From the NCBI GenBank assembly GCA_016278515.1, contig JADQBR010000060.1, forward strand, positions 1 through 64,000: a stretch of 64,000 nt of DNA, written 5' to 3'. The position numbers were made by a program, and so were the translations under genes. Shown here piece after piece: positions 1 to 64,000 of this stretch (position 1 is the first letter of the stretch; each line of letters begins with the position of its first letter). The notes beneath the pieces were generated by a model, which ran no database searches, was not told the DNA's origin, and saw only the letters and a list, made by a program, of their open reading frames with translations. The stretch comes from Bacillota bacterium (GTDB lineage: Bacteria > Bacillota > JADQBR01).

Positions 1-80
1 AGTTTTGGATATGCCCCTTGCGAGTATAGCAAAACTCTTAGCAACTTGTTGCTTTTAGAGTTTTGGACATGCCCCCTGCG
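1..80. repeat. Short direct repeat pair downstream of degV
   Basis: Bases 1-22 and 59-80 are near copies (20 of 22 identical; shared core AGTTTTGG-A/T-ATGCCCC). They lie just past the degV stop and surround a hairpin. Both copies are seen directly. The window edge hides whether more copies follow to the left. Function unknown. Confidence 0.5.
30..65 (-). terminator. Hairpin after degV, possible terminator
   Basis: Arms CAAAACTCT (30-38) and AGAGTTTTG (57-65) enclose the palindrome AGCAACTTGTTGCT (40-53). It sits downstream of the degV stop on the minus strand. There is no clean T-run, so termination is only a guess. Confidence 0.3.
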
Positions 81-92
81 GGTGCCCCAAAT

Positions 93-947
93 TCAAGGAA
101 GGCTGCAGAAGGCGATACCTATGGTTCCCGGGCCTACGTGGGAACCGACGACCGGTCCTATTTCAGCCTGATTACAATTAAGTCCGGGGTATTTTTGTTT
201 AATGTCGCTAAAGAATTCTTCGCCAGCCTCTCGACAATCCACTGTTAATACTGAGACTTTTGCTTTTGCTATGCTGTTTTCTTGTACAAACTTATCCAAT
301 TCTTGCACCATTCGTCCAATGGCCTTTTTCCTGGTCCTCACTTTTTGAAACACGTCAATCTTACCGTGGATAAAAAGAATAGGCTTAATCTGCAGCATGG
401 TGCCCAGCAGTGCACTGGCACCACCGATACGACCGCCGCGTTTAAGATATTCAAAAGTATCTACCATAAATAATGTAGTTAAAGTATCCCTTATATGTTC
501 CACTACTTTAATTATTTCCTCTTTACTTTTTCCCGCCTGAGCCATGCTGGCTGCTTGGATGACCATTTGTTCCAACCCTGCAGAAGTAGATAATGAATCA
601 ATCACCGTTACGTCTACACCTCCGGCCAGGTCTGCACCAGTCTTGGCCGAGCTCAAAGTGCCGCTAATTCCCTCTGATATTGTAATTGTGATGATACTGT
701 CCGCTTCTTTACTTAAACGTTCATAGGCTTCCTTGAATTCGCCTGCCGCCGGTTGGGAGGTAGTGGGAAACAGATCCTTATGCTTATTAAGCTTTTCAAA
801 AAATTCCTTATTGGTATACTTTTCCCCTTCTTTAAAGGATTCATTCCCCAAAGTGACTGCTAAAGGAACTACGGTAATATTATATTTATTTATTTGATCT
901 TCAGTTAAATATGCCGTACTGTCCGTTACAATTCCAATCTTTGACAT
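93..947 (-). CDS. DegV family fatty-acid-binding protein
   Basis: This encodes a 284-residue DegV (FakB-like) protein. The family binds a fatty acid and presents it to a kinase partner for phosphorylation in the cytoplasm. The N-terminus reads MSKIGIVTDSTAYL, the classical DegV opening with the T/S-D-S-T motif, and the middle holds TTSQPAAGEF, typical of the ligand pocket. The length is normal. An ATG 18 bases upstream is also in frame, but GGAGGAG sits nine bases before 947 and overlaps that longer version, so 947 is preferred. The gene stands alone with its own promoter. No FakA-like kinase gene is in the window, so the kinase partnership is family knowledge, not something seen here. Confidence 0.93.
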   Translation of the reverse strand: MSKIGIVTDSTAYLTEDQINKYNITVVPLAVTLGNESFKEGEKYTNKEFFEKLNKHKDLFPTTSQPAAGEFKEAYERLSKEADSIITITISEGISGTLSSAKTGADLAGGVDVTVIDSLSTSAGLEQMVIQAASMAQAGKSKEEIIKVVEHIRDTLTTLFMVDTFEYLKRGGRIGGASALLGTMLQIKPILFIHGKIDVFQKVRTRKKAIGRMVQELDKFVQENSIAKAKVSVLTVDCREAGEEFFSDIKQKYPGLNCNQAEIGPVVGSHVGPGTIGIAFCSLP

Positions 948-986
948 AAATTCAATCTCCTCCAAGAAAACCAGTTTCTTCCTTAA

Positions 987-1015
987 TAATAAGTGAGTCG
1001 CACAATTATTGTCAA
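987..1015 (-). promoter_or_regulatory. Sigma-A-type promoter for degV
   Basis: On the minus strand TTGACA (1015-1010), a 17-base spacer and TTATTA (992-987) form a sigma-A-like promoter. Transcription would begin about 30 bases before the degV start at 947. Confidence 0.55.
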
Positions 1016-1076
1016 GTAATAAAACGAAACTGCATCAGGGGTTTTAGTGGTTATGAGTGGCGGTTAGCTATCGGGC

Positions 1077-1111
1077 AAAAAGGCAATTAGCCATAAAGCT
1101 TATTGCCTTTT
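1077..1111 (-). terminator. Rho-independent terminator after the first CLC gene
   Basis: AAAAGGCAAT and ATTGCCTTTT arms flank a loop of about 14 bases, with T-runs on both strands. Its place downstream of the minus-strand CLC gene suggests it ends that transcript. It could work in both directions. Confidence 0.6.
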
Positions 1112-1200
1112 CTTACACTATCAGAAAGTATAACTTTCTGATTAGCATAAATGCAACTAAGGCTTCGCCGTCGTCTAAAGACTTGGCGTAAGCCAAGTTT
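1111..1200 (-). repeat. Dispersed 3'-UTR repeat, copy 1, with adjoining hairpin
   Basis: Read on the minus strand, 1160-1111 begins TTAGTTGCATTTATGCTAAT and continues through a perfect 10-bp inverted repeat (1120-1129 with 1133-1142, 3-base loop) into TTTCTGATAGTG. A second copy in the same relation to a gene end is at 6221-6275. In front of it is a second hairpin, ACTTGGC/GCCAAGT (1181-1187 with 1192-1198). Both copies are seen directly. This kind of intergenic repeat may be a REP- or MITE-like element, which is inference. Confidence 0.6.
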
Positions 1201-1243
1201 TATTAATCTTATTCGGGCTAACACTTCTTTTATGTCTCCTGCC

Positions 1244-3037
1244 TTAAGAATTTTCCTTCGCCCTCTTCATAACCTCTCTATTATACGCACTAATAATATC
1301 GCTCCTAGTTATAATCCCAATAAGCCGGTCAGGGCTTTCAGGGTCCACAACAGGCACTCTGCCTATACCTCTTTTAGCTATTCTCGCTAATACCTCATTT
1401 AAATTCTCAAAAGGCATTGCTGTTATCACGTCTGTAGTAGCAATCTGTATTACCGGTGCGTTCTGTTTATTTTCCAATAGCGCTTCTTTCACATCCTGGT
1501 AAGTGACTATACCAGCCAGTCTGCCTTCCTTATCTAAAATAGGAAATCCATGGTGCTTACTGGTTGAAAGCATACTGGCAACTTCATCTACAGTATGATC
1601 AACCGAAATAGTATCAAGATGATCCTCCATTACATCCTGCACTTTAATGCCTTCCATCACATCAATCTGTTTACCGCCTTTAATTTTAAGTCCTTGTCTT
1701 GCCAATTTAACCGTATAGATAGTTTCTTTGAAAAGGCCGTTAGCCGTAAATGTGCTGATTACAACCGCAATCATTAACGGTAGGATTATCCGATAATCAC
1801 TAGTCATCTCAAATAGAATCAAGATAGCAGTAATAGGGGCTTTGGCTGACCCGGCAAATACTGCTCCCATTCCAACAACTGCGTAAGCGCCATACGATGC
1901 TGTCATTCCTGGGAACAACATATTTACGATAACACCAAAACTGCCACCCAACATGGCTCCCATGTAAAGGCCCGGTGCAAAAACACCGCCGGAACCGCCT
2001 GAGCCAATAGTTATAGAGGTTGCTATAAGCTTTAAAACTAAAAGTGTTAACATCAACCCTAGCAACATTTCAGCTCTCAGTGCACTCTCTATAGTTTCGT
2101 AGCCTACACCAAAAATTTGGTAATAGAAATAACCCATTAATCCCACTGCCAAGCCGCCAATAACCGGTCTCAGGTATTCAGGGACAGCCACCATGCCGTC
2201 AAAGAAATCTTCAAACTTATATAAGACTTTTATGTAAACTATGCCAAAAATACCCGCTAAAATGCCTAATATTGCATATAAGAATAATTCCCCCCAATGC
2301 TGCATAGCATATTCAGGCACAATAAAGGCAGGTGCATTTCCCGCAAATGTCCTGCCGATAACCGAGGCTGTTACTGAGGATATAACAATTAAACTAAAAG
2401 TTTTTGTGGTAAATTGGCCGATAATAACCTCTAGAGCGAAAAACACTCCTGCAATAGGTGCATTAAAGGTTGCTGCAATACCACCTGCCGCACCGGCTGC
2501 CACTAAATCACGAATCCTTTGATCGGACATTTTAAAAATTTGTCCAAAGGTTGATCCTAAAGCAGAGCCAATTTGTACAATCGGTCCTTCACGACCAACC
2601 GAGCCACCTGACCCGATAGAAATGGCAGAAGCAAACGCTTTTACCAATACTATTCGGGGGCGAATTCGTCCGCCTTTAAGTGCAACTGCGGCCATAACTT
2701 CGGGCACACCATGTCCCTTTGCTTCCCTAGCAAAGAAATAGATAAGCGGCCCCACTAACAATCCGCCGACAGCCGGCACTACTATAACGTAATAATCTCC
2801 TAAGAATGCTAAAAAGTTTTTAGCACTGCCAAAAAATATATCGTTGAAAATACTTATCAGCATGCGAAACCCTATTGCAGCAAATCCGGACCCGATACCG
2901 ACAAAGACCGATAATATAATAAGGAAAGTTTGGTCAGATATATGCAACCTGTTTGCAATAGAGGCAAACATCTCTTTAATATTCTGATAGAAATCTTTGC
3001 TTTCTGCATACTCTTCGCCCTTAGTTGTCTTAAACAT
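1244..3037 (-). CDS. CLC-type chloride channel/transporter with CBS pair
   Basis: This is a 597-residue membrane protein of the CLC family, which moves chloride or other anions, often against protons. The membrane core spans roughly residues 35-440. It contains the anion-path motif GSGGSVGREGP with the gating glutamate at about residue 150, and a later GSGGSGGVFAP motif. A C-terminal pair of CBS domains (about 455-590) starts at VQDVMEDHLDTISVDHTVDE; such pairs commonly sense adenine nucleotides. A GGGGG stretch lies upstream of the start. It is divergent from a second CLC gene at 3315. Keeping the gating glutamate favours exchange over a passive channel, but this is not proven. Confidence 0.93.
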   Translation of the reverse strand: MFKTTKGEEYAESKDFYQNIKEMFASIANRLHISDQTFLIILSVFVGIGSGFAAIGFRMLISIFNDIFFGSAKNFLAFLGDYYVIVVPAVGGLLVGPLIYFFAREAKGHGVPEVMAAVALKGGRIRPRIVLVKAFASAISIGSGGSVGREGPIVQIGSALGSTFGQIFKMSDQRIRDLVAAGAAGGIAATFNAPIAGVFFALEVIIGQFTTKTFSLIVISSVTASVIGRTFAGNAPAFIVPEYAMQHWGELFLYAILGILAGIFGIVYIKVLYKFEDFFDGMVAVPEYLRPVIGGLAVGLMGYFYYQIFGVGYETIESALRAEMLLGLMLTLLVLKLIATSITIGSGGSGGVFAPGLYMGAMLGGSFGVIVNMLFPGMTASYGAYAVVGMGAVFAGSAKAPITAILILFEMTSDYRIILPLMIAVVISTFTANGLFKETIYTVKLARQGLKIKGGKQIDVMEGIKVQDVMEDHLDTISVDHTVDEVASMLSTSKHHGFPILDKEGRLAGIVTYQDVKEALLENKQNAPVIQIATTDVITAMPFENLNEVLARIAKRGIGRVPVVDPESPDRLIGIITRSDIISAYNREVMKRAKENS

Positions 3038-3069
3038 AACATTTCCCCCAGTTTATTTCTCTCCTTGTA

Positions 3070-3098
3070 ATAATACGTACAATCCTAGACATTGTCAA
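3070..3098 (-). promoter_or_regulatory. Sigma-A promoter for the minus-strand CLC gene
   Basis: TTGACA (3098-3093), a 17-base spacer and TATTAT (3075-3070) read on the minus strand, about 33 bases before the start at 3037. It is close to consensus and well placed. Confidence 0.7.
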
Positions 3099-3209
3099 TA
3101 ATATGCTGAATTAGGCATCAACTGCTAATATTAAGAAAACAGCTCGGAAATACTATTTCAAGGCATTTTTCATTTTGACTTTATGGTGTTCTTGTATTAA
3201 AATTATCAA

Positions 3210-3238
3210 TTGACACCAATTATTAAATACCAATTATT
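3210..3238 (+). promoter_or_regulatory. Candidate promoter for the plus-strand CLC gene, with direct repeat
   Basis: TTGACA (3210-3215) is followed at 17 bases by a weak ATTATT -10 box. The spacer holds CCAATTATT twice (3216-3224 and 3230-3238), which could be a regulator site. Further down, CCTCTG/CAGAGG (3247-3252 with 3259-3264) can form a small hairpin in the leader. Confidence 0.4.
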
Positions 3239-3314
3239 CGTTCAGGCCTCTGTATCTGCAGAGGTCTCTGCCGTTTATATATCCGTCAACTAAATCATTC
3301 GAGGAGATGACAAA

Positions 3315-5372
3315 ATGGAAGGTGAACAAGCGAAGAGCAAGGCAGATGATTCTATAAAAAATACTGTTGTTAGTTCAGACAGATTTTGGCATTTATTCCA
3401 GTCCAAGCACCCCCTGGTTGAAACTTTTATGATTGTAATGTTTGCCATTTTAATTGGTATTATCGGGGGCCTAGGTGCTATTGTCTTTCGCTATCTTATT
3501 GATTTCTTCAGGACGCTTTTTACCCAGGGAATTGGCTCCAGTCTTTCGGCGTTGGGAAGCTCAGGCACGTATTTAAAGGCCCTCTTTCCTGCTATTGGTC
3601 TGGTTTTAGTAGGTATCATATCTAACTATTTTGCTAAAGAGGTTAAAGGACACGGGGTTCCGCAAATTCTTGAATCCCTCGCACTTAAAGGCGGCAAGAT
3701 TAAGCCCAAGGTAGCATTCTTTGGTATTCTGGCGCCTGCCATTACCATTGGTTCAGGCGGTTCAGTTGGTCAGGAAGGTCCAATCGCACTTATCGGTTCA
3801 GCATTTGGATCTGTACTAGGCCAGGCTTTAAAACTGCCGCAAAAATATATTAGCCTTTTTCTTGCCTGCGGGGCTTCAGCCGGTATTGCAGCAACCTTTA
3901 ACGCTCCTATTGCCGGTGCTTTTTTTGGGCTTGAAGTCGTACTTGGCAGCTATGCTATGGGTGCTGTCGTTCCAATCTTTATTTCCGCGGTAACAGGAAC
4001 CATGCTTTTTAGGCAACTAATGGGTGCTGAAACCGTTCTTGCCACGCCAGAATATATTGTTTCCCATCCCAGCGAACTTATTTTTATGATACTTTTAGGG
4101 GTTATTGCCGGATTTGCAGGCTTAGCTTATACCAGGGGCCTCACATTTACCGAAGAACTTTTCGATGATTGGCATTTCCCTTGGTGGGGAAAAGCATTAA
4201 TCGGCGGTACTGCTATCGGCATTCTTGGTCTTATCTTTCCCCAGGTTCTAGGTGTAGGCTATGGAACTATGAAGGAAGCAGTATTGGGTCATATCCCGTT
4301 GGTAAGCATGGTCTTATTCTTAATTTTTAAATATACTGCCACACTGCTTACCGTAGGCGCCGGTGGATCGGGTGGAGTATTTGCTCCGTCATTATACTTA
4401 GGAATTATGCTTGGCGGTATTTATGGTTCTGTTGTAAATAATCTTTTTCCAGACCTGGTAGCCAACCCTTTGATATACACCGTTATCGGCATGGGAGCAA
4501 TTTTCGCCGCATCCGCTCAGGCACCCCTAACTGCAAGCACCATTATTCTGGAAATCACCGGAGACTTTCATATTGCGGTCGGTGTGATGGCCGCCACTTC
4601 AATCAGCTATATGATTCATGGATCTTTGGTTAGAGATTCAATGTATACTGTAAAATTGGTTAAAAGAGGTATTGATATTCTACGCGGCAGTGACGTCCGG
4701 CCAACAGAGAGAATTCCTGTTAAATTGGCCATGCGGCCGGTTGAATATTTCGTCTATGAAAACGACAATGTAAAAAAAGCTACCCAGATATTAATGAATA
4801 CACCAGTAGACCTATTAGTAGTTTTGGATTCAAAGGCTGAAGAGCTAGTAGGCATCGTCACCCACTCTACCATCAGAGGAGCAGCTGAAGACAGTGATAA
4901 TATTTTAATTAAAGATGTTGTCCAACGGAATGTAAAAAGCTTATCGGCTATTGATAACTTGGAGGAAGCTATTCGGGTATTCAGCTTCTTCAACGTAAAA
5001 ACCTTACCTGTTGTAGATCCAAATGATTCGACTAAAATTGTAGGTGTTCTAAAACACGCTGATGTTATCAATGCTTACAGTTCCCGCATACTTCATAGTA
5101 TGGAAGCGACAGCTAAGGTTAATACCCTTTCTAATGGTCATGCCCAAGTGGATGGTGGCTTTAGAAGCTTTATTTTATCCGAGTCTTCGTCACTAGCCGG
5201 TAAATGTCTCTGTGACGTCCACCTGCCCAATGAATGTGTTATTGTATCAATCATGCGTAAGGATGAGGTAATCGTTCCTCATGGCTGTACCGAACTTAGA
5301 CCCGATGACACTCTATTGGTCTTTGCTGTCCCTGCGAGGAAGTTGTCCGGACTGTCCAAATTATTCGCTTAA
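3315..5372 (+). CDS. CLC-type chloride transporter with CBS pair and TrkA-C/RCK_C domain
   Basis: This second CLC family protein has 685 residues. The membrane core (about 35-445) carries GSGGSVGQEGP with the gating glutamate at about residue 154 and the later GAGGSGGVFAP motif. A CBS pair follows (about 470-595). The last 65 residues (from FRSFILSESSS to the end) look like a TrkA-C/RCK_C ligand-binding domain, with the typical DDTLLVFAVP strand. The start is set by GAGGAG eight bases upstream. The protein is a paralogue of the neighbour at 1244-3037 but has the extra C-terminal sensor, so the two may respond to different signals. The family assignment is firm; the substrate and the sensed ligand are not known. 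Confidence 0.93.
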   Translation: MEGEQAKSKADDSIKNTVVSSDRFWHLFQSKHPLVETFMIVMFAILIGIIGGLGAIVFRYLIDFFRTLFTQGIGSSLSALGSSGTYLKALFPAIGLVLVGIISNYFAKEVKGHGVPQILESLALKGGKIKPKVAFFGILAPAITIGSGGSVGQEGPIALIGSAFGSVLGQALKLPQKYISLFLACGASAGIAATFNAPIAGAFFGLEVVLGSYAMGAVVPIFISAVTGTMLFRQLMGAETVLATPEYIVSHPSELIFMILLGVIAGFAGLAYTRGLTFTEELFDDWHFPWWGKALIGGTAIGILGLIFPQVLGVGYGTMKEAVLGHIPLVSMVLFLIFKYTATLLTVGAGGSGGVFAPSLYLGIMLGGIYGSVVNNLFPDLVANPLIYTVIGMGAIFAASAQAPLTASTIILEITGDFHIAVGVMAATSISYMIHGSLVRDSMYTVKLVKRGIDILRGSDVRPTERIPVKLAMRPVEYFVYENDNVKKATQILMNTPVDLLVVLDSKAEELVGIVTHSTIRGAAEDSDNILIKDVVQRNVKSLSAIDNLEEAIRVFSFFNVKTLPVVDPNDSTKIVGVLKHADVINAYSSRILHSMEATAKVNTLSNGHAQVDGGFRSFILSESSSLAGKCLCDVHLPNECVIVSIMRKDEVIVPHGCTELRPDDTLLVFAVPARKLSGLSKLFA

Positions 5373-5373
5373 T

Positions 5374-5420
5374 AAGAGGTTCAGAGAGTTTGGTCCGCTT
5401 GAACCTCTTGAGCGGACCAA
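5374..5420 (+). repeat. Interlocked inverted repeats (A-B-A'-B') after the CLC gene
   Basis: Two perfect 10-bp inverted repeats interleave: AAGAGGTTCA (5374-5383) with TGAACCTCTT (5400-5409), and TTGGTCCGCT (5390-5399) with AGCGGACCAA (5411-5420). They begin two bases after the stop codon. The order allows either two mutually exclusive hairpins or an H-type pseudoknot. No T-run follows, so it is not a standard terminator. Confidence 0.7.
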
Positions 5421-5458
5421 GCTTACATAACTTACATAAATTACATGCACAATTATTA

Positions 5459-5487
5459 TTGACTTATGGAGAAAAATTAGCTATAAT
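5459..5487 (+). promoter_or_regulatory. Strong sigma-A promoter for the tRNA pair
   Basis: TTGACT (5459-5464), a 17-base spacer and a perfect TATAAT (5482-5487) lie 21 bases before tRNA-Pro. Confidence 0.85.
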
Positions 5488-5508
5488 AGCACTTGTGACT
5501 TCGGTTAA

Positions 5509-5585
5509 CGGGGCGTAGCGCAGTTTGGTAGCGCACATGGTTTGGGACCATGGGGTCGAAGGTTCGAATCCTTTCGCCCCGACCA
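5509..5585 (+). tRNA. tRNA-Pro (anticodon TGG)
   Basis: The sequence folds as a full cloverleaf. Acceptor strands CGGGGCG and CGCCCCG pair completely, the anticodon stem CATGG/CCATG holds the loop TTTGGGA with anticodon TGG, and the T-arm contains GGTTCGAATCC. Discriminator A and an encoded CCA end it. Confidence 0.95.
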
Positions 5586-5684
5586 ATACCGAGGTCTCTT
5601 TTTATTTAAATTCTGTAATTACTACATTTTTACAGTTATATTTTTGTCTGTTTTGAAGACCCTATATTTGTAGAAATTAATTAA

Positions 5685-5759
5685 TGGGGTGTAGCCAAGC
5701 GGTAAGGCACTGGGTTTTGGTCCCAGCATGCGTAGGTTCAAATCCTGCCACCTCAGCCA
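5685..5759 (+). tRNA. tRNA-Gln (anticodon TTG)
   Basis: Acceptor strands TGGGGTG and CACCTCA pair with one G-U. The anticodon stem CTGGG/CCCAG carries the loop TTTTGGT with anticodon TTG, and the T-arm reads AGGTTCAAATCCT. CCA is encoded. It is probably co-transcribed with tRNA-Pro 100 bases upstream. Confidence 0.94.
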
Positions 5760-5762
5760 TAT

Positions 5763-5797
5763 AAAGACTCCTTGATATACTTTCAAGGAGTCTTTTG
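5763..5797 (+). terminator. Rho-independent terminator of the tRNA operon
   Basis: A perfect 13-bp stem (AAAGACTCCTTGA with TCAAGGAGTCTTT) with a 7-base loop runs into TTTTG, a few bases after tRNA-Gln. Confidence 0.9.
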
Positions 5798-5874
5798 TTT
5801 TACTCTTTTTCAAGTATATAATCCCCCGCTTTTGATAACAATACTATTGAATTTACCACTTGGGAGGTGTAGTG

Positions 5875-6003
5875 ATGACTGATGAAAAACAACAGCAAGA
5901 TGCGTGTGAAGTAATGTCAGTTACAGCCATGGAAGAACCGGACTACAGCCAGTGTGAAAATTGTCAAGAAGAACAGTGCCCACTAATGGATGGGCTTTGT
6001 TAA
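5875..6003 (+). CDS. Small Cys-rich protein, 42 residues
   Basis: This short frame runs from ATG 5875 to TAA 6001-6003, with GGGAGGTG seven bases before the ATG. The protein is acidic (MTDEKQQQDACEV at the start) and has five cysteines, including CENCQEEQCPLMDGLC at the C-terminus, whose spacing suggests metal or Fe-S binding. I do not recognise a family. The frame ends 28 bases before a DUF1540-type gene that is also Cys-rich, so the two probably form an operon. The coding call rests on the ribosome binding site and the ordered cysteines. Confidence 0.6.
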   Translation: MTDEKQQQDACEVMSVTAMEEPDYSQCENCQEEQCPLMDGLC

Positions 6004-6031
6004 AAAACTTAAACTCAAAAGGAGGGATATT

Positions 6032-6202
6032 GTGTCTAGAGCATCCATGACAGGTGACCCTATTTCAAGAGTAAAGTGCGTTGTAGACTCTTGTGAGTAT
6101 TGGGGTAATGGCGATATGTGTAAGGCCTCGGCCATAGAAATTCAGCCCCCTGAGGCAGCCGACTCTCAGGAAACTGATTGCGGTACGTTTTCGCCTAAGT
6201 AA
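6032..6202 (+). CDS. DUF1540 domain-containing small Cys-rich protein
   Basis: The 56-residue product holds the DUF1540 pattern VKCVVDSCEYWGNGDMC, an AIEI strand and DCGTF, with cysteines spaced as in that family. Such proteins are common in Firmicutes, often small and sporulation-associated, and are thought to bind metal; their role is unknown. GTG at 6032 is chosen because AAAGGAGGG lies seven bases upstream. A longer frame opening at 5990 would overlap the previous gene and lacks a binding site. A dispersed repeat and a terminator follow the gene. Confidence 0.85.
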   Translation: MSRASMTGDPISRVKCVVDSCEYWGNGDMCKASAIEIQPPEAADSQETDCGTFSPK

Positions 6203-6220
6203 ATTAATAAATACTTAGCA

Positions 6221-6275
6221 TTAGTTGTATTTATGCTAATCAAAAAGTTGCTTTCAATTTCTGATAGTGCAAAAA
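6221..6275 (+). repeat. Dispersed 3'-UTR repeat, copy 2
   Basis: This matches the minus-strand copy at 1160-1111. The first 29 bases (from TTAGTTGTATTTATGCTAAT) differ at two positions, and the closing TTTCTGATAGTG is identical. Like copy 1, it lies between a stop codon and a terminator in the sense orientation. Confidence 0.6.
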
Positions 6276-6280
6276 TTCTA

Positions 6281-6302
6281 GGACCCTAAAGAGGGTCCTT
6301 TT
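6281..6302 (+). terminator. Rho-independent terminator
   Basis: GGACCCT and AGGGTCC pair around AAAG and run into TTTT. It ends the small Cys-rich operon. Confidence 0.85.
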
Positions 6303-6343
6303 ATTATATAATTATTTTGTTTTTGATAAGTTTGAAACCTGTT

Positions 6344-7132
6344 CTAAATATTCATAGCCTTTATGCTTTCTTCCCTAATTAAGTCTACGGCTCGACGCTT
6401 ATACTCAAGAAAAACAGGGTCTGTCTTAATATGATAGTCTCGTGGCCTCGGTAAATCCACCTTAATAATCTCCTTAATACAGCCGGGACGAGAAGTCATT
6501 ACCAACACTCTGTCCGCCATGAAAATGGCCTCGTCAACATCATGGGTCACAAAGACTATGGTTTTTTGAGATGCTCGCCAGACATCCAGCAGTAGTTCCT
6601 GCATTAAGCTGCGCGTCTGAGTATCCAACGCACCAAAAGGTTCATCTAGCAACAATATGTCCGGTTCATTGGCCAGTGCTCTTGCAATGGCCACACGCTG
6701 CTTCATCCCACCGGATAAAGCCTTAGGAAAGCTGTTCTCAAACCCCTTTAAGCCAACCATTTCGATATATTTCTTGGCAATGGTTTCACGTTCCTCTTGG
6801 TCCATACCCTTTTCCTTTAAGCCAAACTCTATATTTCGCTGCACAGTCAGCCATGGAAATAAGGTATAAGATTGGAAAACCATCCCCCTATCAGCACCCG
6901 GTTCATTAACATGTTTGCCGCCGGCTATCACCGTACCTGAGGTTGGTTCAATCAAACCGCCAATAATTCTTAGCAAAGTAGACTTTCCGCACCCGGAAGG
7001 CCCTAATAAAGCCACAAACTCTCTCTCTTTTACAGTAAGATCGATTTCTTCTAATGCCTGAACCGCGTCTGCACCTTTATCATAAACCTTAGTGATACCT
7101 GTTACCACTAAATTATTTTGCTCAGTTTTCAT
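6344..7132 (-). CDS. ABC transporter ATPase, nitrate/sulfonate/taurine type
   Basis: This 262-residue ATPase drives import through the permease encoded upstream at 7193-8017. Walker A is GPSGCGKST (residues 44-52), the signature is LSGGMKQR, and Walker B is ILLLDEPFGALD, followed by a VTHDVDEA switch histidine. The family is SsuB/TauB/NrtD-like. It is the last gene of an SBP-permease-ATPase operon on the minus strand. The substrate cannot be told from the sequence; sulfonates, nitrate, taurine and pyrimidine precursors are all served by relatives. No desulfonation or nitrate reduction gene lies nearby to decide. Confidence 0.92.
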   Translation of the reverse strand: MKTEQNNLVVTGITKVYDKGADAVQALEEIDLTVKEREFVALLGPSGCGKSTLLRIIGGLIEPTSGTVIAGGKHVNEPGADRGMVFQSYTLFPWLTVQRNIEFGLKEKGMDQEERETIAKKYIEMVGLKGFENSFPKALSGGMKQRVAIARALANEPDILLLDEPFGALDTQTRSLMQELLLDVWRASQKTIVFVTHDVDEAIFMADRVLVMTSRPGCIKEIIKVDLPRPRDYHIKTDPVFLEYKRRAVDLIREESIKAMNI

Positions 7133-7192
7133 TATGTTTCACCCATTTCTTACGCTACTGTAGCAATTACTACTTAATATATCATTGGTTGC

Positions 7193-8017
7193 TTAATCCG
7201 TCCAGGGAAAGAGTACTTGGTGCAGCCATTTAAAACAGTAATCGAACATTAATCCTAATATTCCTATAGTTAAAATGCCTACCAAAATGTTAGCTGTTCG
7301 CAGCATCCGACTGGACTGTAAAATGGTATAACCTATTCCCGAAGACGCCCCTACCAATTCGGCTACGATAACATAAGTCCAAGCCCAACCTAAAATCAAC
7401 CGCAGGGAATCTAGAATAGCCGGCATACTGGAAGGCAATATTACTCGCCAAAGCACTGCCGATTTTGAGGTCCCCAGTGTGTAAGAGACATCCAGCAGGT
7501 CCTGCTGAACGTTTTTAGTGGCAACCGCAACCATCAAGACCAGTTGGAAAAAGCTGCCCCAAAAGATAATAGCGATCTTTTGCGGTTCGTTAACACCTAT
7601 CCAAAGAATAAACAAAGGAATAAATGCAGATGCGGGCATATACCGAACAAAAGCCATTAACGGCTCAACCATGGCTTCAACTGGCTTATAAGTGCCCACC
7701 AGTACTCCCAGCGGAATTGCCATAACAGTTGCTAACAGGAAACCAGCCATAACCCGAAATACCGTAATCCAAATATCACTGATAAAGTCCATCTGAGTAA
7801 AAAGGGTTACTGCCGCCTGGACAATAGCTGTCGGTGTTGGCAAGAATAAAGGTTCAATCAAACCGGAATAGGTTAATGCAGACCAGATTAGAAAGATTAG
7901 TAAAAAACCTACCGTGCCAAGTAAGATATAGCTGCGTCTCTTGATACTAGTTCTAGGCTTAAATGCTTGTTTAAACCTTATAAAAGGCGGAACCATTAAG
8001 GGATTGTGACTGGCCAT
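7193..8017 (-). CDS. ABC transporter permease, SsuC/TauC-like
   Basis: The 274-residue inner-membrane subunit has about six hydrophobic helices, the first at residues 30-50 (LLGTVGFLLIFLIWSALTYS). The BPD_transp_1 coupling loop reads LGTSKSAVLWRVILPSSMPAI, in the place where the ATPase docks. GAGGAGG precedes the ATG by six bases. It lies between the ATPase gene (60 bases downstream) and the binding-protein gene, from which it is separated by a terminator-like hairpin, so it is probably expressed at a lower level than the binding protein. Confidence 0.91.
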   Translation of the reverse strand: MASHNPLMVPPFIRFKQAFKPRTSIKRRSYILLGTVGFLLIFLIWSALTYSGLIEPLFLPTPTAIVQAAVTLFTQMDFISDIWITVFRVMAGFLLATVMAIPLGVLVGTYKPVEAMVEPLMAFVRYMPASAFIPLFILWIGVNEPQKIAIIFWGSFFQLVLMVAVATKNVQQDLLDVSYTLGTSKSAVLWRVILPSSMPAILDSLRLILGWAWTYVIVAELVGASSGIGYTILQSSRMLRTANILVGILTIGILGLMFDYCFKWLHQVLFPWTD

Positions 8018-8060
8018 TGAGTATCCTCCTCAAAAAAAATATATAATGCCGTTAAACTGT

Positions 8061-8096
8061 AAAAAAGGAGCCGAGCATCTACGCCATTCGGCCCCT
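8061..8096 (-). terminator. Intra-operon terminator between binding-protein and permease genes
   Basis: On the minus strand GGGGCCGA and TCGGCTCC pair around a 13-base loop and run into TTTTTT. It lies after the binding-protein stop and before the permease. Partial read-through would give excess binding protein, a common design in ABC importers. Confidence 0.75.
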
Positions 8097-8109
8097 TTAC
8101 TTTCAATTG

Positions 8110-9081
8110 TTACTGAACAAAACTTCCATTAATAGTATCTCCTATTGCCGGCTTACTGTCGATCAGCTTTTCCGCCAGCCAAAGGTCAGCAGCCTTTTCG
8201 CTTACTTCCCATAAAAATCCGGGATTGTCAGCACTGCCGAAATATTCTTGATTTAAGGCTTTATCATAGAATTTTACATCGGGTAAGGTAGCTTCAAATT
8301 CTTCTACAGTCTGTCCCATGGCTTCAGCCATGATTTTGTTTGCCTCTTCGGGGCTCTCTTTAGCAAATTGTAAGGCATCAAACCATGCATCCACTATCCC
8401 CTGTACTGCTTCGGGACTTTGTTCCACAAAGTCTTGACGTAAACCTAGTGAGTCAACAATAACACCGGGAGTTTCGTCGCTGGATACCAATACTTTGCCG
8501 AAATCAGTCTCTTCAGCTTTAGTTAACCATGGCTGCCAAGTTACGGCTGCTTCTACTCTGCCTGCGACAAATGCTGCACCGGCGTCGCCCGCACTCATAT
8601 CCACTATTTCTAAATCAGATAATTTCATACCTTCTCTGTCAAGCAGATACTGCATCCAGAAGTAACTTGCACCACCGCCTGTGTGCATAGCCACTTTTTC
8701 CCCGGCTAAATCTTTAATGCTGTTATACTCTTCCTTAGCAACCACACCATCACCGCCAAAGGAAGTATCAAGTGCCAGCACCTGTACCACGGGAACACCT
8801 GCTGCTGCTGTCATAATGTGGGTATCTACTGTTGAAGCAAATCCCTGTATTTGATCAGCAGCTAACGCAGTTCTCCGTTCGGAAACGCTTTCTATTACTT
8901 GCAGTTCAACATCCACACCGTTCTCCTCAAAAAAGCCCTTTTCCGCCGCAATATGTAATGGAGCATAGCCTATCCAGGACGATAGTCCAAGTTTAACCGT
9001 TCCCTTACTTTCATTACCGCACCCAGTAACTGCCACTGCCATTACCAACAATGCTATAACCAGTAACATTTTTCTCTTCAT
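8110..9081 (-). CDS. ABC transporter substrate-binding lipoprotein, SsuA/NrtA-like
   Basis: This 323-residue lipoprotein captures the substrate outside the membrane for the permease and ATPase downstream. A type II signal peptide ends in the lipobox VTGC with the lipidated cysteine at residue 21. The mature part opens with KLGLSSWIGYAPLHIAAEKG, the hallmark of the NMT1/SsuA/NrtA group, and contains VEAAVTWQPWLTKAEE. GGAGG precedes the ATG. It is the first gene of the operon. The ligand remains open. Confidence 0.92.
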   Translation of the reverse strand: MKRKMLLVIALLVMAVAVTGCGNESKGTVKLGLSSWIGYAPLHIAAEKGFFEENGVDVELQVIESVSERRTALAADQIQGFASTVDTHIMTAAAGVPVVQVLALDTSFGGDGVVAKEEYNSIKDLAGEKVAMHTGGGASYFWMQYLLDREGMKLSDLEIVDMSAGDAGAAFVAGRVEAAVTWQPWLTKAEETDFGKVLVSSDETPGVIVDSLGLRQDFVEQSPEAVQGIVDAWFDALQFAKESPEEANKIMAEAMGQTVEEFEATLPDVKFYDKALNQEYFGSADNPGFLWEVSEKAADLWLAEKLIDSKPAIGDTINGSFVQ

Positions 9082-9096
9082 TTTTTCGGCCTCCTT

Positions 9097-9174
9097 GTTT
9101 CATCACTTTAACTTTTCATTACTTTAACTTGCTAAATTAGTAACTTGGTCAAGCTTTAGTATAAATGATGAAAC
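9097..9174. promoter_or_regulatory. Inverted and tandem repeats upstream of the binding-protein gene
   Basis: GTTTCATCA (9097-9105) and TGATGAAAC (9166-9174) are perfect inverted copies about 60 bases apart. ACTTTAACTT occurs twice just inside (9105-9114 and 9121-9130). This lies immediately upstream of the ABC importer and could be an operator, or a long hairpin in the leader. No known regulator site is recognised. Confidence 0.35.
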
Positions 9175-9219
9175 ACCAACTTTCAATATTTTTTTACCTC
9201 CTTTTTTTGCCTTGCAATT

Positions 9220-10875
9220 CTAATTTTGCATAAACTTTAGATAATTGGCAAATGTAATCGGTTGTTCTACTATGAGAAAACCAGGTTCAATATTCATAGT
9301 ATAATAGGATAAAATAAAGTGCAGATGAGGTCCTGTGGAAAAACCGGTTGTTCCAACGATTCCAATCTTCTGACCCCGTTCAACGATTTCACCAACAGTC
9401 ACGAAACTTTCATGCATGTGATAATAGACGCTAAATAATCCTTCCCCATGGTCTATTACGATGGTATTACCCGTGAGGATTAGCGGCATAGCCAATACTA
9501 CTTTGCCACGATTCGTGGCTTTAATCTCTGTTCCTTTAGGTGCAGCTATATCCAATCCAGAATGTCTGGAGGAAGTTGGCTCACCATTAACATAACGTGT
9601 TTGCCCAAATTCCGTAGTGAGACGACCTTTAGCTGGCAGAATAAAAGGTTCCGTATAATATCTATTTGGTTCAGATTGTTTTCGGACAGGGGTAAAGTAT
9701 TTGGCAAACTCATCATATGCAGCATCATTTCTTGTTTCTTGCTCTATCTCCTCATCGATAGTTAGATGTTGAATACGGTAACTATGTGCAACAACCTCAA
9801 TTTCTTGAGAAAATTCTATCCCTTTTTTCCTACTGCCGTATTTTATTTGATAGTGTCCGGGCTCAGTGCTATAGTTTGTAGGAATATACCCTCTTATAAA
9901 ACCGTCCTGGTTAAACATGCGAAAATCATTATATATAGATTGCTCAACGAAAATGTCCTCAGTATCTGCCACGTTGTAAACAGATATTTCAAGCAATTCT
10001 CCCTGAGTAATCCGTTCTTTAGAAAATACAAATTTCGCAGGTAGATCTATTATTACAGGGATGTTAATTACAGCTTCTCCTCGATAAAACTTGCTTTCAT
10101 CATTCCAAACCAATGATAATTCATAATTGTACCTGCCGTTTGCATCTGGAAAAGGTAGTTGATTTAAATCCACCTCATCTTCAAAAACAACTTCGTCGGT
10201 AGCGAGCTCGACAACTTTTAAATGAGAATGATCAGGAGCCTTATCAGTTCGCACCGCCAATTTGTCTTTACTTGTGTTAATAGTTACAACATTGTTATTT
10301 ACTGCATCTTTGTCAAGATCCAAATCTTCTGAAATCCACTGTCCATCATATCTTAAATAGCTCCAACGCTCGTCTATTTTAAAAAACGGCACCTGGTCTT
10401 CATTAAGATTTACCTGTAACGCAGGCGTAAGACGTTCGGAGTAAATGTCCCGGAATCCTTCATGGCTATAGAAAAAATTTGGTTCCTCTACCTTATATAA
10501 TGAATCGTTTTCCTGATGTTTCTCTAGAAGCACAGATGCATCTTCAGTAAAAAACAAGGTGTATTCTCGGGAAAAACCCCGTCTGTTATGTAAGATCATA
10601 CTATATTGTTGGATAATCTGCTGTGGCTTAAAATCCGTTTTATTAACAGAGGCTAAAGCTAGAGCAAGGTTTGCCCTGTTCTCTGATGACAGTAAAAAAT
10701 GCTCCAAAGTATTGTCATCTGAAATAGCATTACCGTTAATCAGTTGAATATCAATTGCTTTTAGATTTTGTTCGTTAAATATGCTGCTATAATATTGAAA
10801 AGCATATATCGCCACTGAAACAGCTAGTAATAAAAAAAAAATTGGTAAAGTTTTTTTTAATGACATTTTCATCAT
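9220..10875 (-). CDS. Membrane-anchored M23 family metallopeptidase
   Basis: The 551-residue protein has an N-terminal hydrophobic anchor (about 8-27) and ends in a peptidase M23 (LytM/endopeptidase) domain. The zinc motif HSGLD starts at about residue 438 and the second zinc motif HLHF at 517-520; HMHES supports the active site. The family cuts peptide cross-links in peptidoglycan. The long middle part (about 30-400) looks like extracellular beta-rich domains that I cannot assign. A GGGAG ribosome binding site precedes two adjacent ATGs. It is divergent from a cell-wall amidase gene at 11040, so both may act in wall remodelling. Confidence 0.9.
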   Translation of the reverse strand: MMKMSLKKTLPIFFLLLAVSVAIYAFQYYSSIFNEQNLKAIDIQLINGNAISDDNTLEHFLLSSENRANLALALASVNKTDFKPQQIIQQYSMILHNRRGFSREYTLFFTEDASVLLEKHQENDSLYKVEEPNFFYSHEGFRDIYSERLTPALQVNLNEDQVPFFKIDERWSYLRYDGQWISEDLDLDKDAVNNNVVTINTSKDKLAVRTDKAPDHSHLKVVELATDEVVFEDEVDLNQLPFPDANGRYNYELSLVWNDESKFYRGEAVINIPVIIDLPAKFVFSKERITQGELLEISVYNVADTEDIFVEQSIYNDFRMFNQDGFIRGYIPTNYSTEPGHYQIKYGSRKKGIEFSQEIEVVAHSYRIQHLTIDEEIEQETRNDAAYDEFAKYFTPVRKQSEPNRYYTEPFILPAKGRLTTEFGQTRYVNGEPTSSRHSGLDIAAPKGTEIKATNRGKVVLAMPLILTGNTIVIDHGEGLFSVYYHMHESFVTVGEIVERGQKIGIVGTTGFSTGPHLHFILSYYTMNIEPGFLIVEQPITFANYLKFMQN

Positions 10876-11039
10876 ACAGCTCCCTCAAACACTATAAAAT
10901 TTCCCCTCACTAATCTGCATTATATCATTGTGAACATTATATACTAGCCAGCAGGAATTTACTCTTCCTTTCAAGAATTGAGAACATTGTCGAATTATAT
11001 CAGTAGATCATCTCTTTGTAATTGTGGAGGAAAATTAAA

Positions 11040-13151
11040 TTGAAAAAATTTATAACTAAAAATTCATTAGTATACTTTACCTTTCTATTGTTACTTCTAT
11101 CTCTGTCCATGGCTTTATTCCCTACCCCCCTATCTGCCAATGAAACAAAAACTTTAGTCATTACCGGCAGCTATGTTAATATTAGGACCGGTCCGGGTAC
11201 CGATTACACGTTACTAAATACATACTCTGAAGGAACCAAGCTACCCGTTTTGTCTCAGCAAGATGGCTGGTATCAAGTTAAACTTCCCGACGGAACAAAA
11301 GGCTGGATTATTGATGATTATGCTAAGCTTGTCTCTAATCCTAACGTTGAAGATGATTCCGATACCCAGTTAAAAATACAAGTTAATGGCAGGCAGATCA
11401 ACTTTGATAGTCCGCCTTATATTGATAATAACAACCGCACTATGGTTCCCATCCGCTTTATTATTGAGGAATTGGGCGCATCTATCAGTTGGGATGGTGA
11501 AGAACAAAAAGTCAATATTTCCTTTAATAATAAAGAAGTGACTTTGTGGATTGGTAAAAATACTGCAAAAATGAATGGCTCCGAATTAAAGATGGATACA
11601 CAACCGGTACTTAAAGATGCAAGAACTTTAGTACCACTACGCTTTATCAGTGAAGCTATCGGTTCAGAAGTAGGTTGGGATGAAAAGACCAATATTGTAT
11701 CTATTAATATGCAATTATACCCCCAAGAAGTGTTCGAAGGTATAGTTAAAGAGAATGTTGTGAACGTTCGCACCGGTCCTGATATGAGATATCCAGAACT
11801 GACTAAACTTAGTGAAGGAACAAGGGTTGAATTAACCAGTAGTGAGACTGACAGCAACAATGAAGTGTGGTACAAGGTCAAACTATCCCAGGACTCCTTT
11901 GGCTGGATAGCTGGATGGCTTGTACAGATAATAGATGAGGACGAACAAGAACCTTCAGAAGGCGGTGGTAGCGGCACACAGCGCGAAACTGCCTTAGTAA
12001 TAGGGAATGTGGTTAATGTTCGGTCTGGTCCCGGGTTAAGTAATGAAGTAGTAAGCAAGGTAAACGTTGGAGATAGCCTTCCTGTGCTTAGCCAAGATCA
12101 AGATTGGTATCAGGTAAAATTAAGCGACCACAAAGCCGGTTGGATATATGGTCCTTTAGTTTCCATACAGTCTGAAGTTGTTTCCCGGGGAAGCGATTAC
12201 TATAGAGACTACGTTGGCCGATTACCAGCTACCGATTTAGAATATGATTATCCGACTTTGACAAATGTATTATTTGAGATTATTGATGATAAACCTGTAA
12301 TTTTTATTCAGGGAAATACCCAACTATCTCCGTCAAGCTTTACACTGGGAAATCCTCGCAGATTAGTTGTTGATATTCCAAATACCCAGATAAGTGGAGT
12401 ACCCCCAGAGCAACGTGAAGAAACAATAGCTAACGATATTATTAGTTCAATTCGGGTCGGACAGTTAGACAATGAAACATCACGAGTGGTGCTGGATTTA
12501 AATAAGCCAGCATCCTACAGTCTGGAATCATTTAACGATGGGCAGGTTGTTGGGATTTTTCTCACAACAGCAGTATTGCACGGTAAAACCATTGTACTCG
12601 ACCCTGGCCATGGTGGAATCAGTGCTTCAGGCTTTGATTCTGGGGCTATTGGACCATCGGGAACACAAGAATCCCAAGTTGTGTTGGAGATAGCCCTAAA
12701 AACTGCCCAGCTACTTAAAGAACAGGGTGCAGAAGTTGTAATGACAAGAACAGGAACTACTTATTTAGATTTATATGGGAGATCGGATTTGGCCAATAGG
12801 GTTAGTGCTGATCTTTTTGTCAGTATTCACGCCAATGCGTCCTATAGCAGTACTGCCAAAGGATCGTCTGTATACTTTTATGCTTCTGGTAATTTGGAAT
12901 ACCAAAACTCAGAAAGAGTAAAGTTAGCTCGTGCCATTCTAAATAATGTGGTTAAAACGGCTGGTACAGTTGAGCGGGGTGTGCATGAAAGAAGTTTTGC
13001 AGTAATAAGGACAACTAATATGCCATCTATCTTAGTTGAAACCGCTTTCATCTCCAACCCCCAAGAAGAGGCTTTGCTGAATGATGATAATTTCCAAACA
13101 AAGATGGCTCAAAGTATAGCATCAGGTATCGCAGATTATTACAGATACTAA
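11040..13151 (+). CDS. Secreted N-acetylmuramoyl-L-alanine amidase with SH3b, copper-amine-oxidase-N-like and AMIN domains
   Basis: This exported hydrolase of about 703 residues should cleave the bond between muramic acid and the stem peptide. After a signal peptide (about 8-32) come an SH3b domain (VITGSYVNIRTGPGTDY), a copper-amine-oxidase N-terminal-like domain (about 105-220, with two MVPIRF/LVPLRF repeats), two more SH3b domains, an AMIN-like domain, and the Amidase_3 catalytic domain from about residue 510. The catalytic part has VLDPGHGG, SIHANA and ILVETAFISN, which hold the zinc ligands and the catalytic glutamate. TTG at 11040 is chosen because GGAGG sits nine bases upstream; the longer frame from 11022 would include that binding site. 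Confidence 0.93.
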   Translation: MKKFITKNSLVYFTFLLLLLSLSMALFPTPLSANETKTLVITGSYVNIRTGPGTDYTLLNTYSEGTKLPVLSQQDGWYQVKLPDGTKGWIIDDYAKLVSNPNVEDDSDTQLKIQVNGRQINFDSPPYIDNNNRTMVPIRFIIEELGASISWDGEEQKVNISFNNKEVTLWIGKNTAKMNGSELKMDTQPVLKDARTLVPLRFISEAIGSEVGWDEKTNIVSINMQLYPQEVFEGIVKENVVNVRTGPDMRYPELTKLSEGTRVELTSSETDSNNEVWYKVKLSQDSFGWIAGWLVQIIDEDEQEPSEGGGSGTQRETALVIGNVVNVRSGPGLSNEVVSKVNVGDSLPVLSQDQDWYQVKLSDHKAGWIYGPLVSIQSEVVSRGSDYYRDYVGRLPATDLEYDYPTLTNVLFEIIDDKPVIFIQGNTQLSPSSFTLGNPRRLVVDIPNTQISGVPPEQREETIANDIISSIRVGQLDNETSRVVLDLNKPASYSLESFNDGQVVGIFLTTAVLHGKTIVLDPGHGGISASGFDSGAIGPSGTQESQVVLEIALKTAQLLKEQGAEVVMTRTGTTYLDLYGRSDLANRVSADLFVSIHANASYSSTAKGSSVYFYASGNLEYQNSERVKLARAILNNVVKTAGTVERGVHERSFAVIRTTNMPSILVETAFISNPQEEALLNDDNFQTKMAQSIASGIADYYRY

Positions 13152-13235
13152 ATATCTGTATATTCCTTTACATTATAAATAGTTAATTTTAACTGCTGGT
13201 TTCTTCTTTGGGTGATGTCTAGATTCTCATTGTCA

Positions 13236-14684
13236 CTACAGTATGGGTGATAGCAGTCTTGATATGTTTTCTTTAAAGCGCACCCATAACGACCGTTGTT
13301 CGTATCGTTCCACAGTTAGTAGTTTGGATTTCTCAACATCTTTATTAAATGCTTTTGTTAGTTGCTTGGCAATTCCCAGATCATAAATAAAGGCATTTAC
13401 TTCAAAATTTAATTTAAAGCTTCTAATATCAATATTGGCCGTTCCTACAGAAGCAACCTCTTGATCTACAATCAGAGTTTTTGCGTGAACAAAACCATTT
13501 TCATAAATATAGACAGTGGCCCCTGCCTTAAGCAATTGACCAATATAAGACAAGGTTGCCCAATATACAAACAGATGGTCCGGTTTATTAGGGATCATTA
13601 TTTTTACCTCAATACCAGATAAACAGGCTATCCGCAATGCATCTAATATACTGGAATCTGGAATAAAATATGGTGTTTGGATCAGCACCGATTGTTTCGC
13701 TGATGAAATCATTTTAATATAACCATTTTTAATCTGCTCCCATTCACTATCAGGTCCACTAGTGACGATTTGCAGCCCCACATTTTCTGGCGAAGCGTTT
13801 TTCGGGAAATACCTTGGATCATAATATATATCCCGCATAGCTGCCTGATTCCAATCCAAGATAAATCTGGTTTGAATGTCACGAACAGCGGTTCCCTGTA
13901 TTTTCAAATGATTGTCACGCCAATACCCAAATTTAGGATTTAAACCAAGATATTCATTGCCTACGTTAAGGCCACCCATATAACCGATTTTCCCATCAAT
14001 AATCACTAACTTGCGGTGATTGCGGTAGTTTAGCCGCAGATTTATGAAACGAAACTTAGTAGGAAAAAATACTTCAACCTCCCCACCAGCTTTAATAAGT
14101 TCTTTAAATAGTCGTTTTGGTAAACCTCTTGAACCAAGATCATCATATAAAATCCTTACCTTTACCCCAGTTATTGCTTTCCTGGTTAGAGCTTCTATCA
14201 GTTTTATCCCCAGTGTATCTTTTTTAATAATATAGTACTGTAAATGAATATGATCTTTTGCTCCTTCAATATCTTTAAATAGCTGCTCAAACTTCTTATG
14301 ACCGTCGGTGAATAATTCAACTTGATTATCTTCAGTCAATAAGGCATTATTATTTATTAAATGCATATAAACTAATTCCCTATGTTTTTGAGAAACTTGA
14401 TTGCCAAATTCATACTGGTGTGAACCAATTTGATCAAATTGGGCTGTTAGCATTTCAGTAATTCCAGTCTTGTTTAGATATTTCCATTGAAAGAGTCTAT
14501 AGCGACTGAGGTTTTGCCCTAAAAGCATATATAAGGCAAACCCAAGAACGGGAATGAAAAACAAAACCAGCAACCACGCCCAGGTGGACCCCACATCCCT
14601 TCTTTCCCGAAAAATAACAATAATTGCAAATAGCATATTTAAAATAAATATTAGCCCCAGAATTGCAGAATAGCTGCTCATCAT
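13236..14684 (-). CDS. cls: Cardiolipin synthase
   Basis: The 482-residue membrane enzyme joins two phosphatidylglycerol molecules into cardiolipin. Two N-terminal transmembrane helices (about 5-27 and 35-55) match the PLDc_N domain. Two HKD motifs follow: HRKLVIIDGKIGYMGG at about 223 and HAKTLIVDQEVASVGTANID at about 400, each with the His, Lys and Asp of the phospholipase D superfamily. Length and order fit ClsA-type enzymes. GAGGGG precedes the ATG. The gene converges with the amidase gene and is monocistronic. Confidence 0.95.
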   Translation of the reverse strand: MMSSYSAILGLIFILNMLFAIIVIFRERRDVGSTWAWLLVLFFIPVLGFALYMLLGQNLSRYRLFQWKYLNKTGITEMLTAQFDQIGSHQYEFGNQVSQKHRELVYMHLINNNALLTEDNQVELFTDGHKKFEQLFKDIEGAKDHIHLQYYIIKKDTLGIKLIEALTRKAITGVKVRILYDDLGSRGLPKRLFKELIKAGGEVEVFFPTKFRFINLRLNYRNHRKLVIIDGKIGYMGGLNVGNEYLGLNPKFGYWRDNHLKIQGTAVRDIQTRFILDWNQAAMRDIYYDPRYFPKNASPENVGLQIVTSGPDSEWEQIKNGYIKMISSAKQSVLIQTPYFIPDSSILDALRIACLSGIEVKIMIPNKPDHLFVYWATLSYIGQLLKAGATVYIYENGFVHAKTLIVDQEVASVGTANIDIRSFKLNFEVNAFIYDLGIAKQLTKAFNKDVEKSKLLTVERYEQRSLWVRFKENISRLLSPIL

Positions 14685-15013
14685 GATGTATCCCCTCTAA
14701 TCCTTTTACTTCAATTGTTGCTAATACTGCTCTGACTGTACCTATACCGTATATTCAATCGTTTAAGCGACCGTCATCCAACAAAATTACCACATATTTC
14801 CGCGGGCGGAATAAATTAATCTTTCCAAACAATATACTTACTGCAAATTATGTAAATAAACCTTAATACTCTTTCTCCCTAATGCAATACGGTTACCTGC
14901 TTTACATAATAATTATTTTACCTACTTAACTGAGGGGGAACTAGCTAGGTGCATAACCCATGGGATCGCCTAGAAAACATCGCACAATTATTTAAATATT
15001 TTTAGATACTGGA
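14685..15013. other. Intergenic, no gene seen
   Basis: This stretch lies between the cls start and the end of the MacB-like permease gene. I see no credible coding frame. It holds a small GC-rich palindrome, TTCCGC-GG-GCGGAA (14798-14811), and a loose inverted repeat CTAGGTG/CGCCTAG near 14945-14973 that could help end the permease transcript. No clear promoter was identified. Confidence 0.4.
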
Positions 15014-16186
15014 TTATAAACTTCTAAGTGCATCAATAGGGTTTAATCTGCTGGCTTTTCTGGCAGGCATGTATCCGAATACAATACCAACTGCTGCTGA
15101 AAATCCTACTGCGAGGAAAATAGTTGCTATGGAGATTGAAAAACCTATGCCAATAAGAATTGACGAAACATAGGCAATAAGAGCACCGAGTATTAATCCT
15201 ATGAGTCCGCCAATCAGGGAAAGGAAGATGGACTCAATGATAAATTGAAGCTGGATTATATTAGGCGTTGCACCTAAGGCTTTGCGCAAACCAATTTCAG
15301 TTGTACGTTCAATTATAGAAACAAGCATCATATTCATAATACCAATCCCACCGACAAAAAGTGAAATTGCAGCAATTCCGGCCAGAAGCAGCGACATTAT
15401 GGACATAATCGATTCAAAAGACTCAATCATATCCCCCATATTAAATGCTGTATAGGCGTTTTCTTTATAGTTAAAGGCCGGAGTTAGCACTCCTTTAATC
15501 TCCATTACGGTGTCATCAGCCAAGCTGGTATCTACCAAGAATACATCAAGGTTTTTGATATTTTTTACCCCTAAACCACGCAGAGCAGTTGTGTAGGGAA
15601 TGACTACCTTATCATTATTTGATTCCGCGCCAAAACCGCTTGAAGCTGCCAGTGTACCTATGACAGTAAAAGTTGTGCCGTTTATCGTTAGATCTGTGCC
15701 CACAGGATCAATCCCATAATAAAGCTCATCAACAATATTACTTCCTATAATAGCAACTTGATTTCTACTTTCTAAGTCCAAAATATTTATAGCTCTTCCG
15801 GAATTAAGCAAACTTGCATCCGTCTGGAAGTAAACTTCATTTTTCCCTTGAACTGTTACGTTTTCCATTACCTTGTTATGAAAAACTATTCCGGATTTTC
15901 TAGAAATTGTAGGCGAAATCCCATTTATATTATCCAGTTTGGAGATATTTGCTATATCATCTTGGTTAAGGCCTTGTTTAAGAGGGGTACCCATAACGTT
16001 AATTATAATTTTATTAGCACCAAGTTCAGTAACCTGATTGCTGATACTGCTTGTTGCCCCCTGAACAATAGTAATTAAGGCAATAATTGATGCTACCCCA
16101 ATTACGATACCAAGCATTGTTAGAAAAGAACGAAGTTTATTATTAATAATATTGTCCCAGGACATCTTTATACTTTCAAGTAGCAT
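15014..16186 (-). CDS. MacB-like ABC transporter permease (FtsX domain)
   Basis: The 390-residue permease has one N-terminal helix (about 18-42, preceded by NNKLRSFLTMLGIVIGVAS), a large extracellular MacB_PCD domain (about 45-235) and three C-terminal helices forming the FtsX domain, with GGIGIMNMMLVSIIERTTEI and GLRKALGA. These are hallmarks of MacB/YknZ-type mechanotransmission exporters of peptides or toxic compounds. It starts six bases after the ATPase gene and is the last gene of an adaptor-ATPase-permease operon. In Gram-positives such systems act without TolC. The substrate is unknown. Confidence 0.93.
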   Translation of the reverse strand: MLLESIKMSWDNIINNKLRSFLTMLGIVIGVASIIALITIVQGATSSISNQVTELGANKIIINVMGTPLKQGLNQDDIANISKLDNINGISPTISRKSGIVFHNKVMENVTVQGKNEVYFQTDASLLNSGRAINILDLESRNQVAIIGSNIVDELYYGIDPVGTDLTINGTTFTVIGTLAASSGFGAESNNDKVVIPYTTALRGLGVKNIKNLDVFLVDTSLADDTVMEIKGVLTPAFNYKENAYTAFNMGDMIESFESIMSIMSLLLAGIAAISLFVGGIGIMNMMLVSIIERTTEIGLRKALGATPNIIQLQFIIESIFLSLIGGLIGLILGALIAYVSSILIGIGFSISIATIFLAVGFSAAVGIVFGYMPARKASRLNPIDALRSL

Positions 16187-16192
16187 CTGCCA

Positions 16193-16873
16193 TTAGACCT
16201 CCACTTCAGTTAAATGCCCGTCTAAAATGTGGATAACTCTCCTAGCGCGACGGGCAATATTGCTATCATGTGTAATCATAATAATTGTTCTGCCTTCCCT
16301 ATTTAACTGTTCGAAAAGCTCTACGACCTGTGATCCGGTTTTTTGGTCTAAGGCCCCTGTCGGTTCGTCTGCCAAGAGGATCGACGGTTCTGTAACTAGG
16401 GCTCTTGCAATAGCGACCCGCTGTTGCTGTCCGCCGGAAAGCTGATTGGGCAGATTTTGTATTTTATCCGCTAAACCAACCCTTTTGAGGATTTCCCCAG
16501 CCAGTTTTTTGCGCTCTGGAGATGGCAAACCACTATAAATTAACGGGAGTTCCACATTGTGGAGGGCAGATATTCGGGGTAAAAGCTGGAAGCTCTGAAA
16601 TACAAAACCTATCTCTTTGTTGCGTACCTTAGCCAGTTCAATTTCATCAAGATCGTCAATATCATTGCCCGAAAGAAGATACTTTCCGGCTGTCGGTACA
16701 TCAAGACAGCCGATGATATTCATCAAAGTGGATTTTCCAGAACCCGAGGGCCCGAGTATAGACAAAAAATCCCCCGTATGAATCTTTAAATTTACGTTAT
16801 GCAAAACCTCCAACTCTTCCGCTCCCATATAATAGCTCTTGCAGATATTATTCATATTAAGTACTTCGTCCAT
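16193..16873 (-). CDS. MacB-like ABC transporter ATPase
   Basis: The 226-residue ATPase has Walker A GPSGSGKST, signature LSGGQQQR and Walker B ILLADEPTGALD, with the VFQSFQLLPR stretch typical of the LolD/MacB group. It energises the permease encoded directly downstream. Its ATG shares one base with the stop of the adaptor gene (TAATG), which indicates translational coupling. Confidence 0.95.
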   Translation of the reverse strand: MDEVLNMNNICKSYYMGAEELEVLHNVNLKIHTGDFLSILGPSGSGKSTLMNIIGCLDVPTAGKYLLSGNDIDDLDEIELAKVRNKEIGFVFQSFQLLPRISALHNVELPLIYSGLPSPERKKLAGEILKRVGLADKIQNLPNQLSGGQQQRVAIARALVTEPSILLADEPTGALDQKTGSQVVELFEQLNREGRTIIMITHDSNIARRARRVIHILDGHLTEVEV

Positions 16874-17781
16874 TAATCACCACCTCCGCTAATACCATTT
16901 CCCTTTACATCTCCTCTATTTGAACCACGGCCAGGGAAGCCAATATCTTCTGCTGGCGTAACCTTTGCATACAGAATTGTTTCTCCACTGACAACGCCAC
17001 TTTTGACTTGAACTATTGTCCCATCATTTATGCCAGTGGTAATTCCCGTTTGAACTACAGCGTTTTTATCATCTCTTTTAAGAACATAAGGCTTGTTATT
17101 ATCGTCAAATTGTATAGCTTTCATAGGTAAGGTGACAACTTCGCTGACATGATTACTTATAAGTTTTACTTCTGCTGACATTCCAATTCTAATACTCTCA
17201 TCTTTTTCAAGGTCAATAATTGCCTGAAAAAATGTTACCCCATTCACGATCTGCCCTTCCCTAGACATACTGCTGATTTTGCCTTTAATCTCTTTATTTA
17301 GGGCGCCTATTGTGACAGTTGTTTCTTTGCCTTTTTCCAAGGCCGCTAAGTCATATTCATCTACCTTAACCTGGATTTCTAGATTATCGTAATCAACGAT
17401 TTCTAATAACTTAATTCCTGCCATGACCTGATCGTTTTCTTCCAGATTTAGATTCGCAATCTCGCCACTGATTTTAGCTTTGATTTCATCCCCTATTGTT
17501 GTTTTGATTAAGACAGTACCCTCTGTAACCTTTTCCCCCTCTTTGACTCTAATTTCGGAGACTTGCATCACCTTTTGAGAAGTTACATTTTGACGGTTCT
17601 TTGTATCCACATTTCCTGAAAAGGTATAATAGGTCGTTATATCACCAGTTTTGGCAACTACTTCTTCATAAGATATTGATGCTGTTTGCCTAAGAAAGGC
17701 TGCAGCAGCACCGACTGCTATAATTGTAATAATAACAATTGCAAACCACTTTTTTTTCTTTGATTTTCTTTTGGCACACAC
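16873..17781 (-). CDS. HlyD/MacA-like membrane fusion (adaptor) protein
   Basis: This 302-residue protein is anchored by one N-terminal helix (about 12-32) after a lysine-rich start. It carries two biotinyl-lipoyl-like halves (VSEIRVKEGEKVTEGTVL, and GEIANLNLEENDQVMAG) and C-terminal beta-barrel segments, as in MacA/YknX. It lacks a long coiled-coil hairpin and is short, in line with Gram-positive adaptors. The Gly-rich C-terminal tail (RGSNRGDVKGNGISGGG) is unusual. GTG at 17781 has AGGAGG seven bases upstream. It is the first gene of the operon. Confidence 0.9.
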   Translation of the reverse strand: MCAKRKSKKKKWFAIVIITIIAVGAAAAFLRQTASISYEEVVAKTGDITTYYTFSGNVDTKNRQNVTSQKVMQVSEIRVKEGEKVTEGTVLIKTTIGDEIKAKISGEIANLNLEENDQVMAGIKLLEIVDYDNLEIQVKVDEYDLAALEKGKETTVTIGALNKEIKGKISSMSREGQIVNGVTFFQAIIDLEKDESIRIGMSAEVKLISNHVSEVVTLPMKAIQFDDNNKPYVLKRDDKNAVVQTGITTGINDGTIVQVKSGVVSGETILYAKVTPAEDIGFPGRGSNRGDVKGNGISGGGD

Positions 17782-18078
17782 TATCTAACCTCCTGTTTGT
17801 CCTCTAATAAATCTTTCTATGCTATTACCCTTATATTTGCTTTATATTTTATAAAATATGTAAACTATAAACGCATTACTATTTTTCGAGGCTACTGAAA
17901 ACACATACCGCCTTACTTGCCATGCAGTACATCATCCCAACCCAATCTATTGAAACGCAAAAGTTATATTGATCCAGAATCTATGCATCTTACGGGAAGT
18001 TCGCTTTGCCATGCAATAATTTAATTTCCTATTTTATCACCATATTTAACCCTCCCATCGCATAATACTATGATAATG
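17782..18078. other. Intergenic upstream of the MacAB-like operon
   Basis: No coding frame is convincing here. A perfect 16-bp palindrome, ATATTTTATAAAATAT, at 17844-17859 lies about 65 bases before the adaptor start and could be an operator or part of the promoter. The rest is AT-rich and featureless up to a repeat at 18079. Confidence 0.4.
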
Positions 18079-18202
18079 TTGCATAAAAAAAGGGCCGCAA
18101 AGCCTTGAAGCTACGTACCCAAATTGACTATTTTTAACTAAATCTTATTTATCTGCATGCAAAAAAAGAGTCTCATTGGCATTTCTCCAATTAGACCCTT
18201 TT
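18079..18202 (-). repeat. Long direct repeat, copy A, at the far end of the CRISPR array
   Basis: This segment matches 28578-28697 in the same orientation. Shared blocks in order are TTGCATAAAAAAA, GGCCGCAAAGCC, TACGTACC or TGCGTACC, AAATCTTATTTA, AAAAAAGAGTCT and ATTGGCA. The middle is more diverged. On the minus strand each copy contains two terminator-like hairpins with T-runs. Copy B lies directly downstream of tRNA-Leu, so copy A may derive from that site. Confidence 0.75.
18161..18196 (-). terminator. Terminator at the trailer end of the CRISPR array
   Basis: On the minus strand GTCTAATTGG and CCAATGAGAC pair with one mismatch around a 7-base loop and run into TTTTTTT. It is 40 bases past the last repeat and probably ends the crRNA precursor. 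A second hairpin with a T-run follows near 18084-18120. Confidence 0.7.
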
Positions 18203-18235
18203 GTATTCCTCATAAACCTGTTTTTAGAGTGCCAG

Positions 18236-19129
18236 GTTTCAATTCACGCCCCTACGTGAGGGGCGACCTTCCATATCTATGCGGATAAAGTTCATTTAGA
18301 GTTTCAATTCACGCCCCTACGTGAGGGGCGACTGGAGCATCCCCAGGCTTTCTTCCTTCCTCTATAGTTTCAATTCACGCCCCTACGTGAGGGGCGACCC
18401 TAGTGAAGATTGCGAGAAAATGGCACAACCCATGTTTCAATTCACGCCCCTACGTGAGGGGCGACAAGTTTTGCCCCGGCATAACTAAGCTGTTTTTCTG
18501 TTTCAATTCACGCCCCTACGTGAGGGGCGACGCCAGTTTATATGGCAAGCCTAGTTTTTCTCCAAGTTTCAATTCACGCCCCTACGTGAGGGGCGACTCC
18601 GAACGCCGGGAATACTTCTCAGAATTTAACCTTGTTTCAATTCACGCCCCTACGTGAGGGGCGACGTCAAAACTGCTTCTAACTGCTCAATAATTAGTAA
18701 GTTTCAATTCACGCCCCTACGTGAGGGGCGACCTGTTACGCAACAGGGACAGTATCAGGGATAACAGTTTCAATTCACGCCCCTACGTGAGGGGCGACCT
18801 CCTTTCTAAACTGCTTGCACAAATTCTGAAAGTTTCAATTCACGCCCCTACGTGAGGGGCGACTTGATAAGCGCAGCGTAAATCAGAGGATACAAGATGT
18901 TTCAATTCACGCCCCTACGTGAGGGGCGACCTCATCTACTGATATGCTTTTTCTATATGTTAAAGTTTCAATTCACGCCCCTACGTGAGGGGCGACTGCA
19001 GCAGAAACGACAACCGATAAAACCAAATGGTTTCAATTCACGCCCCTACGTGAGGGGCGACTGCCTCAACTAGCATACGAACCTTTGAAGTTAACCGGTT
19101 TCAATTCACGCCCCTACGTGAGGGGCGAC
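18236..19129 (-). CRISPR. Type I-C CRISPR array, 14 repeats and 13 spacers
   Basis: Fourteen copies of a 32-base repeat, all identical by eye, alternate with 13 unique spacers of 33-36 bases. Read on the minus strand the repeat starts GTCGCCCCTCACGTAGGGG and ends GAATTGAAAC, which is the type I-C form. CGCCCCT and AGGGGCG make a 7-bp stem. Repeats start at 18236, 18301, 18367, 18434, 18500, 18566, 18634, 18701, 18767, 18832, 18899, 18965, 19030 and 19098. The cas genes lie to the right, so the newest spacer should be next to 19129. The lack of repeat decay even at the trailer end suggests an array that is active or recently built. I could not match the spacers to a target. Confidence 0.98.
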
Positions 19130-19286
19130 CGCAAAAATGAACAAAATTCATACAATAAACTGTAGATATTCATAGCATTTTAGAGAGTATTGCCTAATCC
19201 TAATCACTTTTGAATAAAAGTTACTAGTTTATTGGCCTTTTTATGCGCGAACCTCCCTAATGTTTTATGTATGATTCCGATCTGCG
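19130..19286 (-). promoter_or_regulatory. CRISPR leader
   Basis: This 157-base AT-rich stretch lies between the cas2 stop and the first repeat, on the side where the repeat orientation predicts the leader. It should hold the array promoter and integration signals. No individual boxes are assigned with confidence. Confidence 0.7.
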
Positions 19287-19577
19287 TTAAAGTATAAGCG
19301 TATCTCTTTGATGAATAGAATCATCAATACCCATATATTCAACCCTGTGCTCTCCATTATTCCCAAGGTTATAGAAACGGACAGAATCTTTAGTTGGGTC
19401 TATCACTTTAGAAAATTCGCTCTTGATTGCAACGAGTTGGGCTGGGTCAATAAACATTTCAAAAACAGAATTTTGAACTCTCACACCGTAGTTTGTGCAT
19501 ATCTTTGCAACTTTTCGCAAACGAGACGCACCGCTCTTATCGGTAAAATCAACATCATAGGTGATAAGCATCATCAT
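19287..19577 (-). CDS. cas2: CRISPR-associated endonuclease Cas2 (type I-C)
   Basis: The 96-residue protein forms the core of the Cas1-Cas2 integrase that inserts new spacers. It starts MMMLITYDVDFTDKSGASRL, with the Cas2 ferredoxin-like first strand and its conserved aspartate, and contains VRVQNSVFEMFID. GGAG sits nine bases before the first of three consecutive ATGs. It is the last cas gene before the leader and starts six bases after cas1. Confidence 0.97.
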   Translation of the reverse strand: MMMLITYDVDFTDKSGASRLRKVAKICTNYGVRVQNSVFEMFIDPAQLVAIKSEFSKVIDPTKDSVRFYNLGNNGEHRVEYMGIDDSIHQRDTLIL

Positions 19578-19582
19578 TTAAA

Positions 19583-20611
19583 TCATCTCCAAATAAAAGG
19601 TGGATATGCGTCTAAGTCACCTCGAATATTTCGGGCCAACAATTGAGCTTGAGCAAATGGTATTAAACCAATTTGAATCTTCTTATCCAAGAATGGATGT
19701 AATATTTCCTCCTTCTTTCTCCTTTGCCATGCGTCAATTACAACCCGCCTTGCCTTATCAGATAGTTTTACTCCACTTGGTTCATAATGAAATCCTGTAT
19801 TGCTTATCTGTTTCAGATTGATTAACGATATCGTTAGCCGATCACAAATAGGAGCACGAAGTTCCTCCATTAAATCCAATGCTAGCGAGGCCCTCCCTGG
19901 GCGCAACGTATGCATAAACCCCGCAGCAGGATCTAACCCAACTGCCTCTAACGCAGATTGAACATCATTTTTTAAAAGTATATATAGGAACGAGAGGACA
20001 GAATTAACATTATCTTCAGGTGGATATTTACTTCTACCATTAAAGAAGAAGTCACTCTTTTGCGCCTTTATCATGTGGTCAAACACACCGAAGTATGTAC
20101 TAGCCCCTACACCTTCAATTCCTCTTAAGCTATCAATCGAATCAATACCTTGAAGCTTTTGGGCAAAATGAGCAAGTTGCAAAGCCGTATCCCTTAATAA
20201 ACCGCTTTCTTCTATACCTTCATGTTCCCGTGCACTGCGCAACAGTAAATTTTTACTATTGCTCAATTTCCCGTACATTAACAACCGAACAAAGTTCACT
20301 GAATAATCAGCATCATCCATTAATCGATATTGCCCTCTACGCAATAGAACGTTCCCTGATACTGGTCCATTAACTCTACCATAAAATCGCCCATAATCAG
20401 ACATGAAGCTGAGACCTATATTGCGCTCACCACAAAAAGCTATAAAAGGTGTAGATACAGTTGTGTTTCCATAGCAAACGATCGATTCAATTGTGTGGCT
20501 GGGTATACGAACTTTTTCATCGCCACCAACATGAACTGCTATGGTTTCATTCTGGCAATGCAAGTAAGAGTTTGGCGTCAGGATATACAGAACATTCTGC
20601 AACTTCTTCAA
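19583..20611 (-). CDS. cas1: CRISPR-associated endonuclease Cas1 (type I-C)
   Basis: This is the catalytic subunit of the spacer integrase, 342 residues, which is full length. The N-terminal beta domain reads LYILTPNSYLHCQNETIAVH. The helical catalytic domain has RGIEGVGASTYFGVFD with the metal-binding glutamate, HTLRPGRASLALDLMEE with the metal histidine, and the acidic cluster that follows. The gene overlaps cas4 by four bases (ATGA). Confidence 0.97.
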   Translation of the reverse strand: MKKLQNVLYILTPNSYLHCQNETIAVHVGGDEKVRIPSHTIESIVCYGNTTVSTPFIAFCGERNIGLSFMSDYGRFYGRVNGPVSGNVLLRRGQYRLMDDADYSVNFVRLLMYGKLSNSKNLLLRSAREHEGIEESGLLRDTALQLAHFAQKLQGIDSIDSLRGIEGVGASTYFGVFDHMIKAQKSDFFFNGRSKYPPEDNVNSVLSFLYILLKNDVQSALEAVGLDPAAGFMHTLRPGRASLALDLMEELRAPICDRLTISLINLKQISNTGFHYEPSGVKLSDKARRVVIDAWQRRKKEEILHPFLDKKIQIGLIPFAQAQLLARNIRGDLDAYPPFIWR

Positions 20612-21279
20612 GGCGTATCCCCCTCACAGCACGCTATTTTTATAACATTTTTGTTATATTCTAGTGCGCTGCGCTTCATCCTTGGTGCGCAATAATCATT
20701 TAACGAGCACTTTTTGCATTTCGCCGTATAACGTGCTTTAGGCACAATGCCTTTGGCTAGCATATCATGCAAATCTGCTGACCCAGTTGAAACAAGTTCT
20801 CTTAGCTGATTTGTAAATAAAACCTTAAAGCGCCTATGGGCGTCGATGTAGAAAATAGCACCTTCCGTTATAACTGCACCTGTCATTTCCTCAAGACACA
20901 TAGCTTGTGCGCATAACTGCATATTATATTCAATTTCGTCCCGCTGAACTCCATGCTTATACTCAATAGGATAAATCTTAAACAACCCTTTTGCATAAGG
21001 AACATGTACGCCGTCAAGATCAGCGTGCAACTCCACACAATCACACCTGCCTTGAATCCCCATGCGATTACTGGCAACTACAATGTCTTTTAGTTTTATT
21101 ATTTCCCTGCGTTTCTCTATCCCCTCGGTGTGAACATTCTCATGTCCAGCGTTTCCCTCTGCCGTATATTCATTATCTTGCCATACTTGATCGAGCAATA
21201 GCATACCTGCTCTACGTGGGCAATACCCATATTGAGACAAGTAAGAAAGCGGTATATTCTCACTCGTTGTCATAACCAT
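20608..21279 (-). CDS. cas4: CRISPR-associated exonuclease Cas4 (type I-C)
   Basis: Cas4 trims prespacers and helps select the PAM during acquisition. This 223-residue copy has a first cysteine in YCPRRAG and three more in KCKKCSLNDYC, which together can bind a 4Fe-4S cluster. The RecB-like nuclease core includes PIEYKHG and the QLCAQAMCLEE helix. The start overlaps the cas7 3' end by 20 bases with no strong ribosome binding site, so translation is probably coupled to cas7. A second ATG at 21273 is possible. Confidence 0.96.
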   Translation of the reverse strand: MVMTTSENIPLSYLSQYGYCPRRAGMLLLDQVWQDNEYTAEGNAGHENVHTEGIEKRREIIKLKDIVVASNRMGIQGRCDCVELHADLDGVHVPYAKGLFKIYPIEYKHGVQRDEIEYNMQLCAQAMCLEEMTGAVITEGAIFYIDAHRRFKVLFTNQLRELVSTGSADLHDMLAKGIVPKARYTAKCKKCSLNDYCAPRMKRSALEYNKNVIKIACCEGDTP

Positions 21280-22279
21280 TTAACCACGAGCAACTATCTG
21301 GGATATGATTCCAAGCAATTGTCTCGTTTGCGCTACCAATGAAACCAACTTCAACACCAGAAGGTAATCTTGCTAAATCAATCGTGGCACAATAATCCTT
21401 ATAAGATCTAGGGAATTCAACATTCTTGTTTTTGCTAACGCTTACTAAATCGAATAGCTTGTGTGCAGGTGCGCATCCTAGCTTTGCTTGGCGTAGCCGT
21501 TGAGTTTCATTGCTGTCTGTGCCTATATGCTTAAATATAATCAGAGGTGATATAACCGACATTTGTCCTTTACTGGCAGAGCGATCATGCTCGTACATAT
21601 TCAAGATTGATTCGAATAATTTCGTCAAATCACTTTCAGCAAAACCTGTTTGCTCAGCAAGATTTGCACTTACAAAGCCTCTCGCTTCATATAATCCATA
21701 TGGGATTAACTGTTTTCTACCCATCGTGCGTAGCTTTGATTCATCCGATTCATCTTCCCATTTTTGAAACTCCTCTACTGTGTTGGCATTACCTGCTTTG
21801 TCGGCAACTTGCATTCTTGTAATTGAAATATCTAATGGTAGAATTGCATCAATAGAGCGAGCAAATGTCAATTGGACGGGACCACGCACTTGTCCTGCAT
21901 TTTTTCCTGTTGACAGTACTGCTCCAAATGTGCGTACATCATAAAAATTATCACATGCCCAAACCCTAGCTGCTTCAACTCTAACCTTCGATTTTTCTTT
22001 TTTCTTTTCTTCGACTGAGCAGTTTGATTTTTCATTAGCCAAAGCAATGAATTTGTTGATATTTGTTGCGTTGCGCACAATAATTTGCATGCCTGGTTCA
22101 TCAGAGTATGCTGCTTGCACATAGTTACGAATCCTACGCTTTAATGCTACATCAGTTATAAAACCGTGCATATCCTGTGGATCCATACGGGGAGAATTAC
22201 CCATATCGGGGTCGCCATTTGGATTACCATCGATGCACTCCACATAAAATAAAAATTCATAGCGATTTTGTAAACTCAT
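21260..22279 (-). CDS. cas7: Cascade backbone protein Cas7/Csd2 (type I-C)
   Basis: Several copies of this 339-residue protein coat the crRNA in the type I-C Cascade complex. It begins NRYEFLFYVECIDGNPNGDP, the standard opening of Csd2, followed by DVALKRRIRNYVQ and the thumb-like RGFVSANLAEQTG stretch. GGAGG lies seven bases before the ATG, so this abundant subunit has its own strong initiation site 12 bases after cas8c. Confidence 0.97.
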   Translation of the reverse strand: MSLQNRYEFLFYVECIDGNPNGDPDMGNSPRMDPQDMHGFITDVALKRRIRNYVQAAYSDEPGMQIIVRNATNINKFIALANEKSNCSVEEKKKEKSKVRVEAARVWACDNFYDVRTFGAVLSTGKNAGQVRGPVQLTFARSIDAILPLDISITRMQVADKAGNANTVEEFQKWEDESDESKLRTMGRKQLIPYGLYEARGFVSANLAEQTGFAESDLTKLFESILNMYEHDRSASKGQMSVISPLIIFKHIGTDSNETQRLRQAKLGCAPAHKLFDLVSVSKNKNVEFPRSYKDYCATIDLARLPSGVEVGFIGSANETIAWNHIPDSCSWLNGYDNE

Positions 22280-22291
22280 AAATTTTCCTCC

Positions 22292-22666
22292 TTAATCTTT
22301 CGTTTTACTTGTATAAATAGCTGCTCTCTGTTGATAGTAGCCTAGTGCAAATTGCGATTGCTTCTCTAAGTTTAACGTGGTGGGTAGAGACGTGCCTATT
22401 TGAATTGCTATCTCTGATAGCATCCTTTCGTAGCGATTTACAAACGCTTTGTTCTCTATTTTAGAAAGATGATATTGGGAAAGTACGGAAAGCTTACCTA
22501 GTACTAATGCGGGCGAAGTGCTGGCTGATGCATAGTATCGTTGAATGATACCTGCACCTAGATCGCGCCCCAATGCATCCGCTTGTATAGCTGCATACAC
22601 AGTCATCATACGCCCTGCTTGGTAAGCAATGCTGGGGTTATGTTGGTTTAATGATTCTTGAATCAC
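22292..22666 (-). CDS. cas11c: Cas11c small subunit from internal start within cas8c
   Basis: Inside cas8c, in frame, GTG at 22666 is preceded by AAGGAGGTGA (22680-22671), a near-perfect ribosome binding site with seven bases between GGAGG and the GTG. Translation from it gives a 124-residue protein starting MIQESLNQHNPSIAYQAG, largely helical, and ending at the cas8c stop. Type I-C systems are known to make a separate small subunit, Cas11c, from an internal start near the 3' end of cas8c. Length, place and binding site all fit. The sequence evidence is direct; expression is inferred. Confidence 0.85.
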   Translation of the reverse strand: MIQESLNQHNPSIAYQAGRMMTVYAAIQADALGRDLGAGIIQRYYASASTSPALVLGKLSVLSQYHLSKIENKAFVNRYERMLSEIAIQIGTSLPTTLNLEKQSQFALGYYQQRAAIYTSKTKD

Positions 22667-24076
22667 ATTTTCACCTCCTTGTTGTCTGTTCCTCCGATTG
22701 AGCCATACTTTAAGCCATTGACATGCCACCGTATCAGGTGTATTTTCGTTACTACTCTCGCTAGATTCAAGCATTTTGGAACGAATATAATTTAAAGCTT
22801 TCATAGCCACATTATCCGGTAGTGGTGTATTATTGATTATTGAAAATTTTATCTGCATGTCTAATCCAGATAGTTCTTTTGCCATGCGATCACTAGTATT
22901 CTGTGTTGATTTTTCTACCTTGAGAAGCCTAAAATACATAGCATACAGCTTTGGGACACGAGTAAACCCCTTACCGTTTGCGCTTACTATATGTAAATCA
23001 GAAAACCACTGTTTGAAATTATTATAAAGATCCTCATAACTGCCCTGTAAATAACTACGAACCATTATACGCCCGCTTGCTCCTGATAGCATAAGTATGT
23101 AGTATATATTATCAAGTTTTTCAGGTGCAATTCCATCCTCAATACTTTTAATCAGTTGATCTGCCTGAGATTTTAAGGCTGCCTTATTTACCTCATGACT
23201 TTCCTCAGCCATCTCCTCATCAGGTTCATCAGGTTCATCGAATTTAAATGCTTGATCATTAAATAAGGTCAAGAAATCTAACTCTTTAGGTACTTCTTTT
23301 TTGTACCAATGTACAAATTTCGTCCCTGCTAAGCTTGGTGCATCCCTTAACATGGTCTCTAGTACCGCATTGATCGCTGCGATAGCCTTTTCAGACACCG
23401 CAGCATTGGCAGCTTGTTCTAAACCGTAAGAGCAAAACGCGGGTTTATCAAAGCATATTAAAGCATCGCCAGAACTATGGCCACCAACCACACGCAATCC
23501 TGAAACTTTGGGAACTGTGCCACTAGGCGTTGTGAGTGCACCTGTAATCATGCAACGAGCTTGTTTTTTTGTTGCTTTTGTCCCGTTATTATCAGCCCTG
23601 GATGTTCGGAATTCATCCCACCAGTCGTAATACTGCTTACTTTGCTCCAATCGCATCTCCCCAACTTGAAGACTTAAAACATCAGCAGCTTTATACTTAG
23701 ATTTCTCAAATGCAGTTTGCATATTGTCCAGCTGCTCTTTACCTGTTAATGCTCTTTCACAGATTGCAAAAAGAGGTTCGCTTACCTTTGCCAAGCCTAG
23801 CATTTGCAAATAGAAATTACGTTTCGTAATTTCATTACTTTTAGTCCCCATTCCGAGTACAATGCCAGCTTTTTCGGCAATAAAGTTGCACTTTGTTGGC
23901 CCTTGAGCAGCACTACCAATATTAGGGCACATGACTTTTTCTGATGACCCCGGGTCAAACCCTATGAATTTTCCCGTTTCCGACAGAAGTATATATGCCT
24001 TTATACTCTTTTTCTTAAACCCCGACTTGCTTGATATGCCATTATCTATAGAATATTTGTACAATTCATTGAGCAC
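22292..24076 (-). CDS. cas8c: Cascade large subunit Cas8c/Csd1 (type I-C)
   Basis: The 594-residue large subunit recognises the PAM and helps open the target duplex. The N-terminus (MLNELYKYSIDNG) and the stretch KAYILLSETGKFIGFDP match Csd1. The segment of about residues 270-300 is rich in acidic residues (DEPDEPDEEMAEES) and looks like a linker. The C-terminal 124 residues are also the product of an internal start at 22666 (see Cas11c). It lies between cas5 and cas7. Confidence 0.95.
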   Translation of the reverse strand: MLNELYKYSIDNGISSKSGFKKKSIKAYILLSETGKFIGFDPGSSEKVMCPNIGSAAQGPTKCNFIAEKAGIVLGMGTKSNEITKRNFYLQMLGLAKVSEPLFAICERALTGKEQLDNMQTAFEKSKYKAADVLSLQVGEMRLEQSKQYYDWWDEFRTSRADNNGTKATKKQARCMITGALTTPSGTVPKVSGLRVVGGHSSGDALICFDKPAFCSYGLEQAANAAVSEKAIAAINAVLETMLRDAPSLAGTKFVHWYKKEVPKELDFLTLFNDQAFKFDEPDEPDEEMAEESHEVNKAALKSQADQLIKSIEDGIAPEKLDNIYYILMLSGASGRIMVRSYLQGSYEDLYNNFKQWFSDLHIVSANGKGFTRVPKLYAMYFRLLKVEKSTQNTSDRMAKELSGLDMQIKFSIINNTPLPDNVAMKALNYIRSKMLESSESSNENTPDTVACQWLKVWLNRRNRQQGGENVIQESLNQHNPSIAYQAGRMMTVYAAIQADALGRDLGAGIIQRYYASASTSPALVLGKLSVLSQYHLSKIENKAFVNRYERMLSEIAIQIGTSLPTTLNLEKQSQFALGYYQQRAAIYTSKTKD

Positions 24077-24090
24077 TTAATTTCACCCCC

Positions 24091-24723
24091 TCATGGCTTT
24101 AATACCTTGCCACTGTCATAATCTGGTACACAGAGCACGCCTTGTTGTAGCTGTGCATGGAATACTGATACATTGGGGTTTGCCTTAGTATCAACTACAT
24201 AGCTATGCAGATCAAAAACATCATAGAGCATATATCCTAAATCTAAATCAAAGTCTATAGGCTTTTTAGAACCGTCACTCACTCCAAAATAACAAACGAA
24301 TTCACGGCAACCTAGATAAGGCTGAAAAAAACACTTGCCACTTTTAATCCTACGGTTAGCTTGCTCGTATAGCTGTATCAAGTTGCCCGCGAAACTCTCC
24401 CGCTTTACAATCGTAGCAGTCACACGATAGTGCACATCCTTTAACGCAACTGTTTGTCGCTGTGTCCGCTCATTCTCCACAAGTATAGGCGATTTTGAAA
24501 TAATCTTCTTGATTTCATTTCGCTTAAAAGTTATATAGCGCAGCGGCTTAAGAACTTCTATTTTGTTAATCTGCCAGTAAAACTCAGTTGGTTTTGAATA
24601 TATTGCACTCAATACACCTCGAACAGCAGAAGGCGTGGGCACAGGATATGTTAGTCTCTCCACCTTTGCTTCCGGCCTTGTAAAGCATGCAAAATCACCC
24701 CAAAATTCTAACACAATATCCAC
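24091..24723 (-). CDS. cas5: Cas5d/Cas5c crRNA-processing protein (type I-C)
   Basis: In type I-C systems Cas5 cuts the repeat RNA, replacing Cas6, and then caps the crRNA 5' handle. The 210-residue product opens LEFWGDFACFTRPEAKVERL, with the family's TYPVPTPSAVRG stretch next. LKDVHYRVTATIV in the middle probably contributes to the RNA active site; I cannot map the catalytic triad exactly. The absence of a cas6 gene in the locus supports this role. It lies between cas3 and cas8c. Confidence 0.95.
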   Translation of the reverse strand: MDIVLEFWGDFACFTRPEAKVERLTYPVPTPSAVRGVLSAIYSKPTEFYWQINKIEVLKPLRYITFKRNEIKKIISKSPILVENERTQRQTVALKDVHYRVTATIVKRESFAGNLIQLYEQANRRIKSGKCFFQPYLGCREFVCYFGVSDGSKKPIDFDLDLGYMLYDVFDLHSYVVDTKANPNVSVFHAQLQQGVLCVPDYDSGKVLKP

Positions 24724-24756
24724 TCAATCACTCCTTTCTCATTTGTTTTCATAATA

Positions 24757-26970
24757 TTATACCATTGTTTTTACTTCGCTCTCCTCAAGTATCAAGCCAA
24801 GCTTCTTGTCATATGCTTCATCATTGCACAGCAGATACCAACCACTTCCGACTGGTTTACCATGAATATAATAGGGTATCAACTCGCAGAGTTCTAACAA
24901 TTTATCACTTATAAATGCACCTACCGTGATACCCTGTGCTTTTGCCATGAGAGCCTTTGTCATGCCTGTCGATAACTCTGCCTGAATTTCTTTATAAGCA
25001 GCAATGTGATATGGCACAATAACTTGTACACCTTGCTTATTTATAAGCTTATACTGAGTTGCTACCTCTTTGAAATTACTGCAATTAATAGCTTCTGTTA
25101 GGGCTCGTTTGTCCTGAGATTCTTGAAATAGTAGTCTATAATATTCTTCAATGTGCTGTATATTTTGCAAATCGATATCCCCTCTTGAAAGCATCATCAG
25201 CACTTTATTTGCTGCATTTTCATAATAATCGCCAGGATAAAGGTGTCCGGGTTCATCTGGTATAAATACATGTAATACTCCGTCATCTTGTACACCGTTG
25301 CGGTTGCACCTGCCGGCCGCTTGAATGATACTATCTAGTGGAGCAAGAGCACGATAAAGCACATTAAAATCCACATCAACTCCGGCTTCTATACATTGGG
25401 TAGATATTAGCCGACAAGGTTGCTTATTTTTTAGTCGCTGCTTAATCTTATTAAGCACATCAGAACGGTGGGCAGGACACATGTTAGTGGAAATATAGAA
25501 AAGGCTGTCTTTATTACTACAACATTTATCAAGCTCATCATATAATCGACGTGCATGGCGCTTCAAGTTTACTATTGCACACGCACTGTCTGCTTGGGCA
25601 ATTTCTGCAGCAATTATTGCTAGATTGATAGGTGTCGTTGTTCGCCAGTTGACACAAACGCGACGTGTTCGTAAATATAGTGAATCTGCATTTCGCATAA
25701 TCTCAAATGGTTTCCAATCAACTTCTGGTCTGTAGGAGAAGGATGGCTGCGTCGCTGTTGAAAAAACTACAGTACATTTATACCGCCTACAAAGTGCATT
25801 AACAGTATCCAATGTTGCAGATATTAGTTCGTTAGGTAAGCTTTGAGCTTCATCAAATACAATTATGCTATTTGTAATATTATGCAACCGTCGACAATCA
25901 GTTGGTTTGTTGGCAAATAACGCTTCAAAGAACTTGACAGAGGTTGTGACGATAATTGGGGCACTCCAACGCTCAGAAAATAAGCGAGTCTCTTCTGTGT
26001 GTTTAACTAAGCTGTGATCTTCTAAAACAACATTTTGCCCTGCAATGTCTTGATAGATTTTAGAGTTTTGCTCGATAATGCTTACAAAAGGCAAAACAAT
26101 TATAATTCTTCTGTGATGATGCTCCTTGGCATGTGCCAATGCAAATGCCATCAATGCCAGTGTTTTGCCTAGCCCCGTCGGGGCAGTCAAAGTGAATAAT
26201 CCGCTAGGTTTTTGGGCAGCTAAAATGCAATCATTAAATACCTGTTCACGAAGGTTGTTAATATTAGAAGCAGAGCTTGATTCTCGCTTAATTTCATCAC
26301 GGTACTTAAATAAATTATTTAACAATATTTCTGTATCAAGCGGGATGCCTTCACTTTTATCTATATATTTTTCATCAAAATGAGACGCTGAATCCGAATA
26401 ATCTCCATCTACCAGTGAGGAAAATATCATGCGTATAAACAACATATGGGCTATCATTTGGTTGGTGCAATAACTGTAGCTTTGCATATTAGGCCGGTTG
26501 GTTTTTAAAGTATTTTCATCGCGAAATACTTTAAAACTATCTTCGTATGCGTGCTTGCCTTGCAACGCTAACGTTTTTCCATGCTCATCATAGGGTTCCT
26601 CTTCTACCAAATACCTTTGATACAGCATTTTTACAAAGCTATGATCCCCATATCTCAATTCGCTATGATGAGCCTCGATTGCAATAATTACGGGGTCAAA
26701 TTCAACATCTAGTTTTGCCAATCTAGCAAGTGCAACTGCTCCTGGTATGGCATGGTTAACACCTTGTTGCTTGTGTTGTAGTACATTTTGAAATGCATCT
26801 GAATACTTGCCAAAATCGTGAAAACTGCCCGCAATATAGCCATATATTCCGCCATTAAATTGTGAAGCATTGTCTTCTGCTATCTGAGCGACACGCATTA
26901 AATGATAGCTGACCGTTTCACTTTCACCTTCTTTATTTGCGGATCTTGCATAATAAACAATTATTATCAC
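24757..26970 (-). CDS. cas3: CRISPR-associated helicase/nuclease Cas3 (type I-C)
   Basis: This 737-residue effector is recruited by Cascade and degrades target DNA. The HD nuclease domain (about 1-200) carries SFHDFGKYSDAF with His-Asp at 51-52 and NHAIPGA. The helicase part has Walker A in APTGLGKT, the DEAQ box in VFDEAQSLPNE, motif III FSTATQP, and motif VI-like QAAGRCNRNG. All are intact. The chosen start is GTG at 26970 (MIIIVYYARSANKEGES), with a GGGG stretch close by; the weak binding site leaves the start less certain. It is the first gene of the cas operon. Confidence 0.95.
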   Translation of the reverse strand: MIIIVYYARSANKEGESETVSYHLMRVAQIAEDNASQFNGGIYGYIAGSFHDFGKYSDAFQNVLQHKQQGVNHAIPGAVALARLAKLDVEFDPVIIAIEAHHSELRYGDHSFVKMLYQRYLVEEEPYDEHGKTLALQGKHAYEDSFKVFRDENTLKTNRPNMQSYSYCTNQMIAHMLFIRMIFSSLVDGDYSDSASHFDEKYIDKSEGIPLDTEILLNNLFKYRDEIKRESSSASNINNLREQVFNDCILAAQKPSGLFTLTAPTGLGKTLALMAFALAHAKEHHHRRIIIVLPFVSIIEQNSKIYQDIAGQNVVLEDHSLVKHTEETRLFSERWSAPIIVTTSVKFFEALFANKPTDCRRLHNITNSIIVFDEAQSLPNELISATLDTVNALCRRYKCTVVFSTATQPSFSYRPEVDWKPFEIMRNADSLYLRTRRVCVNWRTTTPINLAIIAAEIAQADSACAIVNLKRHARRLYDELDKCCSNKDSLFYISTNMCPAHRSDVLNKIKQRLKNKQPCRLISTQCIEAGVDVDFNVLYRALAPLDSIIQAAGRCNRNGVQDDGVLHVFIPDEPGHLYPGDYYENAANKVLMMLSRGDIDLQNIQHIEEYYRLLFQESQDKRALTEAINCSNFKEVATQYKLINKQGVQVIVPYHIAAYKEIQAELSTGMTKALMAKAQGITVGAFISDKLLELCELIPYYIHGKPVGSGWYLLCNDEAYDKKLGLILEESEVKTMV

Positions 26971-27478
26971 ACCCCGTATATACTACTTATTACCTAAATT
27001 CCACGTCAACTTACAGTCTTCTTCAACTTGACCTTAACCCTATAATAAATATATTGTACCATTTTACTAAAGTGTTAAATATTACCTATATCATAAGCCT
27101 TATATTGAACAATATCAACAACTTATCCAATGTTTCGCATTATTCTACTCATACTAAGCGGCATCTGGTCTAAAGGATCACGCCCAGGTCTGTATGCAGC
27201 AATGAATGAGGATGAGGCAAATATGGTAATCTGGAAGTTGCAGGATAATGGCTGTAGTATTGAAAGGGAGTGTAGATTATTTTGTGTAAATGGTTTTTGC
27301 TTATAAGATTTAGTAATGCTATAACTAGCTCTTACTTGACAGGAGTAGGGCACTGCTGAGGAGCAACCTGAGCGCCTGGTTTTATTGTCACATTAACTTA
27401 CTGACCAGTCCCTGAGGTTGTGGAGAGTGTGGGCACTATCATCTTTATTCGTCAGCACGTTACAGTAATTATTTCCGC
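26971..27478. other. Upstream of cas3, no gene seen
   Basis: The first 150 bases are AT-rich and should hold the cas operon promoter, but no unambiguous boxes were found. From 27123 to 27302 a 59-codon frame is open on the plus strand with an overlapping minus frame. Neither has a ribosome binding site nor resembles a known protein, and I regard both as chance. The rest looks like eroded non-coding DNA. Confidence 0.4.
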
Positions 27479-27479
27479 T

Positions 27480-27531
27480 AAAAAGTATGCACACCCTTGC
27501 ACCGATTTGCACCCCCGGGTGCATACTTTTT
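27480..27531. repeat. Inverted repeat, possible insertion-sequence end
   Basis: AAAAAGTATGCAC (27480-27492) and GTGCATACTTTTT (27519-27531) are perfect 13-bp inverted copies. Inside is a second near-palindrome around TGCACCCCCGGGTGCA. The TGCATACTTTTT motif is reminiscent of IS21-family ends, but no istA/istB remains. The insertion-sequence idea is inference. Confidence 0.5.
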
Positions 27532-27650
27532 AACAGAAGAGTGTGCAAAATAAAAAATCGTCCGTTTTCGAACGACCATTTTACCCTCAAAAGCACAAAA
27601 ACCCTTTGGTATCAAAGGATTTTCATTGTATCAAAACTGTTTTTTAGATT

Positions 27651-27678
27651 TGGTGGAGGCGAGGGACTTCGAACCCCT
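27651..27678 (-). pseudogene. tRNA 3'-end fragment
   Basis: On the minus strand the 28 bases contain a T-arm (AGGGG-TTCGAAG-TCCCT), an acceptor 3' strand CGCCTCC, discriminator A and CCA. No matching D-arm, anticodon arm or 5' strand GGAGGCG precedes it. It is the 3' end of a tRNA without the rest. Such fragments are typical att-site footprints of tyrosine recombinases. Confidence 0.75.
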
Positions 27679-27908
27679 AGTGAACTCCAAGTGATAAGCA
27701 TACAAGCTTCAATACGCTTAGTCTCAGATTTAGATTCACGTAAATGGGCCGTTTTCCTTAAATCTAGATTAGAATTACGCAAAACCCTCATTCTTTTTGC
27801 GCAAATGTATATTTCTGCGAAAAAGTGCGATCCCCCAAAACATTAGTCTGAGGGAACATAGAACACCTATGAAATTAAGCCAAAATGCTTAAACTCCTTG
27901 CTACCAAC

Positions 27909-27965
27909 CTATTTCCGCTCTATCAACGTAACTGTCTCAACGTGTGTTGTTCGTGAAAAAATATC
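27909..27965 (-). pseudogene. Probable 3' tail of an rlmD-like 23S rRNA methyltransferase gene
   Basis: In a frame different from the integrase, 18 codons read DIFSRTTHVETVTLIERK and stop at 27909. This resembles the C-terminal end of RlmD/TrmA-family uracil methyltransferases (the DxFPxTxHVExVxLL pattern). No upstream part of such a gene is present. It looks like a fragment fused to the truncated recombinase gene. The match is from memory of the family and short, so moderate confidence. Confidence 0.5.
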
Positions 27966-28549
27966 CTTAGCAAAATCCTACTTTCATTAAAACTAATATT
28001 GTTAATTAGAAGGTTGAGGCATTCTGAAATCCTCATACCTGTATCGGCAAGGACCAACATAACACAATAATCCCTATAACCTGCAAAAGTAGATTTATCT
28101 GGTTGATTTATTAGCAGCTTTAACTGCTCATTAGTAAAAGGTTTAATGGGTTTTTTATCTGTCTTTACTTTTTTAATTTTACTCATAGGGCTTTCTTCAA
28201 TAATCCCTTGATTGACTACATAATTAAAAAACGGTTTAAGGTTAGCAATATGTGTATTAATCGTGACCTGGCTGACTTTTCTTGCAATCCGTAAATAAAA
28301 TAAGTAGCTCTTTATATCTTCTTCCATTATTTCATCCACCAGTAAACTATGGCCGTTTGACTCCAAAAACGTTTTTAAAAGAGTAAGATATAGAGCATAT
28401 CCATCAACAGTTATTGGCTTTAAATTTCTTTCCACACAATTAACAATAAAGTTATCTATCTGTGTCTGTATTGAGTTCGGGTTAGTTATCTTGCGGGTCT
28501 TTCGCTTTGCACCTGCAATAATTTCCCGTTTTCTTACCATTTTAACCAC
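27923..28549 (-). pseudogene. Truncated tyrosine recombinase (integrase)
   Basis: The 208-residue frame has the N-terminal SAM-like core-binding domain (about 25-115, TVDGYALYLTLLKTFL) and the start of the catalytic domain, with the first catalytic arginine at about 173 in LADTGMRISECLNL. The family-like sequence ends at about residue 195 (ESRILLR). The remaining residues are unrelated and the HxxR and tyrosine motifs are missing, so roughly 100 residues are gone. The protein cannot be an active recombinase. It lies just inside the direct repeat next to tRNA-Leu, with its gene starting toward the tRNA, the usual position for an island integrase. Confidence 0.85.
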
Positions 28550-28577
28550 TCCAATCCACGTAAGATTTCCAATCTTA

Positions 28578-28697
28578 TTGCATAAAAAAAAGGCCGCAAA
28601 GCCTTATGGCTGCGTACCAAAATTAAGTGAAACTGCCCAAATCTTATTTACCTCTATACAAAAAAGAGTCTTATTGGCACTAACCAATAAAACTCTT
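28578..28697 (-). repeat. Long direct repeat, copy B, downstream of tRNA-Leu
   Basis: This is the second copy of the segment at 18079-18202, in the same orientation. It begins directly after the tRNA-Leu 3' end on the minus strand and contains that gene's terminator plus a second hairpin with a T-run (near 28584-28619). Together the copies bracket the CRISPR-Cas locus and the scar zone. Confidence 0.75.
28660..28696 (-). terminator. Terminator of tRNA-Leu
   Basis: On the minus strand AGAGTTTTATTGG and CCAATAAGACTCT pair (one G-T) around a 6-base loop and run into TTTTTT. It is 14 bases past the tRNA 3' end. Confidence 0.85.
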
Positions 28698-28709
28698 CTA
28701 ACCCTTATT

Positions 28710-28796
<87 letters not shown>

Positions 28797-28818
28797 ACGT
28801 ATTTTGTTGACGAACTAT

Positions 28819-28847
28819 ATCTTATCAAAAATCAAGGCTAAAATCAA
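28819..28847 (-). promoter_or_regulatory. Promoter for tRNA-Leu
   Basis: TTGATT (28847-28842), a 17-base spacer and TAAGAT (28824-28819) read on the minus strand 22 bases before the tRNA. Confidence 0.55.
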
Positions 28848-28886
28848 GAACCATATTTTCCTTGTCATAGTTTAGCCAGTAATCTC

Positions 28887-29519
28887 CTATTTTTTTTGCT
28901 CTTTACCTGGCTGGATTTTTGTATCCACATCACGGTGGCCATCAGGTAAACCAGGCTCTGTTATAAGTTGATAAAGTTCCTTTGACTGTTTAGTTGTGAC
29001 AAAAGTGTTTGCCATCTCTTCAAATTCGTAATCGTAGTGGTAATACATGTCCCTTTGAGAGGTAAAGACTAAATAATAACGTATTCCGGTTTCACAATTT
29101 ATTACAAAAACCTTAGTCGCTAACTCCTGCTGTTTCGGTCCGATACTTTCAAAGATAATCCGATCCATATTGACATTGACGTTACTTCTTTCGCTGACCA
29201 CAATTTCAATGTCTTTAAAGCTTTCGTCTTGTTGAAAAGCCTTAACTAATTCTTCTGCTAAGTCATCGGCTGTTAAATAACCTAACCCACCTATTTCCAC
29301 CAGGAAGTTTGCTGCAATTCCATTGTCTTTATCTACAAAGTCCACGCCTAAATCTGTTTCTTTTATTTTTTCCCAACTTTTAGGCAACTGTATGGAAAAT
29401 CCTGCTTGTGGGTGGTTATAAAGATCCTTTTCGGGAAACAAATTATTACTGTCTTTCGTACTGCATCCGAAAGTAATTAAAAAAGCAATTAATAATATTG
29501 TCAGACTTATTTTACGCAA
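28887..29519 (-). CDS. Hypothetical lipoprotein with a PsbP/DUF1795-like domain
   Basis: The 210-residue product has a type II signal peptide ending in ITFGC, with the lipidated cysteine at residue 19, so it should sit on the outer face of the membrane. The mature part includes HPQAGFSIQLPKSWEKIKE, which resembles the opening of PsbP-like or DUF1795 domains found in many Gram-positive lipoproteins. The C-terminal tail is charged (KIQPGKEQKK). TTG is the likely start, with AAAGGGG upstream. It lies 88 bases from another lipoprotein gene in the same direction. No function is assigned. Confidence 0.8.
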   Translation of the reverse strand: MRKISLTILLIAFLITFGCSTKDSNNLFPEKDLYNHPQAGFSIQLPKSWEKIKETDLGVDFVDKDNGIAANFLVEIGGLGYLTADDLAEELVKAFQQDESFKDIEIVVSERSNVNVNMDRIIFESIGPKQQELATKVFVINCETGIRYYLVFTSQRDMYYHYDYEFEEMANTFVTTKQSKELYQLITEPGLPDGHRDVDTKIQPGKEQKK

Positions 29520-29607
29520 AGTAAAAACCCCTTTGAGAGGAAAAACAACTACCTAAGTGCTACCTTACATAGCGATAAGTATCAAACTAATCGGCGTCCC
29601 TAGTCTT

Positions 29608-30114
29608 CTAATCCGTCTTGTCCTCTGCATTATTTCCTACACTAAGGTAGCTAACCTGTGAAATTTTCCAATGATTATCTACCTTTTTTAAAATGACTTC
29701 ATACCTAGATTCATGATTTAGCGGTCCCAACTTCGTTTCTGGTATATCCGTCGTATAATAGACACCCGTAGATAGTGCGTGTACCAATAATTTTGCTTCA
29801 TTGTCTTTTTCTTCAATGATTTGAATATCTTTATATTCGGTATTATAATGAACAAGTTTTACTTTGTTTTTACGCATTTCTTCCAAATATTTCAAAGCTT
29901 TTTCAAGCTGAGACTCGGTATACACCTCACGGGCAAGGTTCTCGCTTTCTTCCTTATCGCTTACTATGTTTTGTGCATCAAAATCTTTTGCATCCAACTC
30001 CTTAAAAATCTTTACAATTTCAGGGTCCTCATTTTCCTTTACCTCTCCGTTGCAGCCAAAAACCGCAAACATTACAATGATTATTGCCAAAGTATAAAGT
30101 AAAACTCTCTTCAC
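29608..30114 (-). CDS. Hypothetical lipoprotein, 168 residues
   Basis: A type II signal peptide ends in the lipobox FAVFGC at about residue 21. The mature protein is mostly helical at first (KIFKELDAKDFDAQNIV), then beta-rich, ending HWKISQVSYLSVG, the kind of closing strand seen in SnoaL/NTF2-like or IMS-like folds. I cannot name the family. GTG is the start, with GGGGGTG nine bases upstream. It precedes the lipoprotein gene at 28887 and probably shares its transcript. Confidence 0.75.
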   Translation of the reverse strand: MKRVLLYTLAIIIVMFAVFGCNGEVKENEDPEIVKIFKELDAKDFDAQNIVSDKEESENLAREVYTESQLEKALKYLEEMRKNKVKLVHYNTEYKDIQIIEEKDNEAKLLVHALSTGVYYTTDIPETKLGPLNHESRYEVILKKVDNHWKISQVSYLSVGNNAEDKTD

Positions 30115-30212
30115 TTTTTTAGCACCCCCAACTGTTCAACAGATTTACATAAGGACTTAATTCTCCCCATTGTAAAACTTTTCCTGCTAAACAATTGTTA
30201 ATAATTGTAATT

Positions 30213-32201
30213 TTAATAATCCTCGTCCTCCTCTTGCCAGCGCAGCACTACATCGTCCTCGTCTTTAAGGACTGTGGTAAATTGGGCCTTCTGGCCATTC
30301 ACCAGCATTAGCAACTTGCTGGATGAAGTCGGGGGACTTGGGTTAAAATCAATATAATTAAACATGTCAGTAAGAATGGCATGTGGCTTTCGAATCTCCA
30401 TGGGTTGTTGGTTTACCGTTAGGTGCGTACTGACATCGGACGTGGCATTTTGTGCCGGGGGAACAGTAGAGGAATTTCTTAGTTCTAGATCATCTCCTGA
30501 CTTAATTGGTGAACCAATTGTTCCCACTGTACCGTTAACATATATGTCTTTTCCAGCGCTATCGACATCTAGCCAGTGAAATGTTTCTCCAGCATTACTA
30601 GGCATTTTTGCCTTAATCTCAGACATGTCAGGAATTTTTACATCCCCCTGAACAGCTAACCCGTTTAGTAAAACCTTGGGTTTAATAGTCCTTTTTTCGC
30701 CGTTAACAATTAGGTGCAGCGATGGACAAGTTTCATTAATTAACACATCCATAGTAGTTTCCGCATCCTTACCCTTTTCTCCTGGCACAATTTTAACCTG
30801 ATAACCGTCTTGTACTGAAGTCTCAAGGGTAGCAACCTCTCCGTTTACTAATAATTTGGCAGCTGTCCCCAATGACCCCTTGATAAAATGTATTTTGCCG
30901 TTTACAGTCACCGATAATCCTAAGCCGGGCTTCCCGTATAACAACCTGATATTAATTCCGGCTGCCAGCAGGGCATCCGCTACAGTACCGTGTCCATTGG
31001 CGCTGATTAAACGCACTGGTCTGTTGTTAACCTTTATACTGGAAAACTCCAATGCTCTATTATGTTTCCAGGAAACTGCGATGCCTATTGGCGTTACAGC
31101 TTGTGGTCCAAAAAGAATATCCTCTTCTCCCTTAATAGTTAAAGCTTCACGCCCCCGGACTGCCACTCGCTGTTGAGGCAAGGACAGTTTGGCCGCCAAT
31201 GCTTTGGTTAAAAGGGGTGTCTGGCTTCCCCCACCAATAGCAATAACTGCTTGAGGGGCTTTTCCATTTAGTTGAAAAATGCTGTCCGCAATTTTATTAG
31301 CTAATTCCGTAACCGCCGGCTGCACTGCTTCAATTATCTCATCCACCTTAACCTCATGCTCCATACCTACCACATCCATAAACCGCACGGTTTTTTCCTC
31401 GCCGCTAAGCTGTCTCTTAACTTTTTCCCCTTCATCAAAATCAAGTAGATAGATGTCACACAGCACCTCTGTTATCTTATCGCCTGCACTGGGAACCATG
31501 GCATAGCCAGCAACAGTATCCTCTTTGGTTATAGCTATATCTGAGGTACCGGCTCCGATATCCACCAGAGCTAAGTTCAGACGACGCAGGTTAGCAGGAA
31601 CAATAACGTTAATTGCTGCAATAGGCTCCAATGTTAAACTGGACAGTTCCAAGCCAGCTCTTTTCAGGGCGGTAACCAAAGAATCAACTACCACTCTCGG
31701 TAAAAACGTAGCAATGATATCCACTCCGATACTATTACCATATTGTCCGGTCAAATTGCTAATCGGTTGGTTATCCAAGGTGTGCCTGACAACGCTGTAG
31801 CCAACGCAATGGTAATCTGATATGCGTTGTTCGGTTTCAACCAAGTTACTTTGGGCTGCTTGTACTGCTTCAATTTCTGCCGCCAATATCATTTGCTCAT
31901 CAATTTCTTCCAAAGGGTTATGCTCTTTGTTTGTACTGCCTTTGGCAGTCTTCAGCGCACGACCGGCAGCTGCTACGGCAACTGATTTTAATTGCAACCC
32001 GGTCTTTCTCTCTAGTGCCTCTTTCACCTTGATTACTAAGTCTGCTACTTGCGGCACGTCGTGAATCTGACCGTCTAGCATACTTCTATTGGGGTGTTCA
32101 GCAACTTCAGCCGCTATTACTTGCGGCTGCTCTGTCAAATCAAGGACCAAGCCCACCACGGTACGCGTTCCTATATCTAATGCAAACACCTTTTCTCTCA
32201 T
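30213..32201 (-). CDS. FtsA/PilM-like actin-fold ATPase with extended C-terminus
   Basis: This 662-residue protein has an actin-like ATPase fold: phosphate-1 motif FALDIGTRTVVGLVLD at the N-terminus, phosphate-2 motif LALVDIGAGTSDIAIT near 210, and adenosine motif AVIAIGGGSQTPLL near 320. An SHS2-type insertion (about 85-165) supports kinship with FtsA. After about residue 370 a long extra region contains repeated VNG-centred beta segments (VNGKIHFIKG, VNGEVATLE, VNGEKRTI, VNGTVGTIG). FtsA is 400-450 residues, so the tail adds some 250. Known FtsA tethers FtsZ to the membrane, but no C-terminal amphipathic helix is obvious here. The role in division is therefore uncertain. Confidence 0.8.
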   Translation of the reverse strand: MREKVFALDIGTRTVVGLVLDLTEQPQVIAAEVAEHPNRSMLDGQIHDVPQVADLVIKVKEALERKTGLQLKSVAVAAAGRALKTAKGSTNKEHNPLEEIDEQMILAAEIEAVQAAQSNLVETEQRISDYHCVGYSVVRHTLDNQPISNLTGQYGNSIGVDIIATFLPRVVVDSLVTALKRAGLELSSLTLEPIAAINVIVPANLRRLNLALVDIGAGTSDIAITKEDTVAGYAMVPSAGDKITEVLCDIYLLDFDEGEKVKRQLSGEEKTVRFMDVVGMEHEVKVDEIIEAVQPAVTELANKIADSIFQLNGKAPQAVIAIGGGSQTPLLTKALAAKLSLPQQRVAVRGREALTIKGEEDILFGPQAVTPIGIAVSWKHNRALEFSSIKVNNRPVRLISANGHGTVADALLAAGINIRLLYGKPGLGLSVTVNGKIHFIKGSLGTAAKLLVNGEVATLETSVQDGYQVKIVPGEKGKDAETTMDVLINETCPSLHLIVNGEKRTIKPKVLLNGLAVQGDVKIPDMSEIKAKMPSNAGETFHWLDVDSAGKDIYVNGTVGTIGSPIKSGDDLELRNSSTVPPAQNATSDVSTHLTVNQQPMEIRKPHAILTDMFNYIDFNPSPPTSSSKLLMLVNGQKAQFTTVLKDEDDVVLRWQEEDEDY

Positions 32202-32277
32202 TGTCCAACTCTCCTCTTATAGCACCTTTGTCGTCAATATTCGACCTCCGCCAGCATATTCCTGCTGTTTTTTGTCA

Positions 32278-32306
32278 TTGACCCCATACTGTGTGTCTGA
32301 TATAAT
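32278..32306 (+). promoter_or_regulatory. Sigma-A promoter for azlCD
   Basis: TTGACC (32278-32283), a 17-base spacer and a perfect TATAAT (32301-32306) lie about 35 bases before the azlC start. Confidence 0.8.
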
Positions 32307-32343
32307 TTTTGTGATATTGCTTCTCAGTTGGAAGGAGAACATG

Positions 32344-33057
32344 ATGGCCCAAATTGAAAAATGTGAAGTAAAACAGCATAATTATGTTTCAGAAGGAATG
32401 TTTGCGGCTCTCCCTATAGTATTGGGGTACCTTCCTGTAGGGTTCGCATATGGTGTGCTTGCCCGGGAAGCGGGGCTTTCTATATTTGAAACAGTGATGA
32501 TGTCGCTTTTAGTCTACGCAGGCTCCGGTCAATTCATTGCGGTTGGTATGATAACCGCTTCCTCTTCGGCTCCAGCCATAATTTTTACTGTATTTCTAGT
32601 AAACTTACGCCACCTTCTCATGAGTGCATCATTCATTCCTCATTTGAAAGGTTTTTCTACCAAAGTTTTAGCATTGTTGTCTTATGAAATTACAGATGAA
32701 ACTTATGCCGTTGCCATCTCCCACTTTCAAAGAAATAAAGCTAATTTAAAATATCATGCCGCATTGAATATGACAGCCCATATTTCCTGGGCAATAGCAG
32801 GTTTTTTCGGTGGACTGTTTGGCAATCTCATAACTAATCCGGAAGGCCTCGGTATTAACTTTGCTCTGCCGGCAATGTTTATTGCTTTACTGGTAATGCA
32901 GGTAAAAAGCAAGCTTACTATTGTTGTGGCAATTTCTGCAGGCATACTATCCGTATTAATGAAGTTTTATGCAGTAGGTAACTGGAACATTATTTTAGCA
33001 ACAGTAATAGCTGCCACGTTAGGAGTGGGTATTAAATGGATTACATCTGGCAAATAA
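32344..33057 (+). CDS. azlC: AzlC family branched-chain amino acid exporter, large subunit
   Basis: The product of about 237 residues is the large subunit of an AzlCD-type exporter, which removes branched-chain amino acids or analogues. It has the AzlC signature LPVGFAYGVLAREAGLS, then SLLVYAGSGQFIAVGM, and several hydrophobic helices. Two ATGs stand at 32341 and 32344; the second gives six bases to AAGGAG and is preferred. A longer open frame upstream crosses the promoter and is not coding. The 3' end overlaps azlD by 22 bases. Confidence 0.92.
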   Translation: MAQIEKCEVKQHNYVSEGMFAALPIVLGYLPVGFAYGVLAREAGLSIFETVMMSLLVYAGSGQFIAVGMITASSSAPAIIFTVFLVNLRHLLMSASFIPHLKGFSTKVLALLSYEITDETYAVAISHFQRNKANLKYHAALNMTAHISWAIAGFFGGLFGNLITNPEGLGINFALPAMFIALLVMQVKSKLTIVVAISAGILSVLMKFYAVGNWNIILATVIAATLGVGIKWITSGK

Positions 33058-33356
33058 TTTTAGGAGCTGCTGTGGTTACTTATATACCGCGGATGATACC
33101 CCTGGTTTTGGGCAGTAAAAAAGAACTGCCGGATATTGTTCTGCAGTGGTTAACCTTTGTACCGCCTGCTGTACTGGCAGCTTTATTGGCTCCTAGTCTT
33201 TTGCTAAACGGCAATAGCATTGACGTTTCGCTGAGTAACACATATTTACTTGCAGCCGTCCCCACTTTTTTTGTAGCTATAATCTGGCGCAGCATGGTAT
33301 TCACCGTGATCGCAGGGATGGCATCAATAGTACTGCTGGGTTTATTATTATATTAA
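33036..33356 (+). CDS. azlD: AzlD family branched-chain amino acid exporter, small subunit
   Basis: The 106-residue small membrane partner has about four helices and the AzlD pattern VTYIPRMIPLVL near the N-terminus. AGGAG lies upstream, within the end of azlC, so the two are co-translated. A strong terminator follows 40 bases later. Confidence 0.93.
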   Translation: MDYIWQIILGAAVVTYIPRMIPLVLGSKKELPDIVLQWLTFVPPAVLAALLAPSLLLNGNSIDVSLSNTYLLAAVPTFFVAIIWRSMVFTVIAGMASIVLLGLLLY

Positions 33357-33395
33357 GGAAACCTGGCGCTAGGTGACCCCTAATGGAAAAATATC

Positions 33396-33434
33396 AGAAA
33401 CCCGATGCCTATTAAATAATGGCATCGGGTTTCT
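33396..33434 (+). terminator. Terminator of azlCD
   Basis: A perfect 14-bp stem (AGAAACCCGATGCC with GGCATCGGGTTTCT) around an 11-base loop, with T-rich sequence at its foot. Confidence 0.85.
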
Positions 33435-33760
33435 ATCTTCAAGGAGGTCTTTGAAGAAGTGAGTGTGTATCTATTGTTACCCTTCCTTTCAAGTATTAAA
33501 CTACTTCATTAAATATTTTTTTACATAATACGATTCCATAATAACATCTCAGCAAAGGCTCCCCCCATCCTTTAGATCTATTTGAATAACTAGGTGGCAG
33601 CAGATATTGCATGTTCCTTTAAAGTTAGACTCTAAGACAAGGTAATATTATCTACTATTGTAAATATGCACCAAGGAAATAACCCCAATTGCTCCAGTCC
33701 TTAGGATATGAGGATTCTCTTGAGACGAAAATTGCCGATTTAATGAAAAAATATATTATT
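33435..33760. other. Intergenic upstream of the first multiheme cytochrome
   Basis: About 325 AT-rich bases with no credible coding frame. The promoter of the cytochrome gene should lie here or just after, but no box pair is close enough to consensus to be assigned. Confidence 0.4.
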
Positions 33761-33860
33761 AAAAATCAATTTTAGGGAGGAATAATTTACATCTTGTCTA
33801 ATATTGTACTTGTGAACACTTTCTTGTTATTATTTACTATTTGAGGGAAAGGAGGTGACT
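33761..33860 (+). promoter_or_regulatory. Conserved cytochrome leader, copy 1
   Basis: This region aligns with 35626-35729 ahead of the second cytochrome. Shared, in order, are TTAAAAATMA, a GGAGG (33776-33780), TCTAAT, the invariant TGTGAACACTTTCTT (33811-33825), and GAAAGG-GGTG just before the gene. Thirteen bases after GGAGG a 16-codon frame starts (TTG 33794, MSNIVLVNTFLLLFTI). The invariant CACTTTC can also pair with GAAAGGAGGTG, the downstream ribosome binding site. It may be a leader peptide, a translational switch, or both. Confidence 0.5.
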
Positions 33861-33916
33861 ATATGCCAAATACAAGAAAGATGCCAGCAACAAAATTCCC
33901 TGGGGAGGGCTTATTC

Positions 33917-35326
33917 ATGAAAAGAAAACTTTTAGTTCTTACGTTAACCATGTTATTCGTAGTCATATTTGCCGGAAGTGCAATGGCGTTTCCTAGTATG
34001 AGCACCGACGGTACTTGTGCGTCTTGTCATACTGACGGTCGTACCGGTGATGCGCCTGCAGAAGAGCCAGCTGAAAAACCAGCAGCACCGGCTCCAGCAA
34101 AAACATCTTCAGATGGTATCAACCAAACCGTTAAGTTTGCATACGGTGACAAAACTGTTGAGCTTGAAGCAGTTAACAAAAGCGGCCATTTAAATGTAAA
34201 AGCTGCTGACCTTAACAGTTTGTTAGGAACAAACGTAAGCGGTGATTTGGTACCGGTTCGTAGTAAAGCTACGGATTTAGGATTTAAGGTACATTTTGAA
34301 AATGGTACTGTCTACCTTTCTGGTGCAGCACCAGCTACAGCTAAACCGGCACCTGCTCCGGCAGCTTCCGGTATGAGCGCATTTGATGTGGTTGGAGAAA
34401 TTACTGAAGAATGGTTAGAGGCAGGTCACGCAAATGTGAGTAGGCCTTTATCCTATGCAGGAATCAGAGGTAGTCGATGTGCACCTTGTCACTCAGGTAA
34501 TAGTTTAGAGAGAATCGGTACTGCAGACCCATATACGGCTGAAGGAATTGAATCAGGTGAAGCGCATGGTACGTTTATAGTTAATGGTAATGAAGCTGAA
34601 CTACCTAGCCCAATCGGCTGCGCTACCTGTCACGCTAGTACAGGTGGAGAGATTCTTGAATCCGGCGTTGTACCAGCGGCAGAATTAGGGTTAGGGGCAT
34701 TTGGCGAAAAAGATTTTAATGTTGGAAATTCTAACGCTTTATGCTTCACTTGCCACAACGCTAGAAGAGATGTAGATCATATGTATGAGCTCTATACAGA
34801 GGGAATGGAAGAAAACGACACCGAATATCCACATCATGGTTGGAGTTCTCTAGCTACTGGTCAGGGTGGAATAGAGTATCCTGGTGTAAGCTACCCACAG
34901 TCTGGGACACACGCTGAGCTTGGATGTGTTGGATGTCATATGGACGAAACTGAAGACGGCTATGTATCCCATACCTTTGAACCAAACGTTGCTACTTGCC
35001 AGAGTTGCCATACTACCGCAGCTGACTTTGAAATTGGTACCTTAAAGGCCGAGCTTGAAGAAAAACTTGCAACACTTGAAGAGCTTGTACTGGCCAATAT
35101 CCCGGGTGCAGTTGAAATTGGTGCATCCCATGGATCAACGCCTGCATTTGATGCTGATGGCGAGGCAGTTTATTCCGCAGATATTCCTGCTGAGGCATTG
35201 ATAGGCGCTTATAACTGGGCGATTATTTCGCAGGAATTAGAAGACGGTGCAGGTGGTGCACATAATCCAAAATATGCTGAGGCTCTATTAGACGAATCTA
35301 TTAAGAAACTTGAAGCTTTAAAGTAA
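33917..35326 (+). CDS. Secreted hexaheme c-type cytochrome with copper-amine-oxidase-N-like domain
   Basis: An exported cytochrome of about 469 residues. After a signal peptide (KRKLLVLTLTM to AMA) comes FPSMSTDGTCASCHTDGRTG with the first heme motif, a Pro/Ala/Glu linker, then a domain of about 70 residues (GINQTVKFAYGDKTVEL onward) like the copper-amine-oxidase N-terminal-like module. Five more CXXCH motifs follow: CAPCH, CATCH, CFTCH, CVGCH and CQSCH, giving six hemes. The C-terminus carries DGAGGAHNPKYAEALLD, the helix pattern of the c554/NrfA-type cytochromes. Two starts are possible. ATG 33917 (GGGGAGGG upstream) gives a normal signal peptide; ATG 33863 has a perfect AAAGGAGGTGA and adds 18 residues. 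It probably takes part in extracellular electron transfer. Confidence 0.88.
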   Translation: MKRKLLVLTLTMLFVVIFAGSAMAFPSMSTDGTCASCHTDGRTGDAPAEEPAEKPAAPAPAKTSSDGINQTVKFAYGDKTVELEAVNKSGHLNVKAADLNSLLGTNVSGDLVPVRSKATDLGFKVHFENGTVYLSGAAPATAKPAPAPAASGMSAFDVVGEITEEWLEAGHANVSRPLSYAGIRGSRCAPCHSGNSLERIGTADPYTAEGIESGEAHGTFIVNGNEAELPSPIGCATCHASTGGEILESGVVPAAELGLGAFGEKDFNVGNSNALCFTCHNARRDVDHMYELYTEGMEENDTEYPHHGWSSLATGQGGIEYPGVSYPQSGTHAELGCVGCHMDETEDGYVSHTFEPNVATCQSCHTTAADFEIGTLKAELEEKLATLEELVLANIPGAVEIGASHGSTPAFDADGEAVYSADIPAEALIGAYNWAIISQELEDGAGGAHNPKYAEALLDESIKKLEALK

Positions 35327-35403
35327 AATTATATGTAAATGCTAACACAAGCAAAAGCGATTTGTTAACATGTAAAATTTGCTCTAAGTTTACTTAAGAG
35401 CAC

Positions 35404-35444
35404 AAAGCCCGTGTAAGGCAATAGCCTGTACACGGGCTTTTTTT
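35404..35444 (+). terminator. Terminator after the first cytochrome gene
   Basis: AAAGCCCGTGTA and TACACGGGCTTT pair perfectly (12 bp) around a 13-base loop and end in a run of seven Ts. Confidence 0.92.
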
Positions 35445-35625
35445 ATTGTTCCCGGCATGATCCCACTAATGTAAGATATTGCTTCTCAGCCTGATAAACA
35501 ACTTCCTCATCAATTGTCCATTATCTTTGACCAAATGTTTTTCTCCACAAGCAAATTTTTGTCAATCTTAAGAAAGAGTTCTTAGATAATGAATTTTAGT
35601 CTGCCTAGTTTAAAAAATATTACTT
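35445..35625. other. Intergenic, no feature identified
   Basis: AT-rich sequence between the terminator and the second cytochrome leader. A loose inverted repeat CTTAAGAA/TTCTTAG near 35568-35586 is the only structure noted. Confidence 0.3.
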
Positions 35626-35729
35626 AAAAATAACAATTGCTAGGAGGAAATATTACCCATATGTCTAATTTAATACATGTGAACACTTTCTTATTAAGTA
35701 ATTACCTACATTGGAAAGGGGGTGTTTGA
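35626..35729 (+). promoter_or_regulatory. Conserved cytochrome leader, copy 2
   Basis: This is the second copy of the leader at 33761-33860. GGAGG (35643-35647) precedes, again by 13 bases, ATG 35661 of a 22-codon frame (MSNLIHVNTFLLSNYLHWKG and two more residues). Its TGA (35727-35729) directly abuts an ATG at 35730 in frame with the cytochrome. TGTGAACACTTTCTT is unchanged from copy 1, and GGAAAGGGGGTG follows. Nucleotide identity is highest in the 15-base block, so the RNA or DNA element may matter more than the peptide. Confidence 0.5.
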
Positions 35730-35780
35730 ATGGTAAAATCGAGAAAGAGTTCTGTTATTCAAATGGGGGAGGGCAATTTA

Positions 35781-37658
35781 ATGAACAAAAAGGTATTAGT
35801 ATTAACTCTATCTGTATTTTTCGTAATGCTTTTTTCGGGAGTGGCTATGGCACTTCCAAGCATGAGTGCAGACGGTGTTACCTGTACTCCTTGTCATACT
35901 GACGGTCGTACAGGCGACGCACCTGCAGAAGAACCAGCTCCGGCTGAACCGGCTGCACCTGCAGAAGAGCCAGCTCTAGCTGAAGAGGCTGCTCCAGCTA
36001 CAAAATCTTCAGATGGTATCAAGCAAACCCGTAAGTTTGCATACGGCGACAAAGTTGTTACAATTGACGCAGTCAACAAAGATGGCCATTTATATGTTAA
36101 TGCTGCTGATTTTAACAGCCTAGTAGGCGCTAACGCAACCGGCGACTTGGTACCGTTCCGTGAAACTGCCGGCGATTTAGGCTACACGATTGAGTATAAG
36201 GCCGGTACTGTATACATTTACGGTGGTTCAGCAGATGCTGCTGGAGTAAATGTAGGATTAAGTCCTGCATATGCATTAGAAGGTTATGTAGGATCCGATA
36301 CTTGTCTTAATTGCCATGCTGATAAGAAAGAATGGATGACTACTGATCATTCTACCATGGCGCAAAACATGGATGATCCTAATGCGTTTATCATGGCCGA
36401 TTTCAGGACCAACACTTTCTTTGAGAAAGAAGACGCTTTATATGCAATTGCACAAGGCAAGCGCTTTGTTGGTTTAAGAGAGGGCAAATTACAGTATCTC
36501 AACGCAACTTGGAATCCTGAAGCGGGTGTCTGGGAAGAAGGTAGTTTCCGCGATTATTCCTGTGCCGGATGCCATAACACTGGCTTTAATGAAGAAACCG
36601 GTGCCTGGGCTGAAACAGGTGTTGGCTGTGAAGCATGTCACGGCGCTGGCGAAGCACATGCAACTTCTGCAGATCCCAGTAAAATTTCCGTTAGCCTTGA
36701 TGTAGATTCCTGTCAGCCATGCCACGATGAAGGAAGCCATACTCAAGTAACTGAATTGATGGCAGATGCTGAAGCGGAAGCTGCTGATGACGCCGCTGTT
36801 ATGAGCCATCTAAATGTCCTTAAGGACAGCAAGACTGCTGAAGGCGGACATTACGGAGACTCCTGTATTCAGTGTCACTCCGCAGAATACCGTCTAGCTT
36901 ATGAAGAAGCTATAGCAGATGGTGAAACTCCGGAAGAGGCTATCGAAGGATTACCAACTGCTGAAGAAATTCTTGCAGGCGACAGAATTGGTATTACGTG
37001 CGTAGTATGCCACGATCCCCACACCAAGACCGGTAACATTTTCCAATTGAAGGATCCTGTTACTCCGGTTTATGTAGTGGAAGAAGGTTTGGACGAAGAA
37101 GCTTGGTTTGAAGGCTTTGAAATGCCTAGCAAGCTTTGTGTAAGCTGTCACACTGCAGAGCATGCTCTTCCAGAACATGCTGCTAAAGGCGAATCTCCGC
37201 ATCACCCACAAAGAGAATGGTTTGTTGGTAAGGTACCTGGTATAGAATCAGCGGTTCCGGCTCCTAACAGTCATGAATGTGCGACCTGCCATATGCCGAA
37301 CGGCAACCATGCTTTTGAAACGGGTCAACCCATTTATACCTACGACTCTCATGGTCATGAGGTAAACATGGACGTTTGCGGCAGCTGCCATGCTGATAAT
37401 GATCTGACAGCTGAAAAGATTGAACAGATTAAGGCTGATACTCAAACTGCTATTGAAGAGTTAACAGCTAGTTACAGCCAATACGCTGATGTTATTGATG
37501 CAGCTAGTGAAGAAGCACAACAATTGTACAACGATAACATGTACAACATTAAGTTGCTTGACGGCGAAGGCAGCTATGGTATCCATAACAACGAATTGAC
37601 TGAAGATATCATTAAAAAAGCCGAAGCTGATCTAGTTACATTGGAAGGTTTACTGTAG
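35781..37658 (+). CDS. Secreted decaheme c-type cytochrome with copper-amine-oxidase-N-like domain
   Basis: A product of about 625 residues with a signal peptide (NKKVLVLTLSVFFVML to AMA) and the same N-terminal module as its neighbour: LPSMSADGVTCTPCHTDGRTG, a Pro/Ala/Glu linker and the GIKQTRKFAYGDK domain. The main body starts GYVGSDTCLNCHADKKEW, a c554-like pattern. Heme motifs in order are CTPCH, CLNCH, CAGCH, CEACH, CQPCH, CIQCH, CVVCH, CVSCH, CATCH and CGSCH: ten. It ends with DGEGSYGIHNNELTEDII. ATG 35781 (GGGGGAGGG upstream) gives a normal signal peptide; ATG 35730 adds 17 residues. It is a close paralogue of the cytochrome at 37906. Redox partners are not shown by the sequence. Confidence 0.9.
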   Translation: MNKKVLVLTLSVFFVMLFSGVAMALPSMSADGVTCTPCHTDGRTGDAPAEEPAPAEPAAPAEEPALAEEAAPATKSSDGIKQTRKFAYGDKVVTIDAVNKDGHLYVNAADFNSLVGANATGDLVPFRETAGDLGYTIEYKAGTVYIYGGSADAAGVNVGLSPAYALEGYVGSDTCLNCHADKKEWMTTDHSTMAQNMDDPNAFIMADFRTNTFFEKEDALYAIAQGKRFVGLREGKLQYLNATWNPEAGVWEEGSFRDYSCAGCHNTGFNEETGAWAETGVGCEACHGAGEAHATSADPSKISVSLDVDSCQPCHDEGSHTQVTELMADAEAEAADDAAVMSHLNVLKDSKTAEGGHYGDSCIQCHSAEYRLAYEEAIADGETPEEAIEGLPTAEEILAGDRIGITCVVCHDPHTKTGNIFQLKDPVTPVYVVEEGLDEEAWFEGFEMPSKLCVSCHTAEHALPEHAAKGESPHHPQREWFVGKVPGIESAVPAPNSHECATCHMPNGNHAFETGQPIYTYDSHGHEVNMDVCGSCHADNDLTAEKIEQIKADTQTAIEELTASYSQYADVIDAASEEAQQLYNDNMYNIKLLDGEGSYGIHNNELTEDIIKKAEADLVTLEGLL

Positions 37659-37694
37659 CAACTAGAAAAAAATAAATATTAACGCTACGAGCAG

Positions 37695-37745
37695 AAAGCC
37701 CGCGAGGCAAGTTGCCATACTTGACGCTACTTCGCGGGCTTTTTC
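37695..37745 (+). terminator. Terminator after the second cytochrome gene
   Basis: AAAGCCCGCGA and TCGCGGGCTTT (11 bp, perfect) enclose a 26-base loop with its own small pairing, followed by TTTT. Confidence 0.88.
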
Positions 37746-37905
37746 TATGTCTTTAAATTGCCCTCCCCCATTTGGTAATTTAAAGATTTTAATCTTGCTG
37801 TAGCAGTGCATTAACATTGTGCTGCCAGCATATTCTTTTACGAAAGGAGGTGAACTAGGAATTAGTTCTTCAGTTATCATGATAAAATATAGGAGGTTAT
37901 TAACA

Positions 37906-39714
37906 GTGAGAAAAATTTTAGTTGTATCCCTGGCACTTTTAGCAGTAATGCTATTTGCCTCCGCTGCGCTTGCGTTTCCAAGCATGAGCCCAGACGGCGT
38001 AACGTGCCAAACTTCAAGCTGCCACGTTGATGCCGCTCCTCCCGGAGCACCCGCTGAAGCACCTGAACCGGCCAAGGAAGAAGCAGCCGTAGCAGAGAAA
38101 CCTGCAGCTAAAGCTACTTCAGGCATTAAACAAACAGTTAAAGTAGCCTATGGCAGTAAAACAGTTGAATTACAAGCTGTTAACAAAAGCGGTCATCTCT
38201 ATGTAAGCGCGTCCGATTTTAATGGTTTATTCGGCGCTAACGTTTCCGGTGACGAGGTAGCTTTGAGAAAAAACGCTGAGGAAATGGGACTTAAAGTCCA
38301 GTACAAAAATGGCGTAATTAACGTTTTTGGTTCCTCGGAAGCTACAGAATCTACGGGACCTGCAACAGCAGCTTCCAACATAGTAGCGGGTCTTAATCCT
38401 TCAGCAGCTTTACCGGGTTATGTTGGATCCGATACTTGTGGCAAATGTCATCCTGGCACTCAAGAAAGCTGGATGTCCACAGACCATGCCACCATGGTCC
38501 AGAGCATGGACAATCCCGATGCTTACATGGTATCTAACTTTCAGACCAACAAATGGTTTGACAAAGACGATGTTCTTTACACCGTAGCCCAAGGCCAGCG
38601 TTTCTTGAAGGTTAACGATGGTGTATTGCAATACGCTGAAGCTCAGTGGGATCCGGAAGCCGGTATTTGGACAGAAAGAGAACCTAGTGATTATACATGC
38701 GGTTCCTGCCACAACACTGGTTTCAATGAAGAGACCGGCGCATGGGCTGAAAATGGTATCACTTGTGAATCTTGTCATGGACCAGGTCAAGAGCATGCTG
38801 CAACTGGCGATGCTTCCAAGATTGTTTCTAACGTAGGAATGGATATGTGCTCCAGTTGTCACGGCGAAGACAGACAATCCGGTCAAATGAAGGAAATGTG
38901 GATGGCAGAAGAAAATGGCGGCCACTTAGGCTTATTTGCCAATGAAATCGGTGCAGACCCAAATGAACCCGGTTATCATTATGGCGACGGCTGTTTAGGC
39001 TGCCACTCCGGTACTTATATTGTTGCTGAGAAGAAAGGCGAGACTCCGCCTAGCTATGACGATTTCATGAATGGCGACTTTCAAAGTGATCGATACGGCA
39101 TTACCTGTGTAGTATGTCATGATCCGCACGCTAAAACCGGTAACGAATATCAGCTGCGTGAAGATGTAAATACTACCTGCGTTCAGTGCCACACCAACTC
39201 CGGTGGCGTTCCTGAAAGAGGCGGTACCGTACACCACCCACAAAGACTGGTATGGGACGGCGTCCTCTTTAACGGCGAAAGCGAAGAACCTGTATTAATG
39301 GGTAACCCCAAGGCAGATATTAAGTGTGTTGACTGCCATATGACCGACGGCAACCACTTCTTCGAGCCTGGTACTCCGGCTATCACACTGTACAGCCACG
39401 GCAATCCATATGAGGCCGACAGTTGCGGTAGTTGTCACAGCGATATGACTGCTGAAGACATTGGGAATTGGCAGGGAGAATATGAAGAACAAGTAGAAGT
39501 TTTAAGCGCTCGCTTAGTAGAACTTCAAGCAAAAGCAGATGCAAATGCCGGCGACGCCGCTGCAGCAGCTCTACCATACTTAGAAGCTGCTACTTCTAAC
39601 CTATCCATTGCTGAACATGACGGCAGTATGGGTATCCATAACGTTCTCTATGCAGAAGAAGTATTTGAGCAAGTTACTTCAGATCTTGATAAAGCTGAAG
39701 AGTTATTGCCCTAG
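37906..39714 (+). CDS. Secreted multiheme (nine CXXCH plus one CX4CH) cytochrome with copper-amine-oxidase-N-like domain
   Basis: This product of about 602 residues is the third paralogue. The signal peptide (RKILVVSLALLAVML to ALA) leads to FPSMSPDGVTCQTSSCHVDA, where the first heme site is CX4CH rather than CXXCH. After the linker and the GIKQTVKVAYGSK domain, nine CXXCH motifs follow: CGKCH, CGSCH, CESCH, CSSCH, CLGCH, CVVCH, CVQCH, CVDCH and CGSCH. The C-terminus reads DGSMGIHNVLYAEE. GTG 37906 is chosen because AGGAGG lies eight bases upstream. It lacks the conserved leader of the other two but keeps a GAAAGGAGGTGA upstream with no usable start after it. Confidence 0.9.
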   Translation: MRKILVVSLALLAVMLFASAALAFPSMSPDGVTCQTSSCHVDAAPPGAPAEAPEPAKEEAAVAEKPAAKATSGIKQTVKVAYGSKTVELQAVNKSGHLYVSASDFNGLFGANVSGDEVALRKNAEEMGLKVQYKNGVINVFGSSEATESTGPATAASNIVAGLNPSAALPGYVGSDTCGKCHPGTQESWMSTDHATMVQSMDNPDAYMVSNFQTNKWFDKDDVLYTVAQGQRFLKVNDGVLQYAEAQWDPEAGIWTEREPSDYTCGSCHNTGFNEETGAWAENGITCESCHGPGQEHAATGDASKIVSNVGMDMCSSCHGEDRQSGQMKEMWMAEENGGHLGLFANEIGADPNEPGYHYGDGCLGCHSGTYIVAEKKGETPPSYDDFMNGDFQSDRYGITCVVCHDPHAKTGNEYQLREDVNTTCVQCHTNSGGVPERGGTVHHPQRLVWDGVLFNGESEEPVLMGNPKADIKCVDCHMTDGNHFFEPGTPAITLYSHGNPYEADSCGSCHSDMTAEDIGNWQGEYEEQVEVLSARLVELQAKADANAGDAAAAALPYLEAATSNLSIAEHDGSMGIHNVLYAEEVFEQVTSDLDKAEELLP

Positions 39715-39732
39715 AATAGTAAATAGCAAAAA

Positions 39733-39761
39733 GGAAGCCGACAACTCGGCTTCCTTTTTTT
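39733..39761. terminator. Bidirectional terminator between cytochrome 3 and hemL
   Basis: GGAAGCCGA and TCGGCTTCC pair perfectly around CAAC, with a T-run on each strand, so it can serve both convergent genes. Confidence 0.9.
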
Positions 39762-39785
39762 AATAATTGATTAAATATATTTTGC

Positions 39786-41078
39786 CTATACCAACTGTGA
39801 AAATGCTTTTTTAGCGGCGACAATAGTATTTTCAATGTCTTTATCCGTATGTGCCAAAGACATAAAGCCTGCTTCAAATTGGGATGGGGCAAAATAAATC
39901 CCTTCCTGCAGCATCGTATTAAAGTACTTGGTGAACTTGCCCAGATCACAGGAATCTACTGAATCAAAATCTATAATGTCTTGATCACTAAAGAACAATC
40001 CGAACATACTTCCAACTCTAGTAGTTTTTACTGCTATGCCCTCTTCCTCCGCTGCTGCCTTGAATCCTTCACAAAGCTTAGCAGCCTTTTGCTCTATTTC
40101 CTCAAAAACCCCTGGTTCTTTTAATGCCTTTAAAGTAGCTAAGCCGGCAGTCATGGCCAACGGATTGCCTGATAACGTCCCTGCTTGATAAACCGGTCCA
40201 ACCGGTGCAACTTGCTCCATAATCTCTCGTTTGCCGCCATAGGCACCCACCGGTAAGCCCCCGCCTATTACTTTACCCAGACATGTTAAATCCGGGTCAA
40301 CATTATAGTATTGCTGCGCCCCGCCTAAGGCTACACGGAAACCTGTCATCACTTCGTCAAAGATAAGAAGACTACCGTACTCCTTAGTCACTTTACGTAC
40401 TCCTTCAAGAAAACCAGGTTGGGGTGGAACACAACCCATATTACCTGCTACCGGTTCCATTATTACTGCAGCAATACTATCACCTTCTGCCGCAAAAATC
40501 TCTTCTAAAGTTTCCAAATTGTTATATGGTGCTGTAATGGTATTTTGCGCAATACTTTGAGGCACGCCCGGGCTGGTGGGTACTCCTAATGTCAGTGCAC
40601 CCGATCCGGCCTTAATCAGTAAGTGATCAGCATGCCCGTGGTAGTTTCCGGCAAATTTTACAATTTTATCACGCTGGGTGTATCCCCTGGCGACCCGTAT
40701 TGCACTCATGGTTGCTTCTGTCCCCGAGTTGACCATACGGACCATCTCTACTGACGGTACCATGTCAACTACCAACTTTGCCATTTCCGTTTCTAACGCA
40801 GTAGGCGCCCCAAAGCTGGTGCCGATTTCCAGACACTCCTGTAAAGCAGCTATTACTTTCGGATGCCGATGTCCTAGAATTAACGGTCCGAAAGATTGCA
40901 CGTAATCAATGTACTCATTGCCATCCTCATCGTAAAGTTTTGAACCATTCCCTTTAATGATAAAAGGAGGATCCATTTCCACAGCTTTAAATGCTCTGGC
41001 TGGGCTGTTTACCCCACCCGGTATGTATTTTTGTGCTTCTACGAATAGTTTCGCAGATTTCTCTAATCCCTTGAACAC
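39786..41078 (-). CDS. hemL: Glutamate-1-semialdehyde 2,1-aminomutase
   Basis: HemL is the PLP enzyme that turns glutamate-1-semialdehyde into 5-aminolevulinate, the second step of the C5 heme pathway. The product of about 430 residues shows [46 protein letters not shown] and the PLP-lysine region [20 protein letters not shown] at 41078 is preferred, with GAGGAG seven bases upstream; a GTG five codons earlier would swallow that site. It is apart from the main hem cluster and convergent with the cytochrome genes. Confidence 0.96.
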
Positions 41079-41178
41079 ATTATCACTCCTCACATTAGAC
41101 TAATATCACTATAAAATTCGTGAAAACCTTCCCATATCCTTCCTACAGAATTAGGATTTTCCCAAGGTTTTTATTAAG

Positions 41179-42411
41179 TTATTGTTCTGCCGGTTGACGG
41201 TGAATTAATAAAATATAGCATAAAACTGAACCAACGCCTATAACGGCAATTACTATGGCCATGGGTACTGCTGTATATTCACCACCCAAGCCTACAAGAG
41301 GAGCAACCAATGCACCTGAGAAGAATGTCAGGACCCCCTGTAGACCCGAAGCACTGCCGGCAACTTTGCCCTGGTTTTGCATGGCCAGTGAAAAACCGGT
41401 AGTCATCACAATGCCCACGCTGGAAACAACCATAAACAATGACAATAAAACTGCATACAACCCTACTTGCGTTAGTACAGCTGCAAGCAGTGACATACCA
41501 CCTATAAATGAAATTCCAATTCCTATGATAAACAGTTTGCGTTCCGGTATTTGTCCCGCCAACCTGCCGGTAACTTGACTAGCAATAATTATCCCCATGC
41601 TGTTTATGGCGAACAGCAGGCTGAATATTTGCGGGGAAACACCAAATACATTTTGCAGAACAAAGGGAGAACCGGATATATAGGCAAACATGGCTCCGGC
41701 TACGAACCCCTGGGCCAATGCATAACCCATAAAAACACGGTCTCGAAAGAGATTGGTCAATGTGAGCATGGTAGCTTTAATACCCCTGCTAGAGCGACGT
41801 TGAGCGGGTAAAGTCTCTGGAATACCGAAATAAGCAGTAATAACTAATCCTATCCCCACGAAAGCGAGCACCCAGAACACTCCCTGCCATGACGTGACCC
41901 TTAGCAGTTGGCCGCCTGCAATTGGTGCCAAAACCGGGGCAGCACCGGTAACCAGCATTAACCGAGAAATAAATTTGGTCATGGCTGGACCCGAATACAA
42001 GTCCCGTACTATAGCCCGGGCAATGACAACCCCCGCAGCACCAGACAAGCCCTGAATCAGTCTCAAGACAATCAGTACTCCAATAGATGGACTAAGAGCA
42101 CACAATAGTGATGAAAGAGAGTAAATAATAAGGCCGCCCAACAGCGGCCCACGACGTCCGTATATATCACTAAAAGGACCGGCCAGCAGCTGTCCAAAAG
42201 CCAAGCCCAACAAAAAAAAGGTGAGACTGAGTTGCACTAGAGAAGCACTGGTATCCATATCCGTAGCAATCCCCGGTAGGGCCGGTAGGTACATATCTAT
42301 TGACAAAGGCCCCAGTGCAGTAAGTCCGCCTAGAATAACAATCATTTTTAAACGCTGTAAACCGGCGACAGGCGGAACACCTAAAGCAACATTCTCTGTT
42401 TCAATCTTCAT
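41179..42411 (-). CDS. Bcr/CflA family MFS drug exporter
   Basis: The 410-residue protein has twelve predicted helices and the Bcr/CflA opening LGGLTALGPLSIDMYLPALP, with motif A-like GPFSDIYGRRGPLLGG after helix 2. The family exports drugs such as bicyclomycin, or sulfonamides. It begins ten bases after the activator gene at 42422 ends, so it may belong to the same transcript, in which case a methyl-substrate or product exporter is possible. The substrate is not known. Confidence 0.92.
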   Translation of the reverse strand: MKIETENVALGVPPVAGLQRLKMIVILGGLTALGPLSIDMYLPALPGIATDMDTSASLVQLSLTFFLLGLAFGQLLAGPFSDIYGRRGPLLGGLIIYSLSSLLCALSPSIGVLIVLRLIQGLSGAAGVVIARAIVRDLYSGPAMTKFISRLMLVTGAAPVLAPIAGGQLLRVTSWQGVFWVLAFVGIGLVITAYFGIPETLPAQRRSSRGIKATMLTLTNLFRDRVFMGYALAQGFVAGAMFAYISGSPFVLQNVFGVSPQIFSLLFAINSMGIIIASQVTGRLAGQIPERKLFIIGIGISFIGGMSLLAAVLTQVGLYAVLLSLFMVVSSVGIVMTTGFSLAMQNQGKVAGSASGLQGVLTFFSGALVAPLVGLGGEYTAVPMAIVIAVIGVGSVLCYILLIHRQPAEQ

Positions 42412-42421
42412 TTAATACTAT

Positions 42422-44272
42422 TCACACCTTTCTGCCAAATGATAAAGATTCAACAAATTCCTTCTGGAATTCTGCTCTAACGGAAAGTTCAATATGCTCT
42501 GCCCGCCGGCTAAGTGTATCGGCCCTCACCCTCTCTTCACAGGAAAGAAGTGCCATCTTAGCACCATGGCCGGCGGCGTTACCGATGGCCTCAATGCGCT
42601 CAATCGGCAGAGACGGCAACAATCCTATCTCCCGTGCGCTCTCCCTATTAATATAGTTACCGAAAGCTCCGGCCAGCATTACTCGGTCAATTTCCTGGGG
42701 CGACACCCCCATGTCCCGTAAAAGAATGCGGGCTCCAGCCATAATGGCTCCTTTGGCCAACTGCAATTCACGAATATCCTTTTGGGAAAGTACTATATCT
42801 TCTCCGCTATCAGAATCACTGCCCCAAACCAAAACAAATTCCCTTCCCCCGTCAGTTTCACGCAAACGTCTGCCTAATTTGTCAGATAGCCTGTCCCTGG
42901 ATTGGTCCTTTTTACCTAACCGCCCGGATGCATCAATAATACCTGCTTTATACATTTCACTAACCGCATCGATTAGGCCGGAGCCACAGATGCCCCGTGG
43001 TTTTGTCTCACCAATTACTTTTAGTTGGACATCGTCGGAAATTGTCACCCCTTCAATAGCTCCCTCAGCAGCACGCATACCCGATTTAATCTCCGCTCCT
43101 TCAAAAGCCGGCCCTGCTGCCGTGGAGCATGTAAGGATTCTATCCTTACCCACCAATATCACCTCTCCATTGGTGCCGATATCTATGATAAGGTTAATAC
43201 CCTGAAGGCGGTCTACTCCGGCCGCCAACATAACTCCCACCGTATCTGAACCTACATAGCCGGAAACATTGGGTAATACCGATACTTTCCCCGTATTAAG
43301 CGTATTCAATCTCAGCTCTCCGGCTTCAACTTGTACCGCCTGCCGAAAAACGGGGACAAAAGGCGCCGGTGCCAGGTAAGTAGGGTCAATACCCAAAAAT
43401 AGGTGACTCATGGTGGTGTTGCCCACAGCCACTGTCCGGTATATTTCATTGCGGGAAATTCCCACATCGTGACATAATGCAGAAATAACCTCATTTAAAC
43501 CGTGAATTAGTTTTTCCTGCAGTTGCTGTAATCCATTGTCGTTATCGGTAACATGCACGATTCTAGAAATTACATCGGCACCAAAAACGTTCTGAGGATT
43601 GGTAGCAGCACCGCTGGCCAATACTGATCCAGTGTTCAAGTCCATTAAGTACGCTACAATTGTTGTTGTTCCAATATCTATGGCCAGCCCATATAACTGA
43701 CTACTGGTATCCCCAACCTCTACAGCCAGTAGCGCATCCTCTTCATCCATCACAACAGTTACCTGAAATTTCCCCTCTCTTAACACCTTGGGCAAATATG
43801 CTGCCACCGAACGATTAAAGGGAATTTCCGTATGCCCTAATGCCGACAATAGCGTTTCCCAATCAGGCATCTGGTTTTCAGTACTAGGAGGAGAAAGAGA
43901 AAGAAAGCTTTTAGTAATACCCGATGCTGGTGAAACTACGGCAATGTTCTCCTCAAAGCCCAGTTTTCGTTTAAAAACATCCTTTTGCTCTTTTAGAGTT
44001 ACAGTAGTATTTTCAAATAGCTGCTGCTGGCAAGCCAATACCCAGCCGGCAGCCAATTCTGCCTCACTTAGAAACTCCTTTTCAATAGAGGTATTGGGCA
44101 AAAGATTTTCTAAAGACACCTGCACTTTGCATTTACCGCAAGTTCCTTTGCCGCCGCACGTGCTTTCAATTTTAACTCCCGCTGTCAAAGCTGACTGCAG
44201 GATACTGTTCCCGGCAGGAACTTGTGCCACTTTACCCGATGGTAGAAATTTAACTTTGATAATCTTTGACAC
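42422..44272 (-). CDS. Reductive activator of corrinoid proteins (2Fe-2S plus ASKHA domain, RACE/RamA-type)
   Basis: This 616-residue protein uses ATP to reduce inactive Co(II) corrinoids back to Co(I). The N-terminal ferredoxin-like domain (1-95) binds a 2Fe-2S cluster with Cys39, Cys45, Cys48 and Cys81 (CGGKGTCGKC and ACQQQ). A linker leads to the ASKHA actin-like domain with GLAIDIGTTTIVAYLMDL and LIIDIGTNGEVILVG, then MLAGAFGNYINRESA. It is the COG3894 family, not the archaeal ferredoxin type. GTG is the likely start, with AAAGGAG very close. It lies in a corrinoid methyltransferase cluster, which fits its role. Confidence 0.92.
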   Translation of the reverse strand: MSKIIKVKFLPSGKVAQVPAGNSILQSALTAGVKIESTCGGKGTCGKCKVQVSLENLLPNTSIEKEFLSEAELAAGWVLACQQQLFENTTVTLKEQKDVFKRKLGFEENIAVVSPASGITKSFLSLSPPSTENQMPDWETLLSALGHTEIPFNRSVAAYLPKVLREGKFQVTVVMDEEDALLAVEVGDTSSQLYGLAIDIGTTTIVAYLMDLNTGSVLASGAATNPQNVFGADVISRIVHVTDNDNGLQQLQEKLIHGLNEVISALCHDVGISRNEIYRTVAVGNTTMSHLFLGIDPTYLAPAPFVPVFRQAVQVEAGELRLNTLNTGKVSVLPNVSGYVGSDTVGVMLAAGVDRLQGINLIIDIGTNGEVILVGKDRILTCSTAAGPAFEGAEIKSGMRAAEGAIEGVTISDDVQLKVIGETKPRGICGSGLIDAVSEMYKAGIIDASGRLGKKDQSRDRLSDKLGRRLRETDGGREFVLVWGSDSDSGEDIVLSQKDIRELQLAKGAIMAGARILLRDMGVSPQEIDRVMLAGAFGNYINRESAREIGLLPSLPIERIEAIGNAAGHGAKMALLSCEERVRADTLSRRAEHIELSVRAEFQKEFVESLSFGRKV

Positions 44273-44429
44273 TCCTTTGCCAATATACTAATCACTCTAT
44301 TTAATATAATTGCTCAAGATCCCTGCCCTAAAACTAAGTAATGCATTACCCTCGTATTATCCAAAACTCAAAGAACCCTGCATTCAATATTTACCACCAC
44401 TTTGTAAATAGCCAGAAAAACTTATGGCT

Positions 44430-45074
44430 TTATGAAAGGACTTTTTGACAAATGTTGACTCCTTCAATAGCATTATTGCACCATAGTTTGGCGCCCACCA
44501 TACTGGCCACCTGTTCATCTGTCTGTCCACCACCAATAATGACAGGAGTGTTTCTTGTCAACTCTGATTTCATATTTAATAGATCAATAGTTTCCTTCAT
44601 TTTTTTATGGGAAACGGTTAGTAATCCTGAAATGCCGACTATATCCGGTTTAACTTGCTCAACATGTTCCACAAAAACCGCCGGGGGAACGTCTACGCCT
44701 AAGTCGTGTACCGTGAAGCCACGGCATGTAAGCAAAATACCTAAAATGCTTTTTCCCAGATCATGGATATCTCCCTCGACAGTCCCAAGAAGCACAGAAC
44801 CCTTGGAATGGATAGAGGAATGGTTCTTAAGCTCAGGCTTGAGAAGTGTCATAACCTGACGTAGTATTTCCCCAGCCATAATTAAACCTGAAATAAAATA
44901 TTCACCCTGTTCATATCGTTCCCCAACCAGGCTCAATCCTTCCTGGCAATCATCAATTATAAATAATGGGTCTTCTCCCAGTTCAATTCGCTTTAAGACT
45001 AACTTGCTGACAGCTTTTTCCTCAAGGTTTCCCACATTTTCAATTAATTGTTCCCTTATGGATAAGTTTTTCAA
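44430..45074 (-). CDS. Corrinoid protein of a methyltransferase system
   Basis: The 214-residue methyl carrier has an N-terminal helical cap (about 1-90, GERYEQGEYFISGLIMAGE) and a B12-binding Rossmann domain with DIHDLGK, where His104 should coordinate cobalt. GISGLLTVSH and IIGGGQTDEQ complete the site. TTG is the start, with GAGGGGG eight bases upstream. A second corrinoid protein is at 48269-48910; the two share the fold but differ clearly in sequence, so each may serve a different methyl donor. Confidence 0.93.
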   Translation of the reverse strand: MKNLSIREQLIENVGNLEEKAVSKLVLKRIELGEDPLFIIDDCQEGLSLVGERYEQGEYFISGLIMAGEILRQVMTLLKPELKNHSSIHSKGSVLLGTVEGDIHDLGKSILGILLTCRGFTVHDLGVDVPPAVFVEHVEQVKPDIVGISGLLTVSHKKMKETIDLLNMKSELTRNTPVIIGGGQTDEQVASMVGAKLWCNNAIEGVNICQKVLS

Positions 45075-45099
45075 TGGTAATCCCCCTCAAAAATAATTC

Positions 45100-45876
45100 C
45101 TATAGTGTCTCCTGAATCCCCACAGTTGTAGTAAAACTTAGTTTATCTCCTCGGCATATAAACCATCCCCAACTGACGGGGCTTTGGTTAAAGTCATAAA
45201 AAATGTGTTCCAGTAAAAAAGCGGCGGTGCCCGTCTCAGCCTTCAATACCTTAGCTTCTTCACTGCTTATCACAGTTGCTTCTATTCCTAATTCACCATT
45301 CTTAAACTCTGAAGAACCTGTGCCGCTGAAAAGTCCCCTTAGGGAAGTAACTTCCAGTTCCGACTCTACTATGGGTCGGGTAGGGTCATAAATCAAATAC
45401 TCTTTATGATAAAAAAAAGGCTCATTATCTTTAAGCAGCAGGCGGCGAATTAAAATAAGTGGTTCACCTCCACCCACAGCCAACTTTTTTGAAGCCCGGT
45501 CTTTAGCTGGGACAATACGCACTTCTAAAATCTTAACTGTAGTACTTTCATCTAGAAAAAACTCCTGTAAGCCCTTTAAATGGAATGCGGCAGACCCAAG
45601 ATTAATTGAATTGACATATGTTCCGCTTCCTTGAACAGCATTTGCCACTGCCTGGTCAATCAGGATATTGACGGCTCTTCTAACCGTCATAGGACTCACT
45701 TTGTATTCCTTGCATAACTTAGATTCCGAAGGCAGCTTGTCTCCGGGACGGAAAACACCTAAAGAAATTTGCTGTTTTATAATATTTACTAATTGGATAT
45801 ATGCGGGCTCATAAGATTCACGATCAATTTTTAAATCTAAGTCCCCATTGGTTGGTTTTCCTTTATCAATCTCCAT
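45100..45876 (-). CDS. GntR family transcriptional regulator with UTRA domain
   Basis: The 258-residue regulator has a winged helix-turn-helix domain (about 20-90: GVFRPGDKLPSESKLCKEYKV, then SPMTVRRAVNIL) and a C-terminal UTRA ligand domain (about 110-255) as in HutC/FarR. It lies within the corrinoid gene cluster, between the pterin methyltransferase and the second corrinoid protein. It may act on the palindrome at 49021-49040 and on its own upstream region, where ATAG-6-CTAT occurs at 45904-45917. The ligand is unknown. Confidence 0.9.
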   Translation of the reverse strand: MEIDKGKPTNGDLDLKIDRESYEPAYIQLVNIIKQQISLGVFRPGDKLPSESKLCKEYKVSPMTVRRAVNILIDQAVANAVQGSGTYVNSINLGSAAFHLKGLQEFFLDESTTVKILEVRIVPAKDRASKKLAVGGGEPLILIRRLLLKDNEPFFYHKEYLIYDPTRPIVESELEVTSLRGLFSGTGSSEFKNGELGIEATVISSEEAKVLKAETGTAAFLLEHIFYDFNQSPVSWGWFICRGDKLSFTTTVGIQETL

Positions 45877-45988
45877 CTAAATCCCTCGCTGCGTTTTTCA
45901 ATAATAGTTTTAGCTATAAGATAATAATAACAAATATACCTTAACCTAACAAATATATATACATTATAATTGTATTTATTTGCTCAAG

Positions 45989-46783
45989 CTACTTCATTTT
46001 ACTCCTTTGAAATCTCAGGAACTCCTTGCAATACCTATCATTACCCAGTAAAGTGTTTGTGCTGATTAGTAAAGACATTAGTCTGTCATCCAAAGGGTTT
46101 ATAATGGCGGAATCCATTCCTTTGGTCATGCACATGACTAAGAAGGCCTGGTTAAGGTCCTGGCGGGCCGGAAGGCCAAAGGAAATATTACTGAGACCGC
46201 AGGTAACATGTGTGTCAGGATACTGTTCCTTAATTGCAGCGACTGTATCCAAAACCTCAGTACCATAGTTAATATTTACACTAACAGGCTTTATCAAAGG
46301 ATCAAAGAAAATATCTTTTTCATCAACCCCTGCTCCTTTAAGATTTTCTGCCAATCTATCAACTATTGCTAAACGCTGCTCAGCGGTGTCAGGCATTCCA
46401 ACTTTATCATCCATACACAAAGCAATTATACTGGCATCGTATTCGGTTATCAAAGGCAGTACTTGAGAGAGCCTATCCTTTTCAGCCGTAATTGAATTAA
46501 TCATCGCCCGGCCTCTATGCTGTTCCAAAGCTTTTTGAATAGCATTGGGATTAGGGCTGTCTATACACAGGGGTATATCCACAACATCCTGTACTATCTT
46601 TACTAACCACGGAAGTACTTCAATTTCATCGTTTACAAGTGTACCGGCATTCACATCCACATAATGTGCTCCTGCCTCAACTTGCTTTTTTGCAATATCC
46701 TGTATGTATTGGACATCCTTTTTGCTCACTGCCTCGGCAATAGCTTTTCTACTAGTATTAATGAGTTCCCCAATAATAATCAT
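45989..46783 (-). CDS. Pterin-binding methyltransferase (methyltetrahydrofolate:corrinoid, AcsE/MetH-like)
   Basis: This 264-residue TIM-barrel enzyme should pass the methyl group from the corrinoid protein to tetrahydrofolate (methyltransferase II). It has IIIGELINTSRKAIAEAV, VDVNAGTLVNDE, PLCIDSPNP and CGLSNISFGLP, the pterin-binding signature of the AcsE/MetH family. ATG at 46783 is chosen because GGGAGG lies eight bases upstream; a longer frame starts before that site. It follows the UroD-type gene with a hairpin between. Confidence 0.93.
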   Translation of the reverse strand: MIIIGELINTSRKAIAEAVSKKDVQYIQDIAKKQVEAGAHYVDVNAGTLVNDEIEVLPWLVKIVQDVVDIPLCIDSPNPNAIQKALEQHRGRAMINSITAEKDRLSQVLPLITEYDASIIALCMDDKVGMPDTAEQRLAIVDRLAENLKGAGVDEKDIFFDPLIKPVSVNINYGTEVLDTVAAIKEQYPDTHVTCGLSNISFGLPARQDLNQAFLVMCMTKGMDSAIINPLDDRLMSLLISTNTLLGNDRYCKEFLRFQRSKMK

Positions 46784-46868
46784 ATATTTCATCCTCCCAC
46801 AGTGCATTCAGTCAAGTTACTAATCCAAGCCTTTGACTTGGAAAACTCTTCCTATCCATTAAGAAAAT

Positions 46869-46892
46869 GGCGGCACCAGCCAAGATGCCGCC
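46869..46892 (-). terminator. Intercistronic hairpin
   Basis: GGCGGCA and TGCCGCC pair around a 10-base loop in the gap between the UroD-type and pterin methyltransferase genes. ATTTTC rather than a clean T-run follows on the minus strand, so it may stabilise or attenuate rather than end the transcript. Confidence 0.5.
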
Positions 46893-46922
46893 TTGAAAAT
46901 CTAAATAAATATCCTTTCGTTA

Positions 46923-48266
46923 TTAGTATCTACCATACTTCAATCCGGCTTGCACTAGGGCATGAAGGTTTTCAGCTTCAGCATCCTCAATGACAACACC
47001 GTTTGCTAAAATAAAACCACCATCTTGAGCTACATTTTCCATCAGAAACTTCACATAATCTTCTACCTCTTGGGGTTTACCGGCTTTCAGCATTGAGCCG
47101 GACACATTGCCACCCATGCATGCTCTACCTTGCAATACCTTTTTAGCTTCAACCATATCCGTATCATCAAAGAGCCAGTAAGTTTTTCCTTCAGGAATTT
47201 CCGGGTCAGCCAAGAATTCCAACCTTTGATTATAAGCGCCCTCTACAAACAAGAAAGGCACGCATCCCTCATCCACCAGACCTTTGATAACAGCCTTCAG
47301 AGTAGGCCAGTAATACTTGGCAAAGTCCTTATTAGACAGGAAGCCGTCTGCGCCCTTGTGGAGCGGTATAAAGACAAATGGATTATGATTGGCAGTAGCC
47401 GCACGTACACCCATTTCTACGTTGATGGCAACAAGCTTGTCCATAGCTTCTAACAGTTTGTCGGGACGACGGAACATATCCAGCATTATTGGGCGGGTTC
47501 CTCTCAGAGTATCTCCCAACGTATCAAAAGGAGCCTTGGCAAAGCCACCCATCATTCCGGGCATACCCTGTGTAGCTTGGACTTCTCCATCAATTGCCCC
47601 AACGGCACCAATCCATTCCAGAGCTGCCTCTCCCGCTGCCAACAACTTTTTAAATGAATCCTGTACGTCTGGCAAACCAAAGGGTATCATGGACGCACCT
47701 ACGAAGGGCAGTTCCACCAGGTCCGTCCATGGCGATAATGCCTGCCACGGTGCAAAAGCACCGAATGTGCGGGGCAAATAGCGGCGCATCCAATAGCCTG
47801 ACGGGTCATTTATCAGCATGTCATATTCTGAATCTAGCATGTATTCCTTTTCCACACACTGGTAGGAAGCATTATCAGCAGTACCATTTCCGGGCCATTG
47901 ATAGAGATTATACTCCAAAATTTCGAATACTTTTCCCGGACCTAAAGTAAAACAGCTTGCCAATGTATCGGGCTTAAAATCTTTGTTGAATTTCTTAAAG
48001 GCAATACCCAGTTTTTCATAATCATACATCATGTCATAGGCTGTAAAGCCAGCATATACTGCCGGGTAAAAACCAACGCTGAGGCTGATAGGTACCCTTT
48101 CAGGTTTTTTTAGCTCAATAGCATCCTTAATCATCTGGACCCGTTGTTTGTATGCCTGCTCCGCTTCCTGAGAAGCAAATTCAATGCCCGGATTCATAAA
48201 CTCATCAAAACGCACCTCATATTTTTCCTGCGCGGAAAGTTTATCCCAGTTATCCGTAAGTTTCAT
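46923..48266 (-). CDS. Uroporphyrinogen-decarboxylase-family corrinoid methyltransferase (methyltransferase I)
   Basis: The 447-residue protein is of the URO-D/MtaA superfamily and should move a methyl group from a donor to the corrinoid protein encoded two bases upstream. Family features include ELKKPERVPISLSVGFYP, FVFIPLHKGADGFLS, FLFVEGAYNQRLEFL and CMGGNVSGSMLKAG. The HxCG zinc motif typical of MtaA/MtbA is replaced by VEGAYN, which points away from methanol and methylamine and toward MtvB-like O-demethylase enzymes. It is about 90 residues longer than HemE and lies with corrinoid genes, so it is not a heme enzyme. The substrate is not determined. Confidence 0.88.
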   Translation of the reverse strand: MKLTDNWDKLSAQEKYEVRFDEFMNPGIEFASQEAEQAYKQRVQMIKDAIELKKPERVPISLSVGFYPAVYAGFTAYDMMYDYEKLGIAFKKFNKDFKPDTLASCFTLGPGKVFEILEYNLYQWPGNGTADNASYQCVEKEYMLDSEYDMLINDPSGYWMRRYLPRTFGAFAPWQALSPWTDLVELPFVGASMIPFGLPDVQDSFKKLLAAGEAALEWIGAVGAIDGEVQATQGMPGMMGGFAKAPFDTLGDTLRGTRPIMLDMFRRPDKLLEAMDKLVAINVEMGVRAATANHNPFVFIPLHKGADGFLSNKDFAKYYWPTLKAVIKGLVDEGCVPFLFVEGAYNQRLEFLADPEIPEGKTYWLFDDTDMVEAKKVLQGRACMGGNVSGSMLKAGKPQEVEDYVKFLMENVAQDGGFILANGVVIEDAEAENLHALVQAGLKYGRY

Positions 48267-48268
48267 CT

Positions 48269-48910
48269 CTATTTACCCCCCATCCACTTTTTAGCCAAGG
48301 AGACCGCTTCCACAGCGTCCTTGCCCCAAGCATCAGCACCTGTATAATCTTTAATTTGATCATTTATAGGAGCACCGCCGATAATAATTTGTACGTCTTT
48401 TCGCAACCCTGCATCTTCTATTGCCTTTACCGTATCCCTCATTTTATCAAAAGCTAAAGTAAGCAGTGCGCTCATACCCACTATTTGGGGTCGATGTTCT
48501 TTTATTCCTTCAACGAACTTCTCCGGTGGTACATCTTCTCCTAAATCAATAACCTTGAAACCATTAATATCCAACATAAACGAAACTATATTTTTACCTA
48601 TATCATGTATGTCCCCTTGAACCGTACCAATAAGCACCTTTCCAAGAATCTTACTATCGTCTTCATCAGCCGAATCTCCCATTTTTGATTTGGTTAAATC
48701 AGAAATCTGATTTAACATTTCCCCTGTCAACATCAATTCGGGCATGAAATATTCGCCCTTTTCATACCTCTCGCCGATAATCTCCACAGCTTTGCGACAG
48801 TTATCTAAAACATCCAATGGCTTGACACCTTGATCCAGCAATTCCTGAACCAAATCTACAACTTCTTCCTCACGCAGCTCAACAATGGCATTAATTAACT
48901 TTTGATACAT
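48269..48910 (-). CDS. Corrinoid protein of a methyltransferase system (MtvC/MtaC-like)
   Basis: This 213-residue methyl carrier has a helical cap domain (GERYEKGEYFMPELMLTGE) and a B12 domain with DIHDIGKN, His102 being the cobalt ligand, plus GMSALLTLAF and IIIGGAPINDQ. GGGGGAGG precedes the ATG. It is the first gene of the operon, two bases ahead of the UroD-type methyltransferase, and is driven by the palindromic promoter at 49016-49045. Confidence 0.94.
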   Translation of the reverse strand: MYQKLINAIVELREEEVVDLVQELLDQGVKPLDVLDNCRKAVEIIGERYEKGEYFMPELMLTGEMLNQISDLTKSKMGDSADEDDSKILGKVLIGTVQGDIHDIGKNIVSFMLDINGFKVIDLGEDVPPEKFVEGIKEHRPQIVGMSALLTLAFDKMRDTVKAIEDAGLRKDVQIIIGGAPINDQIKDYTGADAWGKDAVEAVSLAKKWMGGK

Positions 48911-49015
48911 GTTTTGTCCTCCCCCTTAACGGTATTTTTTCATGCCTTCCTATAATTTAGATTTAATACCCCCTTCACTCATTAACGAGATTACCAATAC
49001 GTCATCTTATTATTA

Positions 49016-49045
49016 ATTATATAGTTATATATATAACTATGTCAA
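49016..49045 (-). promoter_or_regulatory. Promoter with palindromic operator in its spacer
   Basis: On the minus strand TTGACA (49045-49040), an 18-base spacer and TATAAT (49021-49016) form a consensus promoter. The spacer with its edge bases is the perfect 20-bp palindrome ATAGTTATATATATAACTAT (49021-49040). A dimeric repressor bound there would block RNA polymerase. The GntR-type regulator at 45100 is the obvious candidate. The transcript would start about 100 bases before the corrinoid gene. Confidence 0.8.
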
Positions 49046-49089
49046 TGATTTAGTCTATTTATTCTGAACCTTCTCAAAGTCCAGTATTT

Positions 49090-49126
49090 AAAAAAGACCA
49101 CTGTACTATGACAGATGGTCTTTTTT
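49090..49126 (-). terminator. Terminator of the heme biosynthesis operon
   Basis: AAAAAAGACCA and TGGTCTTTTTT pair, with inner CTGT/ACAG, just after the ahbD-like stop. T-runs on both strands. Confidence 0.9.
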
Positions 49127-49158
49127 AAAATCGTAACTTAACAAACAACTATTCTTTT

Positions 49159-50154
49159 TTATTTACCTTTTCTTCCATGATATAAACACCAAGGCTCTTC
49201 TGCCATATAGTCTTCATCATGGTAGTAATAAGCTCTGGCGCGACAGCCGCCGCAAATTTTCTTATAGCCGCAGCTTCCACAGCCTCCCTTATAATCCAAG
49301 GTCCTTAATTCTTCAAAAACAGGGCTGTTTTTCCATAACTCACTAAAGGATTGTTCTTTAACGTTTCCAATATTGATCGGTAAGTATGCACACGGCTGAA
49401 CATCGCCCCTTGGGCCGATAATACAGTAGCTGGTCCCAGCCAGACAACCTCGACCAAAGCGCAGATTCATTCCCATCTGCTTAGCGATACGCATGAACTG
49501 AGGCGCACAGGTTGGCTTTAATTCAATGTCCACCTGCTGCTGTTTCTTTAATATTCTTTCCAGCAATCTTTCGTACTGTTCAGCACGGAGAGATTCTACT
49601 TCAATATTTTTAGCACGACCTGATGGAACTAAAAAGAAGATATGATGAGCTACAGCACCCTTCTCGACGGCGAAATCCGTAATGGCCTCAACCTCATGGT
49701 CATTCCACTCCATTACCGTAGTATGGATTTGGAAGGGAAGTCCAATTTCTTTACAGTTTTCCATTCCTCGCACAGCTTCATCCCAAGCATGTTCATACTT
49801 GCGCAGATTATCGTGTTTGGCTTTATCCAAACTATCTAAACTAATACCAACACCCATCACACCCAAGTCTTTCAGTTTCTGCGCAACCTCTTTTGTAATT
49901 AAGCTGCCGTTGGTACCAAAAACTGCCCTAAGGCCGCCTTTAACAGCATGTTCCACCAGATCAAAGATATCTTCCCTCATAAACGGTTCTCCACCGCTAA
50001 AAATCATAATCTTAAAGCCGGCTTTAATTATTTCGTCGATTAACTGTTTTCCCTGCTCCGTTGTTAATTCTTCATCTGCTTTAGCTCCTGCTTCCCGGTA
50101 ACAATGGTCACAAAACATGTTGCACTGGTTTGTTGTATTCCATGAAATTATCAT
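49159..50154 (-). CDS. ahbD: Radical SAM/SPASM heme biosynthesis protein, AhbD/NirJ2-like
   Basis: The product of about 331 residues is a radical SAM enzyme of the NirJ/Ahb group that acts on siroheme-derived tetrapyrroles; AhbD converts the last two propionates of iron-coproporphyrin to vinyls. It starts MIISWNTTNQCNMFCDHCYR with the CX3CX2C cluster, followed by FSGGEPFMR. A C-terminal SPASM region has cysteines in GRGCLAGTSYC, DVQPCAY, GGCGSCGYKKICGGC and PWCLY. ATG at 50154 is set by GGAGG eight bases upstream. It ends the hem operon. Assignment to AhbD rather than AhbC rests on the N-terminal pattern; no second radical SAM gene is in the window. Confidence 0.82.
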   Translation of the reverse strand: MIISWNTTNQCNMFCDHCYREAGAKADEELTTEQGKQLIDEIIKAGFKIMIFSGGEPFMREDIFDLVEHAVKGGLRAVFGTNGSLITKEVAQKLKDLGVMGVGISLDSLDKAKHDNLRKYEHAWDEAVRGMENCKEIGLPFQIHTTVMEWNDHEVEAITDFAVEKGAVAHHIFFLVPSGRAKNIEVESLRAEQYERLLERILKKQQQVDIELKPTCAPQFMRIAKQMGMNLRFGRGCLAGTSYCIIGPRGDVQPCAYLPINIGNVKEQSFSELWKNSPVFEELRTLDYKGGCGSCGYKKICGGCRARAYYYHDEDYMAEEPWCLYHGRKGK

Positions 50155-50180
50155 AGACTCTACCTCCGTTCTTATGCTCC

Positions 50181-51158
50181 CTAACTCTCCCGTAACCACT
50201 TAGCTATATCTTTTGCAAAGTAGGTTAAAACCAAGTCTGCGCCTGCACGTTTAAACCCAATCATCATTTCCATGACAACGCTCTTCTCATCTATCCATCC
50301 TTTTGCTGCTGCCGCTTTTATCATGGAGTACTCCCCACTAACATTATAAGCGGCTAAAGGATAACCAAACTCCTCTTTCACACGCCTAATGATGTCCATG
50401 TAAGCCAGAGCAGGCTTAACCATCACAATATCAGCACCTTCCTCAATATCCAAGGTGGTCTCTTTTATTGCTTCATCACCATTAGGCGGGTCCATTTGGT
50501 AGCTGCGTCGATCGCCGAATTGAGGTGTTGAATCTGCCGCATCTCTAAAAGGTCCGTAAAAGGCTGAAGAATACTTAGCAGAATACGCCATAATGGGAAT
50601 ATGAGAGTATCCATTTTCATCCAACTGCTCTCTAATAGCAGCAACCCGTCCATCCATCATATCTGAAGGGGCAACCATATCGGCACCTGCTTTGGCGTGT
50701 GACACCGCTGTACGGGCTAAATATTCCAATGTTGGGTCATTCATTACTTCCCCATCATTAATAATACCACAATGCCCGTGACTGGTAAATTCACAAAGAC
50801 AAACATCAGTTATTACCAGCAGGTCCGGATATTTTTCTTTGATAGATCTTATTGCCTGCTGCACTATTCCATCATCGACAAAAGCACCAGTTCCTACCTC
50901 GTCTTTCTCCCCTGGAATTCCGAATAGAATGATTGCCGGAATATCCAATTCTACTACTTCACCCACCGCCGGTAACAACTTATCAATTGAATATTGAAAC
51001 ACACCGGGCATGGAGGAAACTTCGTTCTCCTGATCATTCCCGTACATTACGAACATAGGATAAATTAAATCATCCACAGTCAATCTGTTTTCTTGAACCA
51101 TTTTACGCAGTGTGGCGCTACGCCTTAAGCGCCTGGGTCGTAAAGTTGGAAAATACAT
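50181..51158 (-). CDS. hemB: Porphobilinogen synthase (delta-aminolevulinic acid dehydratase)
   Basis: HemB joins two 5-aminolevulinates into porphobilinogen. The 325-residue protein has the zinc-type cysteine cluster in [14 protein letters not shown] and the two active-site lysines in [18 protein letters not shown] and [16 protein letters not shown] is six bases before the ATG. It is 18 bases after cobA-hemD in the hem operon. Confidence 0.97.
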
Positions 51159-51176
51159 ATTGCACCTCCGTATAAC

Positions 51177-52694
51177 TTATTGTGTAATAGAAAAAAATTC
51201 AACCAGTTTACTTATCAGTCCTTCAATAGTATACTCGTCAGCCTCTAAGTGTACTTTTAGCTCAAAATCTCTAGCCGTATTAGCAGTAATTGGTCCAATA
51301 CAGGCAACAGTCACATCAGACAATAACTCTTTTAACCTATCTTTTGGAATCAGACGGACAAAATTTCTGACAGTGGATGAACTGGTAAATGTCAACACAT
51401 GTATCTTCTGATGCTCCAGCAGTTCAAGCAGGTAACCAGAATCTCTTGTGGCTGCTACAGTTCGATAGGCCACCACTTCAGTAACCTGGGCCCCTTCATT
51501 TATTAGCTGTGTGGGCAGCACTTGACGAGCAATGTCGGCCCTTGGCAATAATATTTTTTTACCAGCAACACCTAATTTCTTCATTCCTTCAATCACGGCT
51601 TCCGCCACATATTCTTGAGGCATGTAATCAACTAAAAGGCCCCTTTTCTCAATGGCCCTACATGTTTTGGGTCCGATAGCAGCAATTTTGACCCCTGTTA
51701 GACTGCGCACATCTTTTTTCAGTTGATAGAGACGATCAAAGAAGCTATTAACACCGTTTGCGCTAGTAAAGACTACCCAATGATAGTCTTTAATCTCCTC
51801 CAACGCAGCATCCAATGGAGTGAAATCAGGGGCAACAATATCTATCACGGGAAATACCAAGGGATCCCCGCCTAATTCCTCAACCTTATCAGCAAACTTA
51901 TCTGCTTGATGCTTCGGCCTGGTGATTAAAATGCGTTTACCAAAGAAAGGCCTGCTTTCTGCCCACATGAGCTGCTCTCTTAGGGCACCCGTTTCGCCAA
52001 TAACAATGACTGCAGGGTGTGTTAATTCATGCTCTTTAACCACATCTGAAATGGTGTCCAGCGTTCCGGTTACAGTCTTTTGTTCAGGAGTTGTTCCCCA
52101 TTGGATAACCGCAGCCGGAGTACTTCCTTCCATCCCTTCAGCCTGCAATTTGGAAGCGATATGAGGTAAATTTTTTAGACCCATTAAAATAACCAATGTC
52201 CCGATGTTAGTCAGTTGTGCCCAGGGAACCTGTGAGGACGCTTTTTCCGGATCTTCATTACCGGTTATAATTGCGAGAGAAGAATTCTTCTCTCTATATG
52301 TAAGAGGAATACCAGCATAAGCAGGAACCGCAACAGCGGACGTCACTCCCGGCACTATTTCAAATGGAATCTCTGCTTGGGCTAGTACTAATGCTTCTTC
52401 GCCCCCACGTCCAAAAACGAAGGGGTCTCCACCTTTCAACCTGATTACCGTCAGACCTTGTCGAGCATAGTCAAGTAAAGCACCATTAATTAGTTCCTGG
52501 TCTACCAGATGTTTATCAGGATCTTTTCCGGCGTAAATTAGCTTACAATCGGGCTTAGCATAATCAATCAGACGCCTGCTGACTAGGCGATCATAAACCA
52601 ACACATCGGCCTTTTGTATGCATTTTAGTCCCTTAACTGTAATAAGGCCGGGATCACCCGGCCCGGCTCCCACCAGATAAACTTTTCCCATCAT
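51177..52694 (-). CDS. cobA-hemD: Fused uroporphyrinogen-III C-methyltransferase / uroporphyrinogen-III synthase
   Basis: The 505-residue protein joins two steps. Residues 1-240 are SUMT, which makes precorrin-2 with S-adenosylmethionine (VYLVGAGPGDPGLITVKGL, GGDPFVFGRGGEEA, and GIPLTYR). Residues 250-500 are HemD, which closes the tetrapyrrole ring (GKRILITRPKHQADKFADKV, FTSANGVNSFFDRL, and FTSSSTVRNF). Such fusions are common in Clostridia and feed siroheme and cobalamin. The start overlaps the hemC stop by one base (TAATG). Confidence 0.96.
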   Translation of the reverse strand: MMGKVYLVGAGPGDPGLITVKGLKCIQKADVLVYDRLVSRRLIDYAKPDCKLIYAGKDPDKHLVDQELINGALLDYARQGLTVIRLKGGDPFVFGRGGEEALVLAQAEIPFEIVPGVTSAVAVPAYAGIPLTYREKNSSLAIITGNEDPEKASSQVPWAQLTNIGTLVILMGLKNLPHIASKLQAEGMEGSTPAAVIQWGTTPEQKTVTGTLDTISDVVKEHELTHPAVIVIGETGALREQLMWAESRPFFGKRILITRPKHQADKFADKVEELGGDPLVFPVIDIVAPDFTPLDAALEEIKDYHWVVFTSANGVNSFFDRLYQLKKDVRSLTGVKIAAIGPKTCRAIEKRGLLVDYMPQEYVAEAVIEGMKKLGVAGKKILLPRADIARQVLPTQLINEGAQVTEVVAYRTVAATRDSGYLLELLEHQKIHVLTFTSSSTVRNFVRLIPKDRLKELLSDVTVACIGPITANTARDFELKVHLEADEYTIEGLISKLVEFFSITQ

Positions 52695-53632
52695 TATAGT
52701 TCCTCCGATTCTCTCCTTACAGCCTCAAGAATTTTTTCTGCTCCCTTAGCAAGTAATTTATCAGCTAGTTGAATACCTAACTCATTTGCCTCATTAATAC
52801 TTCCGGATACTTGATCAGCTAACAACTGACTCCCATCCAGACTGGCCACATTGCCACGCAGCGTTAAAGTATGTCCTTCCACTTGACCCAGCGCTCCAAT
52901 TGGAATTTGACATCCCCCTTCCAATTTTCGCAGCATGGCTCGTTCAGACAAAATAGCTTTTTCAGAAGGTTGGTGGTTTAACTTGGCAACAATAGCCTTT
53001 AATTCTTCATCATCTTGGCGTAACTCTACTCCGATGGACCCCTGTCCTACAGCCGGTAAAATTAAATCAACAGAAATTCTTTCCTCAATTCTATCTGACC
53101 ATCCCAAACGTTCCACACCGGCTGCAGCAAGAATAAGTGCATCAAAATCCTGCTCCTCCAGTTTCCTTAAGCGAGTATTTAGGTTTCCCCGCACGTCTTC
53201 AATAGTCAAATCAGAGCGATATTTTAAAAGCTGCGCACGCCTGCGAAGACTGCTGGTTGCCACTCTGGCACCGTGGGGCAGATCCTTAAGCGTATACCCT
53301 TTATGTGAAACTACAACATCCCGCGGATCAAATCTTTCTGCAATTGCCCCAATTGTTAAACCTGCCGGCAAAGCAGTAGGTAGATCCTTCATACTATGCA
53401 CAGCAAAATCAATTTCACCTGTTAGCATTGCAACTTCCAATTCCTTAGTAAACAATCCTTTATCACCGATTTTAGCTAAAGCAACATCCAGTATTTTATC
53501 CCCTTGGGTTCTGATATGCTTGACAGAAAATTTATAGTCCGGATTCAACTGCTGAAGCTTGTCCTTTACCCAATTGGTCTGCCATAAAGCCAGTGCACTG
53601 GCCCTAGAACCTATGATAATTTCCCGTTTCAT
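52694..53632 (-). CDS. hemC: Hydroxymethylbilane synthase (porphobilinogen deaminase)
   Basis: HemC polymerises four porphobilinogens on a dipyrromethane cofactor. The product of about 312 residues starts MKREIIIGSRASALALWQTN and holds the cofactor-binding cysteine in KLEGGCQIPIGALG, plus VRGNLNTRLRKL. ATG 53632 is preferred over an in-frame TTG four codons earlier, since GAGGG lies just upstream. It sits between hemA and cobA-hemD. Confidence 0.97.
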   Translation of the reverse strand: MKREIIIGSRASALALWQTNWVKDKLQQLNPDYKFSVKHIRTQGDKILDVALAKIGDKGLFTKELEVAMLTGEIDFAVHSMKDLPTALPAGLTIGAIAERFDPRDVVVSHKGYTLKDLPHGARVATSSLRRRAQLLKYRSDLTIEDVRGNLNTRLRKLEEQDFDALILAAAGVERLGWSDRIEERISVDLILPAVGQGSIGVELRQDDEELKAIVAKLNHQPSEKAILSERAMLRKLEGGCQIPIGALGQVEGHTLTLRGNVASLDGSQLLADQVSGSINEANELGIQLADKLLAKGAEKILEAVRRESEEL

Positions 53633-53657
53633 GCTATCCCTCAAATCTATTCATTAT

Positions 53658-54983
53658 TTATTTCTTATGTGAATGGATCCCTACCGGTTTCTGGCCAACT
53701 TCTTCTTTCTTTTTTTGCCCTTCTACTTCCAAGTTAAATAAATTTTGCAATATTTCAGCATACAAATGCCCTTGGTGGGTGGTAGCATATTCCTTTAAAT
53801 TAACTATTGGATCATGCAGCAGTTGGTTTACTATAGAATTAGCCAGTGATCCAATAACCTTTTGTTCTCTTTCCGAAAGTGGTGTCAATCTATTAAATGC
53901 CCTAGCCAATTCGTTTTCTTTGATTGCATCCGCTTTATCCCTTAGGGATTTAATAGTAGGCACAACAAACAAACTACTTAGCCATTTGAAAAAACTGCCT
54001 ATTTCTTCCTCAATAATGTTTTCGGCCTCTTGAGCCTTAATCTCCCTTTCTGCCAAGTTTGCATCAACTACATGTTTGAGGCCATCTATATCGGTTAATT
54101 CTACGTTCTCCATTTCACCCACGGCAGGTTCGATATCTCTAGGTACTGCTATATCCATAAGAAATATTGGGTGGGTCAGGTTAACGGCCACTTTGGCCAT
54201 TTTCTCTGCAGTAATTACATAATCGGAAGCAGCGGTGGAACTAATGACAATATCTACGTTTTCCATATATTTAAACATGTTTTCAAAACGCACTGCCGTA
54301 CCGCCAAATTCCCCAGCAAAACAAACAGCTTTATCATATGATCTATTAGTAACAATTACTGAATCCACCCCATGATAGACCAGATGCTTTGCAGTAAGTT
54401 GACTCATTTTACCCGCACCAACAATCATAACGGTCTTACCTTTTAGGTCTTTAAAACTTTGTTTAGCAAGTTCTACAGCAGCATAGCTTATGGATACCGC
54501 ATTTTGATCAATCTTAGTTTCCGTTCTAACCCTTTTGCCTACAGTAATGGCTTGTTGGAACAAAGTATTAATAATCGGGTTTGTTGCACCATAATCCCGG
54601 CATGTTTCGTAAGCTTCCCTAACCTGGCCTAAAACCTGTGTTTCTCCTAAAACCATGGAATCTAAACCGGAAGCAACCCTAAAAATGTGACGAACAGCGT
54701 CATATAGGGTATGTACATAAAGATAGTCCCGTATTTCATTTAGAGATAAGCTGCTGGCATCACTCAAAAATTGTTTGATACCGGCCAAGCCCGTATCCAC
54801 ATCCGTAACCGCTGCGTACACTTCGGTCCGGTTACAGGTGGATAATACGGTACACCCTCGAATATGTTTTTTCCCTTTTAACTGCGCTAAGGATTCTTCT
54901 AGATTGTTGTCCGGAAAGGTTAGTTTTTCTCTAACCTCTACCGGAGCCGTTCTGTGATTTAAACCTACCGTAAGGATATACAT
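53658..54983 (-). CDS. hemA: Glutamyl-tRNA reductase
   Basis: HemA reduces glutamyl-tRNA to glutamate-1-semialdehyde, the first step of the C5 pathway. The 441-residue protein starts MYILTVGLNHRTAPVEVREK and has the catalytic cysteine in VLSTCNRTEVYA, the ASGLDSMVLGE(T)Q loop and the NADPH fold GKTVMIVGAGKMSQL. The C-terminal tail is Lys/Glu-rich. The gene overlaps the upstream sirC-like gene by 19 bases. Confidence 0.97.
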   Translation of the reverse strand: MYILTVGLNHRTAPVEVREKLTFPDNNLEESLAQLKGKKHIRGCTVLSTCNRTEVYAAVTDVDTGLAGIKQFLSDASSLSLNEIRDYLYVHTLYDAVRHIFRVASGLDSMVLGETQVLGQVREAYETCRDYGATNPIINTLFQQAITVGKRVRTETKIDQNAVSISYAAVELAKQSFKDLKGKTVMIVGAGKMSQLTAKHLVYHGVDSVIVTNRSYDKAVCFAGEFGGTAVRFENMFKYMENVDIVISSTAASDYVITAEKMAKVAVNLTHPIFLMDIAVPRDIEPAVGEMENVELTDIDGLKHVVDANLAEREIKAQEAENIIEEEIGSFFKWLSSLFVVPTIKSLRDKADAIKENELARAFNRLTPLSEREQKVIGSLANSIVNQLLHDPIVNLKEYATTHQGHLYAEILQNLFNLEVEGQKKKEEVGQKPVGIHSHKK

Positions 54984-55600
54984 TCATCAATTCGCTCCTT
55001 TACTTTTGTCTCATCCTTATCTTTTAGCAATTGCAGCAGGTCGGATTCTACCAAAGAAGCAAAGATAGCCAGACGCTGCTCAGGATCAGAGACGTTTGCT
55101 AATACTTCTTGACGCAAGTTTCCGAGAACTTCAAGAAACTCGGCATATTCAGGCCCAAAGTCTTTTCTAAACTGACGACAAAGCTTGGCTGCAAACAGAG
55201 GGCTATTTCCGTTAGTTGAAACTGCTATAGTCAAATCACCCTGTCTCACTATAGCAGGCATGATAAACGTTGACAGCTCCGCATTATCAACAACATTGAC
55301 TAGAATGTCCCTTTCGGTGCAATCCTGGGCAATCTTGTCGTTAAAATAATCATCATCTGTAGCAGAAATCACTACAAATTTTGATTGCAAATCACTAACG
55401 TGGTAATGACGATCTATCCACTCCACCATTGCCTGTTCAATCAATTCTTTTAATTCCCAAACTATTGTAGGGCTAACAACATACACTTTAGCCCCACAAT
55501 CAAGTAAAGAAAGAACCTTCCGTTTAGCCACCGTCCCTCCTCCTACTACCAGACAGTGTCTATCTTTAATATTGAGATGCAGCGGAAAAGTTCTTATCAT
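54965..55600 (-). CDS. sirC: Precorrin-2 dehydrogenase (SirC/CysG N-terminal type)
   Basis: This protein of about 211 residues oxidises precorrin-2 to sirohydrochlorin with NAD. The N-terminus FPLHLNIKDRHCLVVGGGTVA is the Rossmann signature of the family, followed by RKVLSLLDCGAKVYVVSP and the NVVDNAELSTFIMPA active-site stretch. No ferrochelatase domain is attached; that role must be elsewhere. ATG 55600 is chosen for a normal N-terminus; an upstream start would add ten charged residues. It is the first gene of the hem operon. Confidence 0.93.
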   Translation of the reverse strand: MIRTFPLHLNIKDRHCLVVGGGTVAKRKVLSLLDCGAKVYVVSPTIVWELKELIEQAMVEWIDRHYHVSDLQSKFVVISATDDDYFNDKIAQDCTERDILVNVVDNAELSTFIMPAIVRQGDLTIAVSTNGNSPLFAAKLCRQFRKDFGPEYAEFLEVLGNLRQEVLANVSDPEQRLAIFASLVESDLLQLLKDKDETKVKERIDECISLR

Positions 55601-55743
55601 ATCCTCATCCTCTTTCTTCCGAATAGACAATCTATCAGTTTGAGAAACTTATAACAATTAAATGTATTGAAATAAAGTTCGATATCAAACAACGTTTTCC
55701 TGCCTTAAATGCCTAAATAATGTTTAAAAAAACAACTTATTAG

Positions 55744-56025
55744 TCAGAATAGCAAGCTGGTACCAAAGTTATTCTTATTATACGTTCCACTTTCCATGAT
55801 ATAACTTTCAATACCGGCATTATCCAGAACTAATATTTTCCCATTGCCAATATAAGAATTACTAAGTAAATCCTCTTTAAAATTCTTAATCTGCTCCTTA
55901 GGAGTATCCAGGTACGAATCGCAAAAATATCGGTACCCTATAGCTGCGCCCACGGTAATGATTATCAATATTTCAAATACTAGAATAAAGAAAACTGCTT
56001 TTAGATTAACCTTTTTATTAGACAT
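55744..56025 (-). CDS. Small single-pass membrane protein, unknown
   Basis: The 93-residue frame has one hydrophobic helix (about 10-28, AVFFILVFEILIIITVGAA) and then a polar domain probably outside the cell. GGGGTG precedes the ATG. I recognise no family. It lies upstream of the hem operon on the same strand, 144 bases before sirC. It may be real but orphan, or a degraded remnant. Confidence 0.55.
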   Translation of the reverse strand: MSNKKVNLKAVFFILVFEILIIITVGAAIGYRYFCDSYLDTPKEQIKNFKEDLLSNSYIGNGKILVLDNAGIESYIMESGTYNKNNFGTSLLF

Positions 56026-56210
56026 GGGATCACCCCGGATAAATAGTCAATTTTTCTTTAGAAACTGCTATTACACCATATTCGTATGATACTACTTACG
56101 AAAAGGTACCATTTCATGAACCATCCCACAAGGTAAAACAGAATATTTTTGGTTATAGAAATATCCATTAAAGAAAATAGTCAGACATGACTAGTTTTTA
56201 CACAATATTA

Positions 56211-56235
56211 AAAACCACTCGCAAAGAGTGGTTTT
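56211..56235 (-). terminator. Terminator after the polyprenyl synthase gene
   Basis: AAAACCACTC and GAGTGGTTTT pair perfectly around a 5-base loop, with a T-run on the minus strand. It lies 80 bases past the stop. Confidence 0.8.
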
Positions 56236-56317
56236 TAGTGTAGACAAACCTAAACAAGCAAAGTGCAGCAATGTGTTATTAATTAACTAGCGCCGCACAT
56301 CTGTAGACATTACATTA

Positions 56318-57286
56318 CTAATAGCGTCTAATGTTTATGAAATCAGCAATTCTCTGAAGAGTTCTTTTTGTCTTTATATTTGGTAAGACATCTAACTGTT
56401 TCTTGGCTTTTTCCAAATACTTTTCAGAAATGTTAAAGGAATAATCAATAGCTTCACACCCTTTAACGATTTCAATTGCACGCAGAACAGCTGGTTGGCC
56501 CTTTCGCCGGTCTACCAGTATTTCCAACAATTCCTCACGCTTGTCACTATGTTTCAAAGCATATATAACAGGAAGGGTGACAATACCTTGTCGCAGGTCA
56601 CTGCCTACTGGCTTCCCAAGTTCAGCTTCGTCCGCAATCATGTCTAAAATATCATCAGTTATTTGGAAAGCCATACCTAAATAATAGCCGTAAAAAGTTA
56701 AGCCCTTTACTATTTCATCGGAAGCACCACTGACAATAGACCCTAACTGACAGCTGGCAGAAATGAGCAGTGCCGTTTTCCTTTTTATACGATAAAAGTA
56801 ATCTTTTAAGTGCTGCTGGGCATCGAAGGCAGTACTAATCTGCTCTATTTCCCCTTGACACATCTTTACGCTGACCTGGGAGAGAACCTGAGCCACACGC
56901 GCATCTTCATATTGTGAAATTAAAATAAGAGACTTGGCAAATAAATAATCACCTGTGTGAATGCTTACCCGATTATCCCACTGTGCACGTACCGTCGGTC
57001 TACCTCGACGAGTAAGTGATTCATCAACTACGTCATCGTGTACTAGGCTGGCCATATGTATCAGTTCCAGGGACACAGCCAATGGAAGCAGTTTATCAAG
57101 TGAATACTCGCCAAATTTTGCAGCAAGCAAAGCAAAAGCAGGACGCAATCTCTTACCGCCTGCTCTTAACAAATGGGCAGAACTGTCAGCCAATGGTTGA
57201 ATCGGTGCATCCACGTAATAGTTTAACTCTATTTCTACCAGTTTTAAATCTTTTTTTATATCCCTCAATAGGGCATGTTCAATCAT
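56318..57286 (-). CDS. Polyprenyl (probably heptaprenyl) diphosphate synthase, component II-like
   Basis: The product of about 322 residues makes the isoprenoid tail of menaquinone by chain elongation with isopentenyl diphosphate. It has GGKRLRPAFALLAAK, the first aspartate-rich motif LVHDDVVDE and the second ITDDILD, and GSDLRQGIVTLPVIYAL. HepT/IspB-type. The start is uncertain: ATG at 57286 has GGGGTGG upstream, while a GTG three codons earlier is also in frame. It lies next to the succinate dehydrogenase operon, which uses menaquinone. Confidence 0.9.
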   Translation of the reverse strand: MIEHALLRDIKKDLKLVEIELNYYVDAPIQPLADSSAHLLRAGGKRLRPAFALLAAKFGEYSLDKLLPLAVSLELIHMASLVHDDVVDESLTRRGRPTVRAQWDNRVSIHTGDYLFAKSLILISQYEDARVAQVLSQVSVKMCQGEIEQISTAFDAQQHLKDYFYRIKRKTALLISASCQLGSIVSGASDEIVKGLTFYGYYLGMAFQITDDILDMIADEAELGKPVGSDLRQGIVTLPVIYALKHSDKREELLEILVDRRKGQPAVLRAIEIVKGCEAIDYSFNISEKYLEKAKKQLDVLPNIKTKRTLQRIADFINIRRY

Positions 57287-57445
57287 CTGCTCCACCCCTG
57301 TTATCTGCTGATGAAAATGTTAATTAGCAAGTAAAGATTTGACTAATTAAATTATATTCGTGGCATGTAAGTAAATTCCTGCCTATAGGAACAAAAGCAT
57401 CTTATGCCTTTCGGCTTGAAGCAGTAATGCTTTTTCTATACATTT

Positions 57446-57481
57446 AAAAAGGCATACCGACAAACGTCGATATGCCTTTAT
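57446..57481 (-). terminator. Terminator of the sdh operon
   Basis: AAAGGCATA and TATGCCTTT pair around a 14-base loop that can itself pair (CGAC/GTCG), running into TTTTT on the minus strand, 30 bases past the sdhB stop. Confidence 0.85.
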
Positions 57482-57511
57482 ATTGCTACGCACTGACAAA
57501 AAGATATTTGC

Positions 57512-58264
57512 TTATTTGTACAACCAGCGTTTCATGCCGTAAAGAGTAGTATCCTTATTTAAATCAGCAATAGATACTGTCAGAGGTATCTCCTTCGGAC
57601 ATGCCCGGGCACAATTCTGCGCATTACCACAATCGGTAATACCGCCCACACCCATAATAGCATCTAATCGCTTTTCACGATCCATTTGACCAATTGGGTG
57701 GGCATTAAATAACCTAACCTGATTAATTGCCTGTGGCCCAATAAACGGCGACCTTTCGCTATAATTGGGACAGGATTCCAAACAGCAACCGCAGGTCATA
57801 CAGCGAGACAACTGATACGCCCACTGACGGTCTTTTTCGGGGAAACGCGGGCCACGGCCCAACTCCCAACTGCCGTCTATATTTACCCAACCCGTGATTT
57901 TTCTTAGATAATCAAACATTACCTGCCGGTCTACTTTTAAATCCCTAATAACAGGGAATTTATGCAATGGCTCTAAGACGATGGGACTTTTCTCTATTTT
58001 ATCTATCAGAGCCGAGCAAGCCTGGCGCGGCATGCCGTTAATCCGCATAGAACATGCACCGCACACTTCTTCCAGGCAATTACACTCCCACACAACCGGA
58101 TTGGTCTTCCGCCCCTCCACATTAACCGGATTTTTTCTCAATTCCATCAGAACCGAGACAACATTCATATTTGGTTTATAGGGTATCTTAAACTCTTCCC
58201 AGTAAGCAGAAGTTTCTGCTGTATCCTGGCGTTTAACCTTTAAATGAATAAACTCTCTACTCAT
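57512..58264 (-). CDS. sdhB: Succinate dehydrogenase/fumarate reductase iron-sulfur subunit
   Basis: The 250-residue electron-transfer subunit carries three clusters. The 2Fe-2S site is in ECNCLEEVCGACSMRING with a later QAC. The two C-terminal clusters use CMTCGCCLESCPN and CGNAQNCARACPKEIPL. ATG 58264 overlaps the sdhA stop by eight bases, which couples the two; a longer in-frame start lies inside sdhA. The direction of catalysis cannot be told from the sequence. Confidence 0.96.
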   Translation of the reverse strand: MSREFIHLKVKRQDTAETSAYWEEFKIPYKPNMNVVSVLMELRKNPVNVEGRKTNPVVWECNCLEEVCGACSMRINGMPRQACSALIDKIEKSPIVLEPLHKFPVIRDLKVDRQVMFDYLRKITGWVNIDGSWELGRGPRFPEKDRQWAYQLSRCMTCGCCLESCPNYSERSPFIGPQAINQVRLFNAHPIGQMDREKRLDAIMGVGGITDCGNAQNCARACPKEIPLTVSIADLNKDTTLYGMKRWLYK

Positions 58265-60020
58265 TCTTTGACGCCCCCTTATCCACATCATATTTACGTG
58301 GCCTTGGCTTAATCCATTGATTATCTATTTCTTCATACTCGAAGACCGGCCCGTCAGGAGTGTACTTAGCCTTAGTAGTCTTCATCCATTCGTCATCATT
58401 TCGATTAGGAAAGTCCGGCTTATAATGCGCACCGCGGCTTTCATCTCTATTCAATGCTCCAATGGTAATAACTCTTGCCAACTGCATCATATTCCAAAGT
58501 TGCTTTGTAAACATCAAGCCTTGGTTACCCCAAGCTGATGCATCTTGAATGTTGATGTTATGCCAACGTTCCTGCAGTTCTTGTAATTTTTCATCTGTTT
58601 GCTGAAGCTTGTCATTATATCGTACTACAGTAACATTCTCTGTCATAATGTCTCCCATTTCCTGATGGAGCTTGTATGGGTTTTCGCTTCCGTCCATTTT
58701 TATTATCTTATCATTCCATTCCTGCTGGCGTTTCAGTTCCTGTTCAAAATGTTTCTTATCAACTTCTTTTGCGCTTTTATCAAGGCCATTGATATACTCA
58801 ACAATAGCCGGGCCTGATACTGTACCGCTGTATAAGGCCGATAACAATGAATTGGCTCCTAAACGATTAGCTCCATGATACATATAATCACATTCGCCGG
58901 ATGCGAAAAGTCCAGGCACCGCCGTTTGGTGCTTGTAATCCACATGAATACCACCCATAAAATAGTGTACCGACGGAAATATCTTCATAGGAACTTTTCT
59001 CGGGTCATCACCATGAAACTTTTCATAAATTTCCATAATGCCGCCTAAACGGATATTTAAGAAGTCTGAATCCTTATGAGATAAGTCCAAATAGACCTTA
59101 TTTTCCCCATCAATACCCAAGCCCATTTCCACACACACTTTAAAAATAGCCCTTGCAGCAATATCTCTAGGAACCAAATTTCCATAAGCGGGGTACCATT
59201 CTTCTAAGAAATACCATGGCTTACCGTCTTTATAGGTCCAGACCCGGCCACCTTCGCCCCGAGCAGATTCTGACATCAATCGGTTTTTATCATCCCCAGG
59301 CATGGCAGTAGGGTGAATCTGTACAAACTCACCATTAGCATAAGATACACCTTGCTGATAAACAGCCCCAGCTGCACTGCCCGTATTAATAATCGAGTTA
59401 GTGCTTCTGCCGTAAATCATACCGGCACCGCCGGTTGCCAATAGCACGGCATCGGCGGCAAATGTGCTAATTTCCATAGTAGCCAGGTCCTGAGCGACAA
59501 TACCTCTGCACACTCCGTCATCATCAATCACTGCAGATAAAAATTCCCATTCCTCATATTTCTTCACCATACCTGCATCTTCCCATTTGCGCACCTGCTC
59601 GTCACATGCATATAGCAACTGCTGACCGGTAGTTGCTCCGGCAAAGGCCGTACGCGGGTATTTAACACCACCGAACAAGCGCAAATCCAGCAAGCCTTCC
59701 GGGGTGCGGCTAAACATAACTCCCATGCGGTCCATTGTATAAATAAGGCCCGGTGCCTTGTCACACATTTCTTTTACAGGGGTCTGGTTTGCCAAAAAGT
59801 CTCCACCGTATATTGTATCGTCAAAGTGCTCCCAAGTACTATCGTTATCTCCTTTGGTGTCCAGCGCCGCATTTATTCCGCCTTGTGCACACACAGAATG
59901 AGAACGTTTTACAGGGCAGAGAGAAAATAGGTCAACTTTCACTCCCTTTTCTGCAGCTTTCATAGTAGCCATCAATCCTGATAAACCACCACCGACTACA
60001 ATAATCCTTTTTTCAGCCAT
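58257..60020 (-). CDS. sdhA: Succinate dehydrogenase/fumarate reductase flavoprotein subunit
   Basis: The 587-residue catalytic subunit interconverts succinate and fumarate. It has the dinucleotide fold IIVVGGGLSGLMATMKAAEKG, the covalent-FAD histidine region KRSHSVCAQGGINAALD, and active-site stretches VQIHPTAMPGDD and SESARGEGGRVW. GGAGG precedes the ATG. Second gene of the sdhCAB operon. Confidence 0.97.
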   Translation of the reverse strand: MAEKRIIVVGGGLSGLMATMKAAEKGVKVDLFSLCPVKRSHSVCAQGGINAALDTKGDNDSTWEHFDDTIYGGDFLANQTPVKEMCDKAPGLIYTMDRMGVMFSRTPEGLLDLRLFGGVKYPRTAFAGATTGQQLLYACDEQVRKWEDAGMVKKYEEWEFLSAVIDDDGVCRGIVAQDLATMEISTFAADAVLLATGGAGMIYGRSTNSIINTGSAAGAVYQQGVSYANGEFVQIHPTAMPGDDKNRLMSESARGEGGRVWTYKDGKPWYFLEEWYPAYGNLVPRDIAARAIFKVCVEMGLGIDGENKVYLDLSHKDSDFLNIRLGGIMEIYEKFHGDDPRKVPMKIFPSVHYFMGGIHVDYKHQTAVPGLFASGECDYMYHGANRLGANSLLSALYSGTVSGPAIVEYINGLDKSAKEVDKKHFEQELKRQQEWNDKIIKMDGSENPYKLHQEMGDIMTENVTVVRYNDKLQQTDEKLQELQERWHNINIQDASAWGNQGLMFTKQLWNMMQLARVITIGALNRDESRGAHYKPDFPNRNDDEWMKTTKAKYTPDGPVFEYEEIDNQWIKPRPRKYDVDKGASKNE

Positions 60021-60075
60021 CTGTCAGTTAACCTCCTTAGTAGTGCGTAGTTTATTGCCTACTTTTCCACTTCTT

Positions 60076-60693
60076 CTAGAGAAATGCAAAAAGGCCTTGT
60101 AATCCCATAATTGATAATATTACAAATAAAATACCCGTAACCCAACCTAATACTTGCTGGGCCTTTACACCAACCGCAATACCCCAATTGATGAAAAACG
60201 CCCATAGCCCATTGGCAAAATGAAACGTAGCAGAAAGTAAACCAATGACATAAAACGCAAACATGCCAGGGTTACTTAAATGCTGGACCATCGTATTAAA
60301 AGTCACTTCAGTACCAAGCAGGGCGGATGAAATTCTTAACGCCCATAGATGATATAAAACAAACACCAGCGTGATCAATGCGGTTATCCTTTGTAAGTAA
60401 AACGCCCAATTTCGATAATAGGAGTATCTTAAAACATTATTTTTGGCAATATACACCACATAGAGCCCATAAAAAGCATGGAACAAGATGGGTAAAATAA
60501 TTAAGAAAACTTCAATGTACAAAACATAGCTTAGGCTCTGCAGAAACTCAATCTTTGAATTATAGGATGCTGCACCTTGTGTCGCAAACGAGTTAGTATA
60601 GAGGTGTTCCAATAAGAAAAGACCTACAGGTATTACGCCAAACAATGAATGTAGCTTACGAATAAAGAAATGGTTTTTTTCTAAAACACTCAT
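60076..60693 (-). CDS. sdhC: Succinate dehydrogenase/fumarate reductase cytochrome b subunit (five-helix, diheme type)
   Basis: This 205-residue membrane anchor has five hydrophobic helices and histidines in HSLFG, LEHLYTNSF, FHAFYGLY, LYHLW and FHFANGLW, enough for the two hemes b of type-B enzymes such as the Bacillus complex. It passes electrons to or from menaquinone. GGAAGGGGAG precedes the start. First gene of the operon. Confidence 0.95.
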   Translation of the reverse strand: MSVLEKNHFFIRKLHSLFGVIPVGLFLLEHLYTNSFATQGAASYNSKIEFLQSLSYVLYIEVFLIILPILFHAFYGLYVVYIAKNNVLRYSYYRNWAFYLQRITALITLVFVLYHLWALRISSALLGTEVTFNTMVQHLSNPGMFAFYVIGLLSATFHFANGLWAFFINWGIAVGVKAQQVLGWVTGILFVILSIMGLQGLFAFL

Positions 60694-61144
60694 AAACCTT
60701 AGCTCCCCTTCCGAAAATAGTCAAAACTAAATGATTGTCCTTGGGTAATCTCCTAAGTTAGCTTTAATCAATTCCTTCGTTTAAGATGTGATCAATTTCA
60801 ATATATCTCGCTGGTAACGATTAACCAAAAACCTCCTTCCAAATGTATGTACAATCTTTATTAAAGCATATTTAAGTTTACTAAGCAATAATTGTGCCAA
60901 TTCCTTTTATGATTGTACTAAAAAACACAATCCTTTGACACCAAACCTTATGGTCACTGCTATAATCCTTTTCAAAAAAACTGGTCATATATAACCTCTC
61001 TAAATTATACTTTTTAGAACAAGCAATTTTATAAATAGAGACAAGCCTGTCTGCAACGACAGGCTTTACCGCCTTTTGTGAAAATATTCATTAATTTTTA
61101 GCTTTTAGAAAAATTCAATAATTTAGAAGTATTGCTCTTGGCGT
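60694..61144. other. Intergenic between phoU and sdhC
   Basis: About 450 bases with no accepted gene. It should hold the sdh promoter. A 15-codon frame after GGAGG at 60781-60828 was considered and rejected. AAGCCTGTC/GACAGGCTT (61043-61051 with 61058-61066) makes a hairpin downstream of phoU that may end the pst transcript, though its T-run is poor. Confidence 0.45.
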
Positions 61145-61807
61145 TTAATTAAGATCTGTCCGTCTTCCTGTAACCATATATATTACTCGTTCCCCAATAT
61201 TTGTAGCATGATCCGAAATCCTTTCTAAGTAACGGCTGACAAAAGATAGATGTGTTGCTTGTCTAATCGTCTTAGGATCTTCCATCATATAGGTAAGCAA
61301 TTCTCGTAGTACTTGAGAGTGTAAATTATCTACTTCGTCATCTGCCTCAGCCAGAGACATGGCTAATTCTATATCTTCATTAACATAACTATCAAGGGAA
61401 GTCTTAACCATTTCCTGTGTCAATTTAGCCATTCTGGGAATATCAATCAAAGGCTTGATTAATGGCTCTTGAGCAATGATTAAAGTTGCCTTGGCAATAT
61501 CATTTGCGTAATCTGCCATTCGCTCCAGGTCTGTAATAATCTTAAATGCAACACTAATTCTACGTAAATCTTTGGCCATAGGCTGCTGGGTAGCAATCAA
61601 TTTAACACAGCGGTCTTCAATTAGAAGTTCCAGATCATCTATGGCTTCATCTCCTTCACGTACTCTTTGTGCCAGATTAGCATCTTGATCTTTTAAAGCC
61701 GTTACAGATAAATCAATTGCTTCTTCCACCATACTACCCATTCTTAAAATCTCCTGCTGCAGTTCTCTTAAATCCGCGTGAAAAGTGCGGTCTGCTGACA
61801 TATTCAT
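61145..61807 (-). CDS. phoU: Phosphate transport system regulator PhoU
   Basis: The 220-residue helical protein links the Pst importer to the PhoR sensor and restrains phosphate uptake. It has the double PhoU repeat, with EEAIDLSVTALKDQD and MADYANDIAKATL in the first half and ERISDHATNIGERVIYMVTG in the second. It starts 20 bases after pstB and ends the pst operon. Confidence 0.96.
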   Translation of the reverse strand: MNMSADRTFHADLRELQQEILRMGSMVEEAIDLSVTALKDQDANLAQRVREGDEAIDDLELLIEDRCVKLIATQQPMAKDLRRISVAFKIITDLERMADYANDIAKATLIIAQEPLIKPLIDIPRMAKLTQEMVKTSLDSYVNEDIELAMSLAEADDEVDNLHSQVLRELLTYMMEDPKTIRQATHLSFVSRYLERISDHATNIGERVIYMVTGRRTDLN

Positions 61808-61827
61808 TCACCTCACCTCTTAATATC

Positions 61828-62589
61828 TTAACCAAACCTACCGGTGATGTAATCCTCCGTTCGCTGGTCAGTAGGATTGGTAAACATCTTCTCTGTTTTA
61901 TTAAATTCAATCACTTCTCCATTAAGGAAAAATGCGGTTTCATCACTGATTCTTGCAGCTTGCTGCATATTGTGAGTAACAATTACTATAGTATAGCGCT
62001 CCTTTAACGTTTTTACCAATTCTTCTATTTTCATTGTAGAAATAGGGTCTAACGCCGAAGTAGGTTCATCCATTAACAAGACATCCGGCTCTACTGCCAG
62101 TAAACGGGCAATACATAACCGCTGCTGCTGGCCGCCGGATAATCCCAATGCGGGGCTAGTCAGTCTATTTTTAACCTCTTCCCACAGCGCCGCTTGTCTG
62201 AGACTTTTTTCCACCAACTCATCTAGTTGTTTTTTATCCTTGAGACCATGAATTCTAGGACCATATGCCACATTGTCGTAGATGGACTTGGGAAACGGGT
62301 TAGGTTTTTGAAATACCATTCCCACCTGTTTTCTTAATTCTACAACATCCACCTTTGGTCCATAAATATCTTCTCCATCAATTAACACATTACCTTTAAC
62401 AGTAGTCTCAGCAATCAGGTCATTCATACGGTTTAGCACTCTCAAAAACGTTGACTTACCGCAACCGGAGGGACCAATTAGAGCAGTAATTTGTTTTTCC
62501 TCAACACTTATGTTAATTGCTTTTAATGCATGAAATGCATCATAATACATATTTAAGTCTTTGGTAGTAATCTTAACATTATCTGTCAT
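61828..62589 (-). CDS. pstB: Phosphate ABC transporter ATPase
   Basis: The 253-residue ATPase has Walker [10 protein letters not shown], signature LSGGQQQR and Walker [13 protein letters not shown], and the PstB-specific [11 protein letters not shown] stretch. GAGGTG precedes the ATG. It drives the PstA/PstC channel encoded upstream. Confidence 0.97.
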
Positions 62590-62599
62590 AAAATCACCT

Positions 62600-63451
62600 C
62601 TAACGAACAGCTTTACGCCGGAAATACGAACGTAAAATAACTGCGATTAAGTTCATAGAAAATACCAATATTATCAGTACCAATGCGGTACCGTAAGCCA
62701 AAGGCCGCACCTGTTCAATGGCGTGATGCTGGGTGGCCATAATATATAAATGGTAAGGCAGTGCCATAAACTGGCTGTAAACCGAATCCGGCAAAAAAGG
62801 AAGATAAAATGCTACACCTGTAAACAATATGGGCGCAGTCTCGCCCGCTGCCCGAGCCAGCCCTAAAATAACACCAGTCAAGATACCGGGGATCGCTAAG
62901 GGCAATACATTAGTCTTGATTGCCTGCCACTTTGTTGCACCTAAAGCTAATGCACCATCTCTATAAGCATTAGGTACTGTCTTTAACGCCTCCTCGCTTG
63001 CAGTAATTATTACCGGCAGTGTCAATAATCCCAGTGTCATTCCTGCAGCCATCAATGAAGTTCCCAGTCCAAATAATCGTACAAATAAAGCCACCCCAAA
63101 CAAACCAAACACTATGGAAGGTACCCCAGCCAAATTTCTAATGGATAAGCGTATCAATCTGGTCATTTTTGTTTTTACGGCATATTCATTGAGATAAATT
63201 GCTGCAAAGATCCCTAAAGGAACCGCCAATACAGCAGTAATTAAGGTGACAAAAAATGTACCTATAATTGCTGGCAGGATGCCTCCCTCTGTCATGCCGT
63301 TTTTCGGAGCAGTAGTCAAGAATTCCCAAGAAATGGCGCCTGTACCTTTGATAATAATATCACCTAGAATAACAACTAATATTAGTAAGACAAATAATGC
63401 CGCAATTCTCAGTAAAGTAAAACCCGCTAATTCCCTGCCCCTACTAGTCAT
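62600..63451 (-). CDS. pstA: Phosphate ABC transporter permease PstA
   Basis: The 283-residue permease has about six helices and the coupling loop [20 protein letters not shown]. It pairs with PstC. Its ATG shares a base with the pstC stop (TAATG), so they are co-translated. Confidence 0.96.
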
Positions 63452-64000
63452 TATTCCACCTCCTGATACCGCTGCAGTATCATATCAGATGCTAAATTTA
63501 CCAAGAAAGTCATAATGAATAAGACCAACCCCACTGCGAACAAAACATAAAAGTGAGTGGTATTAAACGGTACTTCTCCCAACTCAATAGCAACAGTGGC
63601 TGTCATAGTACGAACTGAACCTAAAAAGGAATTCGGCATGGCCGGGGCATTGCCAGTAGCCATTAGTACTGTCATCGTCTCACCAATAGCCCGTCCCATC
63701 CCTAACATGACGGCGGCAGTGATGCCTGACAGAGCTGCAGGTATTACTACTTTAACAAGCGTGGTCCATTTACCCGCTCCTAAGGCCAAGGATGCTTGAC
63801 GATAATCGTCCGGTACCGCAGTAATTGCGTCTTCCGCCAAAGAAATAATAGTGGGTAAAGACATTATTCCCAACAATATAGAACCATTTATGGCGTTCAG
63901 CCCATTAGATAAATTAAAAATTTGCGCAATCCATGGACCAAGCACCACAATACCAAAAAAACCTACAACCACTGAAGGTATGCCAGCTAATACTTCGATA
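63451..64000 (-). CDS. pstC: Phosphate ABC transporter permease PstC (5' part beyond the window)
   Basis: The frame stays open to the window edge. The visible 182 codons or so run from IEVLAGIPSVVVGFFGIVVL to the stop and include the coupling loop YRQASLALGAGKWTTLVKVV and GMGRAIGETMTV. A GTG at 63972 is inside the gene, not its start. Roughly the N-terminal third is missing. pstS should lie further upstream. Confidence 0.93.
   Translation of the reverse strand, partial: IEVLAGIPSVVVGFFGIVVLGPWIAQIFNLSNGLNAINGSILLGIMSLPTIISLAEDAITAVPDDYRQASLALGAGKWTTLVKVVIPAALSGITAAVMLGMGRAIGETMTVLMATGNAPAMPNSFLGSVRTMTATVAIELGEVPFNTTHFYVLFAVGLVLFIMTFLVNLASDMILQRYQEVE

Follow-up and report, generated by a model that had tools for sequence, protein, structure and literature searches.

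The stretch shared by the regions upstream of two multiheme cytochrome genes, cyt1 and cyt2, is, judging from its sequence, probably a gene-start module, composed of a promoter and tandem in-frame ribosome-binding sites, rather than a leader-peptide gene. The elements, their conservation, their in-frame arrangement and their enrichment before multiheme cytochromes are computational observations. The two genes lie in the window analysed here (the whole 64,000-nucleotide stretch of contig JADQBR010000060.1), where they occupy positions 33863-39714 together with a third gene, cyt3; the products of all three are exported multiheme cytochromes (Pfam Cytochrome_C7, MtrC/MtrF-like domain). An Rfam search of the window at gathering score returned three tRNAs only and no leader RNA family.

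Both leaders contain two Shine-Dalgarno sequences (Table 1), of which SD1 is a near-full complement of the 16S tail and SD2 lies about 8 bases upstream of the signal-peptide starts. The two start codons of each gene (33863/33917 and 35730/35781) are in frame, with no stop between them and with a Shine-Dalgarno sequence each, as in the layout of proteoform pairs, and the first start adds a basic N-extension of 17-18 residues ahead of the signal-peptide start. An earlier note on this DNA had taken a GAAAGG-GGTG element, which we find as GAAAGGAGGTG at 33847 and GAAAGGGGGTG at 35714, to be the ribosome-binding site of the cytochromes; it is indeed a strong Shine-Dalgarno sequence, but the first of two and not the one immediately before the signal peptide. 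The same note had observed, correctly, that in the second copy the stop of the leader frame adjoins ATG 35730, which is in the cytochrome frame. Its broader suggestion, that cytochrome synthesis is under translational control, stays plausible, although by way of a choice between two in-frame starts that it had not seen.

In such a module, a sigmaH-like promoter (RnAGGAwWW, 11 bases, GTCTAATww) would start an mRNA with a short leader, the first ~38 bases of which would hold the conserved block, followed by the near-perfect SD1 with its in-frame ATG and, 17-18 codons on, by SD2 and the signal-peptide start. Ribosomes entering at SD1 would produce a long precursor, in which the basic N-extension precedes the signal peptide, and those entering at SD2 a short one with the signal peptide only, while pairing of the block with SD1 would hide start 1 and favour start 2, thus potentially acting as a switch. 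Some first starts lie 11-14 bases from SD1, beyond the ideal distance. What the long form is for can only be guessed at: it might be exported more slowly or differently, or be loaded with haem in another way.

Table 1 Features of the cytochrome genes and their leaders (positions in the window)
Feature	Positions	Strand	Remarks
sigmaH-like promoter (putative), cyt1	33776..33804	+	GGAGGAATA - 11 - GTCTAATAT; 14/15 against consensus; motif and spacing recur in other genera
Candidate uORF 1 of the earlier note	33794..33844	+	TTG, 16 codons, LSNIVLVNTFLLLFTI, then stop; judged not to be a gene
Block of cyt1, TGTGAACACTTTCTT	33811..33825	+	at putative mRNA 5' end; 33817-33825 can pair with 33849-33857
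SD1 of cyt1, GAAAGGAGGTGA	33847..33858	+	dG -21.4 to 16S tail
In-frame N-extension of cyt1, MPNTRKMPATKFPGEGLF	33863..33916	+	start 1 is ATG 33863
SD2 of cyt1, GGGGAGGGC	33902..33910	+	precedes start 2, ATG 33917
cyt1, short form	33917..35326	+	begins at signal peptide MKRKLLVLTLTMLFVVIFAGSAMA
sigmaH-like promoter (putative), cyt2	35643..35671	+	GGAGGAAAT - 11 - GTCTAATTT; 14/15
Candidate uORF 2 of the earlier note	35661..35729	+	ATG, 22 codons, MSNLIHVNTFLLSNYLHWKGGV, then stop; judged not to be a gene
Block of cyt2, TGTGAACACTTTCTT	35678..35692	+	12-pair stem with SD1; SD1-masking P=0.01, fold z -2.2
SD1 of cyt2, GAAAGGGGGTGT	35714..35725	+	dG -19.0 to 16S tail
In-frame N-extension of cyt2, MVKSRKSSVIQMGEGNL	35730..35780	+	start 1 is ATG 35730
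SD2 of cyt2, GGGGGAGGGC	35765..35774	+	precedes start 2, ATG 35781
cyt2, short form	35781..37658	+	from MNKKVLVLTLSVFFVMLFSGVAMA
Hairpin, loop CUCCCCCAUUU	37750..37786	+	14 pairs; 3' of cyt2 terminator, before cyt3
SD1 of cyt3, GAAAGGAGGTGA	37842..37853	+	no in-frame ATG/GTG/TTG at usable distance
cyt3	37906..39714	+	own SD2 (TAGGAGG 37890), start GTG 37906

The shared block that the earlier note had described is present in both leaders, as was its proposed CACTTTC partner for the ribosome-binding site. This pairing is possible and exceeds chance in the second copy, but it is weak in the first and is not conserved elsewhere: when the first 38 bases of the mRNA were shuffled, the masking of SD1 was equalled in 10% of cases for cyt1 (P=0.10) and in 1% for cyt2 (P=0.01). 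The cyt1 pairing joins CACUUUCUU (33817-33825) to AAGGAGGUG (33849-33857), AAGGRGGUG, through nine pairs, and the stem predicted for cyt2 is longer. With the full leader the masking in cyt1 is lost, and the block prefers ACAAGAAAG within the extension; AGAAAGA, which is conserved in both extensions, is a second possible partner of the block. A two-state RNA switch, in which the block pairs either with SD1 or with AGAAAGA, is thus conceivable on the basis of these complementarities. Masking of SD1 was seen for cyt2 and, weakly, for cyt1 and G141, but in no other leader examined; where it forms, the hairpin possibly tunes the choice of start.

For the block, as distinct from the rest of the module, a real if lesser possibility is that it acts at the DNA level, as an operator around the transcription start through which cyt1 and cyt2 would be repressed, a reading compatible with the use of two starts. 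The block lies at about +1 and half-resembles the Rex site TTGTGAA-N4-TTCACAA or a CRP-type TGTGA-N6-TCACA, its conservation reaches into TGTGAA, which is unneeded for the pairing with SD1 in cyt1, and redox control would fit cytochromes. The match is nevertheless to one half-site only, CACTTTCTT suits SD1 as an anti-Shine-Dalgarno sequence, and the 12 genomic matches with two mismatches look like chance when set against a control. As a repeated genomic operator the block was rejected, since the exact sequence occurs at two places only in the genome, the cyt1 and cyt2 leaders.

The case for two starts is carried further by their recurrence in other genomes. Among 14 cytochromes of the cyt1/cyt2 type, collected by protein similarity, 10 have a very strong SD1 (dG -15 to -21.5) located 62-74 bases before the signal-peptide start, the strongest upstream Shine-Dalgarno sequence among ~57 other genes having a dG of -12.9. 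SD1 leads to an in-frame start, with extensions of 14-18 residues, in cyt1, cyt2, G002, G112 (three loci), G285 and G076 (two loci). In cyt3 and in the leaders of G043, G107 and G141 it is found without a usable in-frame start, and SD1 may therefore also act without an extension.

In 399 genomes of the phylum, two pattern scans that were blind to the protein and demanded GGAGG at SD2 found the two-start layout at 13 distinct cytochrome loci, spread over six families, and before one type IV pilin gene, so that CxxCH cytochromes account for nearly all cases. Two-start cytochromes with a hydrophobic signal after start 2 come from G000, G002, G285, G112, G076, G013 and G097, and further ones from G131, G260, G236 (where the contig stops a few codons in, the leader being the same as in G260), G186, G059, G279 and G284. 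Most have 6-22 CxxCH motifs and one has a single motif; Pfam confirmed a multiheme cytochrome for the five loci read, and the pilin too. The pilin gene (L148, in G019) has two in-frame starts, and no other non-cytochrome gene shows the full layout. Beyond the haem motifs, the G260 cytochrome does not truly resemble cyt1 or cyt2, yet it is related to that of G279, so that the layout occurs in no fewer than two unrelated cytochrome families.

These comparisons bear on whether SD1 might merely be a site for ribosome docking or mRNA stabilisation, no extended protein being made and translation proceeding from SD2, which we consider rather unlikely. A Shine-Dalgarno-like stabiliser of this kind is already known: STAB-SD, of the Bacillus thuringiensis cry mRNA (cry3A). 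SD1 lies near the putative 5' end in cyt1, cyt2 and G002, and is retained without an in-frame start in some cytochromes. Docking, however, would need no reading frame, and at 13 of the 14 two-SD cytochrome loci of the scans SD1 has a start, 14-20 codons upstream, that is in frame with no stop in between. In-frame first starts stand at 13:1 in cytochromes versus 1:8 in other secreted genes with two Shine-Dalgarno sequences (Fisher 1.6e-4), a comparison in which the frame classes were set post hoc and which includes several closely orthologous f12 loci. Changes of a coding type also argue against docking alone: in the G013-type family, the extensions differ at 24 sites, distributed over the codon positions as 7/4/13 (a weak third-position bias), the first codon is ATG, TTG or GTG only, and the G186 extension differs by one whole-codon insertion (a comparison counted by hand). 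In G112 and G285, moreover, SD1 lies ~100-165 bases from the promoter.

Some side observations stand on their own. The G013-type cytochrome leaders (L169 at about 232-301, L172, L164, L211 and L197) contain a hairpin, for example TTAAGTGGTTTTTCCACTTAA, with apparent compensatory changes (fold z -2.2 for the L169 leader), and mostly TCACC, an anti-Shine-Dalgarno sequence, directly before SD1; L211 also has an Rfam match to TwoAYGGAY RNA at 480-638 (G059 locus, 49.1 bits). A second copy of the cyt1 C-terminal domain, 82% identical, lies between transposase-like fragments in L030 (4249-5442, G000:C109), with a lipoprotein-type start and without the two-start leader. In the window, a tyrosine-recombinase-like ORF lies beside a tRNA gene (27923-28549 and 28713-28796, minus strand), an arrangement that resembles, by eye, the edge of an integrated element.

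When the cyt1 and cyt2 leaders are compared at their fixed offset of 1867 bases, identity amounts to 47/131, close to background, in the far-upstream region, 20/29 in the promoter-like motif, 18/20 in the block region, 2/15 in the next 15 bases and 11/14 in the Shine-Dalgarno region. By column shuffling, a 15-base identical run within a 40-base stretch has a probability of P=0.00035, and together with the drop from block to flank this means that the block is truly constrained or unusually preserved. Its restriction to two paralogues would suit a functionless relic of the duplication behind cyt1 and cyt2, but the near-complete divergence of the adjacent 15 bases makes this improbable.

The sigmaH consensus against which the promoter-like motif was scored is that of B. 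subtilis, with RnAGGAwWW at -35 and RnnGAATww at -10; the same strings are likewise present in PMC8510167. The leaders of cyt1, cyt2, G002, G043 and G112 each score 14/15 against it, with spacers of 11, 11, 12, 11 and 11, that is, within the 11-12 of sigmaH, and the -35 consensus is matched by both window copies (GGAGGAATA, GGAGGAAAT) as well as by those of the other three genomes. The motif reads GCAGGAAAT-12-GTCTAATTA in G002, GCAGGAAAT-11-GTTTAATAT in G043, GCAGGAATA-11-GTTAAATAT in G112 and GCAGGAAAA-11-GTTTAAATA in G285, the last copy having been spotted by eye beyond the stretch scanned; across 17 cytochrome leaders, Fisher's combination gives 6e-6. The -10 element departs from the consensus by one position (GTCTAAT/GTTTAAT/GTTAAAT), T or A occupying the position of the sigmaH G in six leaders, and for this reason we call the promoter sigmaH-like rather than a member of the class and consider a site for another sigma factor or a regulator possible. 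A canonical GTCGAAT promoter, GCAGGAATA-11-GTCGAATAT, precedes the gene at 30213-32201 (32238-32263, minus strand), and genome-wide 10/11 matches to GTCGAATA have the expected spacing. Another cytochrome family, of lipoproteins (G000:C33:4060-4085 (L111), L082 and L084), has an AGGATTR-11-GTCG-type motif before the start, which is conserved in all three genomes examined of this class.

Among the upstream regions of other cytochrome genes, which the earlier note had proposed to compare, those of G002, G043, G112 and G285 keep the promoter-like motif. The block was not found in 100 relatives and is absent from the G002 orthologue. The latter, from the sole record in a scan of named genomes (Thermoanaerobacteraceae bacterium GB_MAG15_131), is syntenic, adjoining hemL, and has AGGAAATATT and TGTCTAATT. 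This bears directly on the central proposal of that note, in which a translated MSNxxxVNTFLL leader would, through its translation and the pairing of CACTTTC with the ribosome-binding site, control translation of the cytochrome. The sequence features on which it was built are present: GGAGG at 33776-33780 and 35643-35647 is followed after 13 bases by TTG 33794 and ATG 35661, VNTFLL is common to the two open frames, and the block can pair with SD1. The shared peptide, however, is no better conserved than the DNA beneath it, SN corresponding to the -10 box and VNTFLL to the block in one reading frame, and the G002 orthologue retains GTCTAAT without VNTFLL. The start codon sits on the -10 element, ~15 bases upstream of the putative transcription start, and reads TTG, ATG, CTG, ACG, ACG and GCG when aligned in six leaders across genera, such that the conserved start codon and frame of a regulatory uORF are missing. 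The GGAGG coincides with the -35 element of the sigmaH-like motif, GGAGGAAWW-11-GTCTAATWW, and its 13 bases are far for a Shine-Dalgarno sequence, for which a leader peptide would have 5-9; the openness of the frame downstream of the -10 is the same as in shuffled sequence (P=0.18). We consequently reject the uORF as a coding gene, and regard the leader-peptide model as very improbable.

Start 2 of cyt2 has a potential partner of its own. Positions 37753-37774, in the hairpin between cyt2 and cyt3, are an exact 22-nt complement of 35760-35781 in the SD2 region of cyt2, with a predicted duplex of -39.0 kcal/mol versus -11.7 for the 16S tail, and the 12-base core TGGGGGAGGGCA occurs exactly only in these two places genome-wide. 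The cyt3 leader (37745-37862) folds better than shuffled sequence (z -4.2), with two hairpins before SD1 and without an Rfam match. The hairpin is a candidate regulator of start 2 of cyt2, which would act as an antisense RNA or from the 3'-UTR; a DNA inversion switch, in which flipping the 22-base inverted repeat would place the cyt2 promoter before a terminator, was also considered, but the hairpin form favours RNA. Some 200 bases before the cyt1 promoter, a further element (33549-33578) has CTCCCCCCAT between AAAGG and CCTTT, like the C-rich loop before cyt3, and its fold is no better than chance.

In its most extended form, which we put forward as doubtful, the module of promoter and tandem starts would be dedicated to multiheme c-type cytochromes across the phylum, kept or re-evolved, with long and short precursors differing in export or haem loading; here, the 5' block would mask start 1 and the C-rich hairpin RNA between cyt2 and cyt3 would mask start 2. 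Multiheme cytochromes pass electrons to outside acceptors, and the control of their amount and export in bacteria of the Gram-positive type is poorly known. If each gene does give two precursors, the starts and signal peptides now annotated for many such proteins would be half the story, and a control point would be common to several bacterial families.

A search of the open-access literature returned no described two-start cytochrome system, which does not prove that none exists, but individual parts resemble known ones. The promoter shares with the sigmaH (Spo0H) promoters of Firmicutes the RnAGGAwWW -35, the spacing of 11-12, the position of the -10 and the flanking W bases, and differs in having T or A for the G of GAAT. 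Like the STAB-SD of cry3A, SD1 is a GAAAGGAGG-type element upstream of the main ribosome-binding site and near the 5' end, yet SD1 usually has an in-frame start after it. Anti-Shine-Dalgarno hairpins, leader-peptide attenuators and uORF motifs, such as that of odc1 (PMC8632094), likewise allow an upstream anti-Shine-Dalgarno sequence to mask a ribosome-binding site; the cytochrome leaders differ in that they have no credible leader peptide and that the pairing is confined to two paralogues. The hairpin behind cyt2 recalls the pairing between 3'UTR and 5'UTR of icaR (PMC3868564), where a C-rich stretch 3' of the gene complements its Shine-Dalgarno sequence, although for cyt2 the complement spans 22 nt and lies beyond the terminator, within the leader region of cyt3. 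Closest to the layout as a whole are the N-terminal proteoform pairs, for example the Salmonella set (PMC11005335), in which two in-frame starts per gene give longer and shorter forms, some with changed export signals. The cytochrome layout differs from these in having a Shine-Dalgarno sequence for each start and the signal peptide in both forms, and in recurring, across families, in one functional class, the multiheme cytochromes.
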